From Lachnospiraceae bacterium (GTDB taxonomy: Bacteria; Bacillota; Clostridia; Lachnospirales; Lachnospiraceae), in the NCBI GenBank assembly GCA_029006155.1, contig JAQXGF010000133.1:1-64000 (forward strand): a stretch of 64,000 bases of DNA, written 5' to 3'. The position numbers and the translations under genes were made by a program. The notes under the pieces were generated by a model. That model was not told the DNA's origin. It did no database searches and worked only from the letters and a program-made list of their open reading frames with translations. This document shows, piece by piece, positions 1 through 64,000 of this stretch. Positions within the stretch are counted from its first letter, which is position 1, and each line of letters begins with the position of its first letter.

Positions 1-300
1 CTCGCAAAGGATGCGGATAACCTCTTCCTTATCCTCTATCTGATTATGTATAACCGATATGGTACAGACCCTTTTATTATCTGCCAGTACAGTTCCATTG
101 CAATCTATAATTTTTCCTCTTGCCGCCTTGATGCTTCTTTCCCTTTCATGCAGTTCAACAGCCTTTTGCTGATAATACGCAGACTTACCCACCATAAGAT
201 AAATAAGCCTGAAAAAAAGCAATAACAGAACGAATCCACAAACCAAAAAGGTAATGGTAATTTTTTTCCTGTGAAAGGTCTTTTTATACTCTGTTAACAT
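1..300 (-). CDS. Penicillin-binding transpeptidase, N-terminal part (SpoVD/FtsI-like), truncated by window edge
   Basis: Reading leftwards from the ATG at 300 gives 100 codons with no stop before the window edge. The start is MLTEYKKTFHRKK, then one hydrophobic segment (about residues 14-36), then a typical class B PBP opening with ARGKIIDCNG near residue 60. The same ARG/RRGxIxDxNG signature occurs in the complete transpeptidase just upstream. It is therefore probably a second class B PBP of the dcw cluster, SpoVD or FtsI, anchored by one N-terminal helix with its catalytic domain outside the cell. It lies 77 nt after the preceding PBP, in the same direction, presumably in one operon. The catalytic SxxK, SxN and KTG motifs lie outside the window, so the paralogue cannot be settled. 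Confidence 0.8.
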   Translation of the reverse strand, partial: MLTEYKKTFHRKKITITFLVCGFVLLLLFFRLIYLMVGKSAYYQQKAVELHERERSIKAARGKIIDCNGTVLADNKRVCTISVIHNQIEDKEEVIRILCE

Positions 301-377
301 AAAAACCTCATAAAGAAAGGAATTATTATACTCTATTCCTTTTATTATGAGGTTATGAATCTGTATGCGTTCAAGAA

Positions 378-2552
378 TTACTCGATTGCATCATAATCTC
401 CTATAACATGTCCTGTATCAGGGTCTAAATATTCTCCCGTAATAGGATCTACCAAAACCCCTTTTTCTTCATCAAGCGGAAAACTCTTCCATGCAGGTTC
501 TACACTCATAATCCCATGATCTTTGGGAGTAGATTCCTCTTCTCCGGTTACCACTGGTACAGAATACTTTCTGGTATCTTCAAATTGCTTCTGCTCTAAT
601 TCCTCTAATTCTTTTTTACTAAGTTCCTCTGTCATAAAGATTCCCATATAGGGAAGTACTTCTGTTAAAATATTTCTGGTAATAATAGCCGCCTGTCTGG
701 TACCACCGGTCTGGTCCGGCATGTTTGGTCTGTCAATCACCACATATATAGCAATCTGGGGGTCATCCGACGGTGCAAAGCCGATGAAAGAAACTACATA
801 TTCCCCATTGCCTCTAGGAAGAGTCTGCGCTGTTCCCGTCTTACCACCGATGGAGTAGCCTGCCGGTCTTGCACTTTTTCCTGTATTTCCGGTATAATCC
901 GGCTGGCATACTGCCGTACAGTACTCTCTGATATAAGCAGAGGTACTTTCAGAAATCACCTGCTTTAATACACGGGGTTCAATATTTTTTACCACTGCAC
1001 CACCGGTAGTGCGAATCTGTTTTACCATATGGGGTTCATAATAATACCCCCCATTTACAAGGGCACTAAACCCGGTAATCATCTGAATCATGCTGACATT
1101 AAATCCCTGTCCGAAGGAACCGATTGCAAGATCCGTTTGTACCATCTTGTCTGCTCCGTGAACCAAGTCCGCTGTACGGGATTCACCGGCTAAGTCGATA
1201 TTGGTTTTTAAGCCAAAGTTAAAGTTTTTCTGATATTCTGCAAAGGTATCCACGCCTACCGCAAAGGATATTTTCATAAGGGCTACGTTACAGGAGCTTG
1301 CTACCGCATGTTTCACCGTAACAGAACCATCTCCTACCCTGTTATGACAGTGAATGTCATGACCTCCCACGGTCAAATATCCACCGCACTGGAACTCATC
1401 TTTGTCATGAATCGCACCGTTTTCAAGTCCCATTGCTACCGTAAAGGGTTTAAAAGTGGAACCCGGCTCATAACTATCGGAAATGCAGAAATTACGCCAG
1501 ATGGAATTCAAGGTATCATAATAAGTCTCTGATTCCTTCATAGTTTGAATCTCTTCTTCAGAATAATACGCAGACAAATCAAAAGGTTTATTTAAATTGA
1601 AGGTTTTCGGTCCACTGGCCATTGCCAGAATTTCACCGGAATTTACATCCATTACGATGCATCCGATATTATTTGCCGCAGGACCATCCTTATATCCATT
1701 TTCATAATCCTTGCAAAACGCATTTAATTTCTCTTCTACAATTCCCTGAATATTTGCATCAATAGTACTTACAATGGTATTACCATCCACTGCAGGCTTT
1801 GTGGTTCTTTCCAGGTTGGCATCCCCATTCAGGTAACCAAACTCACGCCCATTCATGCCACTTAAAACACTGTTATAATATTCCTCCAGACCATACATAC
1901 CAACTCCGTCAGCGGTAGTAAAACCAATGACATCGCAGGCCAGAGAATCACAGGGATAGCTTCTGCGGTATTCTTCTTCAAACCAAACGCCTTTAATCAG
2001 GGTACCGCGTCCCGGATTACCGTCCGCATCCTTCTTAGTATCACTTTGTAACTTCTTAAACTCGCTGATATCGGTATAGCTCATTCGTTTTAAGGGAACA
2101 TAATAGCTGCTGGATGGATTTTCCTTAATATATTGCTTCACTTCTGCCATATTTAACTGTGGGAAGCACTCTTCTAATGCTTCTATGGTAGTATCTAAAT
2201 ACTTTCCTTCTTTTGCATGCATTACCTTTGAGTCGATAACAAGATTATACACTTTTTCGCTGACTGCCAGGCTTGTACCATTACAGTCGAGAATATCGCC
2301 TCGTCTGTAAGGAATGGTGATACTATCATATTTTTGTTGGGAAAGAATCTGCTTTTCATACTGCACACCCTTTTCCTTATTAATCCACATCATACGAACT
2401 ATCAGACCGCAAAATAATAACACAATTAGACAGAAAAGCCACACCAGCTTATTTTTCATTCTGGTGGGGAATTTCTGTCTAAGTTGCATTTTTCTACGTT
2501 CTTTAATTTTTCTGTCTCTTTCTTTTTGTTTCTTATCTGCCAAGTTGGTCAC
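378..2552 (-). CDS. Class B penicillin-binding protein (FtsI/SpoVD-type peptidoglycan transpeptidase)
   Basis: This 724-residue DD-transpeptidase cross-links septal or spore peptidoglycan. A basic N-terminus is followed by one membrane helix (about residues 35-55), the dimerisation domain with RRGDILDCNG, and a transpeptidase domain with the active-site motifs STFK (about residue 365), SSCN and KTGTAQ (about residue 572). No C-terminal PASTA repeats are visible; the tail is acidic and ends DYDAIE. The frame opens with GTG at 2552, 18 nt after ftsL, with only a weak ribosome site, which fits translational coupling. It lies in the order mraZ-rsmH-ftsL-pbp-pbp, as in clostridial dcw clusters. 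Whether this copy is the vegetative FtsI or sporulation SpoVD is not decided by sequence reading alone. Confidence 0.93.
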   Translation of the reverse strand: MTNLADKKQKERDRKIKERRKMQLRQKFPTRMKNKLVWLFCLIVLLFCGLIVRMMWINKEKGVQYEKQILSQQKYDSITIPYRRGDILDCNGTSLAVSEKVYNLVIDSKVMHAKEGKYLDTTIEALEECFPQLNMAEVKQYIKENPSSSYYVPLKRMSYTDISEFKKLQSDTKKDADGNPGRGTLIKGVWFEEEYRRSYPCDSLACDVIGFTTADGVGMYGLEEYYNSVLSGMNGREFGYLNGDANLERTTKPAVDGNTIVSTIDANIQGIVEEKLNAFCKDYENGYKDGPAANNIGCIVMDVNSGEILAMASGPKTFNLNKPFDLSAYYSEEEIQTMKESETYYDTLNSIWRNFCISDSYEPGSTFKPFTVAMGLENGAIHDKDEFQCGGYLTVGGHDIHCHNRVGDGSVTVKHAVASSCNVALMKISFAVGVDTFAEYQKNFNFGLKTNIDLAGESRTADLVHGADKMVQTDLAIGSFGQGFNVSMIQMITGFSALVNGGYYYEPHMVKQIRTTGGAVVKNIEPRVLKQVISESTSAYIREYCTAVCQPDYTGNTGKSARPAGYSIGGKTGTAQTLPRGNGEYVVSFIGFAPSDDPQIAIYVVIDRPNMPDQTGGTRQAAIITRNILTEVLPYMGIFMTEELSKKELEELEQKQFEDTRKYSVPVVTGEEESTPKDHGIMSVEPAWKSFPLDEEKGVLVDPITGEYLDPDTGHVIGDYDAIE

Positions 2553-2570
2553 CCATTTTCTATCTTACTA

Positions 2571-3071
2571 TTATTTAGGAATATCTGCAACCTGTCTTAC
2601 ATAGTCACTACCTTCATTCTCGTAAAACACAATCTGACCTTCCGTTGCATATACCATGCCGAGCTCTCCGATTGCGACCTGCTTAATATCCTCTAAATTA
2701 ACAGCACTGTTAATGCGTGCCAATTCATCTTCATTGTACAGACGCAAATAATTCAGTTCGCTTTCTAAGCTTGCAATCTGCTCATACTGGGAGGTGAGTT
2801 CTGCCTGCATCTGGATATATCCAATTAAAACATAACCTGCCACCAGCATAGCTACTGCCAAAAAGAGCACATAACCAAAATTCATATGATGTGCCTTCTC
2901 CCTGTTTTTTCTGGTACCATGACTCAGTTCACGTCTGGGTTCTTCTTCAATTGCTCTTCTAACGTCAAGCTGTCTTGCTGCCGTACCCTCTGTGTAATAG
3001 GTATTTGATACTCTCCTTGTATCTGATACTCTTGCTGTATTTACTTGTCTTCCTTGACTTCTTGCTGCCAT
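2571..3071 (-). CDS. ftsL: FtsL-like divisome protein
   Basis: A small bitopic protein of about 166 residues: a basic cytoplasmic N-terminus, one membrane helix (VLFLAVAMLVAGYVLIG), then a periplasm-facing coiled coil (QAELTSQYEQIASLESELN) and a short tail. This architecture, together with the position between rsmH and the class B PBP, marks it as FtsL, which with DivIC/FtsB recruits and regulates the septal synthase. The frame can begin at an ATG at 3086 overlapping the rsmH stop, but the ATG at 3071 has a GAGG ribosome site at proper distance and is preferred. FtsL is poorly conserved in sequence, so the call rests on topology and synteny. Confidence 0.8.
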   Translation of the reverse strand: MAARSQGRQVNTARVSDTRRVSNTYYTEGTAARQLDVRRAIEEEPRRELSHGTRKNREKAHHMNFGYVLFLAVAMLVAGYVLIGYIQMQAELTSQYEQIASLESELNYLRLYNEDELARINSAVNLEDIKQVAIGELGMVYATEGQIVFYENEGSDYVRQVADIPK

Positions 3072-3082
3072 AATTACTAACC

Positions 3083-4015
3083 TCATCTCTTTTCAAATAC
3101 TCTCAATTTTGCGCTTTTTGATCTGGAATTTTCATTAAGTTCCTTTTCTGTCGGCAAAATTGGTTTTCTGCTAATCACTTTACCAAGTGATTTCTTTCCG
3201 CATACACAGACCGGAAATTCCGGTGGGCAGGTACAGGGATTTTCTGCCTTCTTAAAAGCAGATTTTACGATTCTATCTTCCAAGGAATGGAAAGTGATGA
3301 TACATATCCTTCCACCCGGGTTTAATAAATCCATCATCATATCCAAAGAGTCCCTAAGCACCTCTAATTCTCTATTACACTCAATGCGGATTGCCTGAAA
3401 GGTCTGCTTTGCGGGATGTCCATTTACACGAAACTTGGCCGGAATCGCAGCTTTGATGATTTCTGCTAATTCACCGGTCGTTTCGATACTCTTTTTGCAT
3501 CTTTGTGCTACGATATGCTTTGCAATATTCTTCGCAAATTTATCCTCGCCATAATCTCTTATTATTCGAAACAATTCCATTTCGGAGTAGTTATTTACGA
3601 TATCTCTTGCCGTAAGGTTCTGTCTTTGATCCATACGCATATCCAGTGCGGTATCAAACCGGTAGGAAAATCCTCTTTCTTCGGTATCTAACTGGTAAGA
3701 AGAAACCCCCAGATCTAAAACAATGCCATCCACACCGGTTACGCCTTCTTTTGCAAGGACACTTTTCATATTGCAGTAATTGCTTCGAATCAGTGTGATC
3801 TTATCCCGGTATTCCTTTAGCCTTTCTCCTGCTGCGCTTATTGCGGCCTCGTCCTGGTCGATACCGAAAAATTTTCCTTCCTCGGATAACCTTTTTACAA
3901 CCTCTAAGGCATGTCCGCCGCCACCTAAGGTTCCATCCACATAGATGCCGTTTTCTTTCACATTCAGATTTTCAATTGTCTCCTGTAAGAGTACTGAATA
4001 ATGTACAAACGTCAT
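3083..4015 (-). CDS. rsmH: 16S rRNA (cytosine1402-N4)-methyltransferase RsmH
   Basis: A 310-residue SAM-dependent methyltransferase that modifies C1402 of 16S rRNA in the decoding centre. It opens with [13 protein letters not shown], followed by the SAM-binding [10 protein letters not shown], then [27 protein letters not shown] and a C-terminal [10 protein letters not shown], all standard RsmH signatures. A cysteine-rich stretch ([13 protein letters not shown]) lies near the end, as in many Firmicute members. A good ribosome site (AGGAGCAAGG) precedes the ATG. It lies 33 nt after mraZ, is the second gene of the dcw cluster, and its stop lies 11 nt before the preferred ftsL start. Confidence 0.97.
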
Positions 4016-4048
4016 CCTTGCTCCTATCCCCTGAAAGCCGATTTTAGG

Positions 4049-4483
4049 TTAAATACCAAGTCCTAACTCTGATAAATGCATAGCCACTTCTTCCATATCC
4101 TCGTAGCTAACAGTTCCTTCGTATCTTTCCTTACTCCAGATTTCCACTCTGTTTCCGACACCGATTAAAACTACATCCTTTTCTAGTGCCGCAAATTCCT
4201 TAAGACCTGCCGGTAGAAGAATTCTTCCCTGCTTGTCCACTTCTACGCTTGTAGCGCCTGCCATGAAGAAACGGACAAATTTACGTACTTCCGGATTGGT
4301 GAGTGCGGGAAGTTTCTGAAGCTTTTCTTCGAAGATGGTCCATTCTTTGTTGTCAAACACAAATAAGCAGCCGTCAAGCCCCTTTGTAACCACGAACTCG
4401 TCACCGAGTGTATCGCGGAACTTAGAAGGAATGATCAGTCTGCTTTTAGCGTCTATCGTATGATTATACTCACCCATAAACAT
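4049..4483 (-). CDS. mraZ: Transcriptional regulator MraZ
   Basis: A 144-residue AbrB-fold DNA-binding protein that autoregulates the division/cell wall operon. It begins MFMGEYNHTIDAKSRL and carries both swapped-hairpin repeats: DAKSRLIIPSKFR near the start and VDKQGRILLPAGLKEF around residue 80. The reading frame extends further upstream, but that stretch runs through the operator. The ATG at 4483 (or the adjacent ATG at 4486) follows an AGAGGTG ribosome site and matches the family start. It is the first gene of the cluster; its own binding sites lie in the leader (4549-4593). Confidence 0.96.
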   Translation of the reverse strand: MFMGEYNHTIDAKSRLIIPSKFRDTLGDEFVVTKGLDGCLFVFDNKEWTIFEEKLQKLPALTNPEVRKFVRFFMAGATSVEVDKQGRILLPAGLKEFAALEKDVVLIGVGNRVEIWSKERYEGTVSYEDMEEVAMHLSELGLGI

Positions 4484-4548
4484 CATGATGCACCTCTTCT
4501 GCTGCCATGGTGTCCCCGTGCTGCAGCTCTGTTTCTGGAAAAAGCCCT

Positions 4549-4593
4549 CCACTTTCTCCCCACCTGATACCACAGCTCACCACTTTCTACCAC
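4549..4593 (-). promoter_or_regulatory. MraZ operator: five GTGG boxes in the mraZ leader
   Basis: On the minus strand the tetramer GTGG occurs at 4593-4590, 4583-4580, 4573-4570, 4563-4560 and 4552-4549. The first four are exactly 10 bp apart and the fifth is 11 bp further. Helically phased GTG(G) repeats ahead of mraZ are the known binding sites of MraZ, which forms a ring contacting three to four successive repeats. Here they lie just downstream of the predicted start of transcription, suited to autorepression. Confidence 0.85.
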
Positions 4594-4602
4594 CTGTTTC
4601 TT

Positions 4603-4631
4603 ATAATAGACTAATTTTCAGGAAAAAACAA
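4603..4631 (-). promoter_or_regulatory. Promoter of the mraZ/dcw operon
   Basis: TTGTTT at 4631-4626 and TATTAT at 4608-4603 are separated by 17 bp. The predicted start near 4596 places the GTGG operator within the first 50 nt of the transcript. Confidence 0.7.
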
Positions 4632-4689
4632 CCCCTAAATCCGAAAAATTGAAATAACTATGAAATTACCGTTTGCCCACGTGGTAAAT

Positions 4690-4719
4690 TTTACAGATCG
4701 ACGGGACACGATCTGTAAA
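4690..4719. repeat. Perfect 11-bp inverted repeat between mraZ promoter and spo0E terminator
   Basis: TTTACAGATCG (4690-4700) and CGATCTGTAAA (4709-4719) are exact inverse complements around an 8-nt spacer. No T-run follows on either strand, so it is not an intrinsic terminator. It could be an operator for the leftward mraZ promoter about 60 bp away, or a replication or recombination landmark. Function unknown. Confidence 0.6.
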
Positions 4720-4723
4720 TGGT

Positions 4724-4767
4724 AAAAAAAGGAGACACCGGACGGCCGCTGCCATCGAAATGTCCCC
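4724..4767 (-). terminator. Intrinsic terminator after the ychF-lgt-spo0E string
   Basis: On the minus strand, GGGGACA (4767-4761) pairs with TGTCTCC (4737-4731), with further pairing inside, followed by seven Ts (4730-4724). It ends leftward transcription from the Spo0E-like gene and insulates mraZ. Confidence 0.85.
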
Positions 4768-4789
4768 CTTAAAATAACTATTTTTGTAT

Positions 4790-4936
4790 TTACAGACTAA
4801 TATACCGTTCAATCAGCTGATCCATGATCAGGCTCTGCCCATAGGCCGTCTCGCTGATCTCCTCCTCATCCAGAAGCAGATTCAGTTTCTCGCGTTCTGC
4901 CTCGATTTGATCCATCAGTACTTCTTTTTGCTGCAT
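4790..4936 (-). CDS. Spo0E-family aspartyl-phosphate phosphatase (48 aa)
   Basis: A 48-residue protein with two predicted helices, MDQIEAEREKLNLLL and GQSLIMDQLIERYI. The second resembles the Spo0E signature SQxLDxLIxxY. In bacilli such proteins dephosphorylate Spo0A~P and delay sporulation. An AAAGGA ribosome site precedes the ATG at 4936 by 9 nt; an in-frame ATG further upstream has no such site. It sits 34 nt after lgt and before a strong terminator, so it is the last gene of that transcript. The G in place of the usual S of SQ is a deviation. Family assignment is by pattern, function by inference. Confidence 0.7.
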   Translation of the reverse strand: MQQKEVLMDQIEAEREKLNLLLDEEEISETAYGQSLIMDQLIERYISL

Positions 4937-4970
4937 CTCGTTTGTTCCTTTCACCATGTGCGCTGTTCCT

Positions 4971-5828
4971 TCAGTTTCTTTTCACTCTGCGCCACAGCAG
5001 ACAAGCACCTGCTGTAATTACCAGTATTCCCGAGAGCAGCTGAGAGACCGGAATCACAGTTCCCGGAAGCAGCAGCTGATCGGTGCGCAGCCCCTCAATC
5101 CAGAATCGCCCGATGCCGTACAAAAACAGATAGGAAAGAAACACCCGTCCCTCATACGCCTTCGCAGCCCGGAACGTCAGATACAGCAAAATCCCGAGAA
5201 CCATGAGGTTCCATACGGATTCATAAAGGAAGGTAGGATGTACCTGAATATACTCCACACCGTCGATCGTCGTCGCATGCTGCCACATTTCCTGTGTCAC
5301 TTCATGCGTCCGTACATCGGACACCGGAAGCTGCATCGCAAAGAGATTATCGGTATAGCCGCCAAATGCTTCGCGATTGAAAAAGTTCCCCCATCTTCCA
5401 AGTGCCTGTCCCCATACGAGTCCCAGCACTGCCGTATCGAGTGTCTTCCAGAAACGCATCTTTTTTATATGGCAGAACACCGCCACCGTCAGTACCCCTC
5501 CGATGACGCCACCATAGATCGCCAGTCCGCCTTCCCGCAGATTTACGATCTCCGCCAGATGTTCCCGGTAATAGTCCCAGGAAAATACAACGTAATAAAT
5601 TCTCGCACAAAGCACAGAAACAACGATTGCAACCATACCGAGGTCGAAATAATCGTCCCCTTTCTGGCCGGTCTTATCAGCCACCTTCATAACGAGCAGA
5701 AGTCCCGTCACCATTGCAGCTGCAAGCACCATCCCGTAACAGGCGATCTCCAGATTTCCAACGGAAACCGTTTTTATGACATGATGCAGTGCAATACCCA
5801 GATGTGGAAAGCGGATCGTACCGTTCAT
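4971..5828 (-). CDS. lgt: Prolipoprotein diacylglyceryl transferase Lgt
   Basis: A 285-residue polytopic membrane enzyme that moves diacylglycerol from phosphatidylglycerol to the lipobox cysteine of prolipoproteins. Hallmarks are the signature GRWGNFFNREAFGG (about residue 125), the early YGMVLAAAM segment, LAIYGGVIGG, and HPTFLYESVWNL near residue 200, with about seven hydrophobic segments. It lies 34 nt after ychF and before the Spo0E-like gene, in one direction. Length is normal for the family. Confidence 0.96.
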   Translation of the reverse strand: MNGTIRFPHLGIALHHVIKTVSVGNLEIACYGMVLAAAMVTGLLLVMKVADKTGQKGDDYFDLGMVAIVVSVLCARIYYVVFSWDYYREHLAEIVNLREGGLAIYGGVIGGVLTVAVFCHIKKMRFWKTLDTAVLGLVWGQALGRWGNFFNREAFGGYTDNLFAMQLPVSDVRTHEVTQEMWQHATTIDGVEYIQVHPTFLYESVWNLMVLGILLYLTFRAAKAYEGRVFLSYLFLYGIGRFWIEGLRTDQLLLPGTVIPVSQLLSGILVITAGACLLWRRVKRN

Positions 5829-5862
5829 TTACTGCCTCCATTTATGTGCACAGCCGTCGTCA

Positions 5863-6960
5863 TCAGACATTGAAGCGGAATAAGATGACATCTCCATCTT
5901 TTACCACGTAATCCTTTCCTTCCAGTCCGACCAGTCCTTTTTCCTTTGCAGCGGAATAGGAACCACAGTCGAGCAGATCCTGATAGTTGACTACCTCCGC
6001 GCGGATAAATCCACGCTCAAAATCAGAATGAATCTTGCCGGCTGCCTGCGGCGCCTTCGTGCCTTTGCGTATCGTCCACGCACGGGTCTCTGTCTCTCCC
6101 GCAGTCAGATAGCTCAAAAGCCCCAGCAGGCTGTAGCTGGCCTTTATCAGTTTCTCCAGTCCGGACTCTTTTAATCCGAGATCCTCGAGAAACATCTGTT
6201 TTTCATCGTCGTCGAGTTCTGAGATTTCTTCTTCGATCTGTGCGCAGATCACGAATACCTCGCTTCCGGTCTCTTTCGCATATTCTCTTACTTTTCCTAC
6301 GTATGGGTTCGACGCGCCATCGTCTGCCAGATCATCTTCGCCCACATTTGCCGCAAAAATCACCGGCTTTGCCGTGAGCAGATTGTACTCTGCCATCCAT
6401 GCCTGCTCATCCTCATCATCGGTATGGTAGGTAATCGCAAGCTTACCGTCCTCCAGATGTGCCTTGAGTGCCTGCAGAAGATCCAGCTCCTTTGCAAGCT
6501 TCTTGTCGTTTCTCGCCCCGCGCGCAGTCTTTGCGATTCTGCGCTCCAGGATCTCCAGGTCAGAGAAAATCAACTCCAGATTAATGGTCTCGATATCGCG
6601 TACCGGATCAACAGAACCATCCACATGGATCACGTTCGGATCCTCAAAGCAGCGCACGACGTGTACAATCGCATCGACCTCTCTGATGTTGGCCAGGAAC
6701 TGATTGCCCAGTCCTTCGCCTTTGGAAGCTCCCTTCACCAGTCCTGCGATGTCCACAAATTCGATGACCGCCGGAGTCACCTTTGCCGAATGGTACAGGT
6801 CGGCGAGCAGCTTCAGACGCTCATCCGGCACTGCTACCACTCCGACATTCGGATCAATGGTGCAGAACGGATAGTTCGCTGACTCCGCTCCAGCTTTTGT
6901 TAAAGAATTAAATAATGTACTTTTCCCGACATTCGGCAAACCTACGATTCCAAGTTTCAT
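5863..6960 (-). CDS. ychF: Redox-regulated ATPase/GTPase YchF (Ola1 family)
   Basis: A 365-residue OBG-family P-loop NTPase that prefers ATP and associates with ribosomes and stress responses. Visible motifs are G1 [12 protein letters not shown], the YchF-typical [11 protein letters not shown]3 [17 protein letters not shown], the NxxE-type specificity region (FAANVGED), and the C-terminal TGS-like domain ([16 protein letters not shown], ending VILFRFNV). Length is exactly typical. It is the first gene of the ychF-lgt-spo0E string and has its own likely promoter. Confidence 0.97.
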
Positions 6961-7056
6961 GTTCGTTCCTCTCCATTTCTGTATCTTCTAACTTTTTCTT
7001 TTGTACTGTCTTTTGTATTTCATACTGTCTTTCAACCGTCTTTATCGGCAAGTCAC

Positions 7057-7085
7057 AGTTTAGCACAGAAACACAATTTTCACAA
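7057..7085 (-). promoter_or_regulatory. Probable ychF promoter
   Basis: TTGTGA at 7085-7080 and TAAACT at 7062-7057, 17 bp apart, give a leader of about 90 nt. The rest of 6961-7333 holds only this, the rpe promoter and short frames I do not accept as genes. The largest, on the minus strand, ends at 7060 and has no ribosome site or recognisable motif. Confidence 0.5.
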
Positions 7086-7276
7086 TAGTTTCTGGTGGAA
7101 ACTCATCGACACTTTTCCCGTTTTCCCATGCTTTTTTTCTGAAATCCGGGAATTTTCCTGTTTTTTCCATTTTATTCTCCATAATCCGTCTGCTCCAATC
7201 CGGGCAAATACGCCGGATTGTGACCCCCTGTTTTTCCATCTCCCGGATATATTTTTTTTGCGTGTGACCTCCGTCA

Positions 7277-7305
7277 TTGTAATCCGGGATAAAATATGCT
7301 ATGCT
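7277..7305 (+). promoter_or_regulatory. rpe promoter
   Basis: TTGTAA (7277-7282), 17-bp spacer, TATGCT (7300-7305). A GGAGG ribosome site follows at 7323-7327. Confidence 0.65.
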
Positions 7306-7333
7306 AAATACAATATTTAATTGGAGGTTTCTT

Positions 7334-8008
7334 ATGAAAAGAGAAAATATGTTAGCTCCGTCCATTCTCTCCGCCGACTTTACCCGTCTCGGCGAAGACA
7401 TCCAGACGGTGGCCGCTGCCGGTGCGCAGTACCTGCACATTGATGTCATGGACGGCGCCTTCGTACCGAGCGTCTCCTTCGGAATGCCGGTCATCTCATC
7501 TATCCGGAAAGTCTCAGACCTGTTCTTTGACGTTCATCTGATGATGGAAAAGCCGGAGCGCTACATCCAGACTTTTGCAGACTGCGGAGCCGACGGCATC
7601 ACGGTACACGCAGAGGCGTCTACCCATCTGCACCGCACGATCCAGTCCATCCACGCTGCAGGCGTCAAGGCCGGTGTCGCCCTGAATCCGGCCACCCCGC
7701 TTTCTGTGCTTGACTACGTACTCGAGGATCTCGACATGGTACTGATCATGACTGTGAATCCTGGCTTCGGTGGTCAGAGCTACATCCCGGCAATGACCGA
7801 GAAGATCCGCACCCTGCGCAGTCTCGCAAAGGAAAAGAACCCGGATCTCCTCATCGAAGTCGACGGCGGCATCAACGCCTCCACGATCCGCACCGTCTTA
7901 GAAGCCGGCGCAAATGTATGCGTCGCAGGCTCCGCTGTCTTCTCCGGCGACCGAACCGAGAAGGTGAAGGGACTGCTGGATGTGATGAAGGAGTATACCG
8001 AGTTCTAA
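7334..8008 (+). CDS. rpe: Ribulose-phosphate 3-epimerase
   Basis: A TIM-barrel metalloenzyme of about 224 residues that interconverts ribulose-5-phosphate and xylulose-5-phosphate in the pentose phosphate pathway. Signatures are LAPSILSADFTRLGED at the N-terminus, HIDVMDGAFVPS (metal ligands and catalytic Asp), DVHLMMEKP, TVNPGFGGQ, EVDGGI and the phosphate-binding AGSAVF. The start at 7334 follows GGAGG by 6 nt; the frame extends a little upstream without a ribosome site. In many Firmicutes rpe follows rsgA on the same strand; here it faces rsgA. Confidence 0.97.
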   Translation: MKRENMLAPSILSADFTRLGEDIQTVAAAGAQYLHIDVMDGAFVPSVSFGMPVISSIRKVSDLFFDVHLMMEKPERYIQTFADCGADGITVHAEASTHLHRTIQSIHAAGVKAGVALNPATPLSVLDYVLEDLDMVLIMTVNPGFGGQSYIPAMTEKIRTLRSLAKEKNPDLLIEVDGGINASTIRTVLEAGANVCVAGSAVFSGDRTEKVKGLLDVMKEYTEF

Positions 8009-8034
8009 GGCGTATCCGCAAATCATTCCTGGCA

Positions 8035-8070
8035 AAGTGGATGATTCTGATCAAGCGGACGATTCTGTTA
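8035..8070 (+). repeat. 18-bp tandem repeat downstream of rpe
   Basis: Two imperfect 18-bp copies, 8035-8052 and 8053-8070 (AAGYGGAYGATTCTGWTM), run into a partial third copy that leads into the dispersed ATTCGCAATCCGC element. Non-coding as far as can be seen. Confidence 0.55.
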
Positions 8071-8075
8071 AGTGG

Positions 8076-8102
8076 ATATTCGCAATCCGCTTCGCTACTT
8101 GC
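8076..8102 (+). repeat. Dispersed intergenic element, copy 1
   Basis: The core ATTCGCAATCCGCTTCG-TACTT recurs at 28809-28835 and, inverted and more diverged, at 42349-42376. In copies 1 and 2 the motif can fold as GYGGA / TCCGC around ATTCGCAA. All copies lie outside genes. Confidence 0.6.
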
Positions 8103-8129
8103 TCATAACCGAATAGCTGCTTCGCAGCT

Positions 8130-8159
8130 TATCAGGAGTGGCTTATACCACTCCTGATA
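8130..8159. repeat. Perfect 12-bp hairpin downstream of rpe
   Basis: TATCAGGAGTGG (8130-8141), 6-nt loop, CCACTCCTGATA (8148-8159). No T-run follows on either strand. It could slow polymerase or protect the rpe mRNA end. Confidence 0.6.
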
Positions 8160-8218
8160 CAAGCAAGTCCCAACTCACTGCTTATTGCTTTGCGCAATTG
8201 AAGCAGGGAACTTGCTTG
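8160..8218. repeat. CAAGTCCC long-hairpin repeat, copy 1
   Basis: CAAGCAAGTCCC (8160-8171) pairs with GGGAACTTGCTTG (8206-8218), enclosing GCTTATTGCTTTGCGCAA. The arm and the inner sequence resemble the hairpin at 56359-56409, which suggests a family of intergenic hairpin elements. Confidence 0.55.
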
Positions 8219-8225
8219 ATTCGGT

Positions 8226-8273
8226 TAAAAAGCCCGCCCGTGTACTATGTGATCGCACAGTACACAGGCGGGC
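8226..8273 (-). terminator. Intrinsic terminator of the murE-rsgA operon
   Basis: GCCCGCC-x-GTGTACT pairs with AGTACAC-x-GGCGGGC between 8232 and 8273, followed on the minus strand by a T-run (8231-8227). The stem is about 15 bp and very GC-rich. It separates the convergent rsgA and rpe. Confidence 0.9.
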
Positions 8274-8298
8274 AATATTATTTATGCTGTCTTTTCTT

Positions 8299-9177
8299 TT
8301 ATCTCTTCCGCGCATTCTTCAGCTCTTCGGCCAGCATCACATAATTCTCATAGCGTGACGCCGGTATCTTGCCTTCCGCGAGCGCTTCTTTTACCGCGCA
8401 GTCCGGCTCGCTGATGTGCATGCATCCCTGAAACCTGCAATATGGCTCATACGGGACAAACTCCGGAAAATACTGCCAGAGATCCTCATAGGCGATCCCC
8501 GTCAGATACAAGGAGCTAAAGCCCGGCGTGTCAAGAAAGTACGTATGAGGTCGCAGATAGATCAACTCGGTGTGGCGCGTCGTATGGCGGCCCCGCTCGA
8601 TCTTGCGGCTGATGTCGCCGACCTCCATCTGTACATGCGGCTGCAGCTGATTCGTCAGCGATGATTTTCCGACACCGGACGGACCGGCTACGACTGTCGT
8701 CTTGCCGTCGAGCAATCGCTGCACCTCCTCGATCCCCTCACCGTTTGCCGCGCTGATGAGCTGTACCGGATAGCTGTGCGCATACGTATCGCGCAGCAGC
8801 TCCTCCTCTTTTGTATCTACGAGATCCGTCTTATTGAAACAGATCACGACCGGAATCTTTTGCTGCTCCATCGAGATCAGAAAGCGGTCGAGCAGATTCA
8901 GGTTCGGCTTCGGGCTCGCCGCCGCAAAGACGACGAGTGCCTGATCTACATTTGCCACGGCCGGACGGATCAGCACATTTTTCCGCGGAAGAATCGCGTC
9001 GACGTTCCCGGCTGGCTTCTCCTCATCCTGCACCGGGGAAATCTCCACATTGTCCCCCGGAAGCGGCTTTATTTTTTCTTTTCGGAAGATCCCCTTGGCG
9101 CGGCACTCATAGACGATCCCGTCCTCGGCGTGCACATAGTAAAATCCTCCGATCCCTCTTATGATTTTCCCCTGCAT
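8299..9177 (-). CDS. rsgA: Small ribosomal subunit biogenesis GTPase RsgA
   Basis: A 292-residue circularly permuted GTPase acting late in 30S maturation. An N-terminal OB-fold is followed by G4 FNKTDLV, then G1 GPSGVGKSSLTNQL and G3 DTPGFSSL, the permuted order diagnostic of the family. A C-terminal zinc site follows (CRFQGCMHISEPDCAV). It starts 13 nt after the PASTA kinase and is the last gene before the terminator. Confidence 0.97.
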   Translation of the reverse strand: MQGKIIRGIGGFYYVHAEDGIVYECRAKGIFRKEKIKPLPGDNVEISPVQDEEKPAGNVDAILPRKNVLIRPAVANVDQALVVFAAASPKPNLNLLDRFLISMEQQKIPVVICFNKTDLVDTKEEELLRDTYAHSYPVQLISAANGEGIEEVQRLLDGKTTVVAGPSGVGKSSLTNQLQPHVQMEVGDISRKIERGRHTTRHTELIYLRPHTYFLDTPGFSSLYLTGIAYEDLWQYFPEFVPYEPYCRFQGCMHISEPDCAVKEALAEGKIPASRYENYVMLAEELKNARKR

Positions 9178-9190
9178 GTATCCCTCACGT

Positions 9191-11611
9191 TTAGTTATTT
9201 ACCTGCGAAAATACAATTCCCGGATACTCGATCTTGCTCGTGACATTGCCGGAGTCATCCAGCAGATAGACGTAAGCGGTACCGCTCGTCACACCGGACG
9301 CACCCTGAATCTGGAGCTTGTACGGGAAGGTCGTCTGTCCTTCGAAGATCGTGCTCTCCCCGCTTCCGTCCTGTACGAGTGTGATCCGGACGTTCTGTCC
9401 GTTGTAGCCTTCCGGCTCATTCAGGCTCGCATTGCATTTCCATACCGTACCGTCTCCATTGTCCGTCGTGACCGGATCAGAGGTCGTCGTGTCCTCGCCG
9501 TTCGGACCGCTGCTGATCACGAGCGTGACCGTCGAGCCACGTGCAATGTCCGTATTCGGATCGGCACTCTGGCTGATGACCAGTCCTTCCGCCACCTCGC
9601 TGCTCGGCTGATACTCATAGTTCGGTACCAGCTCCAGCATCTCCAGTGCCTCGGTCGCCCGGTCTTTCGTATAGCCGGTCAGCGACCAGAGCTGTACATA
9701 ATCGACCGGATCGGTCTCCGTCTGCGCACCTGCGCTGACATATAAGGTCACGGTATCGCCCGCCTTCACTTTCGCTCCGGCTGCCGGCGTCGTGGAAATG
9801 ACATGACCCGCTTCCACGCTGTCACTCGTCCTGGAATTATCGACCTCACACTTGAGCCCTTTCGTCAGAAGGAATGCCTGTGCCTGGCTCTGCTCGATAT
9901 TTGTCAGATCATCGAGCACCAACTCATCTCCCTCCGGTACCAGGTCATACTCGACCGCCGTACCACGCGCGACCATCTCACCCTTTTCCGGTGACTGGCT
10001 GCACACCTGTCCGGCCGAATATTTATCAGAATCTTTCTCGCCCTTCTTCGTCCCGGTCAGTCCATAGCTCTTTAAGAGCTTCTGCGCATCTGCCTCAGAC
10101 AGTCCGAGGATCTCCGGGACTGCGACGGACTTTCCGTTCGTCTCCGACTCCGATTCACTCTCTGTCTCCTGTTTCACCGGTGTGACGGTGTGGTTCTTCT
10201 TTCCAAACTTAAACAGTCCAAATGCATTTGCCACAAGCGCCAGAAAGACACATCCGATCACGACCGCCACTATGATGCCCCCGACCGTCACAGCCTTCTC
10301 CAGCTTCGGATTCAGGCCGACCTCTTTATCCGGATCCCGATCCTTAAAATGCAGATGCCGTCCCCCGGATGGCCGGTTCAGGTGAAACGATTCGTCCTCG
10401 ATCTTATAGTCGGCCGGATTATCGTAAGCGTCATAATATGGATCGTATCCGCTCTCCTGTTCTCCGTCTGAGGCATGATCCTCGCCCCAGCGATCCGCAT
10501 GTGCATCTCCGCCCGACGGAGACACTTCCTGATAGCCGCTTTTCTGATAGTAACTGCCCGGCTGATACGCCCGGCTCTGCTGATTCTGGGTACTGCCTGT
10601 CCCGTGAATATGAGCGGCAGCCCCCACATCCAGCGACTCATCGTACGCCGGCATACTGCGCTCGGCCTGCTGTGCCGCTGGAGCTGCGCCTGACTGCTGA
10701 TGTTCCGCATTGATCTGCTGCAGATCATTTTTGGAAATAATGATTGTCTTTGACATGTCGTCTGGCTGCTGCTGCGTCACAAAATCGCCGTCCGGATTGA
10801 CGAGCGACTCCCGCAGATCACGGATGACCTCCGCCATATTCGCATATCTCCGGTCCGGGCTCTTCTGTGTACACTTGAGCACGATCGCATTCGTGCTGTT
10901 CGGGATCTCCGGAATCAGCTCCTTTGGCCCCTTCAGATCCTCCTGCAGATGCTTCAGCGCGACCGCAACTGCGGTATCTCCGTCGAACGGTACATGTCCG
11001 GTCAGCATCTCATACATCGTGATGCCAAGTGAATAAATATCACTTTTCTGATCGCTGTAGCCGCCGCGCGACTGCTCCGGCGAGCTGTAATGCACGGAAC
11101 CCATCACGCTGGAATTGATCGTATTGCCGGAAGATGCACGCGCGATTCCGAAATCCGCCACCTTTACTTTTCCGTCTGTGGAAATGATGATATTCTGCGG
11201 CTTGATGTCCCGGTGGATGATGCCGTTGTTGTGCGCAGCCTCAAGTCCCGCCGAGATCTGCAATGCAATACTCGTCGCCTCGCGCACCGACAGCCGCCCC
11301 TTCATTTTGATATATTCCTTTAAGGTAATTCCCTCTACCAGCTCCATGACGATATAGTAAATCCCGGCTTCCTCACCGGTATCATAGATGTTTACGATAT
11401 TCGCATGTGCCAGCCCGGCTGCCGACTGCGCCTCCACACGGAATTTGGAGATGAACTCCCGGTCATCCCGAAATTCCTTCTTGAGCACCTTTACTGCGAC
11501 GAACCGGTTCAGCTTGTGATCCTTCGCTTTATATACATCCGCCATACCGCCGGAGCCGATTTTGGATATTATTTCATATCTGTTCTGTATAAACATTCCG
11601 ACTTTGAGCAT
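9191..11611 (-). CDS. prkC: PASTA-domain serine/threonine protein kinase (PrkC/StkP-type)
   Basis: A membrane receptor kinase of 806 residues that senses muropeptides or lipid II and controls growth, division and spore germination. The cytoplasmic kinase domain (about 1-270) has GSGGMADVYKA, the catalytic HRDIKPQN (about residue 135), DFGIA and SPEQ. An acidic, low-complexity linker follows, then one membrane helix near residue 455, then three PASTA repeats outside (starting near VPEILGLSEADA, LVLDDLTNIEQS and VQLWSLTGYTKD) and an Ig-like tail. The ATG at 11611 with GGGGAG five bases upstream is preferred over an earlier in-frame start. It is paired with the PP2C phosphatase 13 nt upstream, the standard kinase/phosphatase couple. 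Confidence 0.96.
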   Translation of the reverse strand: MLKVGMFIQNRYEIISKIGSGGMADVYKAKDHKLNRFVAVKVLKKEFRDDREFISKFRVEAQSAAGLAHANIVNIYDTGEEAGIYYIVMELVEGITLKEYIKMKGRLSVREATSIALQISAGLEAAHNNGIIHRDIKPQNIIISTDGKVKVADFGIARASSGNTINSSVMGSVHYSSPEQSRGGYSDQKSDIYSLGITMYEMLTGHVPFDGDTAVAVALKHLQEDLKGPKELIPEIPNSTNAIVLKCTQKSPDRRYANMAEVIRDLRESLVNPDGDFVTQQQPDDMSKTIIISKNDLQQINAEHQQSGAAPAAQQAERSMPAYDESLDVGAAAHIHGTGSTQNQQSRAYQPGSYYQKSGYQEVSPSGGDAHADRWGEDHASDGEQESGYDPYYDAYDNPADYKIEDESFHLNRPSGGRHLHFKDRDPDKEVGLNPKLEKAVTVGGIIVAVVIGCVFLALVANAFGLFKFGKKNHTVTPVKQETESESESETNGKSVAVPEILGLSEADAQKLLKSYGLTGTKKGEKDSDKYSAGQVCSQSPEKGEMVARGTAVEYDLVPEGDELVLDDLTNIEQSQAQAFLLTKGLKCEVDNSRTSDSVEAGHVISTTPAAGAKVKAGDTVTLYVSAGAQTETDPVDYVQLWSLTGYTKDRATEALEMLELVPNYEYQPSSEVAEGLVISQSADPNTDIARGSTVTLVISSGPNGEDTTTSDPVTTDNGDGTVWKCNASLNEPEGYNGQNVRITLVQDGSGESTIFEGQTTFPYKLQIQGASGVTSGTAYVYLLDDSGNVTSKIEYPGIVFSQVNN

Positions 11612-11624
11612 ATTCACTCCCCAT

Positions 11625-12350
11625 TTATTCGTATTCCGCAAGCACTACGGATATATTATCTTTTCCCCCGTTTTTGTTCGCCTCGGTCACAAGCCGTTCT
11701 GCAGCCTCTTTTAGTGAAGCGCTCTTTTTTACCAGCTGCAAAATGTCCTCGTCCTCTACCATATTCGTAAGACCGTCCGAACAAAGCAGCAGCTTGTCTC
11801 CCTTTTCCAGCTTCACATCAAAAAAATCGACCCGCACCGGCACATGTACACCGACGGCTCTCGTGATCACATTTCGATCCGGATGACTCTTCGCATCCTT
11901 GCGCTGAATCTCCCCCATCCGAACCATTTCTTCTACAAGTGAATGATCTCTTGTGATCTGTTCGATGCCCTGATCGATCAGATAGAGGCGGCTGTCACCG
12001 ACATTTGCCACATAGAGGTATCCGTCCATCACCGTCGCCGCCACAAGCGTCGTCCCCATACCCTCGTACTCTTTCGCAGATCTGGCTTTCTCCATCACCA
12101 GCTCATTTGCATGATGGATCGCCGAACTCAGAAGAGAGACCGGACGCTTTTCTTCTTTTTCATTTGTTATGTACTCGATCATGAGCTCTACCGTATAGCG
12201 TGACGCCAGATCACCGGCATTGTGTCCGCCCATCCCGTCCGCCACGATCAGCAGATTTTTCAGATTGCCGACCGGCTGTTCTGAGGCATAGACGTAATCC
12301 TGATTCATCGTTCGTCGCCTGCCGATATCCGTAATGCTATACGCCTTCAT
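11625..12350 (-). CDS. prpC: PP2C-family protein phosphatase (PrpC/Stp)
   Basis: A metal-dependent Ser/Thr phosphatase of about 241 residues that reverses the neighbouring PASTA kinase. Metal and phosphate-binding motifs are visible: TDIGRRRTMNQDYV near the N-terminus, LIVADGMGGHNAG, ANVGDSRLYL, LCSDGLTNM and GKDNISVVL. The frame opens earlier with an ATG overlapping the rlmN stop (12380), but family alignment favours MKAYSITDIG at 12350, preceded by AAGAAGG at short distance. Confidence 0.94.
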   Translation of the reverse strand: MKAYSITDIGRRRTMNQDYVYASEQPVGNLKNLLIVADGMGGHNAGDLASRYTVELMIEYITNEKEEKRPVSLLSSAIHHANELVMEKARSAKEYEGMGTTLVAATVMDGYLYVANVGDSRLYLIDQGIEQITRDHSLVEEMVRMGEIQRKDAKSHPDRNVITRAVGVHVPVRVDFFDVKLEKGDKLLLCSDGLTNMVEDEDILQLVKKSASLKEAAERLVTEANKNGGKDNISVVLAEYE

Positions 12351-12369
12351 ATCCTTCTTTTCCCTTCTT

Positions 12370-13407
12370 CTAATTTTCATCCATATAACTCTTTCTTAGC
12401 TGTCCACAGGCCCCGTTGATATCCCGGCCCATTTCTCTTCTAATAGTAACATTTATTCGGTTTTTTTCAAGTTTATTTTTGAACGCCTCGATCACCGCAC
12501 GGTTCGACTGTACATAGCTCCGCTCCTTGATCGGATTGACCGGAATCAGATTCACATGACAGTTGATATCACCGACGAGCGCCGAGAGCTCTCTTGCATC
12601 TTCCTCGGTATCATTGACGCCGCCTACCAGGCTGTACTCAAAGGTAATACGCCGTCCCGTCTGCTCGAAGTAATAGCGCGTGGCATCGAGCACCTCATGA
12701 ATGTCATATTTGTATGCGATCGGCATCAGTTCCTTACGCTTTTCCTGATTGGAAGCGTGTAAAGAGATCGCCAGGGTGATCTGCAGCTTCTCGTCTGCCA
12801 GTCGTCGGATGTTCTCCACAATGCCGCAGGTAGACACCGTAATATTGCGCTGGCTGATGTTGAGTCCGTGCTCATCCGTCAGAAGCCGGATAAATTTGAG
12901 CAGATTGTCATAATTGTCCAGCGGTTCACCGGTTCCCATTACCACGATGTTCGAAACGCGCTCGCCGGATACCTGCTGAATCCGGTAAATCTGATCGAGC
13001 ATCTCCGACGGCCGCAGATTCCGCGTGAGCCCGCCGAGGGTCGAAGCGCAGAAGCGGCATCCCATCCGGCAGCCGACCTGTGAAGAAATGCAGACAGAAT
13101 TGCCATGATGATAGCGCATCAGCACACTCTCGATCACGTTTCCGTCCGAAAGGCGGAACAGATATTTTTCCGTCCCGTCAATGCCGGAGACGAGCCGTTC
13201 GACGACCTCAAGAGAAGTATAAGTGGTGGTTTCTTTCAGCTTCTCGCGCAGCCCTTTCGAGAGATTGGTCATCTCATCCAGGTCAGCGGCGAGCTTTTCA
13301 TGCATCCACTGGTAGAGCTGTTTTGCCCGGAATGGCTTTTCTCCAAGAGAGGCCATGAACTGCTGCAGTTCCTCATAGTCCAGCGATTTGATATCCGTCT
13401 TCTCCAT
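12370..13407 (-). CDS. rlmN: Dual-specificity 23S rRNA/tRNA methyltransferase RlmN
   Basis: A 345-residue radical SAM enzyme that methylates C2 of A2503 in 23S rRNA and A37 in certain tRNAs. The 4Fe-4S/SAM motif is CRMGCRFCAST; upstream is SSQVGCRMG and downstream VVMGTGEPLDNYDN, SLHASN and the C-terminal catalytic cysteine region with INGACGQL. The start at 13407 follows AAGGAGAGGG; a longer frame lacks a ribosome site. Its first 35 nt overlap the end of rsmB, so translation is probably coupled. Confidence 0.97.
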   Translation of the reverse strand: MEKTDIKSLDYEELQQFMASLGEKPFRAKQLYQWMHEKLAADLDEMTNLSKGLREKLKETTTYTSLEVVERLVSGIDGTEKYLFRLSDGNVIESVLMRYHHGNSVCISSQVGCRMGCRFCASTLGGLTRNLRPSEMLDQIYRIQQVSGERVSNIVVMGTGEPLDNYDNLLKFIRLLTDEHGLNISQRNITVSTCGIVENIRRLADEKLQITLAISLHASNQEKRKELMPIAYKYDIHEVLDATRYYFEQTGRRITFEYSLVGGVNDTEEDARELSALVGDINCHVNLIPVNPIKERSYVQSNRAVIEAFKNKLEKNRINVTIRREMGRDINGACGQLRKSYMDEN

Positions 13408-14788
13408 ATCCCTCTCCTTGTACTTCTTCTGTCTCTTCCAGCCTGCGCAGCCTTGCGATGAAAAATCCGTCTGATTCATGGATGCCAGGCAACAGCTGAA
13501 TGTAGCCACCCTTCGTCGTCTTACTCTTTAGCGCATCGCAGATATACGGATCGATGCTCTCCAGACGGAACGGGTAATTTTCCAGAAACCACTTCAGATT
13601 GTACTGATTCTCATCTGCACCGATCGTGCAGGTGCTGTAGATCAGCACACCGCCCGGCTTCACGTAATCCTGTACGACGGAGAGGATCCTGCGCTGCAGA
13701 CGGATGATATCCTGCTGGCGCTGAACCGACATCTTATATTTGATGTCCTGCTTCTTTCCGATGACGCCAAGTCCGGAACACGGCACATCCGCGAGCACAA
13801 TATCCGCACTGCGGATCGACGCTTCGTCCACGACCGTCGCGTCTTTCACGACCGCCCGGATATTGATCGCATCGGTGCGCTCGATGTTTTCCTGCATGAG
13901 CTGCACCTTATACTCGGAAATATCCCGTGCTTCCACATACCCGCTGCCCATCAGCTTTTCCGCGATGTGGAGCGCTTTCCCACCCGGAGCAGCACAGACA
14001 TCGATGCAGTGCTCCCCCCAGTTTGGTGCGGCGATCTCCGCCACGAGCATGGAACTGATATCCTGTACCTGAATCCAGCCGTTCTTAAAAGCCGTTATGG
14101 CACGCATATAATTATAATCCGACAGGATCAGCGCATAGTCGAGGTACGGGTGCTGCCGCACCGTGATCCCATCCTGTGTCAGAGACGCGATGATCTCTTC
14201 TTTGGACGCTTTCTGCAAATTACAGCGCACGACCGTGCCCTTTTCCATATGCGAATCCAGGCAGATTTTCTCAGTCACCTCGTAGCCATATTGCTCTACC
14301 CATTTTTCCAGCATCCAGACTGGGAACGAATATTTCACCGACAGATAATGCAGCGGCTCCTTCGCCGGATCCGGGTAGCGTACCTGGCTCAAACGGCGCG
14401 CGGTACTGCGCAGCACGCCGTTTACAAATCCCTTGAGGTTGTAAAAGCCTTTGCGCTGCGCCAGCTTCACTGCCTCATTGCAGGCCGCCGAGTCCGGCAC
14501 ACTGTCCATATATTTCAGCTGATAGACCGACATCCGCAGAAGATTGCGGATCAGTGGCTTCATATTGTAGACCGGGACATTGGAAAACTGCTCGATGATG
14601 TAATCCAGCTGGATCATGTGTTCCAGCGTTCCCTCTACGACACGGGAGATAAATGCGCGGTCGCGTTTTTCCAGATACTGGTACTTCTCGAGCACCTCCC
14701 GCAGCACGATATGGCTGTAGGCTTCCTCTTCTGTGATCTCCTGAAGAATTTCCAGACAAATTTCTCTGATATTTACCGGTTTAGTCAC
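13373..14788 (-). CDS. rsmB: 16S rRNA (cytosine967-C5)-methyltransferase RsmB
   Basis: A 471-residue RNA m5C methyltransferase: an N-terminal NusB-like RNA-binding domain (about 1-150) and a Rossmann methyltransferase domain with VCAAPGGKALHIAE (SAM site), LADVPCSGLGVIGK (PC catalytic cysteine) and STCT (second cysteine). The methylation site is known from E. coli RsmB. It overlaps the zinc peptidase upstream by 8 nt and rlmN downstream by 35 nt. Confidence 0.96.
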   Translation of the reverse strand: MTKPVNIREICLEILQEITEEEAYSHIVLREVLEKYQYLEKRDRAFISRVVEGTLEHMIQLDYIIEQFSNVPVYNMKPLIRNLLRMSVYQLKYMDSVPDSAACNEAVKLAQRKGFYNLKGFVNGVLRSTARRLSQVRYPDPAKEPLHYLSVKYSFPVWMLEKWVEQYGYEVTEKICLDSHMEKGTVVRCNLQKASKEEIIASLTQDGITVRQHPYLDYALILSDYNYMRAITAFKNGWIQVQDISSMLVAEIAAPNWGEHCIDVCAAPGGKALHIAEKLMGSGYVEARDISEYKVQLMQENIERTDAINIRAVVKDATVVDEASIRSADIVLADVPCSGLGVIGKKQDIKYKMSVQRQQDIIRLQRRILSVVQDYVKPGGVLIYSTCTIGADENQYNLKWFLENYPFRLESIDPYICDALKSKTTKGGYIQLLPGIHESDGFFIARLRRLEETEEVQGEGYGEDGYQIAGL

Positions 14789-15527
14789 GATCTCGTCTTC
14801 CTCCTGCCAGAATAATCAGACGCAGCAGCTGTAAAATCGACGATGCCAGCGCTGCCACATACGTCAGTGCCGCCGCCTGCAGCACTTTTTTGCCACCTGC
14901 CAGCTCCTCGGTCCCTAAGATGCCATCTGCCTCAAGCACTTTTAACGCGCGTGAGGATGCGTTGAACTCTACCGGCAGCGTCACGAGCTGAAAAAGCACG
15001 GCCAGAGAGAACAGAATGATGCCCGCCGTCAGAAGCGGCTGAATCGAAAAGATCAGCCCTGCAAAAAAGATCGGCCAGGAAAGCGAAGATCCAAAATTTG
15101 CCAGCGGCACCAGCGTACTGCGCAGCACCAGTGGTCCGTACTGCTTCTGGTCCTGAATCGCATGGCCACACTCATGTGCCGCCACACAGACCGCTGCGAT
15201 CGAGTTTGACCCATAGGTGCTGTCCGAAAGGCGCAGGGTCTTACTGCGCGGGTCATAGTGATCGGTCAGATTGCCCGCTACCCGCTGAATGGAGACATCA
15301 TAGATGCCTGCGTGGTGCAGTACACGCTCTGCCGCCATCGCTCCGGTCAGATTGCTCCGGCTGCGGATTTTGGCATAATGGTTAAATGTATTTTTTACAT
15401 TTGCCGATGCGATCAGAGAAAGTGCCAGACCGATCAGCACCAGAAGGTAGGTCCAGTCGAACATATAATAGCCGCTGCCATAGCCCCTTCCGTAAAAAGC
15501 GTTCATGTTTGATGCGAGTATATACAT
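14781..15527 (-). CDS. Membrane zinc metallopeptidase (YugP family)
   Basis: A 248-residue membrane protein with the gluzincin motif HECGHAIQ near residue 120 and about four hydrophobic segments, the first directly after the N-terminus and the others after the active site. It matches the neutral zinc metallopeptidase family typified by B. subtilis YugP, whose physiological substrate is poorly known. An AAAGGAG ribosome site precedes the ATG. It lies between fmt and rsmB in the housekeeping string, a placement seen in other Clostridia. Confidence 0.88.
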   Translation of the reverse strand: MYILASNMNAFYGRGYGSGYYMFDWTYLLVLIGLALSLIASANVKNTFNHYAKIRSRSNLTGAMAAERVLHHAGIYDVSIQRVAGNLTDHYDPRSKTLRLSDSTYGSNSIAAVCVAAHECGHAIQDQKQYGPLVLRSTLVPLANFGSSLSWPIFFAGLIFSIQPLLTAGIILFSLAVLFQLVTLPVEFNASSRALKVLEADGILGTEELAGGKKVLQAAALTYVAALASSILQLLRLIILAGGRRDRD

Positions 15528-15539
15528 AGAATCACTCCT

Positions 15540-16484
15540 TTATATCATCTCTCCGACTTCCATCGGATAGCCGCGCAGAAAAGCATCGACCGGCATGCGT
15601 TTCTTGCCCTCCGGCTGCAGCTCCTCCAGTGCGAGCACGCCATCGCCGGTCTGTACGAGCAGCTCCTGCTTTGTCACGCCGACAATCGTTCCTGGCACTG
15701 CCATCTCGTCGATTTCTTTTTTCGGATAGACCGAAGCCGCCCAGATCTTCAGCGTCTTTCCACGCCACGCCGTATAGGCACTTGGCCACGGATTCATGCC
15801 CCGGATCAGGCATTCGATCTGTGTCGCGCTCTTGTTCCAGTCGATACTGCCGGACTTTTTCGTAAGCATCTGCGCATATTCCGTCGTACTCTCTTCCGGC
15901 TGTTTTTCAAACTGTGCCGTGCCGTCCTCGAGTGCCTCCAGCGTCCGGATCAGCAATCTTGCGCCAACCTCACTCAGCTTATCAAACAGGCTTCCGCCGG
16001 TCTCTTTTTTATCTAAGGCCACTTCCTCCTTCAGAATCATGTCACCGGTATCGAGCCCCGTATCCATCCGCATTGTCGTCACGCCGCTTTTCTCATCACC
16101 GTTGATGACCGCCCACTGGATCGGCGCCGCCCCACGGTAGGCCGGAAGCAGGGACGCATGGACGTTGATGCAGCCATACTTTGGCAGCTCCAGAATCGCT
16201 TTTGGAATGATCTGTCCAAATGCCACCACAACAATCACGTCCGGTTCCAGATCCTTTAACACCTCGATCCACTGCTCCTCACGGATCTTCACCGGCTGAT
16301 ATACCGGAATCTCATGCTCCACCGCGACTTCTTTTACCGGCGTCATCTGGACTGCCTTTCCGCGTCCCTTTGGCTTGTCCGGCTGGGTAAAGACTGCGGA
16401 TACTTCATATCTGGAATCAATGAGCGCCTCTAACGTACCGACCGCAAAGTCCGGTGTGCCCATAAATACTACCTTTTTTATCAT
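15540..16484 (-). CDS. fmt: Methionyl-tRNA formyltransferase
   Basis: A 314-residue enzyme that transfers a formyl group from 10-formyl-THF to Met-tRNA(fMet). Motifs: VVFMGTPDFAV at the start, QPDKPKGRG, the catalytic region VVAFGQIIP, NVHASLLPAYRGAAPIQWA and DTGDMI. A C-terminal OB-like domain with RGMNPWPSAYT follows. The ATG at 16484 fits the AGGAG site; a GTG three codons upstream touches that site and is unlikely. It follows def by 32 nt. Confidence 0.97.
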   Translation of the reverse strand: MIKKVVFMGTPDFAVGTLEALIDSRYEVSAVFTQPDKPKGRGKAVQMTPVKEVAVEHEIPVYQPVKIREEQWIEVLKDLEPDVIVVVAFGQIIPKAILELPKYGCINVHASLLPAYRGAAPIQWAVINGDEKSGVTTMRMDTGLDTGDMILKEEVALDKKETGGSLFDKLSEVGARLLIRTLEALEDGTAQFEKQPEESTTEYAQMLTKKSGSIDWNKSATQIECLIRGMNPWPSAYTAWRGKTLKIWAASVYPKKEIDEMAVPGTIVGVTKQELLVQTGDGVLALEELQPEGKKRMPVDAFLRGYPMEVGEMI

Positions 16485-16516
16485 GTTTATCACTCCTGCC
16501 GTTTTCTCTCCTGATG

Positions 16517-17005
16517 CTACTCCTCGTCCTCAATCTCTTCCGGCTGATCGGATACATCGAACAGATTACCCTCCACACGGGTCACATACATGATACCGTC
16601 GAGATGGTCACACTCATGGCAGATCGCACGTGCCATCAGCTCCGTCCCCTCCAGCTCATATTCTTCCCCGTTTTCATCAGTCGCACGCACCTTTACGTAA
16701 TTTGGCCGGGTCACGATACCTGCCTGTCCCGGGAGGCTTAAGCAGCCTTCCTGCCCGGTCTGCTCACCGGATGTCTCGAGAATCTCCGGATTGATCATAA
16801 CGACCGGGCCTTCCCCAATATCGATGACCACGATTCTTTTTAAAATGCCGACCTGCGGAGCTGCGAGTCCGACCCCGTTCGCATCGTACATCGTATCGAG
16901 CATGTCGCGCACCAGCTCCCGCTCCCGGTCTGTGATCTCTTTGACCGGTCTGCATACCTTCTCTAACTTCTCGTCACCCATAATTCTGATCTGTCTTAAT
17001 GCCAT
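16517..17005 (-). CDS. def: Peptide deformylase
   Basis: A 162-residue metalloprotease removing the N-formyl group from new polypeptides. The three family motifs are present: GVGLAAPQVG, EGCLSLPG and HECDHLDG, supplying the Cys and two His metal ligands. The acidic tail (QPEEIEDEE) is an ordinary variation. An AGGAGG site lies ahead of the ATG. Adjacent to fmt, with which it forms a functional pair. Confidence 0.97.
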   Translation of the reverse strand: MALRQIRIMGDEKLEKVCRPVKEITDRERELVRDMLDTMYDANGVGLAAPQVGILKRIVVIDIGEGPVVMINPEILETSGEQTGQEGCLSLPGQAGIVTRPNYVKVRATDENGEEYELEGTELMARAICHECDHLDGIMYVTRVEGNLFDVSDQPEEIEDEE

Positions 17006-17038
17006 TTTATCATTCCTCCTGTTTGTTTCCTTTGTGTG

Positions 17039-19300
17039 TCAGTTTACTTCATAGTTTATCCGGATATCCCGGAAGCCTGTGTTTATCTCCACATACTGTT
17101 CGGTGAGATTTTTCACTGCGGTCAGCTTTTTTATCTCATCCTGCTTGATGTAAATTGCCTTTCGATAGATATCGTTGATCTTTGCGACGGGCTCGTCCGC
17201 AGGGCCGATGACCTGCGCCTGATATTTTCCGGCGACCTGCCGCATAAATTTTGCCAGATACTCCACGGCCACGGAAAGCCTGTCCGGATCTGCCGCGGCG
17301 CAGTGGACTGCCATGAGGTTGCCCGCAGGCGGGTAGCCCGCCATCCTGCGATATGCCATCTCCTGTGTATAAAATCCGGTGTAATCCTGTCTGGCTGCAC
17401 AGGTGATCGCATAGTGCTCCGGATCATACGTCTGGATGACGACCTCTCCCGGATCCAGACCTCTCCCTGCCCGGCCTGCCGCCTGCGTCAGCAGTTGAAA
17501 CGTCCGCTCTGCCGCCCGGTAATCGCTGACATGCAGCGACAAATCCGCCGCCAGAATGCCGACCAGGGTAACGCCCGGAAAATCATGTCCTTTTACGATC
17601 ATCTGCGTACCGATCAGAATATCGGCCTCCTGCTTTCCGAATGCCCGCAGGATCTCCGCATGCCCGTCTTTTCCTTTTGTCGTATCCGCGTCCATCCGCA
17701 GGATCCGCGCCTGCGGAAATGTCTTTTTTACAATCTCCTCTATCTGCTGTGTTCCTGCCCGGAAGCCTCCGATAAACGGGGAGCCGCAGTTCGGGCAATC
17801 CCGCACAGTCGGTGTCTCATAGCCACAATAATGGCAGACCAGCCTGCCACCCCGGTGCAAAGAGAGCGACACATCACAGTGCGGACACCGCATCACCTCA
17901 CCGCACGACCGACAGGATACAAACCCGGAGTATCCACGCCGGTTCAGAAACAGCATCGCCTGCTTATGCTCCTGCAGCACCTTCGTCAGCTTTTCCTGTA
18001 ACAGCCCGCTTAAAATCGAGCGGTTCCCGGTCTTTAGCTCCTGCCGCAGATCGACGGTATGGACCACCGGAAGACTGCCTCCGACCGCACGGTCCGGCAG
18101 AGATAGCAGCTGATAAATGCCGGCCTCCGCCTGAGAATATGCCTCCAGCGACGGGGTCGCCGAACCGAGTACGAGCTGCGCCCCCTCAAGCTCTGCCCGT
18201 TTTTGTGCCACTTCTCTTGCATGATAGCGCGGGACAGTCTCGCTCTTGTAGGAAGGCTCATGTTCCTCATCGATAATGATAATGCCAAGTCTCTGAAATG
18301 GCGTGAACAAGGCCGACCGCGGCCCGATCATCACGTCGATCTCCCCGCTTCTTGCCCGTTCAAACTGATCGTAGCGTTCTGCCTGTGACAGCCTTGAATG
18401 CAAAATGGAGATCCGGTCGCCAAACCGATGATAGAACCGGATCACATTCTGGTACGTCAGCGAGATCTCCGGAATCAGCAGGATCGCCTGCTCGCCTCTT
18501 GCCAGTGCATGTGCGATCAGCTCCATATAGACAGCGGTCTTCCCGCTCCCGGTCACACCAAAGAGCAGATAGCGCCCCGCCCGTTTTCCCCAGTTTGTGC
18601 AGATCGTATCGACCGCGCTCTGCTGAGCCGGATTCAAACGAATGGCCGTCTGTTCCTGCCCGGATAAGGGCTGCTGTGTCTGATCCTGCAGCGCTTTTAA
18701 CACCGCAGGCATCCGGTAGATCTGCTCCGTCTGGCAGGTCAGAAGTCCCATTTCCTCCATCGGGCGCCACACCGATGGCGTCACCTTCAGGCTTCCGGTC
18801 ACGAGCTCCATTGGAAGCATCGGTGTATCGATCAGCGCCTCCAAAAGCCTGGCACGGGCGATTTGATGCTTCTGTCGGAATACTGCCAGCTGTTCAATGG
18901 CTGCCTCCTTTGAAACGGCAAGCACAAGCTGCCTCTTTTTCTTCGGCGGTGCCTGTTCCCGAAATGGAAGCACCGTGCGCAACGCCTGTACCGCGGTCGA
19001 ACCATACCGGTCCCGCATCCAGAGCGCAAGTGCCGTCAGCTTTGACTCCGTCCCGGCCAGCTGTGTCTCGACCTGCAAAATCTCCTTGATCTTCTCCGGC
19101 GCGCAGGCCGCATGATCCGTGATCCGGAGTACATAGCCCTTTTGTGGATGGTCTCCACGCCCAAACGGAACGAGCACGACATTCCCCGGCTCCAGCTGTT
19201 CCTGCAGCCGTTCCGGTATCCGGTACTGAAAGCTCTGATCCAGACGGCTGTGCGAGATATCAATAATGATATCCGCATACAAAATTTTCTGTTCTTTCAT
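17039..19300 (-). CDS. priA: Primosomal protein N' (replication restart helicase PriA)
   Basis: A 753-residue superfamily 2 helicase that reloads the replisome at stalled forks. An N-terminal DNA-binding domain is followed by Walker A GVTGSGKTAVY (about residue 250), Walker B IIIDEEHEPSYK, GSATPS, eight zinc-binding cysteines (CRSCGEVMRCPHCDV, CHYCG, CPNCG) and helicase motif V/VI QAAGRAGRG. It starts 3 nt after murE without a strong ribosome site of its own, which suggests translational coupling. Confidence 0.97.
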   Translation of the reverse strand: MKEQKILYADIIIDISHSRLDQSFQYRIPERLQEQLEPGNVVLVPFGRGDHPQKGYVLRITDHAACAPEKIKEILQVETQLAGTESKLTALALWMRDRYGSTAVQALRTVLPFREQAPPKKKRQLVLAVSKEAAIEQLAVFRQKHQIARARLLEALIDTPMLPMELVTGSLKVTPSVWRPMEEMGLLTCQTEQIYRMPAVLKALQDQTQQPLSGQEQTAIRLNPAQQSAVDTICTNWGKRAGRYLLFGVTGSGKTAVYMELIAHALARGEQAILLIPEISLTYQNVIRFYHRFGDRISILHSRLSQAERYDQFERARSGEIDVMIGPRSALFTPFQRLGIIIIDEEHEPSYKSETVPRYHAREVAQKRAELEGAQLVLGSATPSLEAYSQAEAGIYQLLSLPDRAVGGSLPVVHTVDLRQELKTGNRSILSGLLQEKLTKVLQEHKQAMLFLNRRGYSGFVSCRSCGEVMRCPHCDVSLSLHRGGRLVCHYCGYETPTVRDCPNCGSPFIGGFRAGTQQIEEIVKKTFPQARILRMDADTTKGKDGHAEILRAFGKQEADILIGTQMIVKGHDFPGVTLVGILAADLSLHVSDYRAAERTFQLLTQAAGRAGRGLDPGEVVIQTYDPEHYAITCAARQDYTGFYTQEMAYRRMAGYPPAGNLMAVHCAAADPDRLSVAVEYLAKFMRQVAGKYQAQVIGPADEPVAKINDIYRKAIYIKQDEIKKLTAVKNLTEQYVEINTGFRDIRINYEVN

Positions 19301-19303
19301 ACG

Positions 19304-20779
19304 CTACCGACCGGCTTTTTTCTGATCTTCTTCCAGTATCTCCTGAATCAGCACGCGCTCATCCATCGGTTTCTTTTTCCCTTCGATTGCCTGATAAGTC
19401 TCGTGCCCTTTTCCGGCCAAAATGATGACATCACCCGGCTGTCCGTGATGGATCGCATAGGCGATCGCCTCTTTTCGGTTCGGAATCGTCACATATTTTC
19501 CATCTGTCTTTTTCATGCCGACTACGATGTCCGCGATAATATCCTCAGGCTTTTCATAGCGCGGATTATCCGATGTAATGATCGTAAAATCTGCAAGCCG
19601 TCCCGACACTTCACCCATCTCATAGCGGCGCAGTTTGGAGCGGTTGCCGCCGCATCCAAACAGGCAGACGAGCCGTTTCGGATGATATTCTTTTAACGTC
19701 GTCAGAAGACTTTCCAGCGCCATCGCATTGTGCGCATAGTCGATCATCAGCGTAAAATCATCGGATACCTTTACTTTCTCGACCCGGCCTTTTACCTTGG
19801 CTGCCTTCAGAGCTTTCTGGATCATCTCCGGTGCTACATGAAAATGGCGGCAGATCGCGATCGCGGTCAGCGAATTGTACACACTGAATGTTCCCGGAAT
19901 ATCGACTTCAACGTCAAAATTCAGCTTCCCGGTCACGGTATAGCGGATGCCAAGGTACCCCGGTCTTCCGACGAGCTCCAGATTTTCTGCCCGCAGATCG
20001 ACGCCCTCTGAAAGCCCAAACGTCTCCACCTCACAGGTGTGTCCTTTTAAAATCTCTTCCAGATGTGGGTCATCGCCGTTCATAATACCGACGCGGCACT
20101 GGCGGAACAGCCGTCCCTTGCACGCGATATAATCCTCAAAGCTCGCATGCTCCGCCGGCCCGATATGATCCGGCTCGATATTCGTAAAAATACCAAGCTC
20201 AAATGGAATACCAGCCGTGCGGTGCAGCATCAGCCCCTGTGAGGATACCTCCATCACAACAATCTGGCATCCCTCATCTGCCATCCGGCGGAAATACTCC
20301 TGAATCGTCATTGACTCCGGCGTCGTATTATTCGCCGGGATGACCGTCTCCCCGATGATTGCCTCGATCGTCCCGATCAGCCCGACCTTATATCCGGCCG
20401 CTTCGAGGATCGACTTGACCATGTAGGTCGTCGTCGTCTTTCCCTTTGTACCGGTGACGCCGATAATCTTCATCTCTTCTGCCGGGTATCCATACCACGC
20501 AGCGGAGATCAGCGCCATCGCATAACGTGTATCCGCGACCTGAATGACCGTCGTGTGCTCCGGCACATCGACCGGCTCCTCGACGATGAGCACCGCCGCT
20601 CCTTTTTCTGCTACTTCTTTTGCATATTTATGTCCATCCGTCACTGCTCCGCGGATGCAGAAAAACAGTGAGCCTTCTTTTGCCTTTCTGGAATCGTTGA
20701 TGATCTCCGCGACTTCGGTATCCACCGAACCCTGCAGGCACGTATAATCCAGACGCTGCAATAATTGATTCAATCTCAT
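19304..20779 (-). CDS. murE: UDP-N-acetylmuramoyl-tripeptide synthetase MurE (meso-DAP type)
   Basis: A 491-residue Mur ligase that adds the third stem-peptide residue. ATP site GVTGTKGKTTTTYM, nucleotide contacts NTTPES, the carbamylated-lysine region, and the substrate-selecting motif DNPR (SDNPRYEKPEDI) that in this family indicates meso-diaminopimelate. C-terminal AGKGHETYQ. It heads the priA-rsgA gene string rather than sitting inside the dcw cluster at the left edge. Promoter at 20812-20840. Confidence 0.96.
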   Translation of the reverse strand: MRLNQLLQRLDYTCLQGSVDTEVAEIINDSRKAKEGSLFFCIRGAVTDGHKYAKEVAEKGAAVLIVEEPVDVPEHTTVIQVADTRYAMALISAAWYGYPAEEMKIIGVTGTKGKTTTTYMVKSILEAAGYKVGLIGTIEAIIGETVIPANNTTPESMTIQEYFRRMADEGCQIVVMEVSSQGLMLHRTAGIPFELGIFTNIEPDHIGPAEHASFEDYIACKGRLFRQCRVGIMNGDDPHLEEILKGHTCEVETFGLSEGVDLRAENLELVGRPGYLGIRYTVTGKLNFDVEVDIPGTFSVYNSLTAIAICRHFHVAPEMIQKALKAAKVKGRVEKVKVSDDFTLMIDYAHNAMALESLLTTLKEYHPKRLVCLFGCGGNRSKLRRYEMGEVSGRLADFTIITSDNPRYEKPEDIIADIVVGMKKTDGKYVTIPNRKEAIAYAIHHGQPGDVIILAGKGHETYQAIEGKKKPMDERVLIQEILEEDQKKAGR

Positions 20780-20811
20780 TCGGATCCCCTCCGTATAATC
20801 GTTTACCCTTT

Positions 20812-20840
20812 ATTCTAACATATGGCTTACTCCGATTCAA
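20812..20840 (-). promoter_or_regulatory. Promoter of the murE-priA-...-rsgA string
   Basis: TTGAAT at 20840-20835 and TAGAAT at 20817-20812 with a 17-bp spacer. A GGAGGGG ribosome site precedes the murE ATG. Confidence 0.7.
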
Positions 20841-20900
20841 GCATTCCGTTTTACAGAAATATACAAAGAATGTGTTGTGATACACTCACTTTGCATATTT

Positions 20901-21584
20901 TTAACTGACAGCACGCATCTCCACACATTTCTCCAAAAAGAAGTCCAGCACCCGGCTGCCGTCTACCGCATCCGCCCTTTTGTGTGCAAAACACATCCGC
21001 TCCGGATGAAACTGCACGGACCAGATCGGAAACGTCTCATGAAACAGCGCCTCCTTGACACCATCCTCTGATACTGCCGCTGCGGTCAGCCCCGTTCCCA
21101 GCCGGCCGACGCCCTGATGGTGGGAGCTGTTTGTCACAAAATCGCTGCCGTACAGCCGTTCCAGAAATGTCCCCTGCGATGCATGAACCAGGTGAATCCG
21201 GTCTTCGGTACTGCCTTTTTCTCTGCGGTGGCAGGCATTTTTCACGCCAAGATCCTGAATCAGATCACCACCAAAATAAATATTGATGAGCTGATGGCCA
21301 CGGCAGATACCGAAAACCGGTTTTCCTGCTTTTACGAAACGGTCCAGCACTGCGAACTGCATCGCGTCCAGCAGATCATCGATCCCCTCGCTCCCGCAAT
21401 TTTCCTGCCCGAACCGTTCCGGGTTCACATCATCCCCGCCCGGAATCAGCAGCCCGTCAAATCCGGACGGATCACAGTCTTTTGTAATAATCTTCGGTGC
21501 TGCGCCCAAGCCCCGCAGCGCATTCTCATAATTTTCCGTCGTCATACGAAAAACCGGAATCGCAATATTCAGCGTTTCTTCCAT
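20901..21584 (-). CDS. Class I glutamine amidotransferase-like hydrolase (PuuD/gamma-glutamyl hydrolase family)
   Basis: A 227-residue single-domain class I amidotransferase fold with the nucleophile in GICRGHQLIN, the PuuD-like GGDDVNPERFGQ near the N-terminus and the catalytic His-Glu in VQFHPERMC. Family members hydrolyse gamma-glutamyl compounds such as gamma-glutamyl-GABA; the actual substrate here is not known. It lies downstream of gltBD on the same strand, with its own promoter overlapping the gltD stop, which points to nitrogen or glutamate metabolism by context only. Confidence 0.82.
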   Translation of the reverse strand: MEETLNIAIPVFRMTTENYENALRGLGAAPKIITKDCDPSGFDGLLIPGGDDVNPERFGQENCGSEGIDDLLDAMQFAVLDRFVKAGKPVFGICRGHQLINIYFGGDLIQDLGVKNACHRREKGSTEDRIHLVHASQGTFLERLYGSDFVTNSSHHQGVGRLGTGLTAAAVSEDGVKEALFHETFPIWSVQFHPERMCFAHKRADAVDGSRVLDFFLEKCVEMRAVS

Positions 21585-21627
21585 ATATAATGTCCTCCCT
21601 TACCCGCAAACGCACTACAAGCCAGCC

Positions 21628-21656
21628 GGGGAATTTTGCTTCCATCCAGCTGGCTT
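21628..21656 (-). repeat. Leader hairpin before the amidotransferase gene
   Basis: AAGCCAGC and GCTGGCTT form an 8-bp stem just downstream of the promoter at 21657-21685. No clear T-run follows on the minus strand, so it may be a leader structure or a weak terminator for gltBD. Boundaries are approximate. Confidence 0.45.
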
Positions 21657-21685
21657 ATTATAATACGTTTCTATATCCTTTACAA
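21657..21685 (-). promoter_or_regulatory. Promoter overlapping the gltD stop codon
   Basis: TTGTAA (21685-21680) is the last Leu codon plus stop of gltD; TATAAT (21662-21657) follows after 17 bp. It would drive the amidotransferase gene separately from gltBD. Confidence 0.65.
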
Positions 21686-23164
21686 ATTCGTGTAGCCCAT
21701 CAGATACTGATCGACTTCTTTTGCCGCCTCGCGTCCCTCACGGATCGCCCACACGACCAGTGACTGTCCACGGTGCATATCCCCTGCGGTAAATACCTTT
21801 GGAACGCTTGTCGCGTATTTTCCCGGCTTCGTCGCCACATTGGTACGGCCATCCAGATCCACTTTAAATGCATCCGTCACATATTTCTGAGAACCGAGGA
21901 ATCCTGCAGCGATCAGCACAAGGTCTGCCTTTACCGTCTCTTCGCTGCCTTCGATCGGCACCATCATCATGCGTCCGCTCTTTTCATCCCGCTTGCCTTC
22001 CAGCTTTTGCAGAACGACCTTGCAGAGTTCGCCTTTTTTATTCATGACAAACTCTTTCACTGTCGTCGTATACAGACGTGGATCATGTCCGAACACTGCG
22101 ATCGCCTCCTGCTGGCCATAATCTGTCTTGCAGACTCTCGGCCACTGTGGCCATGGATTGCCCGGCGCTCTCGTATCCGGTGCCTTCGGCATCATCTCCA
22201 GCTGTGTCACAGAAGCCGCACCCAGACGGATCGACGTGCCGACGCAGTCGTTTCCGGTATCACCACCGCCGATCACGATGACATGCTTGCCTTTCGCAGA
22301 AATATATTTCTTATCCGCAAAATTTGAATCGAGCAGACTCTTCGTCGTCGCCTTCAGGAAGTCAACCGCAAAGTAAATGCCTTTTGCCTCACGCCCCGGA
22401 GCTTTGATGTCTCTCGGGTTCGACGCGCCACAGGCAAGCACCACTGCATCATACTCCTTCAGCAGATCATCCGCCTTGACGTTCTCGCCGATATTGGCAT
22501 TCGTCACAAACTCGATGCCTTCTTCTTTCATCAGTGCCAGTCTTCGGTCGATCACCTTTTTATCCAGCTTCATATTCGGAATGCCGTACCGCAACAACCC
22601 TCCGATCCGATCATTCCGTTCAAAGACCGTCACCTTATGTCCACGCTTGTTCAGCTGCAACGCTGTCGCAAGACCGGACGGACCGCTTCCGACGACTGCG
22701 ACCTTTTTCCCGGTCCGCACTTCCGGCGGGCAGGCTTTTACCAGACCGGTCGCATACGCATTTTCAATGATTGCCCGCTCATTCGCTTTCGTCGCCACCG
22801 GATCCCCATTCAGGTTGCAGGTGCAGGCCGCCTCGCACAGCGCCGGGCAGACACGGGACGTAAATTCCGGGAAGCAATGCGTCTTCGTCAGTCTCCGGTA
22901 TGCCTCCTCCCAGTTGCCGTGGTACACCAGATCATTGCACTCCGGCACCAGATTGTTCAGCGGGCAGCCGGAGGCCATGCCTCCGATCATCATGCCCGCC
23001 TGGCAGAACGGTACGCCGCATGCCATACACCGTGCGCCCTGCAGGCGCTGCTTTTCCAGAGAAAGCGGAATATGGAATTCATTAAAGTTCTGAATTCGTT
23101 CCTTCGGTGCGATTTCCAGGTCATTTTCTCTTTGATAGTCTAAAAATCCAGTTGGTTTTCCCAT
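21680..23164 (-). CDS. gltD: Glutamate synthase (NADPH) small subunit
   Basis: A 494-residue FAD and NAD(P)H-binding subunit that feeds electrons to GltB for reductive amination of 2-oxoglutarate. N-terminal 4Fe-4S cysteines (CMACGVPFCQ, CPLNNLVPECN, CPALCEAACTC), FAD-binding GSGPSGLATA, FERNDRIGGLLRYGIP and a second nucleotide site GGGDTGNDCVG. Ends with TAGDMHRGQSLVVWAIREGR, the usual FAD contact. Starts 12 nt after gltB. Confidence 0.97.
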   Translation of the reverse strand: MGKPTGFLDYQRENDLEIAPKERIQNFNEFHIPLSLEKQRLQGARCMACGVPFCQAGMMIGGMASGCPLNNLVPECNDLVYHGNWEEAYRRLTKTHCFPEFTSRVCPALCEAACTCNLNGDPVATKANERAIIENAYATGLVKACPPEVRTGKKVAVVGSGPSGLATALQLNKRGHKVTVFERNDRIGGLLRYGIPNMKLDKKVIDRRLALMKEEGIEFVTNANIGENVKADDLLKEYDAVVLACGASNPRDIKAPGREAKGIYFAVDFLKATTKSLLDSNFADKKYISAKGKHVIVIGGGDTGNDCVGTSIRLGAASVTQLEMMPKAPDTRAPGNPWPQWPRVCKTDYGQQEAIAVFGHDPRLYTTTVKEFVMNKKGELCKVVLQKLEGKRDEKSGRMMMVPIEGSEETVKADLVLIAAGFLGSQKYVTDAFKVDLDGRTNVATKPGKYATSVPKVFTAGDMHRGQSLVVWAIREGREAAKEVDQYLMGYTNL

Positions 23165-23176
23165 CTCTCACACCTC

Positions 23177-26100
23177 CTACTTTCCATTCTCACTCATGCT
23201 CGCATAGAATGCCTCGATCTGTGCCTGCTCACTGCTTAAGCCCTTCTCTTCCATCTGTACGATCGCCATCTGCATTTTCTTAAATTCATGTGGGATGATC
23301 TTCTTAAACTTCGGCAGATATTCGCTGAAGTTGTCCAGAATCTCTTTTCCCTTCTCTGAATTGGTATATTTTACATGGTCGTTGATGATGTCTTTCAGTT
23401 CCAGGACATCGTACTTCGAGGTCAGTTTCTCGATCGCAACCATGTTTTTGTTTACTTTCGTGTAAAGATCGGAATCTTCATCCAGCACATATGCGATACC
23501 ACCGCTCATGCCGGCTGCGAAGTTCTTGCCGACCCGGCCGAGGATGACCGCACGTCCACCGGTCATATATTCACAGCCATGGTCGCCGACACCCTCTACG
23601 ACTGCAACGGCTCCGGAATTGCGGACACAGAACCGCTCACCTGCGACACCGTTGATATAGGCGCTGCCGCTCGTCGCTCCGTAAAGCGCTACGTTTCCGA
23701 TGATGATATTCTCATCATGCGCGTACTTCACGCCCTGCGGCGGATATACGATCAGTTTTCCTCCAGAAAGACCCTTTCCGAAATAGTCATTGCTGTCACC
23801 GACCAGCTCCAGCGTCAGTCCTTTCGGGATAAATGCACCAAAGCTCTGTCCGCCTGCGCCGTGACATTTCACAGTATAGGTATCCTCCTCCAGTCCTTCC
23901 GGATACTTTCTTGTGATCTCCGAACCGAAAATCGTACCAAATGCACGGTCGGTGTTCTTGACATCGATCTCAATGCTCCGCTTTGCACCAGTCTCAAGTG
24001 CCGGTCCAAGCTTTGCGACCAGTACCTTCATATCCGGTGTCTTCTGCAGACCAAAATCATAGACCTTCTGTGGATCAAACGTCACTTTTTCTCCCTTATG
24101 TGCATATGGATTGTTCAGAATATTGCTCAAATCCAAGGAATAGCCATGCTCATTCTCGCAGACTTCTTTTTTCTTCAGCAGGTCACTTCTTCCGACCATC
24201 TCATCCAATGTGCGGAACCCGAGCTTCGCCATATATTCCCGGAGATCCTGTGCAATAAACCGCATGAAGTTTACGACATATTCCGGCTTTCCACGGAACC
24301 GCTTCCGCAGCTCCGGATTCTGAGTCGCCACACCGACCGGGCACGTATCCAGGTTGCAGACACGCATCATGACACAGCCCATGGTAACGAGCGGTCCGGT
24401 CGCAAATCCAAACTCCTCTGCGCCGAGCAGTGCTGCAATCGCCACATCACGGCCGCTCATCAGTTTTCCGTCTGTCTCGATCCGGACCTTATTGCGCAGT
24501 CCGTTCATGATCAGCGTCTGATGCGTCTCGGCCAGTCCGAGCTCCCACGGAAGTCCTGCATTGTGAATGGAACTTCTCGGAGCCGCTCCGGTACCTCCGT
24601 CATAACCGGAGATCAGGATCACCTGCGCACCGGCCTTTGCGACACCGGCTGCTACGGTCCCGACACCGGCTTCTGATACCAGTTTTACTGAAATATCGGC
24701 CTGACGGTTTGCATTTTTCAGATCGTAAATCAGCTGCGCCAGATCTTCAATCGAATAAATATCATGGTGTGGCGGCGGGGAGATCAGACTTACACCCGGT
24801 GTGGAAAGTCTCGTCCGCGCAATCCACGGGTAGACTTTCTTGCCCGGCAGATGTCCGCCTTCGCCCGGCTTCGCACCCTGTGCCATCTTGATCTGAATCT
24901 CCTTTGCGCTGACCAGATAGCGGGAGGTCACACCAAATCTCCCGGATGCCACCTGCTTAATCGCAGAGCAGCGGTTCTTTCCGTCCGGTCCGATCGTCAG
25001 GCGTTCCAGACTCTCTCCGCCCTCACCGGTATTGGACTTTCCATGCAGCATGTTCATCGCAATCGCCAGTGTCTCATGTGCCTCCTGTGAGATCGAGCCA
25101 TAAGACATCGCACCGGTCTTAAAGCGGCGCACGATGGAATCGACACTCTCAACTTCGTCAATTGGCACACCGTGCTCCGGATAATTGAAGTCCATAATGC
25201 TTCGGATGTAACCGGTCTCTTCCTGATTTACCATATCGGTATACTGCTTGAACATCTGATAATTTCCGGTCTTTGTCGACTCCTGAAGCAGATGGATCGT
25301 CTGCGGATTGTAGCGGTGATGCTCTCCGGCGCTTCTCATCTTATGCCAGCCCTGGCTGTCCAACGTCAGGTCTTCCTTCAGGCCAAGCGGGTCGAACGCC
25401 TTCGTATGGCGGATATCGACATCATTTTCGATATCCTTTAAAGAAATACCGCCTACGCGGCTGACCGTATTCGTAAAGTATTTATCAATGACTTCACTGC
25501 TGATACCGATCGCCTCAAAGATCTGAGAACCCTGATACGACTGAATCGTAGAGATACCCATCTTGGATGCAATTTTTACAATACCATCAATGATCGCCTT
25601 ATTATAATCACTGACTGCCGCATAGTAATCCTTTTCCAGCATGCCACTGTCAATGAGCTGATGGATCGTATCCAGTGCCAGATACGGATTTACGGCACTC
25701 GCACCATAGCCGAGCAGTGTCGCAAAGTGATGTACTTCACGCGGTTCGCCGGATTCCAGAATCAGGGCCAGTGAGGTACGGCGCTTCGTGCGCACCAGAT
25801 ACTGATGTACGGCAGACACTGCCAGCAGTGACGGGATCGGCATCCGGATCTCATCGACACCACGGTCGGTCAGGATCAGGATATTCGCACCATCCCGGTA
25901 TGCACGGTCGACTTCAAGATACAGATGATCGATCGCCTTTTCCAGTCCGGTATTTTTATAGAAGGTAATCGGCACCTCTGCCACCTTGAAGCCTTCTACC
26001 TTCATATTTTTAATCTTCAGCATGTCCGTGTTCGTCAGGATCGGATTATCGATTCGCAACACCTGACAGTTTTCCGGCTTCTCCTCGAGCAGGTTGCCCT

Positions 26101-27742
26101 CGACACCTGCGTAGATCGTCTTGGAGGTGACAATCTCCTCACGGATCGCGTCGATTGGCGGATTCGTGACCTGTGCAAACAGCTGCTTGAAGTAGTTGAA
26201 CAGCGGCTGATGGCGCTTGGAAAGTACGGCCAGCGGGGTGTCGATACCCATTGCGCTCGTGCCTTCTCCGCCGTTCGCTGCCATATTTAAAATAGAAGTC
26301 CGGTAATCCTCATAGCTGTAGCCAAACGCTTTCATCAGACGCATCCGCATCTCATCACTGTAAGACTCTACCCGCTTGTTCGGAATCTTGAGGTCCTTCA
26401 GGCTTACGAGATACTGATCCAGCCATTCACCATACGGCTGGCGGGATGCATAGCGGTTCTTCAGCTCCTCGTCATCGATCACACGGCCTTCTACCGTATC
26501 GACGAGAAGCATTTTTCCCGGATGCAGACGTTCCTTTAAAACGACCTTCGTCGGATCGATATCCAGCACACCGACTTCGGAAGAAAGGATCATATACCCG
26601 TCATCCGTGATATAGTACCGGGACGGACGAAGGCCATTCCGGTCGAGTACCGCACCCATAATATCACCGTCAGAGAACAGGATCGATGCCGGTCCGTCCC
26701 ACGGCTCCATCATGGTCGCGTAATACTGATAAAAATCGTGTTTCTTCTGGGACATCACACGGTTATTCGTCCATGGCTCCGGAATCATGATCATGACTGC
26801 CAGTGGCAGATCCATGCCATTCATCGTCAGAAACTCCAGCGTATTGTCCAGCATCGCAGAGTCGGAACCTTTGGCATTGATGACCGGAAGCACCTTATGC
26901 ATATCTTCTTCCATATACTCAGAAGCCATACGCTCTTCCCGTGCCGCCATCTTGTCTGCATTGCCACGGATCGTGTTGATCTCTCCGTTATGTACAATAT
27001 AGCGGTACGGATGTGCCCGCTCCCAGCTCGGATTCGTATTGGTACTGAAACGGGAATGTACGATCGCAATCGCGGATTCATAATCCGGATCCTGCAGATC
27101 CTTAAAGAAGGTCCGCAGCTGTCCTACCAGGAACATTCCTTTATAAATGATCGTCCGGCTCGAACAGGAAACAACATACGTTGTATCATTGGACTGTTCA
27201 AACGTCCGGCGCACAACATACAGCCGACGGTCGAACGGAAGTCCCTTTTCCACATCCTTTGGGCGCTCTACAAATGCCTGCTCAATGTACGGCATCTTTT
27301 CCAGTGCCTTATGTCCAAGCACGCCCGGTACGGTCGGCACCTGACGCCAGCCAAGGAAGTTCATACCTTCCTTGCGCACGATGCTCTCGAACATTTTCTT
27401 TGCCTGATTCCGTTTCAGGACATCCTGCGGGAAGAAAAACATACCAACTCCGTAATCTCTTTCTTCACCTAAAAAGATGCCAAGTTCCAAACAGGTCTTA
27501 TGGAAGAATCTGTGCGAAATCTGCAGCATGATTCCAACTCCATCACCTGTTTTTCCCTCGGCATCTTTGCCCGCTCTATGTTCCAAATTTTCAACTATAC
27601 TCAGTGCGTTCTCCACTGTCTGGTGTGTCTTGATCCCCTTGATATTTACGACTGCTCCGATTCCGCAGTTGTCATGTTCAAACTCCGGCCGGTACAATCC
27701 AGGTTCTTTACAGACAGGACGCGACATTTCTCTCGTATCCAT
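23177..27742 (-). CDS. gltB: Glutamate synthase large subunit
   Basis: A multidomain enzyme of about 1521 residues making glutamate from glutamine and 2-oxoglutarate. The N-terminal class II amidotransferase has its nucleophile in FEHDNCGIGAVV after a short propeptide. The central and FMN-binding synthase domains follow (GGTGAAPRSSIHNAG, GEGGHLPGKK), with the 3Fe-4S cysteines in CVMMRVCNLDTCPVGVA, and a C-terminal beta-helix domain with GGRAVILGRVG. The ATG at 27742 has an AGGAGG site; the longer GTG frame lies across the promoter. Confidence 0.97.
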   Translation of the reverse strand: MDTREMSRPVCKEPGLYRPEFEHDNCGIGAVVNIKGIKTHQTVENALSIVENLEHRAGKDAEGKTGDGVGIMLQISHRFFHKTCLELGIFLGEERDYGVGMFFFPQDVLKRNQAKKMFESIVRKEGMNFLGWRQVPTVPGVLGHKALEKMPYIEQAFVERPKDVEKGLPFDRRLYVVRRTFEQSNDTTYVVSCSSRTIIYKGMFLVGQLRTFFKDLQDPDYESAIAIVHSRFSTNTNPSWERAHPYRYIVHNGEINTIRGNADKMAAREERMASEYMEEDMHKVLPVINAKGSDSAMLDNTLEFLTMNGMDLPLAVMIMIPEPWTNNRVMSQKKHDFYQYYATMMEPWDGPASILFSDGDIMGAVLDRNGLRPSRYYITDDGYMILSSEVGVLDIDPTKVVLKERLHPGKMLLVDTVEGRVIDDEELKNRYASRQPYGEWLDQYLVSLKDLKIPNKRVESYSDEMRMRLMKAFGYSYEDYRTSILNMAANGGEGTSAMGIDTPLAVLSKRHQPLFNYFKQLFAQVTNPPIDAIREEIVTSKTIYAGVEGNLLEEKPENCQVLRIDNPILTNTDMLKIKNMKVEGFKVAEVPITFYKNTGLEKAIDHLYLEVDRAYRDGANILILTDRGVDEIRMPIPSLLAVSAVHQYLVRTKRRTSLALILESGEPREVHHFATLLGYGASAVNPYLALDTIHQLIDSGMLEKDYYAAVSDYNKAIIDGIVKIASKMGISTIQSYQGSQIFEAIGISSEVIDKYFTNTVSRVGGISLKDIENDVDIRHTKAFDPLGLKEDLTLDSQGWHKMRSAGEHHRYNPQTIHLLQESTKTGNYQMFKQYTDMVNQEETGYIRSIMDFNYPEHGVPIDEVESVDSIVRRFKTGAMSYGSISQEAHETLAIAMNMLHGKSNTGEGGESLERLTIGPDGKNRCSAIKQVASGRFGVTSRYLVSAKEIQIKMAQGAKPGEGGHLPGKKVYPWIARTRLSTPGVSLISPPPHHDIYSIEDLAQLIYDLKNANRQADISVKLVSEAGVGTVAAGVAKAGAQVILISGYDGGTGAAPRSSIHNAGLPWELGLAETHQTLIMNGLRNKVRIETDGKLMSGRDVAIAALLGAEEFGFATGPLVTMGCVMMRVCNLDTCPVGVATQNPELRKRFRGKPEYVVNFMRFIAQDLREYMAKLGFRTLDEMVGRSDLLKKKEVCENEHGYSLDLSNILNNPYAHKGEKVTFDPQKVYDFGLQKTPDMKVLVAKLGPALETGAKRSIEIDVKNTDRAFGTIFGSEITRKYPEGLEEDTYTVKCHGAGGQSFGAFIPKGLTLELVGDSNDYFGKGLSGGKLIVYPPQGVKYAHDENIIIGNVALYGATSGSAYINGVAGERFCVRNSGAVAVVEGVGDHGCEYMTGGRAVILGRVGKNFAAGMSGGIAYVLDEDSDLYTKVNKNMVAIEKLTSKYDVLELKDIINDHVKYTNSEKGKEILDNFSEYLPKFKKIIPHEFKKMQMAIVQMEEKGLSSEQAQIEAFYASMSENGK

Positions 27743-27778
27743 CGTATCTCCTCCTGTATTGAGTTTTCGGTTGAGGAC

Positions 27779-27807
27779 ACTATACACCCTTTTTTTTCAT
27801 TTGTAAA
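27779..27807 (-). promoter_or_regulatory. gltBD promoter
   Basis: TTTACA (27807-27802), 17 bp, TATAGT (27784-27779), giving a leader of about 30 nt. That is too short for a riboswitch, so control is probably at initiation. Confidence 0.75.
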
Positions 27808-27963
27808 TAACAAATTTTCTTTTAATTGTCAGATAATTCGTCTATTCTTATTTTTTCTCACTTTTATCAGTTTTTAATTTGGATTTTCAGGTGTTTGAAT
27901 CGGATTTAAAACAATTCCGCCGTTCATTTCCATACACAATCGAAAACAGGGGACTTGCCTTAT

Positions 27964-28722
27964 TTATGAAAGAAGATTCAGTACGATTGCCGTCAGATTC
28001 GCCCCCATATGAAAGGCCAGCGGGCAGGCAAACCAGCCGCTGCGCTCATACAGCCAGGCCAGAACCAGTGCAAGTGGAAATGCAAACACCATCTGGATCA
28101 CATTTCCATGAAACAGCGCGAACAAAAGCGCCGAGAAAAAGATCGCTGCCCCCGCCGGAATCCGCTGCCGGATTCTCGTATAGAGCAGACCACGGAAAAT
28201 CAGCTCTTCCGCCAGCGGCACAAGTATTCCCAGCCCAAACAGCTGCACCATCGCCTGCCCGGCAAACAACTGCTCCTGTACCGCATTGGAAAAATGATCC
28301 TGAATGCGAAGCTGCTGCAGGATTCCGCTCCAGAGCAGATTTAAAATGCCACCGGATACGGCGCACAGAACCAACACTCCTATCGAATACACGGCCTCTT
28401 TTCTGCTTTGCTTTCTTACTTCTGATTCAATTCTTTCCGCCCTGTTTCCCTTCACCTCTGTCATTTTCGACGTGCTCTGAGACCTTCCGCTTGCTCTATG
28501 CTCTTTTTCGAAACAACAGATGCGCTTGTGCGGATGCATGCCTTCCGCTGCATCGCTCCGGTACATCCGGATCAGCACCGGCAATATCAGAAGCGCGGTC
28601 ACAGACGTGCACACCGCCGAATCCGCCGCCACGCCGCCAATCGCTCCTCCTGCCGCCGTCACCACGACCGAAACAACCATATGCAACAATACGGGTGCGA
28701 TCAATGACAGTAAAAAATCCAT
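27964..28722 (-). CDS. CPBP-family intramembrane glutamic endopeptidase
   Basis: A polytopic membrane protein of 252 residues with the CPBP (Abi) motifs: EELIFRGLLYTRIR (EExxxR), FALFHGN, and a final FHMGAN. In eukaryotes the family cleaves CaaX proteins; in bacteria members act in bacteriocin immunity or envelope processing. The ATG at 28722 follows AAGGAGGAC. It is the last gene of the envelope kinase cluster but is separated from the previous gene by a hairpin and a dispersed repeat, so it may be transcribed apart. Substrate unknown. Confidence 0.88.
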   Translation of the reverse strand: MDFLLSLIAPVLLHMVVSVVVTAAGGAIGGVAADSAVCTSVTALLILPVLIRMYRSDAAEGMHPHKRICCFEKEHRASGRSQSTSKMTEVKGNRAERIESEVRKQSRKEAVYSIGVLVLCAVSGGILNLLWSGILQQLRIQDHFSNAVQEQLFAGQAMVQLFGLGILVPLAEELIFRGLLYTRIRQRIPAGAAIFFSALLFALFHGNVIQMVFAFPLALVLAWLYERSGWFACPLAFHMGANLTAIVLNLLS

Positions 28723-28740
28723 ATACGTCCTCCTTACAAA

Positions 28741-28780
28741 ACAAGCTGCAGCAATCTTTTTTGCGGCAGCTTGTTTTGAT
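28741..28780 (-). terminator. Hairpin terminator after the anchored protein gene (possibly bidirectional)
   Basis: CAAGCTGC and GCAGCTTG pair around a loop containing AAAAAAG; TTTTG follows on the minus strand and TTTTGATTTTC on the plus strand. It separates the gene at 28853-29989 from the CPBP protease gene. Confidence 0.6.
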
Positions 28781-28808
28781 TTTCTTTTCGTTCTGTTTTG
28801 TAACGCGG

Positions 28809-28835
28809 ACATTCGCAATCCGCTTCGTTACTTAC
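28809..28835 (+). repeat. Dispersed intergenic element, copy 2
   Basis: Shares ATTCGCAATCCGCTTCG followed by TTACTTAC with the copy at 8076-8102. GCGGA and TCCGC flank ATTCGCAA and can form a small hairpin. Confidence 0.6.
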
Positions 28836-28852
28836 TTGACCCGTTTAAACGA

Positions 28853-29989
28853 TCACTTCGGAATGACATCCATCTGCATATCTTCTACATGCCATGCACG
28901 CTCATAATAGGCCATCGTAAGCTTTGCAGTCGCATCCCCGGACTGTTCCTGTGTCGTCGTCTGCTGCGCATATGTGCCATCCTCAAGCATTTCATCGGTG
29001 TCCGTCGTAACATCCTGGCGCACAACATAATGATAAGAAAAGGTCATTTCTGTCGTAATTGCACCATTCTTCTCTTCGGTAAAGACCGGATCGCCAAACT
29101 GTGCTGCGAAATTGGAAATTGCCACATTTTTAAAATCGGCTCCGTCCACCTGAAAGCTTTCTGTCTGTTTTTTAATCAGTGCATCCGCCTGCTTCTGGCA
29201 TGCGGCAAGCAGTTTATCCGGATCGTTCGTCTGGGTCTTCACTGCAGATACGTAGACAGCCTTCAGAAGCTTTACGCCAAGCTCGGTACATGCGCTCTTT
29301 GCATCCTCTTTCAGAGGCATTTTATCGGTATAATCCGCACTTCCTGTCGTCGCGTCCAGCGTCGTATTTACGGACTCCAGCGCCGGATGACGAATCACAA
29401 GGCTGATCTTCCCCGGAATCAGAGTCGGGATCTGATAGCGGTCGCAAGAAGCCGGAACATCTTCTGTGACAAGCCACGACGTATCCGCCTGTTCCGCATC
29501 CAGATACACTTCTGATCCAGCCGGAACCGTCAGTAGGAAATTCTTTACCATACAATGATCCGAAAGCACCTTCCAGCGATCAAACAGTCCCATAACCTGT
29601 GTCGACTGCTTCTTTACCGTAAAGCGTTCGGAAGCCTGCTCTTCGCCTGCCGCATTCTGGAACGTCACATCATAATCCACATATTCATTTCCGTTATTAT
29701 CCCGGCGCTTTTCTGCTTCCTTCATCTGATAGGAAGCATACAGACTGTACTTTTTTGCCTCCAGTGCGCCTTCATACTCCGTCTTCGTCAGCTCCTGTGC
29801 CTCTGACTGATCCAGGCTGCTGTATGCTTTGTCGACACTGTTGTCAATCAGCAGTGCAAGATAATGGTCCATTGCATAGGAAGCTGTACTCTGGCGGCTC
29901 GCCTGATAGCATGCGGCGCCTCCTCCTGAAATGCCTATTACAAGCAGCAAAATCAGTATTTTTATCAGAACTCTTTTGAATACCTTCAT
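28853..29989 (-). CDS. Membrane-anchored extracellular protein of unknown function (TcaA-like organisation)
   Basis: A 378-residue protein with an N-terminal membrane helix (KILILLLVIGISGGGAACY) and the remainder outside. After the anchor comes an alpha/beta domain of about 100 residues, then a segment reading VPAGSEVYLDAEQ and IPGKISLVIRHP, resembling the PEGA/TcaA-type beta domains that follow membrane anchors, and a C-terminal region that looks NTF2-like (FSYHYVV, YYERAWHVEDMQMD). No catalytic motif was recognised. The Cys after the helix (GGAAC) is not a clean lipobox. It lies 11 nt after the YARHG gene, almost certainly co-transcribed. Function unknown. Confidence 0.65.
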   Translation of the reverse strand: MKVFKRVLIKILILLLVIGISGGGAACYQASRQSTASYAMDHYLALLIDNSVDKAYSSLDQSEAQELTKTEYEGALEAKKYSLYASYQMKEAEKRRDNNGNEYVDYDVTFQNAAGEEQASERFTVKKQSTQVMGLFDRWKVLSDHCMVKNFLLTVPAGSEVYLDAEQADTSWLVTEDVPASCDRYQIPTLIPGKISLVIRHPALESVNTTLDATTGSADYTDKMPLKEDAKSACTELGVKLLKAVYVSAVKTQTNDPDKLLAACQKQADALIKKQTESFQVDGADFKNVAISNFAAQFGDPVFTEEKNGAITTEMTFSYHYVVRQDVTTDTDEMLEDGTYAQQTTTQEQSGDATAKLTMAYYERAWHVEDMQMDVIPK

Positions 29990-30000
29990 GTTCTCTCCTC

Positions 30001-30975
30001 CTAGTTTCCGGCAAGTGCCGCTTCATAATTGAGAATCACCTTCAGATTCGCCGCTTCGTAATCATTCAGGTAATCGAACATGTTTGCATCAAAATCATCC
30101 GGATCATACATCGGAACGTACCATGACTTCTTGCTGAAATAATCCCGCAGATCCTGCGACCGGAATATTCTTCCGTGCAGGGCAAAGATCTCATTTCGGA
30201 TCAGCCGAAGCTGTCCGGCACTATAGTTGTACAGCTCACTCTCGTCAATATACCGGCTGCTGATCCCCCACAGAATCACGTCATCCGGTGTCGTAGCGGA
30301 TCCTGTGTTGCTGTTTCCGCCATTTTGTCCGCTGTTTCCGGAATTGCTGTCAGAATTACCAGAGCCATCATTGTAGGAATAGCTTCCATTTCCCGGATCC
30401 TGTATTTCTATCGTCTGTCCTCCGGAACTGCTTCCATTCCCGGATCCATTGTCAGAGCTGCCGTCGCTCCACGATGTATCTCCACTGTAGCTGCCCGATG
30501 AATCGCTTCCATCCGATCCGTCTGAGCCATTGTCCGTGCTCCCGCCATTCCATCCTGCATCTTCCTGGCTGCTTCCGGTATCCGTCGTCGAAATCACATT
30601 TCCGTTTTCATCCGTCTGCGGTGTGATCACATTCCCATTTTCATCGGTCTGTGGTGTGATCACATTCCCATCCGCGTCCGTCTGCGGCTGTTCTGTCTCT
30701 TTCTCCGACTTCTTTGGAGCTTCCGTCTCTACGCCTTTGACGACCGTTCCATCTGCCGTTACGGTAAACGGGTCTGTCTCATAGGTATGTTTTTCTGTCG
30801 TCTCCGGTGCTAGCGGTCTCTCCGTACCGCCCTCTGTCGTCTTTTCCTCTGATGACAGCTTCAGGGTCACCTGATCTGACATTACGACATCCGCGGCAAA
30901 AAAAGATACACCGGCTGCTACTACGCAGCCGATGATAAATCCGCTGTTTCTTTTCAGCATATTTTTCCTCTTCAT
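30001..30975 (-). CDS. YARHG-domain membrane-anchored protein with low-complexity stalk
   Basis: A 324-residue protein. N-terminal membrane helix (FIIGCVVAAGVSFFAADVV), then a long Ser/Gly/Asn/Asp-rich stalk with three 11-residue DENGNVITPQT-type repeats (about 90-125), then a YARHG domain at the C-terminus (SAGQLRLIRNEIFALHGRIF, followed by FSKKSWYVP). YARHG domains are extracellular and thought to bind peptidoglycan or other wall parts, but their role is not well established. It has its own plausible promoter 60 nt upstream and lies between the Glu-rich surface protein and another anchored protein. Confidence 0.78.
   Translation of the reverse strand: MKRKNMLKRNSGFIIGCVVAAGVSFFAADVVMSDQVTLKLSSEEKTTEGGTERPLAPETTEKHTYETDPFTVTADGTVVKGVETEAPKKSEKETEQPQTDADGNVITPQTDENGNVITPQTDENGNVISTTDTGSSQEDAGWNGGSTDNGSDGSDGSDSSGSYSGDTSWSDGSSDNGSGNGSSSGGQTIEIQDPGNGSYSYNDGSGNSDSNSGNSGQNGGNSNTGSATTPDDVILWGISSRYIDESELYNYSAGQLRLIRNEIFALHGRIFRSQDLRDYFSKKSWYVPMYDPDDFDANMFDYLNDYEAANLKVILNYEAALAGN
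30592..30690 (-). repeat. 33-bp tandem repeats inside the YARHG gene
   Basis: About three copies of a 33-bp unit encode DENGNVITPQT-like 11-mers. This is a likely spot for length variation of the stalk. Confidence 0.6.
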
Positions 30976-30979
30976 TCCT

Positions 30980-31025
30980 TATCCTTCACCCCTTTAAGGG
31001 GCATGATAACACAGTTGTCGAAAAA
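30980..31025 (-). promoter_or_regulatory. Possible internal promoter for the YARHG gene
   Basis: In the 64-nt gap, TGGACT and TATCAT stand 17 bp apart on the minus strand, followed by the palindrome CCCCTTAAAGGGG and an AAGGA ribosome site. Boundaries are approximate. Confidence 0.45.
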
Positions 31026-31039
31026 AGTCCACGCATAAC

Positions 31040-33895
31040 TCACGTTTTCCTTTTTCTTACAGGCAGGATGCAGACCAGCGCCGTAATCAGAAACAGCAGA
31101 CCGCCAAACACCAGAAACAGCTTTCCTCTCCGCTGCCGTTCCTGCTGCTGAAGCTTCGTCACAGCAGACACCTCTCCCTTCTTTTGTCCATTCCCATTCT
31201 GCGACGCTTCGATCTGCCCCGCGTTTGCAACATACGGCTCCCCGGATATCCCTGCTGCTGACAGTTGTAACGCAGTGTGCAGTCTGGTCGTCTGAGGAGC
31301 CAGAACCGCACTTTTCTGTTCCTGCTTCTCCTTTTCCTGCGCGCTCTTTCGCTGTCTTTGATACGGAACGGTTCCCGTCTCTTTCGCATTGACATAGACC
31401 GCAATCTCCGGAGTCCAGCATTCATTTCCCGCAAAATCACATACCTTTGCCTGAAGGGTCTGCCATTCCTCTGATTCTGATAGTCGGATCTTTACCGGAA
31501 GCCCTGCCGTATTCACCGTGTCTGTCTGATAATACAGTTCACTGTCCTTATAAATTTTCAAGGTGCGCACTCCGATATTATCCTGCGGCCAGAAGCAGAC
31601 CGTCTGCGCTGCCGTCTGATACGTCTCTTTGTCCTTCACTCCGGTAATCAGACACTCCGGTGCCGTCCAGTCCAGGGCAAATGTCACCCGTTTTCCCTGC
31701 ATTCCTGTATCGCTCTGATTATTTGCCCGATCCTCCGAGGAGAGCAGCAATTCATAAATTCCCTCTTTCTGGAAACGGGAAGCTGGGATTCGATACTGAT
31801 ACTGCTTCCACGAAGATGCATCGCCTGTCATCGTCACCTCATAATCGGTTCCACGGATCAGCTGCCGCACCTCTCCGTTTTCCCTGCAAAATATTTTCGA
31901 TGCACCCACATAATCAATGTTTGTCTCAAGAAATACAATGTCCATTGGATGGCGGAGGTAATACTGTTTCAGTTTCTTCTTTGTGTCCGAAGACAGGTCA
32001 AAGACCGATCCAAAGCGGTTCACCGAAAATTCCGCTGTCTTTTGCGTCCGGTTTCCAGACAGGTCACTCGCCTCCACCGTCAGGGTATATGCGTCGTCGT
32101 AACTCTGCTCTTTCGGAAAATCAAAGTATTCTATCCATCCACCCTGTTCTGACTCTTCGCTCTTTTTCAGTGCAGGCGCTTTTCCGCCATTCGCTCCCTG
32201 AATACTTACCTTCAAAGACCCGGGCTGATAGTAGGCATCCTCGCAGGAAATCTGAATCGGAAGACTTCCGGAATTGGCAGACTGATCTCTTACCCCGCTA
32301 ATCCGGATTTCCGGCGCAGTACGGTCGACGCAGATGGGCGTACTCTCCGAAAATTTCAGATTCCCTACCTGATCCTCTGTCCGGACATAAACCTTCCAGA
32401 TTCCTTCTTCTGAAATTGACACCTGCTGACCGTCTGTACATTCCTTCCAGATATCCGGCTGACCTGCCGCTTTTGTCCCGGATCCGCCCGCACTGTTTCG
32501 AATGCAGTAAGCTGCTTTTTTCAGTCCGCTCTTCCCATCCGGCTCAATAGCCACCTGCAGACTCGCTGTCTGTGCCGCATACAAAACGCCATTTCGTTCC
32601 TCTCCGTTTCCGGAAATCACAGCTGCCGGTGCTTCTGCATCTACATAATAAACTTCTTTCTGCAACGCAGATACCCGTTCTATCTGACCATTCGGATCCA
32701 TCTGTTTCAGTTGAAACGTGAGTGTCCCATCCTCCTGCACTGCGGATACACTGCCTCCCTTTCCGTAATCCATGGCACCAAGCGCCTGCACATACACGCT
32801 GCTCCCCGCACGTACCCACAGCCGATCCCTGTCATCCCGGAACCATGCATTCTCATCGCCACGTATCTCATATTCCCGCCCACGCTGTACCGGAAGCGGC
32901 TGCGGTTCCGTCTCCGGCTGCCGCGGCTCGGTCTGCGGTGGAGCCGGTTCTGGCAGTTCCGTCTCCGTTGCCGCTGCTTCTGTTTCCGTTTCCCCGATCT
33001 CTTCCGGTTCCGTTGCCGCTGCTTCTGTTTCCGCTATTTCCGTTTCGAATTCTTCGGTTTCTTCCGATGCTTCCGTCTCAGTTTCCCAGGTCTCTTCCGG
33101 TTCGGATTCCGGCAGTTCTGTTTCGAATCCGCCGGTTTCTTCCAATACTTCCGTCTCAGTTTCCCCGGTCTCTTCCGGTTCGGATTCCGGCAGTTCTGTT
33201 TCGAATCCGCCACTCTCCTCTGTCTCGATTTCCTGTAATTGCCCTTCTGTATCCTTCTCTGATTCGGTCATTTCCGGCGGCTCCACCTGAATTTCACTTT
33301 CTGATTCTGACTGCGCCTCGCTTTCCACATCTGCCTCTAATTCTTGCCCTGCGTCTTCGGCGCCAGCAATTTCCGTTTGCTGTTCCTTTTCCGGCACCTT
33401 CGCTTCTTCCCCACTTTCTTCCGTTTCTACTTCTGGTGCCTCATCGCCCATCCCCGGTGCTTCCGATTCATCGCTGCTTTTCATCTCTGTATCTGGTACC
33501 GTCCCACTATCTGCATCACCCGAACTCTGAGACATTTCCGTCTGTGCCTCTTCTTCTATTTCCAGCACCGGCTCTGTCACTTTTTCTGATTGTACGGTCT
33601 CTCCTGCCAGTATTTCTGACTCCGTCTGCAATTCTGCCTCTTCCTGCGCGTTCCTCCCATTTTCTTCTGTCACCGGCTCTGATTCTGCCAGATGCTCCCT
33701 TTCCGTTTCGCTTTCAGTCTCTGCCATCTGTTCCAGATGTTCCTCCGAATCAGTTCCTGCTTCCGCCGCCATCTCCGCTGCATAGCTGTAATCCGTCCTG
33801 TGTTCCGTTGCTGCTGCCCCGGAAAGCATTAAAACGCCTCCTGCTCCAAGCATTCCGCTAATCAGCAATCCATTCCACCCATGTTTCCGTTTCAT
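31040..33895 (-). CDS. Large Glu-rich surface protein with Ig-like domains and C-terminal membrane anchor
   Basis: A surface protein of about 951 residues. A signal segment (LLISGMLGAGGVLMLSGAAA) is followed by some 300 residues dominated by Glu, Thr and Ser, including 26-residue repeats (GGFETELPESEPEET...), then Ig-like or bacterial beta-sandwich modules with DRTAPEIRISGV and DWTAPECLITGV motifs, and finally a hydrophobic helix (LFLVFGGLLFLITALVCILPV) with the basic tail RKRKT. No LPxTG motif is visible, so it is probably held by the helix. The start at 33895 follows GGAGGAAGG and lies inside the end of the kinase gene (38-nt overlap). No enzymatic motif; a partner or ligand-presenting protein of the kinase is inference. 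Confidence 0.75.
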   Translation of the reverse strand: MKRKHGWNGLLISGMLGAGGVLMLSGAAATEHRTDYSYAAEMAAEAGTDSEEHLEQMAETESETEREHLAESEPVTEENGRNAQEEAELQTESEILAGETVQSEKVTEPVLEIEEEAQTEMSQSSGDADSGTVPDTEMKSSDESEAPGMGDEAPEVETEESGEEAKVPEKEQQTEIAGAEDAGQELEADVESEAQSESESEIQVEPPEMTESEKDTEGQLQEIETEESGGFETELPESEPEETGETETEVLEETGGFETELPESEPEETWETETEASEETEEFETEIAETEAAATEPEEIGETETEAAATETELPEPAPPQTEPRQPETEPQPLPVQRGREYEIRGDENAWFRDDRDRLWVRAGSSVYVQALGAMDYGKGGSVSAVQEDGTLTFQLKQMDPNGQIERVSALQKEVYYVDAEAPAAVISGNGEERNGVLYAAQTASLQVAIEPDGKSGLKKAAYCIRNSAGGSGTKAAGQPDIWKECTDGQQVSISEEGIWKVYVRTEDQVGNLKFSESTPICVDRTAPEIRISGVRDQSANSGSLPIQISCEDAYYQPGSLKVSIQGANGGKAPALKKSEESEQGGWIEYFDFPKEQSYDDAYTLTVEASDLSGNRTQKTAEFSVNRFGSVFDLSSDTKKKLKQYYLRHPMDIVFLETNIDYVGASKIFCRENGEVRQLIRGTDYEVTMTGDASSWKQYQYRIPASRFQKEGIYELLLSSEDRANNQSDTGMQGKRVTFALDWTAPECLITGVKDKETYQTAAQTVCFWPQDNIGVRTLKIYKDSELYYQTDTVNTAGLPVKIRLSESEEWQTLQAKVCDFAGNECWTPEIAVYVNAKETGTVPYQRQRKSAQEKEKQEQKSAVLAPQTTRLHTALQLSAAGISGEPYVANAGQIEASQNGNGQKKGEVSAVTKLQQQERQRRGKLFLVFGGLLFLITALVCILPVRKRKT
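33000..33215 (-). repeat. 78-bp direct repeats in the Glu-rich gene
   Basis: A unit starting TCTCTTCCGG on the plus strand recurs at 33091 and 33169, with over 40 bp identical, and shorter related units follow. The repeats encode the 26-residue Glu/Thr module and are candidates for slipped-strand length change. Confidence 0.7.
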
Positions 33896-35570
33896 CCATC
33901 CTTCCTCCTTCCACCTGGTCTCCCTGATAAGTCCGTTCCACGGATGCACGTGCCTCCTCGCATTCTCCCTGCAATTCTTCCCTCTGTTCCATTGAAAGTG
34001 CGTCTTCCTCTGACAGTTTTTCTATTTCTTTGATAATTCCGGACAGTTCCGCCTCGGTCGTGCCATCTTGCCGTAAACCGGATGCTTCCATAATCATACA
34101 GGCCAGCAGCTCCTTCGCCGCCTGCGCGCGAATCCGTGCATCTGTATTTTGAAACCCTGTTTCCCGCCATAAGGCAGACAGATCCTGAAACAATCCTCCA
34201 TAATCAGCCCCGCTCCCGAGTGGATTTCCTTTTCCAATACGTTCATAGTATCCCGAAATCTTCTGATAAATCTTTGCCGCCTGCAGCCAGTCCGGTACTT
34301 CCGCTTCCCCTTCCACACTCTGTACAGCTTCCTGAAACCAGTTGGCCGCAGCCGTTTTTCCACCGCTGTCTTCATAAAAATACCAGTATGCCAGCCCGAT
34401 CTCATAAGCCAGGCTTCCATATGCTGCCCGATCTCTTGCAAGTGCCTCTTTTACCGTCTGTTCTCCGTCAGAAGCCGGTGCATACAACAGCTCCTGCAGC
34501 AGACGCTCTTCTTCCTGATTCATATGACAGTCCTGCAGCAGACGCTCCACAAAATGAAGATACAGCTCTTTCTTTTCAGGATAAATGGCCGCTGCATCCC
34601 GGTAACACGTCCTCGCCTGTACAACGCCGCCCCGATCTGCCTGTTCCAGCAAACGCGCATATTCCTGTGCTCTTTGATCAGATGATATCCCCTGCTCCTT
34701 CCGCAATGCCCTGGCACAAAACAGTCCAAATACCAGCGCAAAAGCCAACGCAAAAGTCAACTCCCTTCTCTGCCTTTTTCCGACGCATTTTTTCTGAACT
34801 CCCCGTATCGCCAATGCCAGCTGCCTGCCATCTGCATACCGTTCTGACGGTTCCTTTTTCACGCAGTTCTCAATCAACGTATATGCTTCTTTTTTCCAGC
34901 GATCCTTCCGTATATTCTGGTCGGTGGCTGTACGCATCTCTTCAGGTCCTTTTCCCATAGTCGTACCAGACAGAAGATAATACAGCACAGCTCCGGCTCC
35001 ATATACATCTGTCCTCGCATCCAGATAGCTTCCCTTCTGATACTGCTCCGGCGCTGCAAAACCGGGTGTCCCACAGCATTGCTCCGGTCGAATTCCCGGC
35101 TGCCCCTGCAACGCCGCCCCAAAGTCGATCAGTACAAGCCGTCCATTCCTTTTCAACAACAAGTTCGTCGGCTTAATATCCAGATGAAGAATCGGCATCC
35201 GGCGTCCATGCAAATATCCAAGCACCTCCGACAGCTGTCCGGCAATCGAGAAAAAATCCGCCTCGGAAATCCCGTCTTTGAAAAGCCCCTGCAGACACTG
35301 TCCCTTCACATAAGTCATAATCAGCCAGATACAGTCCTTTTCCGCCAACACATCAATCACTTCCGGAAGCGAAGGATGTCTCAGCCGTTTCATCATATTC
35401 AGTTCATGCAGACGGTCGGCGTCCTTCCCCTTCCAGAGCCGCTTCGCCGCCCGCAGCTGCTCCGTCACCTGATGCCGTACCAGATAGACCTTTCCTTCGC
35501 CACCACTGCCAAGTTCCCTCAGAATACAGTACTCCTGTTCAAACCTTCCATAAGAAGCGGGAAGCTTCAT
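33858..35570 (-). CDS. Transmembrane serine/threonine protein kinase (non-RD) with extracytoplasmic helical domain
   Basis: A 570-residue receptor-type kinase. The kinase domain (about 1-265) has GSGGEGKVYLV, AAKRLW with the ATP-binding Lys, HLDIKPTN as catalytic loop (about residue 131; Leu in place of the HRD Arg), IDFGAAL and GFAAPEQ. One membrane helix lies near 275-290 (LTFALAFALVFGLFCARA). The C-terminal 270 residues are helical and look TPR-like; no PASTA repeats are present. It is distinct from the PASTA kinase at 9191-11611. It is the first gene of the envelope cluster, has a clear promoter, and overlaps the next gene by 38 nt. Its substrates and signal are unknown. Confidence 0.85.
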   Translation of the reverse strand: MKLPASYGRFEQEYCILRELGSGGEGKVYLVRHQVTEQLRAAKRLWKGKDADRLHELNMMKRLRHPSLPEVIDVLAEKDCIWLIMTYVKGQCLQGLFKDGISEADFFSIAGQLSEVLGYLHGRRMPILHLDIKPTNLLLKRNGRLVLIDFGAALQGQPGIRPEQCCGTPGFAAPEQYQKGSYLDARTDVYGAGAVLYYLLSGTTMGKGPEEMRTATDQNIRKDRWKKEAYTLIENCVKKEPSERYADGRQLALAIRGVQKKCVGKRQRRELTFALAFALVFGLFCARALRKEQGISSDQRAQEYARLLEQADRGGVVQARTCYRDAAAIYPEKKELYLHFVERLLQDCHMNQEEERLLQELLYAPASDGEQTVKEALARDRAAYGSLAYEIGLAYWYFYEDSGGKTAAANWFQEAVQSVEGEAEVPDWLQAAKIYQKISGYYERIGKGNPLGSGADYGGLFQDLSALWRETGFQNTDARIRAQAAKELLACMIMEASGLRQDGTTEAELSGIIKEIEKLSEEDALSMEQREELQGECEEARASVERTYQGDQVEGGRMDETETWVEWIAD

Positions 35571-35608
35571 AGTCGTTCCGTTTCCTCCCTTCCTCTCGCT
35601 TTTCTCTT

Positions 35609-35636
35609 ATTATACTCTTTCTGTCTTATTTTGCAA
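35609..35636 (-). promoter_or_regulatory. Promoter of the envelope kinase cluster
   Basis: TTGCAA (35636-35631), 16 bp, TATAAT (35614-35609). About 30 bp further upstream a TGTGA-N4-TCACA palindrome (35668-35681) could be a site for a CRP/FNR-family regulator. The rest of 35571-35839 contains only AT-rich sequence and the amidase terminator. Confidence 0.7.
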
Positions 35637-35759
35637 CTTATCATTTATTAATTATTTCTTTATATTTTGTGACTAATCACATAATTCTTGTGAGTTTTCA
35701 TCAAAAACAATCATTTACACCAATTTTGTATCCGAAACGGCATCCGGATAATCTACGGA

Positions 35760-35810
35760 CAACAAAAAAGCAGGGGCAATCTGATTTTCTCAAACTACTC
35801 CTGCCTGTCG
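35760..35810 (-). terminator. Terminator of the amidase-fusion gene
   Basis: GCAGG and CCTGC pair as the base of an imperfect stem, followed on the minus strand by TTTTTTG. It lies just after the stop at 35840. Confidence 0.65.
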
Positions 35811-35839
35811 ATGGGGCTAGCTTCGCTACTTGTAGGATT

Positions 35840-37639
35840 TTACTGCGTTCCAAGACGCGCATAGACTTCTGCAGACAACTTCTGAATACAGCTGATCGCC
35901 GTACCATTATCCTGTAAATCTTCACTCAATACACAAAGAATATATGCATGATCTTCATGCTCTACGATGGCAATATCATTTTCCACATACTGCCCGTAAT
36001 CACCGGCCAGTTCGCCGGTTTTATTCGCCGTAGTCACATCTGTATCCGAAATACCTGCCGGAATTTTCCCCGTGCGAGTCTGATTTTTTAAATATTCCAG
36101 CATTTTTCCGGATGCCTCTGCATTTACACATGTCCCCTGCCAGATCGATGCCAGCAGATTCCGGCAGTCGTTCGCAGAAGTCCAGTTATCTCCAGCGGTC
36201 GGCATTTCCAGAAACTTTCGTCCGAACGAAGTCTGTGTGTAACCGTTTTCCCTGCAAAATTCATTGACCACTGCCATACCGGCTGTCGCATCTCCGCCGC
36301 CGAGCCGCTCCAGCAGCGTGTTGGCTGCCGTATTATCGCTGACCGTAATCATATCCGTGATAAGCTGTTTTAATTCCCCGTCATAGCTCTCTTCCATAGA
36401 AATATGGCGATCCTCGGAAGCCGGATAGCAGACGCGGTCATAGATTGTCGCCATTAAAAATACTTTCATGACACTTGCGGAGGCCATCTGGACATCTCCG
36501 TTCAGATCGCCCTTTGCACCCGTTTTCAGATCCAGCACGCTGACCGCCCACTGTTCCTTCTGTGCTTTGGCCGGATAAACAAATTCTTCACCGAGCACTT
36601 CCAGCAGTGCGTTCATACGCTCCGCCGCCTCTTTGGGCACCTCCTTCTTTTTCATACCCTTTTTTTCAAAATACGCATCAATCCCATCGGCAATTCCTTC
36701 GGCCATCAAGGGCTGTACCGAAGCATCCGACATCCGAAGATCATCCGACTGATTCGTCATAAAACCCATTTCCAGAATCATCACCGGAAGCTTACTCCAG
36801 TTGATGCCGGTCATATTGTCATAGTACTGAATACCAAGCGAAGAAAAGGATGCCTTTTCACAATATGCACTCAAAATACATTCTGCCAGCGCATAGGAAT
36901 CTTCTGCCAGTTCCGGAATATATGGATTATTGGAAGAAGGCACCATCGCCAGCGCCCCCTGAACACTCGCATCATCCGAACCGTTCGCATGGATCCGAAC
37001 GTAAATGTCACCGCCTTCTTCGTAGGCCATCTGCGCACGTTCCGCATTGCTGATCGCTGTATCATTATCTTCTCTTGTGAGAATGACACGGTAACCTCTT
37101 TTTTCCAGCTCCTCCCGCAGTAACAGAGAAATTTCCAGATTCAGCTCATATTCAGCCTTGCCGCTGAAGCTTCCCTGCGTCCCGGTCGTCGCTTTTGCTT
37201 TCATCTCGGAAGATCCAGGTCCATTTGGCTCCTTTTCGCTCATATCAACCCAGTTTCCCTGATGCCCCGGATCGATCGCCACGACCAGCTGCTCGGATTC
37301 TGTTTCTGATTCTGTTTCTGATTCTGTTTCAGATTCCTTCTCCATCTCCGTCGTTTTCTGACGATTTGTCTCCCTGGTAATCAACAGATCCTGTTCCTGT
37401 TCCGATTCCGGCTCTGTCTCTGCTCTACCGGTCTGTTCCTGTTCTGACCCTGCCATCGTCAGCATCTCCGTCACCGCTTCCGTCTGGCCGTTCTTTTGTT
37501 CTTCTTGTTGCGTGGACGCATTCCTTTGTGTGAATCCGATCAATACACCAAACCCAATCAGTAAGATCAAAACAACAGCCACCAGTATCCCGGTAACCGG
37601 CAGCTCTCTTTTCCGACCTCCTGGACGTTTTTTCCCCAT
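35840..37639 (-). CDS. Fusion of N-acetylmuramoyl-L-alanine amidase and class A beta-lactamase-like serine hydrolase
   Basis: A 599-residue secreted or membrane-anchored protein. One N-terminal helix (ILVAVVLILLIGFGVLIGF) and an acidic Glu/Ser/Thr linker lead to an Amidase_3 domain (about 118-330) with the zinc His in DPGH (about 124), RIHANG, and catalytic Glu in MILEMGF (about 290). A second domain (about 340-599) carries all three class A serine beta-lactamase motifs in order and spacing: SVMK (about 389), SDN (about 433) and KTG (about 539). Amidases remove stem peptides from glycan; beta-lactamase-fold hydrolases may act on penicillins or on peptidoglycan peptides. Whether the Glu166 equivalent is present is unclear (RKFLEMP is the only candidate). 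Preceded by AAAGGAGG. Confidence 0.88.
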   Translation of the reverse strand: MGKKRPGGRKRELPVTGILVAVVLILLIGFGVLIGFTQRNASTQQEEQKNGQTEAVTEMLTMAGSEQEQTGRAETEPESEQEQDLLITRETNRQKTTEMEKESETESETESETESEQLVVAIDPGHQGNWVDMSEKEPNGPGSSEMKAKATTGTQGSFSGKAEYELNLEISLLLREELEKRGYRVILTREDNDTAISNAERAQMAYEEGGDIYVRIHANGSDDASVQGALAMVPSSNNPYIPELAEDSYALAECILSAYCEKASFSSLGIQYYDNMTGINWSKLPVMILEMGFMTNQSDDLRMSDASVQPLMAEGIADGIDAYFEKKGMKKKEVPKEAAERMNALLEVLGEEFVYPAKAQKEQWAVSVLDLKTGAKGDLNGDVQMASASVMKVFLMATIYDRVCYPASEDRHISMEESYDGELKQLITDMITVSDNTAANTLLERLGGGDATAGMAVVNEFCRENGYTQTSFGRKFLEMPTAGDNWTSANDCRNLLASIWQGTCVNAEASGKMLEYLKNQTRTGKIPAGISDTDVTTANKTGELAGDYGQYVENDIAIVEHEDHAYILCVLSEDLQDNGTAISCIQKLSAEVYARLGTQ

Positions 37640-37730
37640 TTAACGCCTCCTTTTCACCTTTTTTCTTTACAGATCCCGTCTCCGCATCCGTTTATCAGAT
37701 CATAGCCTGCAATTTTCTCTGCTCCTGCCG

Positions 37731-38321
37731 CTACACTTCAAGCGCCGCCAGTTCTTCATTTACAGACGCTTCACAGGATCGCATTGCCAGAATGGTCTTT
37801 TCCATTAATGTTTCCAGTTCCCAGCCAAGCTGCTCTGCTCCACGGCGAATCACATCTCTGGAACATCCGGCTGCAAACTTTTTGTCCTTAAATTTCTTTT
37901 TCAGGCTGGACACTTCCATATCCATCACGCTCTTAGACGGACGCATCCGTGCCGCAGCACCGATCAGCCCGGTCAACTCATCTGCTGCAAACAATACCTT
38001 TTCCATCTCATGCTCCGGTACCACATCACAGCAGATTCCATATCCATGGCTGCACACAGCATGGATCAGTTCCGGATTCACGCCACCTTTTTCCAGCAAT
38101 TCCGGTGCTTTTTTGCAGTGCTCCTCCGGATAAAGCTCAAAGTCGATATCGTGCAGCAGCCCGGCAATCCCCCAGAACTCCTCGTCCTCTCCATAGCCAA
38201 GTTCTTTTGCATACCAGCGCATCACACCTTCTACGGTGAGCGCATGCTGAATGTGAAACGGTTCCTTATTATATTCTCTCAGCAACTGTAATGCTTCTTC
38301 TCTTGTAACAGAACTCTTCAT
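37731..38321 (-). CDS. HD-domain hydrolase
   Basis: A 196-residue HD-superfamily protein with an early His (FHIQHALTVE), the HD doublet in GLLHDIDF, and downstream HAVCSHGYG and FAADELTGLI, the last typical of HDIG-type proteins acting on nucleotides or phosphoesters. The ATG at 38321 is 10 nt from AGGAGG. It has its own promoter and is separated from the amidase fusion by 91 nt. Substrate unknown. Confidence 0.82.
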   Translation of the reverse strand: MKSSVTREEALQLLREYNKEPFHIQHALTVEGVMRWYAKELGYGEDEEFWGIAGLLHDIDFELYPEEHCKKAPELLEKGGVNPELIHAVCSHGYGICCDVVPEHEMEKVLFAADELTGLIGAAARMRPSKSVMDMEVSSLKKKFKDKKFAAGCSRDVIRRGAEQLGWELETLMEKTILAMRSCEASVNEELAALEV

Positions 38322-38386
38322 TTTTTTCAAACCTCCTGCTTTTTATTCTCACAAATAGCAAGCCAACCATACCTGCTATCCTGCTC

Positions 38387-38415
38387 AGTATACACGCTTC
38401 CTCTGACAAGGGCAA
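38387..38415 (-). promoter_or_regulatory. Promoter of the HD hydrolase gene
   Basis: TTGCCC (38415-38410), 17 bp, TATACT (38392-38387). Confidence 0.5.
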
Positions 38416-38498
38416 GCCCCGCCGCTATCGTTTCTTTCTGTGGCCAGTGGAAAGAAAACGTATCTGTCAAAGAAATAGACTCCAAAAATAAACCGAGC

Positions 38499-38545
38499 AA
38501 AAAACAGCCGGCCAGCAATTCTCTTTCGAAAATCACCGGTCGGCT
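38499..38545 (-). terminator. Terminator of the amt gene
   Basis: AGCCGACC (minus, 38545-38538) pairs with GGCCGGCT (38513-38506), followed by GTTTTTT. Confidence 0.85.
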
Positions 38546-38615
38546 GCTTTTATCGGATCCCGCTCAGCGCGTATTTGAACGCAGTCGCTTTGTGAATGTC
38601 CGCTTTACAAATGTT

Positions 38616-40349
38616 TTAGAAGAAGTCTTCTCCCTGCAAGGCATCTACTCCCTCTTCCCCGGTCCGCACTTTAATGACATTCTGAACATTGTAAACAAAG
38701 ATCTTTCCGTCTCCAATATGTCCGGTATACAGTGCTTTCTTTGCTGTCTCAATGACCTTCTCCGGCGCCACTTTGCTCACAACGACATCCACCTGAATCT
38801 TCGGGAGCAGATTCATATCCATCTGTACGCCACGGTAAAACTCCGCTTTTCCTTTCTGGATGCCACAGCCAAGTACATTCGTCACCGTCATGCCAGTCAC
38901 TCCAATACCATTCAAGGCATCCTTCAGATCATCGAACTTGCTCTGTTTCGCCACGATCGTAATCTTCGTCAGGTGCGTATCGCTCGCAATCGGAGCAGTC
39001 TCAGACCGCACCTGCACCGGTACGGCATCGTCCACCGGAACAGCCTTCTTCGGAAGCTCTGTCGGAATCGCAGTCGTACCGCTTCCGCTGAAGTTATTGA
39101 TGCTGGAGGTCAGTGCAAAATCCGCATAGGCCGATGCAAGTCCATGCTCATGAATGTCCAGTCCCTCGATCTCCTCCACTGCCGAAGCCCGAAGTCCGAT
39201 CGTATGCTTTAATACATTGAAAATAATCGTCATTGTCACTGCGACCCAGGCGATGACCGATACTACACCAAGGATCTGCAGTCCGAGGAAATGAACGCCT
39301 CCGCCATAAAACAGACCAAGCTTCTCGCCATTTCCAAAATCATAGTATGCAAACAGTCCTGTGAGGATCGTTCCAAGCGCTCCACAGATCCCATGAACGC
39401 CGACGGCACCGACCGGATCGTCCACCTTCAGCTTCTGATCTACAAACTCAATTCCAAATACAACTGCAAAGCCTGCAATGATACCGATCAATGCTGCTCC
39501 GGTCGGCGTAACCGTGTCACAGCCTGCCGTAATCGCTACCAGACCTGCCAGAGAACCATTCAACGTCATGGAAACATCCGGCTTCTTATAACGTACCCAT
39601 GTGATAATGAGAACCGTCACAGTCGCCATCGCTGCTGCCAGATTCGTCGTATAGAAAATCCGTGCCGCATTTGTCGCACCGTCTCCGGATAACGCAACGG
39701 TCGAGCATCCGTTAAATCCAAACCAGCAGAACCAGAGAATAAATACGCCAAGTGCCGCAAGTGTCATGCTGTGACCAAGAATCGCATTCGGCTTGCCGTT
39801 TTTATCATATTTTCCAATACGAGGTCCGAGAATCGCTGCACCCACAAATGCTGCGACGCCGCCTACCATATGCACGGCCGTAGAGCCAGCGAAATCATGG
39901 AAGCCCATCTGTGCCAGCCAGCCACCGCCCCAGATCCAGTGTCCGGAAATCGGATATACAAACAAACTGATCAGCGCACTGTAAATGCAGTATGACGAAA
40001 ACTTCGTCCGCTCTGCCATTGCGCCTGACACAATCGTCGCAGAAGTCGCACAGAAAACCGTCTGAAAAATCATCGTCGTATAATCCGTGCTCTTCATGCT
40101 GAACAGATCCAGCCCGCCAATCAGGGCGCCTGTCCCACCAAACATGATACCAAACCCGATAAACCAGTAGATCGGTGTACCAATACAGAAATCCATGAGG
40201 TTCTTCATGACAATATTTCCGGCATTTTTCGCACGGGTCAGACCAGTCTCAACCATCGCAAATCCTGCCTGCATGAAAAACACGAGTGCCGCTCCCACAA
40301 GCGTCCAGCCAATGTCCACATTCGTTGCCAAAGCCCTTAATTCTTCCAT
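38616..40349 (-). CDS. amt: Ammonium transporter with fused C-terminal PII domain
   Basis: A 577-residue protein. Residues about 1-425 form an Amt/Rh channel (AGFAMVETGLTRAKN; pore His regions HMVGGVAAFVG and GVHGICGALG; GGGWLAQ). After a short linker (about 430-458) comes a complete PII (GlnB/GlnK) domain, from TKITIVAK to IFVYNVQNVIKVRTGEEG, which normally is a separate protein that plugs Amt according to ATP/ADP and 2-oxoglutarate. The T-loop reads YRGVQMDMNLLPK; the uridylylated Tyr51 found in GlnK (RGAEY) is missing. Control is therefore probably by effector binding, not covalent modification. Strong promoter and leader hairpin upstream. Confidence 0.93.
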   Translation of the reverse strand: MEELRALATNVDIGWTLVGAALVFFMQAGFAMVETGLTRAKNAGNIVMKNLMDFCIGTPIYWFIGFGIMFGGTGALIGGLDLFSMKSTDYTTMIFQTVFCATSATIVSGAMAERTKFSSYCIYSALISLFVYPISGHWIWGGGWLAQMGFHDFAGSTAVHMVGGVAAFVGAAILGPRIGKYDKNGKPNAILGHSMTLAALGVFILWFCWFGFNGCSTVALSGDGATNAARIFYTTNLAAAMATVTVLIITWVRYKKPDVSMTLNGSLAGLVAITAGCDTVTPTGAALIGIIAGFAVVFGIEFVDQKLKVDDPVGAVGVHGICGALGTILTGLFAYYDFGNGEKLGLFYGGGVHFLGLQILGVVSVIAWVAVTMTIIFNVLKHTIGLRASAVEEIEGLDIHEHGLASAYADFALTSSINNFSGSGTTAIPTELPKKAVPVDDAVPVQVRSETAPIASDTHLTKITIVAKQSKFDDLKDALNGIGVTGMTVTNVLGCGIQKGKAEFYRGVQMDMNLLPKIQVDVVVSKVAPEKVIETAKKALYTGHIGDGKIFVYNVQNVIKVRTGEEGVDALQGEDFF

Positions 40350-40376
40350 AACGCTTCCTCCTTCTTGGTAACAGAA

Positions 40377-40409
40377 AAGGCGCCGCGGTATGAACTACCA
40401 CAGCGCCTT
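40377..40409 (-). promoter_or_regulatory. Leader hairpin of amt (attenuator-like)
   Basis: A 14-bp stem with a 5-nt loop, AAGGCGC...GCGCCTT at its base, followed by TTTTCTGTT, lies between the promoter and the start codon. It starts only about 8 nt after the predicted transcription start. It may stop transcription, protect the mRNA 5' end, or be an operator. Confidence 0.6.
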
Positions 40410-40423
40410 CGCTTGATGGAGGT

Positions 40424-40452
40424 AGTGTACACCCCTGTCTGGAACCTGTCAA
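40424..40452 (-). promoter_or_regulatory. amt promoter
   Basis: TTGACA (40452-40447), 17 bp, TACACT (40429-40424). Near-consensus. Confidence 0.85.
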
Positions 40453-40521
40453 CGAATTTTCTAAAAAAAATATAAATTTGGATGCATCGCAGAAATTTAG
40501 CGGAATCTAAACTTTATTTTC

Positions 40522-41211
40522 TCATTTTTGCACAATCTGTGATGCGATAACTTTTTCACGCAATTCCCGCACATTCGCCACGATCTGCTCCGGTACTGCC
40601 CCATGCTCAATCAGGAATGCTCTGGAGCGAAATCCCCAGCAGACCGGAATTACATCCATCCCCGCATTCGCTGCCGTCTCCAGATCGACATCCGAGTCTC
40701 CGACATACACCGCGCGCTGTGCTTCCACGCCAAGCTCCCGCAACGCCTGAAATACCGTATCCGGGGCCGGCTTTTTCCGGATCCCTTCGCGCTCACCGAT
40801 CGCCACCGGAATCATCCCATCAAAATAAATCCGATTCAACTTTTTCACTGCAAAATCTGCCTTATTCGAAACAATCGCGGTCTGATACCCGGACTTTTTC
40901 AACCAGTCCAGCAAAGAAAGGATCCCCGGATATGGCTCTGTCGTATCCATACAATGCTCACCATAATAGGTACAGAAATCCTGATAGATCTGCTCATATT
41001 GCGGGTGCTCCGTTCCACCCGGAATCGCGCGCTCGATCAGCTTTCGGATGCCATTGCCAACGAATCTGCGCACTTCATCCTTTGTGTGCAGCGGTAAATC
41101 ATGCTGCTGTAAAACTGCATTCAAACTGTCCGCCAGATCCGTCAATGTATCCAGCAGTGTCCCATCCAGATCAAAAATAACCGCATCATAGATTCTCTCT
41201 TCTGTCTTCAT
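40522..41211 (-). CDS. gph: HAD-family phosphatase (phosphoglycolate phosphatase-like)
   Basis: A HAD hydrolase of about 229 residues with motif I FDLDGTLLDTL, motif II IVSNK, and motif IV VGDSDVDLETAANAG. Overall layout matches phosphoglycolate phosphatases (Gph), but HAD substrates are hard to tell from sequence. The ATG at 41211 is preferred; a GTG upstream lacks a ribosome site. It lies 39 nt after the small membrane protein gene and may share its SOS-like promoter. Confidence 0.8.
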   Translation of the reverse strand: MKTEERIYDAVIFDLDGTLLDTLTDLADSLNAVLQQHDLPLHTKDEVRRFVGNGIRKLIERAIPGGTEHPQYEQIYQDFCTYYGEHCMDTTEPYPGILSLLDWLKKSGYQTAIVSNKADFAVKKLNRIYFDGMIPVAIGEREGIRKKPAPDTVFQALRELGVEAQRAVYVGDSDVDLETAANAGMDVIPVCWGFRSRAFLIEHGAVPEQIVANVRELREKVIASQIVQK

Positions 41212-41250
41212 CTTTCTCGCTCTCCATTCTTCCACCGGAAGTGCAGCATA

Positions 41251-41643
41251 TCAGTGCCGCTTTTCAGGGCTGTCATACAGTTCCGGCCGTAATCGGATAT
41301 CAGTATACACGCTCCGATCAAAAATGGAAAGCAAAAATTCCAGAAATGCACCTGTCAGAATCGCCAGAGACGCCCACAGAACTGCTACGGAAAATACCGG
41401 AATAAACGAAAAAGAAAGCCGCAGGCCAAGAAAAATCAGACAGGTCTCCAGCAATCCAAGCAGCACACTGACCGCTATCCCTGCGCCAGTCAGCTCCGTC
41501 ACCACATCATCCGCACGCTCCTGCCCCCCTGCCATCATGGTAAACTGCCTCTTCCTGTCTTCTGCTAAAGTCAGCTCGGCAACTGCTGCCGTATTCCCAT
41601 ATACTGCATATGCCCGCATACTTCTCCTCTGCTTTTCCTTCAT
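41251..41643 (-). CDS. Small two-helix membrane protein under SOS-like control, function unknown
   Basis: A protein of 130 residues. A basic N-terminus and polar stretch (MKEKQRRSMRAYAVYG, LAEDRKRQFTMMAGGQ) is followed by two hydrophobic segments (GIAVSVLLGLLETCLIFLGL and IPVFSVAVLWASLAILTGAFL) and a polar tail. No family recognised. The ATG at 41643 follows AGAGGGAA; the earlier in-frame ATG at 41676 has none. The promoter region carries four LexA-like boxes, so it is predicted to be DNA-damage inducible. SOS-induced small membrane proteins in other Gram-positives (YneA, SidA type) block division, but no similarity to them is visible. Confidence 0.7.
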   Translation of the reverse strand: MKEKQRRSMRAYAVYGNTAAVAELTLAEDRKRQFTMMAGGQERADDVVTELTGAGIAVSVLLGLLETCLIFLGLRLSFSFIPVFSVAVLWASLAILTGAFLEFLLSIFDRSVYTDIRLRPELYDSPEKRH

Positions 41644-41682
41644 CACAATTCCCTCTTTTGTCTCTTCCCAATGCATTCAAAT

Positions 41683-41781
41683 CGAACGTTTGTTTTCTTT
41701 TTCTGCATTATAGCATACGAACATATGTTTTTCAATAGAAAAATCGAACATATTTTCGATTTTCATCAAAAAATATGTTCG
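41683..41781 (-). promoter_or_regulatory. Cluster of four LexA-like (SOS) boxes
   Basis: Four 14-mers resemble the Gram-positive LexA box CGAAC-N4-GTTCG: CGAACGTTTGTTTT (41683-41696), CGAACATATGTTTT (41718-41731), CGAACATATTTTCG (41745-41758) and AAAAAATATGTTCG (41768-41781). The second and third differ by one or two bases from the perfect palindrome; the fourth is a half site. The second covers the spacer and -35 of the promoter at 41707-41735. Confidence 0.65.
41707..41735 (-). promoter_or_regulatory. Promoter of the small membrane protein gene
   Basis: TTGAAA (41735-41730), 17 bp, perfect TATAAT (41712-41707). A LexA-like box overlaps the spacer. Confidence 0.8.
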
Positions 41782-41828
41782 ACTCTCATACAACCGGAAA
41801 CAAAATTGCTTCCATAATTTTATTATCC

Positions 41829-41850
41829 GGCAGCCTCTGTTTCGGCTGCC
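41829..41850 (-). terminator. Weak hairpin after ridA
   Basis: GGCAGCC and GGCTGCC form a 7-bp stem; the following minus-strand sequence is AT-rich but has no T-run, so termination is uncertain. Confidence 0.4.
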
Positions 41851-41872
41851 TGTCCATAAAATAGCATTCTGC

Positions 41873-42247
41873 TTATTCTGCCGCAGCAATCACTTCTACT
41901 TCTACCAGAACATTCTTCGGCAGCTGCTTTACAGCGACACAGGAACGTGCCGGCTTGCCGGTAAAATATTTCTCATAAACACCATTGAATGCTGCAAAAT
42001 CTGCCATCTCCGCAAGAAAACAGGTCGTCTTGACTACATTTTCAAAATCGACTCCGGCCTCTTTCAGAATCGCCCCGACATTTTTCATTACCTGCTCTGC
42101 CTGAGCCTCAATCGTCGTGCCTTCTACTTCACCAGTCGCCGGATTCAGCGGAATCTGTCCCGATGCAAATACAAAACCATTTACAACCTTTGCCTGAGAA
42201 TACGGACCGATCGCTGCCGGTGCGTTAGATGTCTGAATTGTTTTCAT
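41873..42247 (-). CDS. ridA: RidA family reactive intermediate deaminase
   Basis: A 124-residue YjgF/RidA protein that hydrolyses reactive enamine/imine intermediates such as 2-aminoacrylate formed by PLP enzymes. Signatures: SNAPAAIGPYSQAKVVNG at the start, FASGQIPLNPATG, and PARSCVAVKQLPKNVLVEVE with the active-site Arg and Glu. Start at 42247 follows GGAGGAGA; a TTG five codons earlier lies within that site. Own promoter at 42288-42316. Confidence 0.94.
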   Translation of the reverse strand: MKTIQTSNAPAAIGPYSQAKVVNGFVFASGQIPLNPATGEVEGTTIEAQAEQVMKNVGAILKEAGVDFENVVKTTCFLAEMADFAAFNGVYEKYFTGKPARSCVAVKQLPKNVLVEVEVIAAAE

Positions 42248-42287
42248 GTCTGTCTCCTCCAATTATGTGATTTTGTTTCTATCGATC

Positions 42288-42316
42288 ATAATAGCGCCGA
42301 AGATGGCACACGTCAA
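42288..42316 (-). promoter_or_regulatory. ridA promoter
   Basis: TTGACG (42316-42311), 17 bp, TATTAT (42293-42288). Confidence 0.75.
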
Positions 42317-42348
42317 TCTCTATTTTTGCCTGTTGCTTAGGTAGATAC

Positions 42349-42376
42349 GCAAGTAGCTAATGCAGATTGCGAATAT
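42349..42376 (-). repeat. Dispersed intergenic element, copy 3 (inverted)
   Basis: On the minus strand reads ATATTCGCAATCTGCATTAG followed by CTACTTGC, matching copies at 8076-8102 and 28809-28835 with a few changes. Confidence 0.5.
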
Positions 42377-42380
42377 TCTC

Positions 42381-42857
42381 TTATTCTTTTTCTGGAAGAT
42401 TTCGCTTTCCATACAAGCGTTCCAGACGAATCCTGCCAACCTTCATGTGATCCAGCCCTTTGCACCGGTCCAGCGGATAGTCATGATAGCCATAATGCGC
42501 CAGCATCGTCTGGATCCCTTTTTCCACCTCTTCTGGCATCTCTACAAACTGACACTTACCAAAACCAATTACGCTTTCATAACGAGTGGTAATGCCATGT
42601 GCTGTCTTCTGCACACCAAGGAACCGATCCCCTTCCACGCACACTTCCGCATGCTCCTGCAGCAGCTCCAGCTTCATTCCCTGCTTTGCGCAGTGGAAAT
42701 AGATGACCGGCTCTTCATTTTCTATCGCCATGCCAAATGATACCGGCACGACATATGGATATTCCGCACCCTGTATCCCTATGCGCACCGTATCACATTT
42801 CTCCAGCATCTCCAAAATCTCTTTTTTATCTGTCACTTCCCGGTCTTTTCGTCTCAT
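42381..42857 (-). CDS. Pyridoxamine 5'-phosphate oxidase-like flavin-binding protein
   Basis: A 158-residue split-barrel protein with EMLEKCDTVRIGIQG, YVVPVSFGM and YFHCAKQGMKLELLQ, the pattern of small PNPOx-like flavin reductases including NimA-type proteins that can reduce nitroimidazoles. The exact substrate is unknown. Start at 42857 follows GGAGGAAAC. A promoter lies at 42967-42995, next to the tRNA terminator. Confidence 0.8.
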   Translation of the reverse strand: MRRKDREVTDKKEILEMLEKCDTVRIGIQGAEYPYVVPVSFGMAIENEEPVIYFHCAKQGMKLELLQEHAEVCVEGDRFLGVQKTAHGITTRYESVIGFGKCQFVEMPEEVEKGIQTMLAHYGYHDYPLDRCKGLDHMKVGRIRLERLYGKRNLPEKE

Positions 42858-42966
42858 CTGTTTCCTCCATCTTTCATGCGGATATGTATTTCCACAAACA
42901 GTCTCTACGCAATGCAAACCTCATCCTGTCGCTGTCCCTGTGAAACGCTCACCCAAAATTTCTTTC

Positions 42967-42995
42967 ATTGTAGCACCACATTTATTTTTGCGCAA
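42967..42995 (-). promoter_or_regulatory. Promoter of the PNPOx-like gene
   Basis: TTGCGC (42995-42990), 17 bp, TACAAT (42972-42967). Confidence 0.55.
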
Positions 42996-42997
42996 CG

Positions 42998-43032
42998 AAA
43001 AAACCGAAAGCCTTTACCTAAAAGCCCTCGGT
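42998..43032 (-). terminator. Terminator of tRNA-Arg
   Basis: ACCGAGGGCTTT pairs with AAAGGCTTTCGGT across a 5-nt loop, with G-U pairs, followed by a T-run on the minus strand. Confidence 0.85.
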
Positions 43033-43043
43033 TCTCTCACCAG

Positions 43044-43117
43044 CGTGCGTTAGAGGATTCGAACCCCCGACCTTTTGGTCCGTAGCCAAACGCTCTATCC
43101 AGCTGAGCTAAACGCAC
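43044..43117 (-). tRNA. tRNA-Arg (anticodon ACG)
   Basis: 74 nt without encoded CCA. Acceptor GTGCGTT/AACGCAC, D-arm TAGCTCAGCTGGATAGAGC, anticodon stem TTTGG/CCAAA with loop CTACGGA (anticodon ACG), T-arm GGGGGTTCGAATCCTC, discriminator G. Own strong promoter and terminator, so a single-gene transcript. Confidence 0.96.
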
Positions 43118-43167
43118 ATGTCTTTGTTTTATTTTTGTATTTCTTTGTGTCCCTCAGAACAATATTG

Positions 43168-43196
43168 ATTATATTGCAGCTTCTTACTTTTGTCAA
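43168..43196 (-). promoter_or_regulatory. tRNA-Arg promoter
   Basis: Perfect TTGACA (43196-43191), 17 bp, perfect TATAAT (43173-43168). The stretch 43200-43260 is very AT-rich, like an UP element. Confidence 0.9.
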
Positions 43197-43264
43197 CAAC
43201 TTTTTTCAAATTTTTTTAATTTTTTTTATTTTTCAAAAAGTATACGTTTTTTAAACATTTTACA

Positions 43265-43299
43265 GAAGAGTCAGCAGCAAATCTGGATGCCGACTCTTC
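43265..43299 (-). terminator. Hairpin after the zinc-ribbon gene
   Basis: GAAGAGTC and GACTCTTC form an 8-bp stem with extra inner pairs. The downstream minus strand is AT-rich without a clear T-run. Confidence 0.5.
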
Positions 43300-43321
43300 G
43301 CGCTCAAAAAACAGATATTTC

Positions 43322-43591
43322 TCAGATCCAGTTAAAATCTCCGCCTGTCACTGCAAGGCTCAGAAGCGCATCCATCTGTTCGACTTCCTCTTCGCCCTCA
43401 ATCTTCTCCTTCAGCTCTGCTGTCTCCAGAAGATCCTCCAGTGACTCATCCGGACCGATCTCATAGTCGATCTCCGCCTCACACACTGGACATGGAATTT
43501 TCTCCTTTACTTCCAGAGATAAAAACCGGTTTCCACATTTCTTACATTCATAATATCCGCACACCTTTGTGCCGTCTGGTACATAGTACAT
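43322..43591 (-). CDS. Small zinc-ribbon protein, function unknown
   Basis: An 89-residue protein with two CxxC knuckles, CKKCGN and CPVCEAE, spaced as in a zinc ribbon, followed by an acidic helical tail (LEDLLETAELKEKIEGEEEVE). Such small proteins may bind nucleic acid or partner proteins. Ribosome site GAGGAGG precedes the ATG. Downstream of the EndA-type nuclease gene. Confidence 0.72.
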   Translation of the reverse strand: MYYVPDGTKVCGYYECKKCGNRFLSLEVKEKIPCPVCEAEIDYEIGPDESLEDLLETAELKEKIEGEEEVEQMDALLSLAVTGGDFNWI

Positions 43592-43721
43592 CGTTTTCCT
43601 CCTCAGCCTTTCCGACCGTCTTTTTATTTTTCAGCCGACTCGCCCCATTACTCGCGAAAATCAGCTCTGCAACAAATCTTTCCTTCTTATCATAAACTTC
43701 GTCGTTCCAAAACGCAATCAT
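43548..43721 (-). CDS. Possible 57-aa protein between endA-type nuclease and zinc ribbon
   Basis: An open frame beginning MIAFWNDEVYDKKERFVAEL has a protein-like composition and starts 15 nt after the nuclease stop. It lacks a clear ribosome site and overlaps the zinc-ribbon start by 44 nt. Not recognised. Listed as doubtful. Confidence 0.3.
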   Translation of the reverse strand: MIAFWNDEVYDKKERFVAELIFASNGASRLKNKKTVGKAEEENDVLCTRRHKGVRIL

Positions 43722-43736
43722 TCTTTTTCATTGTTA

Positions 43737-44561
43737 TCATTCTGCCCAGCTGTCCCCGGTCGCATAGTCAATACCGATCCCCGGCTGCACATTATAGCAG
43801 AATACGTGGAAAGAGATGCTCTCTCCCTGATCCTCGACTGACTCCGCTTCCATCTCTACACCGGATGCGACCAGATTATTACCGTCAAAAACCGGCGTCA
43901 CCCGATACAGCACATGCTTCCCTGTCTCGTGTATGTAGTCCGCCACCATATTCTCAAACGGAAGCATTCCGTCCACATTCAGATAACGGGTGCCAGTGAT
44001 CAGATTCTTTTTATTGGCATTTTCTGCCGTCAGCTGATAACCGATCAGGTGACAGCGATTGTACAGATATTTTCCGTCCACATTGTCATATTTTGCGGTA
44101 TGCCAGCCAGTCGGCTTCACCTGCCCGATGCTGCTCCGTGGTCCCGTCGGCATCAGATCCTGCCCGACATTTGCATAGGCCGTCCCGCATCGCCCGAGCG
44201 AGTCGAGCTCACTGTACGTCTCAAACGAGTCCGTCGTAAAATCCGACTTCGAAAACCCCGGTTCATTTCCATTGATCTCCACATAAGGACTTCCGGAATA
44301 TTCTGGAATCTCGGAAAGAGAAATATTTTTGCCGGATGTTCCAAACGAAGAAAAATCAAACGACGGAAATTCCAGATCATACTCCCGATAGCCAAACAGT
44401 GCCAAAAGCAACGCGACCAGCAGCCCCAGCCACGTCTGTCCTTTTTTCCATCGGTTCTTCTTTCTGCGTTTCTTACTCATTTGTGTACGGTTTCCTCCTG
44501 TCTGATGTGCACGGCCGCTTGCCTGCCCACTTCCACCCATTGTTTTATTACCGCCGCTCAT
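43737..44561 (-). CDS. DNA/RNA non-specific endonuclease (EndA/NucA-like), membrane-anchored
   Basis: A 274-residue protein: Gly/Ser/Lys-rich N-terminus, one helix (WLGLLVALLLALFGY), and a beta-beta-alpha metal nuclease domain with NRCHLIGYQL (catalytic His about residue 171, replacing DRGH), NLITGTRYLNV and the metal-binding Asn region MLPFENMVADY. Streptococcal EndA of this type degrades DNA at the membrane during uptake. Role here unknown: nutrition, competence or toxin use. Overlaps the upstream gene by 4 nt (ATGA). Confidence 0.87.
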   Translation of the reverse strand: MSGGNKTMGGSGQASGRAHQTGGNRTQMSKKRRKKNRWKKGQTWLGLLVALLLALFGYREYDLEFPSFDFSSFGTSGKNISLSEIPEYSGSPYVEINGNEPGFSKSDFTTDSFETYSELDSLGRCGTAYANVGQDLMPTGPRSSIGQVKPTGWHTAKYDNVDGKYLYNRCHLIGYQLTAENANKKNLITGTRYLNVDGMLPFENMVADYIHETGKHVLYRVTPVFDGNNLVASGVEMEAESVEDQGESISFHVFCYNVQPGIGIDYATGDSWAE

Positions 44562-44995
44562 CGCTCTGTCCTTCCTGCCAGCAGCCCGTTTCGTCTGTAC
44601 ACGGTTCGTGTAATCCTCTCATGCGACTTTCCGGCAAACTCGGTCTCTTCCACCGTTTCCCATTCCTCCAGCGACAGATCCAGCTTCACATCCGACGGAT
44701 AACGTCGGTTCCAGCGATAGCAGACCACTTCCTGAATCTGCGCCTCATACGGCAAAAGCGGCTGATTTTCCACAAAGCAAACATCATCCGTGCCTGCCTC
44801 TTCCAGAAATTTTTCTGAAACATGAATCCGTGCATCCCCGGCATCCGCAAACTGTCTCGCCGAATACGCATTCATCCAAAGCTCCCGCCCATCCAAATAT
44901 TCCAGAATATTTTCCCGCAGCTTTGCATCCTGGCTCTGCCTGCGGTCGTGAAACAACATGCCGTTGTCGTCGTCCAAACAAATAATGATCTGCAT
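44558..44995 (-). CDS. Hypothetical protein paired with the EndA-type nuclease
   Basis: 145 residues starting MQIIICLDDDNGMLFHDRRQSQD; mixed alpha/beta, no signal peptide or helix anchor, no recognised motif. It precedes the nuclease gene and overlaps it by 4 nt, so the two are translationally coupled. An intracellular partner or immunity-type role is possible but there is no direct evidence. AAGGAGAG site precedes the ATG. Confidence 0.7.
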   Translation of the reverse strand: MQIIICLDDDNGMLFHDRRQSQDAKLRENILEYLDGRELWMNAYSARQFADAGDARIHVSEKFLEEAGTDDVCFVENQPLLPYEAQIQEVVCYRWNRRYPSDVKLDLSLEEWETVEETEFAGKSHERITRTVYRRNGLLAGRTER

Positions 44996-45044
44996 AAACT
45001 CTCCTTGTCGTTTGTTATTTTATTTTTCAAAAGGCCATTTCTTT

Positions 45045-45072
45045 ACTATAACACGAAGTCAAAAAATATTTA
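45045..45072 (-). promoter_or_regulatory. Possible promoter of the 145-aa/nuclease pair
   Basis: TATAGT (45050-45045) is a good -10; the -35 (TTAAAT) is weak, as expected for an activated promoter. Three 33-bp direct repeats lie directly upstream. Confidence 0.4.
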
Positions 45073-45085
45073 AGTCCCGTTTCTC

Positions 45086-45170
45086 ACGAAATCGTGAAAT
45101 GTTTTCCGCCCGTTTTTAACGAAAATGAGAAATGTTTTGGTATGTTTTTTAACGAAATCAAGAAATGTTG
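45086..45170. repeat. Three direct repeats with exact 33-bp period
   Basis: ACGAAA starts at 45086, 45119 and 45152, each followed by two to four variable bases and GAAATGTT. The 33-bp period equals about three helical turns. They sit between the cellulase terminator and the promoter of the nuclease pair, and no gene covers them. Confidence 0.7.
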
Positions 45171-45210
45171 AAAAAATACCAGACATCCACTTTTCTGGAA
45201 CGTCTGGTAT
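45171..45210 (-). terminator. Terminator of the cellulase gene
   Basis: ATACCAGAC and GTCTGGTAT (45210-45202 and 45184-45176) form a 9-bp stem, followed by a T-run on the minus strand. Confidence 0.9.
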
Positions 45211-45227
45211 TTATCTGTTTACCACTC

Positions 45228-46634
45228 TTACTGCCACACCACCGACACCACCGGATTCTTTTTCTTCGCAGAGCTCACGATGAATCCGACGCTCGTATCT
45301 TTCCCCTTCGGGGCGATTTTTTTGTTCCAGGAGACCGGACGGATCGTGACGTAGTTTTTCTTGAACGTGAAGCTGCCGTTCCACTTGTCACTCTTCTTGA
45401 CGGCATATTTGAATTTGATCCGCATCTTCCAGCTGGAGATGTTGTATTTGCTTTTGTTGCGGATCGTGACGCGGTACAGGGTATAATAGCGTTTGCCTTT
45501 TTTCCAGCTGCCGTCCTTTTTCACCGATACCGTACAGTATTTTTTCGAGGCTTTGATGGATTTTACCTTAGAAGACGCGCCGGACGAAGCCGTTCCGCTC
45601 GAGCTGCTTCCATTTGATGTCCCGCCCGTGCTGCTGCCGGAAAGGTTTCCCTTCATCTGCTTCACGACGTAGGCTCCGGACTTGGAAAGATCGGACGCCG
45701 ACCAGCCGGATGTCTTTTTGCAGCTGCTCTTTAAAAGCGAACTGGTCTCGTTTTTATTTGACAGATTCCACGCCATGTAGCTGATGCCGTATCGGTTCAG
45801 CAATGCGAACCATTTGTCCGCTTCTGTCTGGTTGACACTGCCGTTTCCAGACGCTTCACAGACGCCATACTCACTGACGAATACCGGAAGTCCCGCCTTG
45901 ACCGCCGTCTCCAGCTTCTTACGGTAGGTCTCTTTGTGCGTCGCCGCATAAAAATGGAAGGTGTACATCAGGTTCCGATAGCCCTTGATCGGATTCTTCG
46001 CCGCGGTGTCCACATCCTGACTCCAGGTCGGCGTCCCGATCAGGATGACGGCATTTGCATCAATGGCCCGAATCTCTTTGATCACCGCTTCTGCATAAGA
46101 CTTCACCTGTGCCCACGAGGTGCCACCATTCGGCTCGGTGCAGATCTCATAGAGAACATTTGACTGGTTCTTGTATTTTCCGGCCATCTCCTTGAAAAAT
46201 GCAATCGCATTACTTTTGTGCTTATTCGGATTCTGATCGGAGAGCACATGCCAGTCTATGATCACATACATACCGAGATCGGTCGCTGCCTGGACACCCT
46301 CCTGTATCTTTTTCTTCAGCTGACTTTTACTGCCATTGCTGCAGTATCCGCCATACTCTTCCGTATACATCGCGAGCCGCACCGCATTCGCGCCCCAGTC
46401 GTCCCGCAAACTTTTGAATGCTTCCTTATTAATATACTCCGGAAACCACGCAATGCCATGTGTGCTCACGCCTTTCAACTGAACAGTCTTTCCGTTCGCA
46501 TCCACGAGGCTGGTCCCACTGACCGAAAGTGCGCCGTGCTCCGATACCGGCGTCGCACTGACCGGTACCGAAAATAACAGCACAAATATCAGTACAAGGA
46601 ACATCCATAAGCCAGATCGTTTTCTTTTCCCCAT
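45228..46634 (-). CDS. Secreted GH5 endoglucanase with C-terminal CBM2-like domain
   Basis: A 468-residue extracellular glycosidase for beta-1,4-glucans. A signal peptide (MFLVLIFVLLFSVPVSATP) precedes a GH5 (subfamily 2-like) barrel with LKGVSTHGI, RLAMYTEE, VIIDWHVL, the acid/base Glu in EICTEPNG (about residue 165) and the nucleophile Glu in VFVSEYGV (about 255). A Ser/Gly linker (about 335-355) leads to a beta-sandwich of about 110 residues whose NKSKYNISSWKMRIKF and VSWNKKIAPKGKD match the layout of cellulose-binding CBM2 domains; it is unusually Lys-rich. No dockerin, so a free enzyme. It implies use of plant fibre. Confidence 0.9.
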   Translation of the reverse strand: MGKRKRSGLWMFLVLIFVLLFSVPVSATPVSEHGALSVSGTSLVDANGKTVQLKGVSTHGIAWFPEYINKEAFKSLRDDWGANAVRLAMYTEEYGGYCSNGSKSQLKKKIQEGVQAATDLGMYVIIDWHVLSDQNPNKHKSNAIAFFKEMAGKYKNQSNVLYEICTEPNGGTSWAQVKSYAEAVIKEIRAIDANAVILIGTPTWSQDVDTAAKNPIKGYRNLMYTFHFYAATHKETYRKKLETAVKAGLPVFVSEYGVCEASGNGSVNQTEADKWFALLNRYGISYMAWNLSNKNETSSLLKSSCKKTSGWSASDLSKSGAYVVKQMKGNLSGSSTGGTSNGSSSSGTASSGASSKVKSIKASKKYCTVSVKKDGSWKKGKRYYTLYRVTIRNKSKYNISSWKMRIKFKYAVKKSDKWNGSFTFKKNYVTIRPVSWNKKIAPKGKDTSVGFIVSSAKKKNPVVSVVWQ

Positions 46635-46678
46635 TTTTTCGCCCTCTCTTCCATAATAACCTTCCCTTTTGTTATACC

Positions 46679-47677
46679 CTATAGAATCTTCCGCTTCTTA
46701 AAAATGAAAATAATAATGGCAACGACCACCAGACTCAGCCCGATGACAAACGGATAGCCGTGCGTCAGCTCCGGCATATTTTCAAAATTCATCCCGTACC
46801 AGCCGGTAATCAGGGTCAGCGGGAAGAAAATTGTGGAAATGATGGTCAGAAATTCCATGTTGGAGTTCTGATGCTCTGCCACTTTTCCCTGATACGTATC
46901 ACGCACCTGTCCGATATAGTCCAGCAGGTACATGGTGCGGCCCCGAAGCCGGTCTGCCCGGTCGGAAATGGTACCGAAATAGGCCAGATTCTTACCGGAG
47001 AAGAAATTGTTTTCATTTTCTTCCAGCTGCTTGCCAAAGTCGTGCAGCTCGTCATAATACTCTCTTAAAATCAAAAGCTCTTTTCGAAGGATTGCGATCT
47101 CGGACGTGACCCCCTCCAGTTCTCCGCCCGTGACCTGCTCTTCCAGATTCATGATCCGTTTCTCATAGCGTCCGAGGTTGTCCAGATCCTGATCCATAAA
47201 CTTGATGCAAAAATTATACAGAAAACGTTCCCGGCTCTCCCCCGGCCTTGTCCGGCTCGCAATGATCCGCTTGATTACCTTTACTGCAAATTCCTCATCG
47301 TCAATGATCACGATGTTCTTGCGGTTCGCAAAAAAGTACATCCGCATCTTTTCCCCGAGCACATCATTCAGCTTTGGAATGTGAAGGTTCCCGCAGATAC
47401 ATTTCTGCTGCGACTCCACTTTACAGAACTCAATGTCCTCCAGATCAATATCTCCTTCATACGAAACGCCTGCAATTTCCAGTGCCTGCAATGCCGTATC
47501 CGAAGTCGAGACAAACACCGCACGGAGATCTTTTTTCTGCTTCTGTTCGATCGGATTCTCCGGATTCATCTGTTTTTCCTGTTTCTTCTTCTCTTTTGCT
47601 TCCGCCTTCAGCGCGAGATATTCATCCACAGATGATTTCATGATTGCCTTTTTCAGAATATATACTTTAATCGCCAT
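46679..47677 (-). CDS. corA: CorA-family divalent metal transporter
   Basis: A 332-residue magnesium/divalent cation channel: a long cytoplasmic alpha/beta and helical domain, then two C-terminal helices, the first ending in the selectivity motif GMN (WYGMNFENMPELTHG), the second followed by the basic tail KKRKIL. Slightly variable N-terminus rich in Lys/Glu. Separate from the cellulase by 44 nt; co-transcription is possible. Confidence 0.92.
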   Translation of the reverse strand: MAIKVYILKKAIMKSSVDEYLALKAEAKEKKKQEKQMNPENPIEQKQKKDLRAVFVSTSDTALQALEIAGVSYEGDIDLEDIEFCKVESQQKCICGNLHIPKLNDVLGEKMRMYFFANRKNIVIIDDEEFAVKVIKRIIASRTRPGESRERFLYNFCIKFMDQDLDNLGRYEKRIMNLEEQVTGGELEGVTSEIAILRKELLILREYYDELHDFGKQLEENENNFFSGKNLAYFGTISDRADRLRGRTMYLLDYIGQVRDTYQGKVAEHQNSNMEFLTIISTIFFPLTLITGWYGMNFENMPELTHGYPFVIGLSLVVVAIIIFIFKKRKIL

Positions 47678-47750
47678 TCCTCGTGTTCCTCTCTCACCGA
47701 ATCTCTTTTCCAGACGCCTGCAAAACGCCGCAGGCCGCGCCGACGTACCC

Positions 47751-48707
47751 TTACAGAATGCTCTCGATCACGCCGTGCAGATATTCATAGCATGTCTGCA
47801 GCTTCTCCTGGCCATCCTCGTCCAATGGAATCTGCAGGGTGCGCTCGATGCCGTTTCTGGAAATGACACATGGGAGGCTCATAGCCACACCGCGCAGTCC
47901 GTACTCTCCGTTCAGTACGACCGAAGCCGGAACGACCGCATGCTCATTGCGCATGATCGCGCCGATCAGCCGGCACACACTCAGTGCGATGCCGGAACTT
48001 GTATATCCCTTCAGCTCAACGATATCCAGTCCGCTGACCTTCACCTCCGAGAGCAGCTGCTCCTTGTCGATCGGCTCCGCAAGGTCGAACTGACGCTCAA
48101 ACTGGTCAAACGGAATCCCGACAATGTTGACCGCATTCCACGGGATGAAGCTCGTCCCGCCATGCTCGCCGAGTACAAATCCGGTCACATTTTTCGCGTC
48201 CACGCCACAGCGGTCCGCGACCATTTTGTTGAAGCGGGCCGTATCGAGCAACGTACCGGTGCCGATCATCTTCCGGCGCGGATAATCGAACTCCGTCTGT
48301 GCAAGATACGTCAGGATATCCATCGGATTCGAGACATTGATGATCACGGCCTCCCGCGTATAGCGCACGATCTCCGTCATGATACTGCGCATCACCTGCA
48401 CGTTCGACTGCAGCAGTACCATGCGGTCTCTGGAATTGCCCGGCTGAATGCTCGGTCCCGCTGTATTAATGATGATCTGCGCATCCTTGCAGTCCTCATA
48501 CGTTCCCACGCGGATGCTCGCGTTCGCACTGTATGCAAATGCCGTCGTATGACTCGCATCCATCACGACGCCAAGCGCCTTCTTTTCATTTCGGTTTACC
48601 ACGACAATCTCATCTGCCAGATTCATACGAAGAAGTGAATCCAGTATCGCTGATCCGACGTGTCCTGCGCCGATCAGAACAACTTTTCCGTAATTGACTG
48701 CTCCCAT
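47751..48707 (-). CDS. ldh: L-lactate/2-hydroxyacid dehydrogenase (LDH/MDH superfamily)
   Basis: A 318-residue NAD-dependent dehydrogenase. NAD site VLIGAGHVGSA, acidic residue in IVVVNRN, INTAGPS, VSNPMDILTYLAQ, GTGTLLDTARF with substrate Arg, and catalytic His in LGEHGGTSFIPW. The substrate loop reads QPGNSRDRMVLL and lacks the usual QTRLDL pattern, so the substrate might be lactate or a bulkier 2-oxoacid. Reduces pyruvate-like acids to regenerate NAD during fermentation. Confidence 0.87.
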   Translation of the reverse strand: MGAVNYGKVVLIGAGHVGSAILDSLLRMNLADEIVVVNRNEKKALGVVMDASHTTAFAYSANASIRVGTYEDCKDAQIIINTAGPSIQPGNSRDRMVLLQSNVQVMRSIMTEIVRYTREAVIINVSNPMDILTYLAQTEFDYPRRKMIGTGTLLDTARFNKMVADRCGVDAKNVTGFVLGEHGGTSFIPWNAVNIVGIPFDQFERQFDLAEPIDKEQLLSEVKVSGLDIVELKGYTSSGIALSVCRLIGAIMRNEHAVVPASVVLNGEYGLRGVAMSLPCVISRNGIERTLQIPLDEDGQEKLQTCYEYLHGVIESIL

Positions 48708-48789
48708 TTCCCGTTCCTCCCTGTGTACTTTCCTTTTATTGTAGCCTTTTTACAGAAAAAGCGCAATAAAAAAGAATATGCACAGACAA

Positions 48790-48818
48790 GGAAACCGCCG
48801 GAGCATAGCCCCGACGGT
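48790..48818 (-). terminator. Terminator of the aldo/keto reductase gene
   Basis: ACCGTCGGGGC pairs with GCTCCGGCGGT with G-U pairs, then TTTCCTTG on the minus strand. Confidence 0.7.
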
Positions 48819-48852
48819 CCATAAACGTTCCTGATTCTGTTCCGTTGTCCGT

Positions 48853-49998
48853 TTAATCCGCTACATATCCCTGAAAACTGTTCTTCGTCTCGAACTCGAT
48901 CGCTTCTTTTAATGCTACCGTTACATCAAACGCGTTTCCGATCTTCTCTGTCTGTGCCGTGTAATCGCCGGTCTCGTAGGCTCGGTCGTAGCCGGAGCGG
49001 AAGCTCTTATAATAGTTCAGCTCCGCGCCAAAATACGGGTTTGGCTGCAACTGCAAACTGTTGTAGGCGCGCAGGATTCCACTGATCGGAACCTGGTATG
49101 CATTCTCATCCAGCGCAGTCCAGTCTTCGCAGGCAAATTTCCACTGCTTCTGATACTCGGCTACGGTCCGTGCCAGCAGATCCTCTTCTTCCTTTGTGAG
49201 CGGCTGCAGGTCTTCCATATTTGCAATGTTGTCCTTCAGCTGTGCCAGATCGCTCATGCCGGAGAGAACTGCGCGCACACCGTCTAAGGACGCTGCAAAG
49301 CGGAGCGCATAGCTGGCCGGTGAGAGCGACTCCGAATGATGCTTCATCGCATCCGCCGCTGCCTCCGGTACGTTTGCGAGCATACCGCCTTTGACCGGCT
49401 CCATGATCACGACTTCCAGCCCGTGCTTACGGATCACCTCGTAGCACGCCTTCGCCTGAATAAACGGCTCCTCCCAGTCATAGTAATTCACGACGATCTG
49501 GACAAACTCGACCTCCGGATGCTCTGTGAGCACACGATCCAGAGACTCTGCGTCATCGTGCCACGAAAATCCGATGTGACGGATCTTTCCCTGCTGCTTC
49601 CACTCCTTCATATGCTCAAATAAATGTGCCGGCTTTACTTCCATCTCGTAAATGATACGGTTCAGATTGTGAAGCAGATAGTAGTCCAGATAATCTACAC
49701 CGCAGTTTGCCAGCTGCTGCGCGAAAATCCCTTCTACTTCTTCCTCCTTCGGCATAATAAAAGTCGGAAATTTCGATGCGAGTGTAAAGCTGCTCCGCTC
49801 ATGGCGCTCGGTCAGCGCCTGGCGGATCGCCTGCTCGGACGCTCCGTTGTGATAGACATAGCTTGTATCAAAATACGTGAATCCTTTCTCCAGAAACAGA
49901 TCTACCATTTCTTTGAGCTGCTCCAGATCGATATCCGTCGGGTCTGTACTGCGAAGCGGAAGCCGCATCAGACCAAATCCTAATTTTCCCATAGCCAT
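48853..49998 (-). CDS. Aldo/keto reductase with C-terminal ferredoxin-like extension
   Basis: A 381-residue NADPH-dependent oxidoreductase of the AKR family. GFGLMRLPL, FDTSYVYHNG (catalytic Asp/Tyr), DYYLLHNLNR, IGFSWHD and GGMLANVPEAA are visible in a TIM barrel of about 280 residues. The tail of about 100 residues is typical of the AKR subfamily usually carrying 4Fe-4S cysteines, but those cysteines are mostly absent here. Divergent from a LysR regulator 136 bp away. Confidence 0.87.
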   Translation of the reverse strand: MAMGKLGFGLMRLPLRSTDPTDIDLEQLKEMVDLFLEKGFTYFDTSYVYHNGASEQAIRQALTERHERSSFTLASKFPTFIMPKEEEVEGIFAQQLANCGVDYLDYYLLHNLNRIIYEMEVKPAHLFEHMKEWKQQGKIRHIGFSWHDDAESLDRVLTEHPEVEFVQIVVNYYDWEEPFIQAKACYEVIRKHGLEVVIMEPVKGGMLANVPEAAADAMKHHSESLSPASYALRFAASLDGVRAVLSGMSDLAQLKDNIANMEDLQPLTKEEEDLLARTVAEYQKQWKFACEDWTALDENAYQVPISGILRAYNSLQLQPNPYFGAELNYYKSFRSGYDRAYETGDYTAQTEKIGNAFDVTVALKEAIEFETKNSFQGYVAD

Positions 49999-50093
49999 TG
50001 TACGTTCCTCCTGTCTTACGGAAATTCTTTTTCTCCTCAGCCACAGTTTACTTTTCTTTTGGAAAAATGTACAATGCTAATAGTGAAATCTGC

Positions 50094-50110
50094 TATGCGA
50101 AAAACGCATA
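50094..50110. promoter_or_regulatory. Likely LysR operator (T-N11-A palindrome)
   Basis: TATGCG (50094-50099) and CGCATA (50105-50110) form an inverted repeat containing a T-N11-A core (50096-50108). It lies between the divergent aldo/keto reductase and LysR genes, 24 bp before the LysR start. Confidence 0.65.
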
Positions 50111-50134
50111 CTGCATCAGAAAGGACAAACTACG

Positions 50135-50992
50135 ATGATTGAAATTTATCTGCTCGAACAGCTCGCAGGCTTCGCCCGATACGGCACGCTCTCGGAGACT
50201 GCCGCACATCTGCACACGTCGCAGCCTGCACTGACGCGCTCCATGAAAAAGCTGGAGGATCAGCTCGGTGTCTCCCTCTTTTACCGGAGCCGGAACCGCC
50301 TCTCCCTAAATGAGACCGGACAGTTTGCCGCAGCATCCGCCATGCGCATACTACAGGACAATCAGGAGTTTGAGCGGCAGGTGCGCGCCTTTGACCGCCG
50401 CTGCCATACGATCTCCATCGGCTACTGCGCGCCTATTCCCCAGTCCGTACTCACGCCGATGCTCAACAACGCCTTCGATGGTATGACGCTCTCTTCCGAT
50501 TTAAAGGACGATGCGGACTTTCCGGCCCGGCTGCTCGATGAGACGTATCAGCTCACCGTCACTCACTATCCGCTCGATGATGCCCGTTTTTGCTGCAAAA
50601 AATGCGGGCATGAAGATCTCTACCTCTCGGTATGGCCCTCCAGCCCGCTTGCAAAATTTTCTACTTTACATCTTCAGGATCTCGATGGGATGTCCATCCT
50701 GTTGCTCACCCAGATCGGCTTCTGGACTAATATTCCAAAGCAAAAAGCACCAAATGCCCACTATCTGCTGCAGATTGAGCAGGATTCCTTTTCGGAGCTC
50801 GCCACACATTCCGATTATCCATGCTTTTCTTCCAGCTATGATATCCGCCGCGGCCAGATCCCGGATGGAAAATGCAACATCCCACTCGCCGACGAGGAAT
50901 GCCATACGGACTACTATCTGTCCTGCCTGACGAAAAATGCCGCGACTTATCAGGCGCTGTTTTCTCAGATCACGGACTCGACGATTCGATAG
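50135..50992 (+). CDS. LysR-family transcriptional regulator
   Basis: A 285-residue regulator with an N-terminal winged helix-turn-helix (YGTLSETAAHLHTSQPALTRSMKKLE, the recognition helix at about 25-45), LGVSLFYRS and a periplasmic-binding-like effector domain. It probably autoregulates and controls the divergent reductase gene through the palindrome at 50094-50110. Effector unknown. AAAGGACA precedes the ATG. Converges with the AAA+ gene; no terminator is visible in the 24-bp gap. Confidence 0.92.
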   Translation: MIEIYLLEQLAGFARYGTLSETAAHLHTSQPALTRSMKKLEDQLGVSLFYRSRNRLSLNETGQFAAASAMRILQDNQEFERQVRAFDRRCHTISIGYCAPIPQSVLTPMLNNAFDGMTLSSDLKDDADFPARLLDETYQLTVTHYPLDDARFCCKKCGHEDLYLSVWPSSPLAKFSTLHLQDLDGMSILLLTQIGFWTNIPKQKAPNAHYLLQIEQDSFSELATHSDYPCFSSSYDIRRGQIPDGKCNIPLADEECHTDYYLSCLTKNAATYQALFSQITDSTIR

Positions 50993-51016
50993 CATTTTCA
51001 ATGATTGTAAATCCAT

Positions 51017-52501
51017 TTAGCTCAGCAGTTCCCGCACCATCTTCGCGTCAAACACGACCTGCGTGACGTGATTGACCTCGATCTGGTAGAGGGCGTTCGC
51101 TGCGATGTGCTCAGCCGCCTGCTCCAGGTCACGGATCCCGCTCGTATTCGAGAAGAGATCTACGATTGCTTCCAGTCCATCTGCTGCGATGAGACACTCA
51201 TTTTCCTTCAATCCCATGCGCTTTAATACTTTCGGCAGAGCGAAACGGGAGAAAATGATCTTTTTCTCTTCTGCTGTGTAGTCCGGGATATCGATCACCG
51301 CAAAACGGGACATGAGCGGCGCACTGATCTTGTCCTTCTCATTTGCCGTCGCGATCGGATAGACCCCGCCGGTCGGCACCATGCACTCCATGTAGTTGTC
51401 GGTAAATCCAAGGTTGTCCAGAAGCGTCAGCAGTACGTCCGCCGGATTCCCGCTGCCCTTCCCGGATGCCGCCTTGTCCAGCTCATTGATGATGAATACA
51501 AGATTCGACTCGCCCGCCGCAGAAAATGCTTCCATAATAATACCCGGCTTTGCATTTGCGTACACGCGGGAACTTCCGGTCAGCTGCTCCGGGTCGTTGA
51601 TCGAGCTCATATCCAGTGTCGTCCACGGCAGCTTCAGAATCCGTGCGACTGCATAGGCGATCTGGGACTTTCCGGTACCGGCCGGTCCGATCAGCAGAAG
51701 TCCGTACGCCGGAAGCGTATGTGTCCGGTTGATCTGGATGATCGTCTCGATGATCCGCTGCTTCACACGCTCCATGCCGTAGAGCTCCTCATCGAGAATC
51801 CGGCGTGCCTTATCCGGATCGATCGCTTCGAAGTAATGATTCTTCCACTGAATGTTCATCATAATCGAGAGCGCGCGCTGCGCATGTCTGCGCTCCTCCG
51901 GAGATACCTCATGCGAACGGGCCACCGCCAGATTCCGGCGCGCCCAGAGCCGGATATTGTCCGGAAGTGTCCGTCCTGCACAGGTCATAAAGTCGGTAAT
52001 ACTCTGCAGGCTCGTCAGCTTCATATCATCGCCGACTTCTTCCTGCTCGTCATCCTCAAGCTCCTCCTCCGGCGCATGGCTCGCCAGAAGCCGCTCGATC
52101 ATGAACTGTAAAAATCCATCCTCCGCGGAGAGCTTCGTCCCGCCGCCAAATGCCGTCTCCCGGATCTTATACACGGCATAGCCTTCTTCGGTATTCTTTC
52201 CGGAGAGCCGCACGTTGATATGATTCTCACCCAGCCACCGCAGCAGGCTGACAAACCGTGCATCTACGCGCAGGATGTCTGCCTCAAATGTCCCGTCGTC
52301 CTCCTTAAATTCAAATGAAGTGCGCTTTGCCTGATTCGTAAAAATTCCGCAGGAATGATGCTTCCACTGCCGTTTTGCATTGTCCAGAATGAGCATCGGC
52401 TTCTCCCACGTCGCCTCTGTCTCCTCCGACCGGAATGATGTATAGGTACAGATACTTTCCTGTTTTTTCTCGGTAGAACCGCTGAAATCAAATACTGGCA
52501 T
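51017..52501 (-). CDS. Lon-like AAA+ ATPase lacking a protease domain
   Basis: A 494-residue protein. The N-terminal 200 residues are unfamiliar, with an acidic patch (EEELEDDEQEEVGDD). Then a AAA+ module like that of Lon: LYGMERVKQRIIE, Walker A GPAGTGKS (about 274), AKPGIIMEAFSAAG, Walker B FIINELDK (about 339; Asn where Lon has Asp), IATANEKD (sensor 1), SRFAVIDIPDYTAEEKKII and sensor 2 GIRDLEQ. It stops about where Lon's serine protease domain would start. Role unknown: unfoldase or remodelling factor. No obvious partner gene nearby. Confidence 0.82.
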   Translation of the reverse strand: MPVFDFSGSTEKKQESICTYTSFRSEETEATWEKPMLILDNAKRQWKHHSCGIFTNQAKRTSFEFKEDDGTFEADILRVDARFVSLLRWLGENHINVRLSGKNTEEGYAVYKIRETAFGGGTKLSAEDGFLQFMIERLLASHAPEEELEDDEQEEVGDDMKLTSLQSITDFMTCAGRTLPDNIRLWARRNLAVARSHEVSPEERRHAQRALSIMMNIQWKNHYFEAIDPDKARRILDEELYGMERVKQRIIETIIQINRTHTLPAYGLLLIGPAGTGKSQIAYAVARILKLPWTTLDMSSINDPEQLTGSSRVYANAKPGIIMEAFSAAGESNLVFIINELDKAASGKGSGNPADVLLTLLDNLGFTDNYMECMVPTGGVYPIATANEKDKISAPLMSRFAVIDIPDYTAEEKKIIFSRFALPKVLKRMGLKENECLIAADGLEAIVDLFSNTSGIRDLEQAAEHIAANALYQIEVNHVTQVVFDAKMVRELLS

Positions 52502-52577
52502 TTTCTTTCTCCCTTTTTCCTGATTTTATCTATTTATACCACATTTTCTGTTAAAATCAAAGACCTGAAACGCCCAC

Positions 52578-52608
52578 AAAAAAATGTCCGGCTGGCTATA
52601 CCGGACAT
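52578..52608 (-). terminator. Terminator of the L,D-transpeptidase gene
   Basis: ATGTCCGG and CCGGACAT (8-bp stem, 9-nt loop) followed by a T-run on the minus strand. Confidence 0.9.
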
Positions 52609-52622
52609 CTTTAATCTAACAT

Positions 52623-54050
52623 CTACTTATAGAGAATAATTGGCACATTTGTCTCAATATTATCATAAATGATCTTCGCGACATTCTGCGGAAGATTCAC
52701 GCAGCCATGCGAGCCGTCTGTCTGATAAATAGTACCTCCGAAAGCGGTCCGCCACCACGCGTCGTGCAACCCCTGGCCGTCGTGGAACGGCATCCAGTAC
52801 TGGACATCGGTATTCCATGCTCCATTTCCCTGACCACCACTTAAGACGGACGGGCTTTCCTTATAAGCGAGCGGGAATACACCGGTCGCCGTCTCTCTTC
52901 CATCCTTTGGAAGTCCGGTCACGACATCACTCTCTACGACGAGATTGCCGCCCATGTAGAACCACAGATGCTGCTGCGTCAGATTGACCTCGACATAGTT
53001 GCCGCACAGGTCATCACGCCCGTTGCGCTTGTAGCCGCTGACTGCATAGACCGGCTCACGCTCGACGGTCGTATTGCTCTGAATATCAGCCAGCAGCTGC
53101 GCCGCCTCACCGTCCTTGTCAATCTGATAACCGTAATCGCTGCTCTCGAACGTGATCGTATTGCCGGCAGTCGTCGTGAACTCACGCTGATAGTAGAGGG
53201 TATCATACTTCGCCGCCAGATCATATGCATAATTGTAAATCGCTTCCTCGTCAAGCACGCCCTGGCCATCCTCGATCGTCAGCCAGTTCTGGATCGTCGA
53301 CCAGTCCAGCTCTTCCTTCTGCTCTCCGAACAAAAGGGAAATCTTTGCCTTGCAGTAGGAATTGTAAATGTTCATCGTCTGATTCATCTCCGCGTCATCC
53401 TTTGTGACATCCGGCAGATAATAAAACGACTCCGGCAGAGCGATCTCCGTATCCGGCTGCGGACGCGCCGCCGCTACCATCTGATCGACCGTATCCTTTA
53501 CCATGACCTGCAGGTCCGCATCGTCAAACTCATTTCCATACGTCTCCGGCTCGATGTAGTACTCGGTACCGTTGTACTTCATCTCCGCATCCGTGCTCTT
53601 CACACGCTTTGCGGCAAAATTTGCGGAGGACACTGCCTTCTTAAAGGTATCGTCATCGTACTCAAACGGCACATCCACCTCGAATTCATTTCCGTCCATC
53701 AGGCTGAAAATCAGGCTGATATTCTGATCTCGCATGCAGCTCTGGATGCTGCCAAGCAGCTCCATCTCATCAATCGTATAGCCCATCTCTTCCAGTGACA
53801 GCTCTTCTGCCTTCTCACCCTTTTCCGTGATCGTCACCTTCGGAGCCTCATAATCCGCCTTGAGCATCAGCAGTACTTCCTTGCATGTCTTCCCGGAGAC
53901 ATCATAGCCATTGATCTTTGTATCCTCGAAAAAAAGGCCGCTGTTCACTTTATCATAGAGATAATAAGCGAATGCGCCAAGCGCGACAGCAACCAGTACG
54001 ACAATTACAAGGATCGTAATTTTTACACCGTTTCTTTTTTTCTTTCTCAC
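52623..54050 (-). CDS. L,D-transpeptidase (YkuD) with peptidoglycan-binding-like repeats
   Basis: A 475-residue membrane-anchored enzyme making 3-3 peptidoglycan cross-links. One N-terminal helix (ITILVIVVLVAVALGAFAYY), two regions like the PG_binding_4 repeat (KINGYDVSGKTCKEV near residue 42), and a C-terminal YkuD domain with DGSHGCVNLP (catalytic Cys about 450). It initiates at GTG (54050) after AAGGGACA. Product is insensitive to most penicillins, as is known for the family. Confidence 0.93.
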   Translation of the reverse strand: MRKKKRNGVKITILVIVVLVAVALGAFAYYLYDKVNSGLFFEDTKINGYDVSGKTCKEVLLMLKADYEAPKVTITEKGEKAEELSLEEMGYTIDEMELLGSIQSCMRDQNISLIFSLMDGNEFEVDVPFEYDDDTFKKAVSSANFAAKRVKSTDAEMKYNGTEYYIEPETYGNEFDDADLQVMVKDTVDQMVAAARPQPDTEIALPESFYYLPDVTKDDAEMNQTMNIYNSYCKAKISLLFGEQKEELDWSTIQNWLTIEDGQGVLDEEAIYNYAYDLAAKYDTLYYQREFTTTAGNTITFESSDYGYQIDKDGEAAQLLADIQSNTTVEREPVYAVSGYKRNGRDDLCGNYVEVNLTQQHLWFYMGGNLVVESDVVTGLPKDGRETATGVFPLAYKESPSVLSGGQGNGAWNTDVQYWMPFHDGQGLHDAWWRTAFGGTIYQTDGSHGCVNLPQNVAKIIYDNIETNVPIILYK

Positions 54051-54206
54051 CTTATGTCCCTTACCCTTCCAACGTGGGCCGACGCCTGCGCTCCCCTTGT
54101 GCGCGCGTCTTATCCTGCGTTAATCTATTTTCTGGAATTATTATTCACTACAATATATTGCACTATTCTCATTTAATAGTCAAGTAATGGAATCTTAAAA
54201 CTTTCC

Positions 54207-54240
54207 AAAAAAATACCATCTGCATATGCAGACGGTATTT
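54207..54240 (-). terminator. Terminator of the sensor kinase gene
   Basis: AAATACC...GGTATTT arms with inner TCTGCA/TGCAGA, nearly fully paired, followed by TTTTTTT on the minus strand. Confidence 0.9.
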
Positions 54241-54243
54241 CGG

Positions 54244-55557
54244 TTAAAATAGTACACTCACTTCCGTCCCGACCCCGACCTGGCTCTTCAGATCGAGCTT
54301 GGCGTGGTGCTGGGCTACGATGTGCTTTACGATCGCGAGGCCGAGGCCGGTGCCTCCGGTCTGCTTGGAACGGCTCTTATCTACCCGGTAGAAGCGCTCA
54401 AAGACGCGTTCCTGGCTCTCCTCCGGGATGCCGATACCGGTATCCTTGACGGTCAGCAGCACATGATCCCCGTGCATCCCGACACTCACACGGACACTTC
54501 CGCCCGGCTTGTTGTAGCGGATCGCATTGTCGCACAGATTGTAGAGCAGCTCTTCAAGCATATCTTTATTTCCATTTACGGTACAGTCCGTTCCCTGACA
54601 TGAGATCTCAAGGCCGTGGTTGGCTGCGTTCAGCTTTAAGGACTGCACACAGCCATTCGCCAGCTCGTACAGGTTCAGCGGCGCAAATGACACCTCCATA
54701 TTGTCGGCATCCAGCTCTGAAAGGCGGATGATGTCGTTGATCAGCGTCAGCAGACGTTTCGCATTGCGATGAATCTCCGATGCAAAACGCTGTACCTCAT
54801 TTTCCCCGGCCAGACCGGTCTCGATCAGCTCCGCATACCCGGAAATAGAAGTCAGCGGTGTCTTCAGCTCATGGGAAACGTTGGCCGTAAACTCCTGCCG
54901 CATTTTCGCACCCTTTAAAATATCTTCGTGCTGTTTCTGAATCGTTGTGATAAACGGCACCAGCTCGATATATGTGTCTGTGCCGTCGATGTTGTCGATG
55001 TCACCGGCCAGCTTCTCGATCGGGTGAATAATGCTGTTCGTCAGATAGCGGGACAGCATCATGCAGACAACAAACATCAGAATCCCGACACCGATGATTC
55101 CGTAGAGCGTCTTCTGGAACACGCTCCAGATATTGTTTGCCTCCTTGCTGATGCGAAGTACATCTCCGTCATCCAGTATCATCGCATAGTAGTACATATC
55201 CCGGTCGATGGTATCGGAATGGCGGATCGCATAGCCACTGCCGCTTTTCTCCGCCTCCTGCACCTCCGGACGGTCTGCATGATTGCCCAGCACTTCATCG
55301 CCTGTCTGGCTGTCATAGAGCACATCGCCTTTTGCGCTGATGACCGTCACCCGCACATCCGGATCGGTTCCGCGATAGTGTTCGCTCAGCTCCTCTCCAG
55401 AGGACGTCATCCCGCAGATCACTTCCGCATAGTTTTTCAGATCATTTAAAATCTGCTGTCGATACATATGATGGAAGACCGCAATCGCCATGCCAATGGT
55501 CGTCACCAGAGTGAGAAATACCGCCAGCAGCATATAGCGGTTGATTTTCTTTTTCAT
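54244..55557 (-). CDS. phoR: Sensor histidine kinase, PhoR-like
   Basis: A 437-residue kinase with two membrane helices (about 9-28 and 155-175) flanking an extracellular sensor domain of about 125 residues, then a linker, the phosphoacceptor VSHELKTPLTS (His about 229), N box NLCDNAIRYNKP, and GTGLGLAIVKH. It lies 17 nt after its response regulator and next to the phosphate uptake genes, which supports the PhoR role; no PAS domain is obvious. Confidence 0.87.
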   Translation of the reverse strand: MKKKINRYMLLAVFLTLVTTIGMAIAVFHHMYRQQILNDLKNYAEVICGMTSSGEELSEHYRGTDPDVRVTVISAKGDVLYDSQTGDEVLGNHADRPEVQEAEKSGSGYAIRHSDTIDRDMYYYAMILDDGDVLRISKEANNIWSVFQKTLYGIIGVGILMFVVCMMLSRYLTNSIIHPIEKLAGDIDNIDGTDTYIELVPFITTIQKQHEDILKGAKMRQEFTANVSHELKTPLTSISGYAELIETGLAGENEVQRFASEIHRNAKRLLTLINDIIRLSELDADNMEVSFAPLNLYELANGCVQSLKLNAANHGLEISCQGTDCTVNGNKDMLEELLYNLCDNAIRYNKPGGSVRVSVGMHGDHVLLTVKDTGIGIPEESQERVFERFYRVDKSRSKQTGGTGLGLAIVKHIVAQHHAKLDLKSQVGVGTEVSVLF

Positions 55558-55574
55558 CGCAGTTCTCCCTGTGT

Positions 55575-56258
55575 TTAATTATTCTCTCCCGTCAGCATAT
55601 ACCCCACATTTCTGACTGTCCGGATCATCGTCCCGGCGCTGCCGAGCTTCTGCCGCAGCGTCTTGATATGCATATCCAGTGTCCGGGATTCCCCTTCAAA
55701 ATCGGTACCCCACACACGGTCGAGAATCATGTCACGGGATGCCACGATGCCCGCATTCAAAAGCAGGAGCTTTAAGAGCTCATACTCCTTATAGGTCAGC
55801 TCACACGGCTCATCATTTACAAAGACCGCACGCTTCTCATCGTCCATAAAGATCGGCCCAAGGCGGATCATCCGTTCCTCTTCCATACCGCGGCTTCTGC
55901 GCATCAGCGCCTTGACTCTTGAGATCAGCTCCATCACACCGAACGGCTTTGTAATATAATCATCCGCTCCGATATCCAGCCCTTTGACCTTGTCCAGCTC
56001 CGTCGTCTTTGCCGTCGCCATAATGATCGGAAGCTTTCGCGTATCTGCCGCATGGCGCAGCTTTTTTACAATGCTCAGTCCATCCTCATCCGGAAGCATG
56101 ATATCCAGCAATACCAGTGCCGGCACCTTCTCCTTCAGCCTTGCGTAAAAATCGGAGGCACATTCAAAGCCCTGTACCTCATAGCCCGCATTTTTCAGCG
56201 CAAACATCTCGATCTCCCGGATGTTCTCATCGTCTTCTACTATGTAAATCATTGCCAT
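55575..56258 (-). CDS. phoP: OmpR/PhoB-family response regulator, PhoP-like
   Basis: A 227-residue regulator: receiver domain with EDDENIRE, phosphoacceptor Asp in LLDIMLPDEDG (about 51), MATAKTTE and switch Lys in DYITKPFG, then a winged-helix DNA-binding domain (CELTYKEYELLKLLL, TLDMHIKTLRQKLG). Likely binds the PhoP-type boxes before nptA and pstS. ATG at 56258 is preferred; a GTG three codons earlier overlaps the ribosome site. Confidence 0.9.
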   Translation of the reverse strand: MAMIYIVEDDENIREIEMFALKNAGYEVQGFECASDFYARLKEKVPALVLLDIMLPDEDGLSIVKKLRHAADTRKLPIIMATAKTTELDKVKGLDIGADDYITKPFGVMELISRVKALMRRSRGMEEERMIRLGPIFMDDEKRAVFVNDEPCELTYKEYELLKLLLLNAGIVASRDMILDRVWGTDFEGESRTLDMHIKTLRQKLGSAGTMIRTVRNVGYMLTGENN

Positions 56259-56305
56259 ATCATTCACTCCGTTTCCCTGGCCGCCATCTGCGGCCTGCTG
56301 TCTCT

Positions 56306-56334
56306 ATCCTACTGCATTTCCCATTCTTCCGCAA
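56306..56334 (-). promoter_or_regulatory. Promoter of the two-component genes
   Basis: TTGCGG (56334-56329), 17 bp, TAGGAT (56311-56306). A GGCCGC-N4-hairpin lies at 56279-56295 in the leader. Confidence 0.5.
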
Positions 56335-56358
56335 GCGTCTGATGTATTTCAACGGATA

Positions 56359-56409
56359 ACAAGTCCCACCGGCTTATCGCTTCACGCAAGGAACGCATGG
56401 GACTTGTTT
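56359..56409. repeat. CAAGTCCC long-hairpin repeat, copy 2
   Basis: ACAAGTCCCA pairs with TGGGACTTGT, enclosing GCTTATCGCTTCACGCAA, similar to the copy at 8160-8218. It may also end nptA transcription, though the T-run is short. Confidence 0.6.
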
Positions 56410-56421
56410 TATCTGGTTCGA

Positions 56422-58245
56422 TCAGCCTGCAGTCATCCGTGCACGCATATTCACTTTCGGCGTACCCTTGATGCGCGCCGGCAGCGCATACTCTTTTTCA
56501 TACTCCTCAAACTGCTCACGGAACTGCTTGTTATCTTCCTCCTTCAGAGAATTCAGATAAGAATGCCGCTCGTACTCATCGTTGTCCGCCTGTATCAGAC
56601 AGACTGCAATGTTCGAACAGTGATCCGCGATTCGCTTATAGCTCGTCGTCAGGTCAGAAAGGATAAATCCGAGCTCGATCGTGCAGCGTCCCTCGCGCAG
56701 TCGGTCGATGTGGCGCTTCTTCATCTCATCGCCCAGATCGTCAATGACCTCCTCCAGAGGCTCGACCTTCCCTGCCAGCGCCAGGTCCTCGTCCTGCATC
56801 GCCTCCATCGCGATCTCCACGACTTTGCGCACCGCTGCGGAAAAGACTTCCAGCTCTTCTACTGCCGCTTCCGAAAACGACAGGTTCTTATCATAAATTT
56901 CCTTTGCCGCACTGGCAATGATCACCGCATGATCGGAGATACGCTCGATATCCCCGATGCTGTGCAGCAGTACCGAGAGCGTATGGCTGTCCTTCGTCTG
57001 CATCTCATTCTTTGCCACCTGTACCAGGTATGTGCCGAGCCGGTCTTCGTACTGATCCACAATCGTCTCATTTTCATGCACCAGAGCGACCTTTGTCTCG
57101 TCATAATCGTGCAGCAGCGACATTGCCGTATCCAGTGCCTCGCGGGTCACTTCTGCCATATGTGCACAGGCGACACGGCACTGATCCATCGCAAGCGCCG
57201 GATTCTCCAGGAAACGGTTATCCAGTGCCGATAATCCCTGCAGTGCGCCTGCCGTACGCTCCTCGCCCTTGCCATCGCGCACGGTAAGGATCGCCAGACG
57301 CTCCAGTACCCGGTGGAACGGAAGCCAGATCACAGTCGCAAAAATATTAAATGCGGTATGAATCACAGCGATTCCTGCTGCATTTGCAGAATCCTGCAGG
57401 AACGAAAAATGTACAAACAGATTCGCTGTATAGAACAGAACCATAAATACAAGCGTACCGATCAGGTTGAAATACAGATGTACAAACGCCGTACGCTTTG
57501 CATTTTTCTTCGCACCGATCGCGGAGATGAGCGCAGTCACGCACGTACCGATGTTCTGGCCCATGATGATCGGAAGCGCTGCACCGTAAGATACCGCTCC
57601 GGTCACACACAGTGCCTGCAGAATACCGACGGATGCCGATGAACTCTGGATGATCGCCGTCAGCAGCGCACCTGCCAGCATACCAAGGATCGGGTTTTTA
57701 AACATCAGAAGAATGTTCGTAAATTCCGGTACATTTGCAAGTGGCTTCACCGCACCACTCATTGTCTCCATACCAAACATCAGCACAGCAAATCCGATCA
57801 TGATTGATCCGGCATCTTTCTTCTTATCTTTTTTGGAAAACAGCAGGAAGCAGATGCCGATGATCGCCAGAATCGGGGAAAACGAAGACGGCTTGAGCAT
57901 CTTGATCCAGAAGCTGTCTCCTTCCAGTCCGGACAGACTCAGAATCCAGGATGTGATCGTCGTACCGATGTTCGCACCCATAATGATGCCGACCGCACGC
58001 TGCAGCGTCATAATGCCGGAGTTTACAAATCCGACTACCATGACCGTCGTCGCTGACGAGGACTGAATTACCGCCGTCACCGCCGCGCCGAGCAGTACTC
58101 CGCGGATCGTACTCGATGTCAGCTTTTCCAGAATCTTCTCCAGACGTCCTCCTGATGCCCTCGTAAGGCCATCTCCCATGACATTCATTCCGTACAGGAA
58201 CAATGCCAGTCCACCAAGCATGGTCAGAAAACTAAAAATATCCAT
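56422..58245 (-). CDS. nptA: Na/Pi cotransporter with C-terminal PhoU-like domain
   Basis: A 607-residue transporter of the NptA/YjbB group. Two inverted Na/Pi-cotransporter repeats with the QSSSATTVMVVG and QSSSASVGILQAL motifs, about nine helices, and from about residue 340 a helical PhoU-like domain (HSIGDIERISDHAV, YKRIADHCSNIAV). A secondary, low-affinity phosphate route beside Pst. Promoter with four PhoP-type boxes. Confidence 0.92.
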   Translation of the reverse strand: MDIFSFLTMLGGLALFLYGMNVMGDGLTRASGGRLEKILEKLTSSTIRGVLLGAAVTAVIQSSSATTVMVVGFVNSGIMTLQRAVGIIMGANIGTTITSWILSLSGLEGDSFWIKMLKPSSFSPILAIIGICFLLFSKKDKKKDAGSIMIGFAVLMFGMETMSGAVKPLANVPEFTNILLMFKNPILGMLAGALLTAIIQSSSASVGILQALCVTGAVSYGAALPIIMGQNIGTCVTALISAIGAKKNAKRTAFVHLYFNLIGTLVFMVLFYTANLFVHFSFLQDSANAAGIAVIHTAFNIFATVIWLPFHRVLERLAILTVRDGKGEERTAGALQGLSALDNRFLENPALAMDQCRVACAHMAEVTREALDTAMSLLHDYDETKVALVHENETIVDQYEDRLGTYLVQVAKNEMQTKDSHTLSVLLHSIGDIERISDHAVIIASAAKEIYDKNLSFSEAAVEELEVFSAAVRKVVEIAMEAMQDEDLALAGKVEPLEEVIDDLGDEMKKRHIDRLREGRCTIELGFILSDLTTSYKRIADHCSNIAVCLIQADNDEYERHSYLNSLKEEDNKQFREQFEEYEKEYALPARIKGTPKVNMRARMTAG

Positions 58246-58311
58246 ACACTTTCTCCTCTGCGCAGTTCCTTAGCTGCGCTTTACGTGTTTTTTACATTTG
58301 CTACGATTTGG

Positions 58312-58365
58312 ATTATACGAAACCCCTGTAAAATCGAAAGTAAGCTTATGTAAAATCTAAGTAAA
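58312..58365 (-). promoter_or_regulatory. nptA promoter with four PhoP-type boxes
   Basis: Minus-strand hexamers TTTACT (58365-58360), TTTACA (58354-58349), TTACTT (58343-58338) and TTTACA (58332-58327) are exactly 11 bp apart. The perfect -10 TATAAT lies at 58317-58312, and no good -35 exists, as at activated Pho promoters. Confidence 0.82.
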
Positions 58366-58370
58366 ATAAT

Positions 58371-58453
58371 ACAGAGAGACCCTCTGCAGTCCCATATCTG
58401 ACCCATCAGCCGGTATTCGACAGGTAACATATGCGTCTGGAAGATCTCTCTGT
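58371..58453 (-). terminator. Long hairpin between phoU and nptA
   Basis: ACAGAGAGA (58371-58379) and TCTCTCTGT (58445-58453) pair across about 65 nt that itself can fold. TATTATTTTAC follows on the minus strand. It likely ends the pst-phoU transcript, but the large loop is unusual. Confidence 0.55.
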
Positions 58454-58478
58454 CTGAATTTTTTATTTATTTTTCCCT

Positions 58479-59162
58479 TTACTGCAGCACCGCAAACACA
58501 TCATTGACTTCTTTCCCGCTCCGGTGTTTTCCGGTCAGGGAAAATTCTACCCACTCTGCCACATTCGTCGCATGGTCGCCGAGCCGCTCATAATACTTTG
58601 CAATCATCAGAAGATCTAAGGTCTGGTCATTCGTGTAGATTCCTTCTGCCGAACACCGGCTGATCTCTTTGCGCACATCGACAAACAGTGCATCCAGTTC
58701 ATCATCCCGGTCGATCACTGCACGCGCCATGTCCAGATCTTTCTCCACATAGGACTCCACACTGTGATTAATCATGTCCATTGCGATCTCTGCCATCTTC
58801 GCAAGCTCGATCTCCTTTACCGGTACCTGGATGCTTCCGGTCTCCAGAATCTCTGCAATGTCCGTCGCATGGTCGCCGATCCGTTCCAGATCGGTAATCA
58901 TTTTGAGTGCAGAAGAAATCAGACGCAGATCCGACGCTACCGGCTGCTGCTGTAAGAACAGCTGAATGCAGTCCGCCTCGATCCGGCGCTCCTTCGCATC
59001 GATCTCCCGTTCCAGCGCGTCGATCGATTTTACGAGCTGCTCCCGCTCCTGTTCCGATGCCAGCAGCCGATACGTCTTCTGAATCGCTTCTTCACAGAGC
59101 ATTCCCATCTCAAGCAGCTCTCTTTGCATCTGCTCCAGCTTTTTCTGATAATTTTCTCTCAT
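58479..59162 (-). CDS. phoU: Phosphate transport regulator PhoU
   Basis: A 227-residue protein of two three-helix bundles, with the metal-binding-like motifs ERIGDHATDIAE and ERLGDHATNVAEW. It links Pst activity to PhoR signalling. Two nt after pstB; last gene of the operon. Confidence 0.95.
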   Translation of the reverse strand: MRENYQKKLEQMQRELLEMGMLCEEAIQKTYRLLASEQEREQLVKSIDALEREIDAKERRIEADCIQLFLQQQPVASDLRLISSALKMITDLERIGDHATDIAEILETGSIQVPVKEIELAKMAEIAMDMINHSVESYVEKDLDMARAVIDRDDELDALFVDVRKEISRCSAEGIYTNDQTLDLLMIAKYYERLGDHATNVAEWVEFSLTGKHRSGKEVNDVFAVLQ

Positions 59163-59164
59163 AA

Positions 59165-59914
59165 TCAGCCGAACCTCCCCGTAATATACTCCTCTGTTTT
59201 CTTATTCTTCGGCATCGAAAACAGCGCCATTGTATGATCGTACTCCACGACCTCGCCGAGCAGGAAAAATGCCGTCATATCCGAGATACGGGACGCCTGC
59301 TGCATGTTGTGAGTTACCATGACGATGGTATATTTCTTTTTCAGCTCCACGGCCAGATCCTCGATCCTAGCTGTCGAAATCGGATCCAGCGCCGAGGTCG
59401 GCTCATCCATCAGAAGCACCTCCGGCTGTACGGCCAGTGCACGGGCAATGCAGAGTCTCTGCTGCTGTCCGCCGGACATGCCGAGCGCGCTCTTTTTCAG
59501 ACGGTCTTTTACCTCATCCCAGATCGCCGCATCGCGCAATGCCTTCTCTACGATCTCGTCAAGCTTTGCCTTGCTGCGGATGCCATGTGTCCGCGGTCCG
59601 TAGGCGATATTGTCATAAATACTCATCGGGAACGGATTCGGCTTCTGGAACACCATGCCGACCCGTTTCCGGAGCACGTTGACATCCATATTTCCGTAAA
59701 TATCTTCCCCGTCGAGCAGCAGCTCTCCGGTAATTTTACATCCCTCTACCAGATCATTCATCCGGTTTAAAGATTTGAGCAATGTGGACTTTCCGCAGCC
59801 ACTCGGCCCGATAAACGCCGTGATTTTATTCGCCGGAATTTCCAGATTGATATCCTTTAGCGCATGGAAATCTCCGTAATACAGATCCGTATGCTTTACA
59901 TCTATTTTTCCCAT
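59165..59914 (-). CDS. pstB: Phosphate ABC transporter ATP-binding protein PstB
   Basis: A 249-residue ATPase: Walker [14 protein letters not shown], the PstB-typical LNRMNDL, Q-loop [12 protein letters not shown], signature [15 protein letters not shown], Walker [13 protein letters not shown], and H-loop VTHNMQQA. Operon with pstA upstream. Confidence 0.97.
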
Positions 59915-59938
59915 TCTTATCCTCTCTTCTTTCCGCCT

Positions 59939-60856
59939 TTACGCGTTGCGTCCTTTGGTCAGCTGCTTTGCAAGCAAATTGGAAAGACCGTTTAATGCCA
60001 GTACAAATACAAGCAGTACCACTGCCGTCGCATATGCCTGATCCATATACAGACCCTCACTCGAAAGCACATACATATGAACCGCCAGTGTCCGTCCGGA
60101 TCCCATCAGATTCGGAATCTTCGCCACGGAGCCTGCCGTATACAGAAGTGCTGCCGTCTCACCGACAATTCTTCCGGTCGCCAGAATGACTCCGGATAAA
60201 ATGCCCGGGACTGCGGTCGGCAATACCACACGAAAAATCGTGCGCAGCTTTCCGGCTCCGAGTCCAAAGGATGCCTCCCGGTATGCATCCGGTACCGAGA
60301 GCAACGCCTCCTCCGAGGTACGGATGATCAGCGGCAGGATCATGATGACAAGCGTCAATGCGCCAGCCAGCAGGCAATAGCCCCATTTCAGCGCCGTACA
60401 GAAGAACAGCAGTCCGAACAGGCCATATATAATAGAAGGAAGTCCGGAGAGTGTCTCCGCGGTAATCCGGATCAGCTTTACGATCTTGCTTCCTTTTTTT
60501 GCATATTCTACCAGATAGATTGCAGTAAATACGCCAAACGGAATCGCAATCAGCAACGAGAGTACTGTGATAATCAGCGTATTAATCAGCGCCGGCATCA
60601 GGGAAGCATTTTCTGAATTATAGGTCAGCGAAAACAGCTCCGGTGAGAGATGCCCGATTCCACGTACGAGGATGAACCCGACCAGAAACAGCATGACAAG
60701 CATCATCGCGATCCCGGACAGCCAGACAAGCAGCTCTGCCAGTGCAGAAAGCGGATGTCCCTTCCATTTCTGTATCCAGCGCGAGAATCCAGAGCTCTTT
60801 TCTTTTTTCTGCGGAGCCGCAAGTACCCCTGCTCCATCATTTTGTATATTTGCCAT
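59939..60856 (-). CDS. pstA: Phosphate ABC transporter permease PstA
   Basis: A 305-residue permease with about six helices and the coupling-helix motif EASFGLGAGKLRTIFRVVLP near residue 205. A hydrophilic N-terminal extension of about 35 residues is present. Follows pstC by 23 nt. Confidence 0.95.
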   Translation of the reverse strand: MANIQNDGAGVLAAPQKKEKSSGFSRWIQKWKGHPLSALAELLVWLSGIAMMLVMLFLVGFILVRGIGHLSPELFSLTYNSENASLMPALINTLIITVLSLLIAIPFGVFTAIYLVEYAKKGSKIVKLIRITAETLSGLPSIIYGLFGLLFFCTALKWGYCLLAGALTLVIMILPLIIRTSEEALLSVPDAYREASFGLGAGKLRTIFRVVLPTAVPGILSGVILATGRIVGETAALLYTAGSVAKIPNLMGSGRTLAVHMYVLSSEGLYMDQAYATAVVLLVFVLALNGLSNLLAKQLTKGRNA

Positions 60857-60879
60857 TGTTTACCAAACCTTTCTGTCGC

Positions 60880-61737
60880 CTACTCTGCAATTGCCTTGTT
60901 CTTCAGTGCAGACACAAGCAGATTGATCAGCAGGATAAATACAAAGAGCACCACTCCGGTCGCAATCAGCGCTTCCCGGTGCAGATCCGTCGCATAGCCC
61001 ATCTCGATGACGATATTTGCAGTCATCGTCCGCAGTCCCTTGAACAGTCCCTGCGGCATCCAGGTCTGATTACCTGCCACCATGATCACTGCCATCGTCT
61101 CTCCGATCGAACGGCCAATGCCGAGCACGATTCCTGCCATAATTCCGGATTTTGCTGCCGGGAATACGGTAAAGAATACGCTCCGCTCATGCGTCGCGCC
61201 AAGTGCCAGCGCACCTTCGTAGTAGCTCGTCGGCACACTGCGCAGTGCCGATTCCGCCACGCCGGTAACGGTCGGGAGAATCATAATGCCGAGCAATATC
61301 GATGCGGTCAGCATCGTGCTGCCATCGTGTCCGGTCAGTTCATTCATCAGCGGTACGATCACGACCAGTCCGAAAAATCCGTAGACAACCGACGGCACAC
61401 CCGCCATCAGATTGACCGTCGTCTTGAAGATCGGATACAGCTTTTTCGGGCAGTAGAAGGCGAGAAATACCGCCAGTAAAAGTGCAGTCGGCACGCCCAC
61501 CACGATCGATCCGGCTGTCACATAAATGCTGCCGAGGATGAACGGGAGAATGCCATACAGGTTATTGGATGGCTTCCACTTCTGTCCAAACAGAAATTTT
61601 GTAATACCGATCTCTCCGATTGCCGGAATACCATTCCGGAACAAAAAGAGACAGATCAGAGCGACTGCCAGCACCGACGCACACGCTGCGATAAAAAACA
61701 GGACGTGCATCAGTTTTTCCACAATTCTTTGTCTCAT
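60880..61737 (-). CDS. pstC: Phosphate ABC transporter permease PstC
   Basis: A 285-residue permease with about six helices and the coupling motif EGALALGATHERSVFFTVFP. LINLLVSAL near the end. Preceded by an intergenic hairpin that may reduce expression relative to pstS. Confidence 0.95.
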   Translation of the reverse strand: MRQRIVEKLMHVLFFIAACASVLAVALICLFLFRNGIPAIGEIGITKFLFGQKWKPSNNLYGILPFILGSIYVTAGSIVVGVPTALLLAVFLAFYCPKKLYPIFKTTVNLMAGVPSVVYGFFGLVVIVPLMNELTGHDGSTMLTASILLGIMILPTVTGVAESALRSVPTSYYEGALALGATHERSVFFTVFPAAKSGIMAGIVLGIGRSIGETMAVIMVAGNQTWMPQGLFKGLRTMTANIVIEMGYATDLHREALIATGVVLFVFILLINLLVSALKNKAIAE

Positions 61738-61765
61738 AAATATCGGTTCCTCTCAGGTCCGTAGA

Positions 61766-61792
61766 AAAATGTCCCGCGCAACCGCAGGACAT
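61766..61792 (-). terminator. Partial terminator between pstS and pstC
   Basis: ATGTCC-x-GC and GC-x-GGGACAT form a stem followed by TTTTTC on the minus strand. Such a site would let pstS be made in excess of the permease genes. Confidence 0.75.
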
Positions 61793-61819
61793 CTTTTCAC
61801 AACTTTGTCATTGACTGAA

Positions 61820-62674
61820 TTATTTCAGCTCTTCCCAGGTAGTAATGTTTCCAGTGTAGATATCCTTTACCTGCTCGCTTGTGAGCTCATCGATACCTGC
61901 ATCGTTGTTTACGATAACTGCGATACCATCTTTTGCGATAACGGTAGCGGTCAGTCCTGCTTCTGTCTCACTGTCTTTCAGATCACGGGATGCCATTCCG
62001 ATGTCGCACAGACCATCGATTGCAGACTGCATACCAGTCGTAGAATCGCTCTGCTGTACCTCAATGTCTACCTTATCATTGACTGCCTTATAAGCCTCTG
62101 CCAGCTTCTCCATAACCGGTGTAACGGAAGAGGAACCAGCTACAACGACCTTGCCCTCTACATCGGTTCCCTGATACTCTGCCTCATCACCAACGGAAAT
62201 GTAACCGTTGTCTGTGATGACCTGCTGGCCTTCCTTGCTCATAATGAAGGAAATGAAATCTGCTGCTGCATCGCTTACTTCTGCGGTCGTCGCGATATTG
62301 AACGGACGAACGACCTTGTAGCTGCCATTCTCAATGTTCTCAGCCGTTGCCTCTGCTCCGTCGATCTTGACTGCCTTTACCGTATCATTCAGAGATCCGA
62401 GGGAGATATATCCGATCGCATTGACATCCTTCTCTACGGTTCCAAGCATAACGGAGGTGCTGTTCGTGATCTTTGCTGCTTCTGTCGTGTTATCTACTTT
62501 ATTTCCGTCAGCATCTTTTTCCTCAACACCGAACAGCTCAATGAATGCTCCTCTTGTACCGGATCCATCCTCTCTGGATACAACTGTGATATCGCCCTCA
62601 GCTGCTGCCATTGCGGTCATTCCGATGCTTGCTGTCATAAGTGCTGCCATTGCTACTGCTACTGATTTCTTCAT
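61820..62674 (-). CDS. pstS: Phosphate-binding protein PstS, circularly permuted
   Basis: A 284-residue secreted binding protein for the Pst transporter. The signal peptide (MKKSVAVAMAALMTASIG..AMA) has no lipobox Cys. After it comes what is normally the second half of PstS: ITVVSREDGSGTRGAF (about 28-45) through FISFIMSKEGQQVI and NGYISV. Then, from about residue 172, comes what is normally the first half: GKVVVAGSSSVTPVMEKL, QQSDSTTGMQSAIDG, CDIGMASRDL, ending VKDIYTGNITTWEELK. In E. coli PstS the order is the reverse. All phosphate-binding motifs are kept. Promoter with three PhoP-type boxes. Confidence 0.93.
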   Translation of the reverse strand: MKKSVAVAMAALMTASIGMTAMAAAEGDITVVSREDGSGTRGAFIELFGVEEKDADGNKVDNTTEAAKITNSTSVMLGTVEKDVNAIGYISLGSLNDTVKAVKIDGAEATAENIENGSYKVVRPFNIATTAEVSDAAADFISFIMSKEGQQVITDNGYISVGDEAEYQGTDVEGKVVVAGSSSVTPVMEKLAEAYKAVNDKVDIEVQQSDSTTGMQSAIDGLCDIGMASRDLKDSETEAGLTATVIAKDGIAVIVNNDAGIDELTSEQVKDIYTGNITTWEELK

Positions 62675-62725
62675 AATGTTCTCCTTTTCCTGCGCTATCT
62701 TCTTCCATTCTTTTTTGCGCGTTTC

Positions 62726-62752
62726 CCTGTAACCATTTCTCTTTGTTACAGG
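62726..62752 (-). repeat. Leader hairpin of pstS
   Basis: CCTGTAAC and GTTACAGG form a perfect 8-bp stem with an 11-nt loop between the promoter and the pstS start. It may stabilise the mRNA. Confidence 0.55.
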
Positions 62753-62756
62753 TGCT

Positions 62757-62822
62757 ATTGTAGTGGAACAATGTAAAATGTAAAACGGGGCGTATGTAAA
62801 ATGGGAGTAAATTCACCGTAAA
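62757..62822 (-). promoter_or_regulatory. pstS promoter with three PhoP-type boxes
   Basis: Minus-strand TTTACG (62822-62817), TTTACT (62811-62806) and TTTACA (62800-62795) recur every 11 bp. TTTACA (62784-62779), 16 bp, TACAAT (62762-62757) forms the promoter proper. Confidence 0.82.
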
Positions 62823-62851
62823 TGAAAAATCGACAAATTTCCCCTGTGCGC

Positions 62852-62880
62852 TTGACATTCTGCCGAAAACCTTTCAATAT
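62852..62880 (+). promoter_or_regulatory. Possible promoter of the lipid kinase gene
   Basis: TTGACA (62852-62857) is perfect. A -10 is less clear: CAATAT at 17 bp or TATAGA at 20 bp. Confidence 0.4.
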
Positions 62881-62921
62881 AGAAGATACTTGCATTCTTG
62901 TTGATAAAAAGGAGTTCTTTT

Positions 62922-63842
62922 ATGTACTATTTCGTCGTGAATCCCATTTCCGGATGCGGAAAGGGAAAAAAGATATGGAACACAATAAAAAAAGAGCTGG
63001 ATCAGCTCTCTGTTGAATATGAAGCATTTCTTCTGCGCCAGAAGGGTGAAGCACGCACCGTCGCCGCCTCACTCTCTGCACTGACCCAGCCGTTTACGCT
63101 CGTAGTAGTCGGTGGAGACGGAACGCTGAACGAAGTCATCGGAGGACTTTCTTCCTTTACAAATGTGACACTTGGCTGCATTCCGACCGGAAGCGGCAAC
63201 GACTTTGTACGCGGGCTGAAGCTGGAAAAAGATCCGCTCGCAGCCCTGCATCAGATTTTACATCCGCAGAAGCTACGCCGGATCAAAATCGGACAGACGG
63301 TATCCCCGTCGGGACAAAAAAGTGCGTTCTGTGTCAGCTCCGGCATCGGATTCGACGCAGCGGTCTGCAATGGTGCTTACCGCTCCGGCATGAAGGATGT
63401 GCTGAACTGGTTCCGCCTTGGCAAGCTCGTCTACACGGGCACCGCCTTGCAGCAGCTCTTCGCCTCCCGGCTCTGCCCGATGAAGCTGACACTGGACGAC
63501 GGGCAGGAATTCGTCTACCCGCGCGCGTTTTTTGCAGCCGCGATGAACCTCCCGTATGAGGGTGGCGGCTTCTGGTTCGCACCGGATGCCGACCCGTGCA
63601 GCGACCACTTTACACTCTGCATCGCTGAAGGTCTCTCCAAGCCCCGGATCCTCTCGATCCTGCCGCTCGCCTTCTTCGGCAAACACGTGGGCAAGCCCGG
63701 CATCCATCTCATCACCTGCAAAAGCGTGACCATCCAGACCGGACACCCGCTGTGCGTACATACCGACGGGGAGATTTTCGGATTCCATGAGGAAGTGACC
63801 TTTACGGCGCATCCGGAACGATTAAACGTAATTGTAGCGTAA
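62922..63842 (+). CDS. Diacylglycerol kinase/YegS-family lipid kinase
   Basis: A 306-residue soluble lipid kinase with NPISGCGKGKK, the nucleotide motif VVGGDGTLNEVIGGL, PTGSGNDFVRGL and a C-terminal domain with FHEEVTFTAHPERLNV. Family members phosphorylate diacylglycerol (DgkB) or related lipids. The ATG at 62922 follows AAGGAGTTC. Divergent from pstS. Confidence 0.92.
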   Translation: MYYFVVNPISGCGKGKKIWNTIKKELDQLSVEYEAFLLRQKGEARTVAASLSALTQPFTLVVVGGDGTLNEVIGGLSSFTNVTLGCIPTGSGNDFVRGLKLEKDPLAALHQILHPQKLRRIKIGQTVSPSGQKSAFCVSSGIGFDAAVCNGAYRSGMKDVLNWFRLGKLVYTGTALQQLFASRLCPMKLTLDDGQEFVYPRAFFAAAMNLPYEGGGFWFAPDADPCSDHFTLCIAEGLSKPRILSILPLAFFGKHVGKPGIHLITCKSVTIQTGHPLCVHTDGEIFGFHEEVTFTAHPERLNVIVA

Positions 63843-63843
63843 A

Positions 63844-64000
63844 TTAATTGAATCCAACAAACTTCCGCGCCGCCTTATATCCGAGGATCGTCGCTTTTCT
63901 TCCGACCTTGCCCGGAAGGTTCATGGCGATGCCGAGCAATCCGGCACGCAGCTTTTTGTAATCTTCTGCGTCATGTTCCTTCAGGTAATTCCAGATGTCC
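63844..64000 (-). CDS. C-terminal end of a probable glycosyltransferase (partial)
   Basis: The last 52 codons of a minus-strand gene are visible, ending ATILGYKAARKFVGFN. The pattern LLGIAMNLPGKVGRKA followed by RKFVGFN resembles the end of family 2 glycosyltransferases (rhamnosyltransferase-like), recalled without a search. Its stop abuts the lipid kinase stop (convergent). The catalytic part lies beyond the window. Confidence 0.5.
   Translation of the reverse strand, partial: DIWNYLKEHDAEDYKKLRAGLLGIAMNLPGKVGRKATILGYKAARKFVGFN

Follow-up and report, generated by a model that had tools for sequence, protein, structure and literature searches.

A circularly permuted, lipobox-less phosphate-binding protein in a Lachnospiraceae genus where many binding proteins appear to lack a lipid anchor

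Introduction

The binding proteins that serve ABC importers in Gram-positive bacteria are generally regarded as anchored to the membrane. The Gram-positive lipobox follows the consensus [LVI][ASTVI][GAS]C, as set out in PMC5817068. The nearest described permuted binding protein is Tp0684/MglB-2 of Treponema pallidum, a circularly permuted ('Type Ic') sugar-binding protein that still binds its ligand, and whose authors suggest that the permuted topology is possibly an adaptation to membrane anchoring (PMC4990184). Our literature searches, which covered titles and the openings of abstracts, returned no PstS described as permuted, and as far as they reach the permuted PstS topology is already represented by a solved structure, 4h1x, that we did not find described as such. 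Here we analyse a PstS encoded in a 64,000-nucleotide stretch of Lachnospiraceae DNA (the window), for which an original prediction had proposed that the two halves of the protein are exchanged and that its mature N-terminus lacks cysteine.

Results

A permuted pstS is the first gene of a pst operon

PstS is a protein of 284 aa encoded on the reverse strand (61820..62674) and identified by profile and solved-structure matches; re-reading the sequence returned the same position, strand, length and motifs as the original prediction. A Cys-free, Sec-type signal peptide with an AxA end (residues 1-25, 62600..62674), whose cleavage site (AMA|A or AAA|E) is a call from pattern only, precedes the canonical C-terminal half, here in first place (residues 28-171, 62162..62593) in which residues 33-41 form the phosphate loop, SREDGSGTR. 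The canonical N-terminal half comes last (residues 172-284, 61823..62161), with GSSSVTPV at 180-187 and TTWEELK at its end. On the same strand follow the permease genes pstC (60880..61737; TIGR02138) and pstA (59939..60856; TIGR00974), the ATPase gene pstB (59165..59914; TIGR00972) and phoU (58479..59162; TIGR02135), each above its profile's cut-off. Domain matches then identify a Na+/phosphate symporter with a PhoU domain (56422..58245) and a two-component pair (54244..56258; response regulator 55575-56258, histidine kinase 54244-55557), all also on the reverse strand. From its position, this pair is perhaps PhoP/PhoR.

An open frame of 379 codons on the forward strand (61526-62665) lies largely antisense to pstS; it probably arises from codon usage and does not represent a gene. 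Elsewhere in the window, a single reverse-strand frame of 577 aa (38616-40349) joins an ammonium transporter to a P-II nitrogen regulator, and another (35840-37639) joins an N-acetylmuramoyl-L-alanine amidase domain to a domain of the Beta-lactamase2 family.

The two halves of PstS are exchanged

The Pfam profile PBP_like_2 (positions 3-125) is matched by PstS residues 167-282. In its natural order the protein matches TIGR02136 in two stretches, the better of which places residues 166-283 on profile positions 31-155 with 188.8 bits, and with the halves restored it matches in one stretch over positions 41-294 of 295 with 199.1 bits; neither order reaches 206.6 bits, the curated cut-off. Solved canonical structures gave the same picture. 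The natural-order protein is matched in two stretches by 1twy, 4q8r and 4gd5, and in the latter two residues from about 175 to 283 fall on the front of the chain and residues from 26 to about 160 on its end. The original prediction had suggested aligning the rejoined halves with known PstS; when this was done against solved chains, ten canonical ones (4q8r, 4gd5, 1twy, 4exl, 4n13, 4ecf, 4pqj, 4omb, 9l8j and 4jwo) each matched in one nearly full stretch. The structure 4h1x behaves the other way round, being colinear with the natural order (residues 23-284 on 5-265, E 5.7e-68) and breaking into two stretches against the restored one. The order-swap test works both ways, and chance is excluded as an explanation.

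Taken together, the profiles and solved structures assign about residues 166-283 to the canonical first half and about residues 26-165 to the second, as had been predicted. Homology to solved PstS extends over both lobes, in single stretches once the order is restored and in the natural order for 4h1x, and the structure alignments place the change as an exchange of two segments with no loss, the ends joining at one break. In 82 permuted frames, 0-9 residues extend beyond the homologous part at the C-terminus.

The ligand motifs said to remain are all there: the phosphate-loop residues (Arg, Ser-Gly-Thr, the first-strand Ser/Thr and Asp) are present in columns that are invariant among 42 aligned permuted PstS, the full invariant set being R34, G37, S38, G39, T40, S181, S183, S211 and D224. 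Positions other than R34 are presumably equivalent to known phosphate contacts. R34 itself aligns with Arg125 of 4q8r in the structure-chain alignment, and PMC12421899 names this Arg among the phosphate contacts.

The permuted order occurs in many lineages

A scan of species genomes with the full-length protein found 184 stretches encoding a relative, of which 80 were kept, and all 80 have the swapped order; a full-length permuted query favours permuted relatives, so 80/80 is not a prevalence. By their titles, the kept relatives belong to Lachnospiraceae, Oscillospiraceae, Peptococcaceae, Negativicutes and Coriobacteriia. The search of other genomes for the same domain order that had been proposed thus succeeded, and the permutation is present in many lineages instead of being a peculiarity of this genome. 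These relatives also bear on whether the order reflects misassembly or a decayed gene. The source assembly is indeed fragmented (150 contigs), but the order is identical in the 80 loci of other assemblies, isolates and a complete chromosome (L037) among them, the PstS frame is intact, and the crystallised protein 4h1x is colinear with it and shares its break point. We therefore rule this reading out, giving it next to no chance, in line with the earlier view that the permutation is real.

In an even sample of the phylum, permuted PstS was found in at least 14 of 398 genomes, our own included. Some PstS match occurs in 278 of the 398, and among the matches listed most rows split like canonical PstS; profile matches confirmed the order at 13 loci counted as permuted and 14 counted as canonical. 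Within the window's genus, 33 of 47 genomes carry a permuted primary PstS (one split by contig ends). Among the other 14 are one with a divergent permuted copy alone, four with a canonical PstS, two with a very divergent PstS in canonical order, one with a fragment and six with no match.

Trees were built after near-identical rows had been removed, from 160 to 128 and then to 81. A quick tree of 247 columns, omitting four long rows (L193, L194, L189 and the second copy of L016), places the permuted rows, among them 4h1x and L125, on one side of a branch with an SH-aLRT of 99. The quick tree of all 81 rows requires three changes for the permuted group. In a more careful tree, which leaves out L193, L194 and L189 and keeps the long second copy of L016, the group requires two changes, and of 200 bootstrap trees only 22 percent manage with one; a single permuted clade is not rejected by the test on this tree (p-AU 0.476). 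The trees thus allow a single origin of the permutation but do not prove it. Independent origins appear not to be needed, and L125, on its long branch, could be a second origin. The second copy of L016 (Lachnospiraceae UBA5902, frame at 1495) is a very divergent permuted PstS that lies near the first and has a relaxed lipobox match.

Two genomes, G400 (L123) and G357 (L124), encode two whole PstS fused head-to-tail as a single frame (halves N-C-N-C), 531 codons long in the former and 544 in the latter, with a lipobox present by eye. This is the architecture expected midway through a permutation by duplication and subsequent loss of the outer halves, and its occurrence shows that such a halfway form exists in nature. 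That either fusion gave rise directly to the permuted clade is not supported: their repeats group with each other, with support of 100, near a canonical PstS, and the fusions arose separately.

PstS lacks a lipobox, independently of the permutation

The signal peptide of the window's PstS ends in TAMAAAEGD, contains no Cys and does not fit the lipobox consensus, in agreement with the predicted Cys-free mature N-terminus. The frame stays open for 46 further codons upstream of the ATG, which is directly preceded by AGGAGA. A lipobox hidden by a misplaced start was considered and rejected, as this upstream part offers no ATG, GTG or TTG and its residues contain no lipobox signal peptide.

Among 133 permuted PstS sorted with a loose script, 96 have a lipobox, 35 lack one and two are unreadable, a count in which some loci were entered twice and the 96 include four doubtful genus entries (L005/L086, L093 and L094). 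The lipobox Cys precedes the RE.GSGT loop by a median of 25 residues (11-55), and in the lipobox-less class the AxA precedes it by 8 (8-12). Of the primary permuted PstS of the genus (n = 32), 29 have no lipobox-like Cys motif, 25 of them being Cys-free; one more has a lipobox-like Cys within the hydrophobic core and two are ambiguous (MSACAAEG). Lipobox patterns are found in all six divergent permuted PstS of the genus and in all four canonical ones, and these lipobox-bearing proteins look like later arrivals. For the 75 permuted PstS of L007-L080, the loose script left only L010 without a lipobox, with L042 and L070 unreadable; a stricter script added L013, a misreading (LAGC by eye), and the doubtful L040 (CAAC) and L047 (CSAC).

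The idea that the permutation is tied to the missing anchor does not hold, because beyond the genus a lipobox is present in most permuted PstS, and within it unrelated SBP_bac_1 proteins lack one too. Permutation and anchor loss are separate events, and the permutation is an inherited PstS topology.

Many other binding proteins of the genus lack a lipobox

Other binding proteins, examined as a control, show the same trait to some extent. Of the 34 SBP_bac_1 matches in the genome itself, 30 could be read. An AxA end with no lipobox-like motif was found in 21 and a lipobox-like Cys followed by AxA in six; the remainder are two strict matches (L164, a lipoprotein by eye, and L167, with its Cys at the start of the core) and one apparent permease fusion. 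Nineteen of the 30 are wholly Cys-free. Four binding proteins of this genome (L145, L163, L142 and L143) have a Cys near the usual lipobox place and then AxA, and resemble half-lost lipoboxes. In 29 other genomes of the genus, the best SBP_bac_1 locus has no lipobox-like motif in 26 cases (21 Cys-free), a Cys followed by AxA in two, and is unreadable in one. A further 40 loci from nine genus genomes yielded 33 readable by eye, all with an AxA-like end and four with a lipobox-like Cys ahead of it; L348, L350, L354, L362, L367, L382 and L383 were excluded as unreadable or in the wrong frame.

By comparison, SBP_bac_1 proteins from 20 other genera of the family have a lipobox in 56 of 60 cases (40 strict, 13 relaxed and three with an Ala-rich linker by eye) and are unreadable in four, with 40 of the 60 loci coming from seven genera. 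Three of these (L234, L276 and L287) share the script label for Cys-then-AxA with some genus loci, and classes were assigned by eye: they are counted as lipoproteins, since their hydrophobic core terminates at the Cys and the AxA falls within the linker, and the genus loci are not, since there the AxA closes an uncharged stretch before acidic residues. Lipidation may still occur in proteins whose Cys lies ahead of the AxA. The median distance from first strand to cut site is 4 residues in the genus (91 of 99 loci) versus 29 in the other genera (57 of 60; p 1e-22), with cut sites being pattern calls, not trained predictions.

Other families of the genome are mixed. Nine of 13 SBP_bac_3 matches were read, all with a Cys in the scanned stretch, although L208 was misread there and lacks a lipobox on re-reading; a script assigns seven of the nine to the strict or relaxed lipobox class. 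Inspection by eye shows L211-L214 to look like classical lipoproteins, with a Cys and then an AxA-like end in L207, L209 and L210, and an AxA end in L206 and L208. The Peripla_BP_4 proteins comprise L170, L181 and L182 with AxA, L171 with a lipobox and L172 with a Cys and then an AxA-like end, again by eye; most other matches are regulators with no signal peptide. Lipidation is not gone from this genome, since LspA is present, and L164 and L171 both bear lipoboxes.

Of the further genomes read, that of L010, whose PstS also has no lipobox, shows none in the 8 SBP_bac_1 proteins read of 23. In Roseburia inulinivorans all seven read by eye (of 13) have one, as do all eight read by eye in Faecalicatena contorta (seven by script; of 12), and the three read of six in Anaerostipes hominis comprise one with a lipobox, one with none at the end of the hydrophobic stretch and one without a signal peptide. 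Titles and abstract openings yielded no precedent for lipobox-less binding proteins in Lachnospiraceae.

No retention device for unanchored binding proteins was found. In a search for C-terminal anchors in 67 SBP_bac_1 frames from our own, genus and G474 genomes, a second hydrophobic stretch occurred in two only, L164, which has the only LPxTG-like tail of the 67, and L168, apparently a permease fusion. Together these comparisons suggest that loss of the lipobox is common to many binding proteins of the lineage, which is unexpected for a monoderm.

Discussion

The swapped order, the homology, the operon, the absence of lipobox and linker, and the breadth of both traits in our samples can be read from the sequence. 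The explanation that we regard as likely is that of a normal phosphate-binding protein with an inherited permuted topology, exported unlipidated in a lineage of monoderms in which many binding proteins have shed their anchor. In such a protein the old C- and N-termini would be joined through a short linking stretch near ISVGDEAEYQGTDVEGKVVV, with new ends created at the lobe crossover, where TTWEEL now closes the chain and ITVVSRE follows the signal peptide. Judging by homology and the operon, the protein would still fold into the familiar clamp of two lobes, its phosphate loops correctly positioned, and would pass phosphate to PstCAB. PstS would be exported by Sec and most likely cleaved by signal peptidase I, which would leave it without a lipid anchor. 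Its anchor loss would belong to a change across the lineage, with many binding proteins, those of the SBP_bac_1 family most of all, having neither lipobox nor flexible linker. The unanchored proteins are probably soluble and loosely held in the wall space, akin to periplasmic binding proteins.

Gram-positive binding proteins are as a rule tethered to the membrane, and the signal peptide of PstS, hydrophobic and led by Lys with a peak hydropathy of 1.97, could stay uncut and serve as an anchor, leaving PstS tethered after all. We think this improbable, given that throughout the sampled genus proteins AxA-like ends stand directly ahead of residues that are acidic or small, and that the linker needed by a tethered lobe is missing (a median of 4 residues, compared with 29). 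Diderms typically make soluble binding proteins with no linker, which raises the alternative that the lineage has an outer membrane and that these are ordinary periplasmic proteins. Yet Omp85, the sole outer-membrane marker searched for, was found in none of the 47 genus genomes, with a control search positive in seven of 14 named genomes; five of the six nearest titled relatives are called Lachnospiraceae, which are monoderm, and we regard an outer membrane as very unlikely. We see equally little chance that PstS has left Pst transport for another role, for example as a secreted phosphate scavenger or sensor: it does appear to be released, and a two-component pair follows the operon, but the permuted pstS heads a pst operon that is complete, and no second PstS was matched in the genome (89.7 percent complete).

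Returning to a PstS exported without an anchor, we lean slightly towards the broader reading that this monoderm lineage of the Lachnospiraceae gave up the lipid anchors of many of its ABC solute-binding proteins, with signal peptidase I releasing them. This reading rests on dozens of SBP_bac_1 proteins and permuted PstS that have neither lipobox nor tether linker, in a lineage where the lipoprotein pathway remains. Without an anchor, the binding proteins of a monoderm are liable to escape into the medium. If the reading is true, uptake would rely on binding proteins that diffuse freely in a periplasm-like wall space, or on shared extracellular ones. A genus with many seemingly anchor-less binding proteins provides a natural experiment on what makes anchoring necessary, and on whether the wall space of a monoderm can serve as a periplasm.

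Among known systems, canonical PstS of the TIGR02136 type (4q8r, 4gd5, 1twy) are homologous to the window's protein in both halves and have the same phosphate motifs, with the halves in the opposite order. The colinearity of PstS2 of Streptococcus pneumoniae (4h1x) with residues 23-284 indicates the same permuted order and break point. PstS2 was crystallised as a phosphate-binding protein and, unlike the window's PstS, is streptococcal; we take it to be a lipoprotein, and our literature search found no paper naming the structure 4H1X. Treponema MglB-2 differs in having a Type I fold, a sugar ligand, another break point and a lipid anchor (PMC4990184). Unlike Treponema as described there, the window's genus retains a permuted form without a lipobox, and this PstS is relevant to the view that permutation is there for the sake of tethering, as the permuted form persists where the tether is gone.
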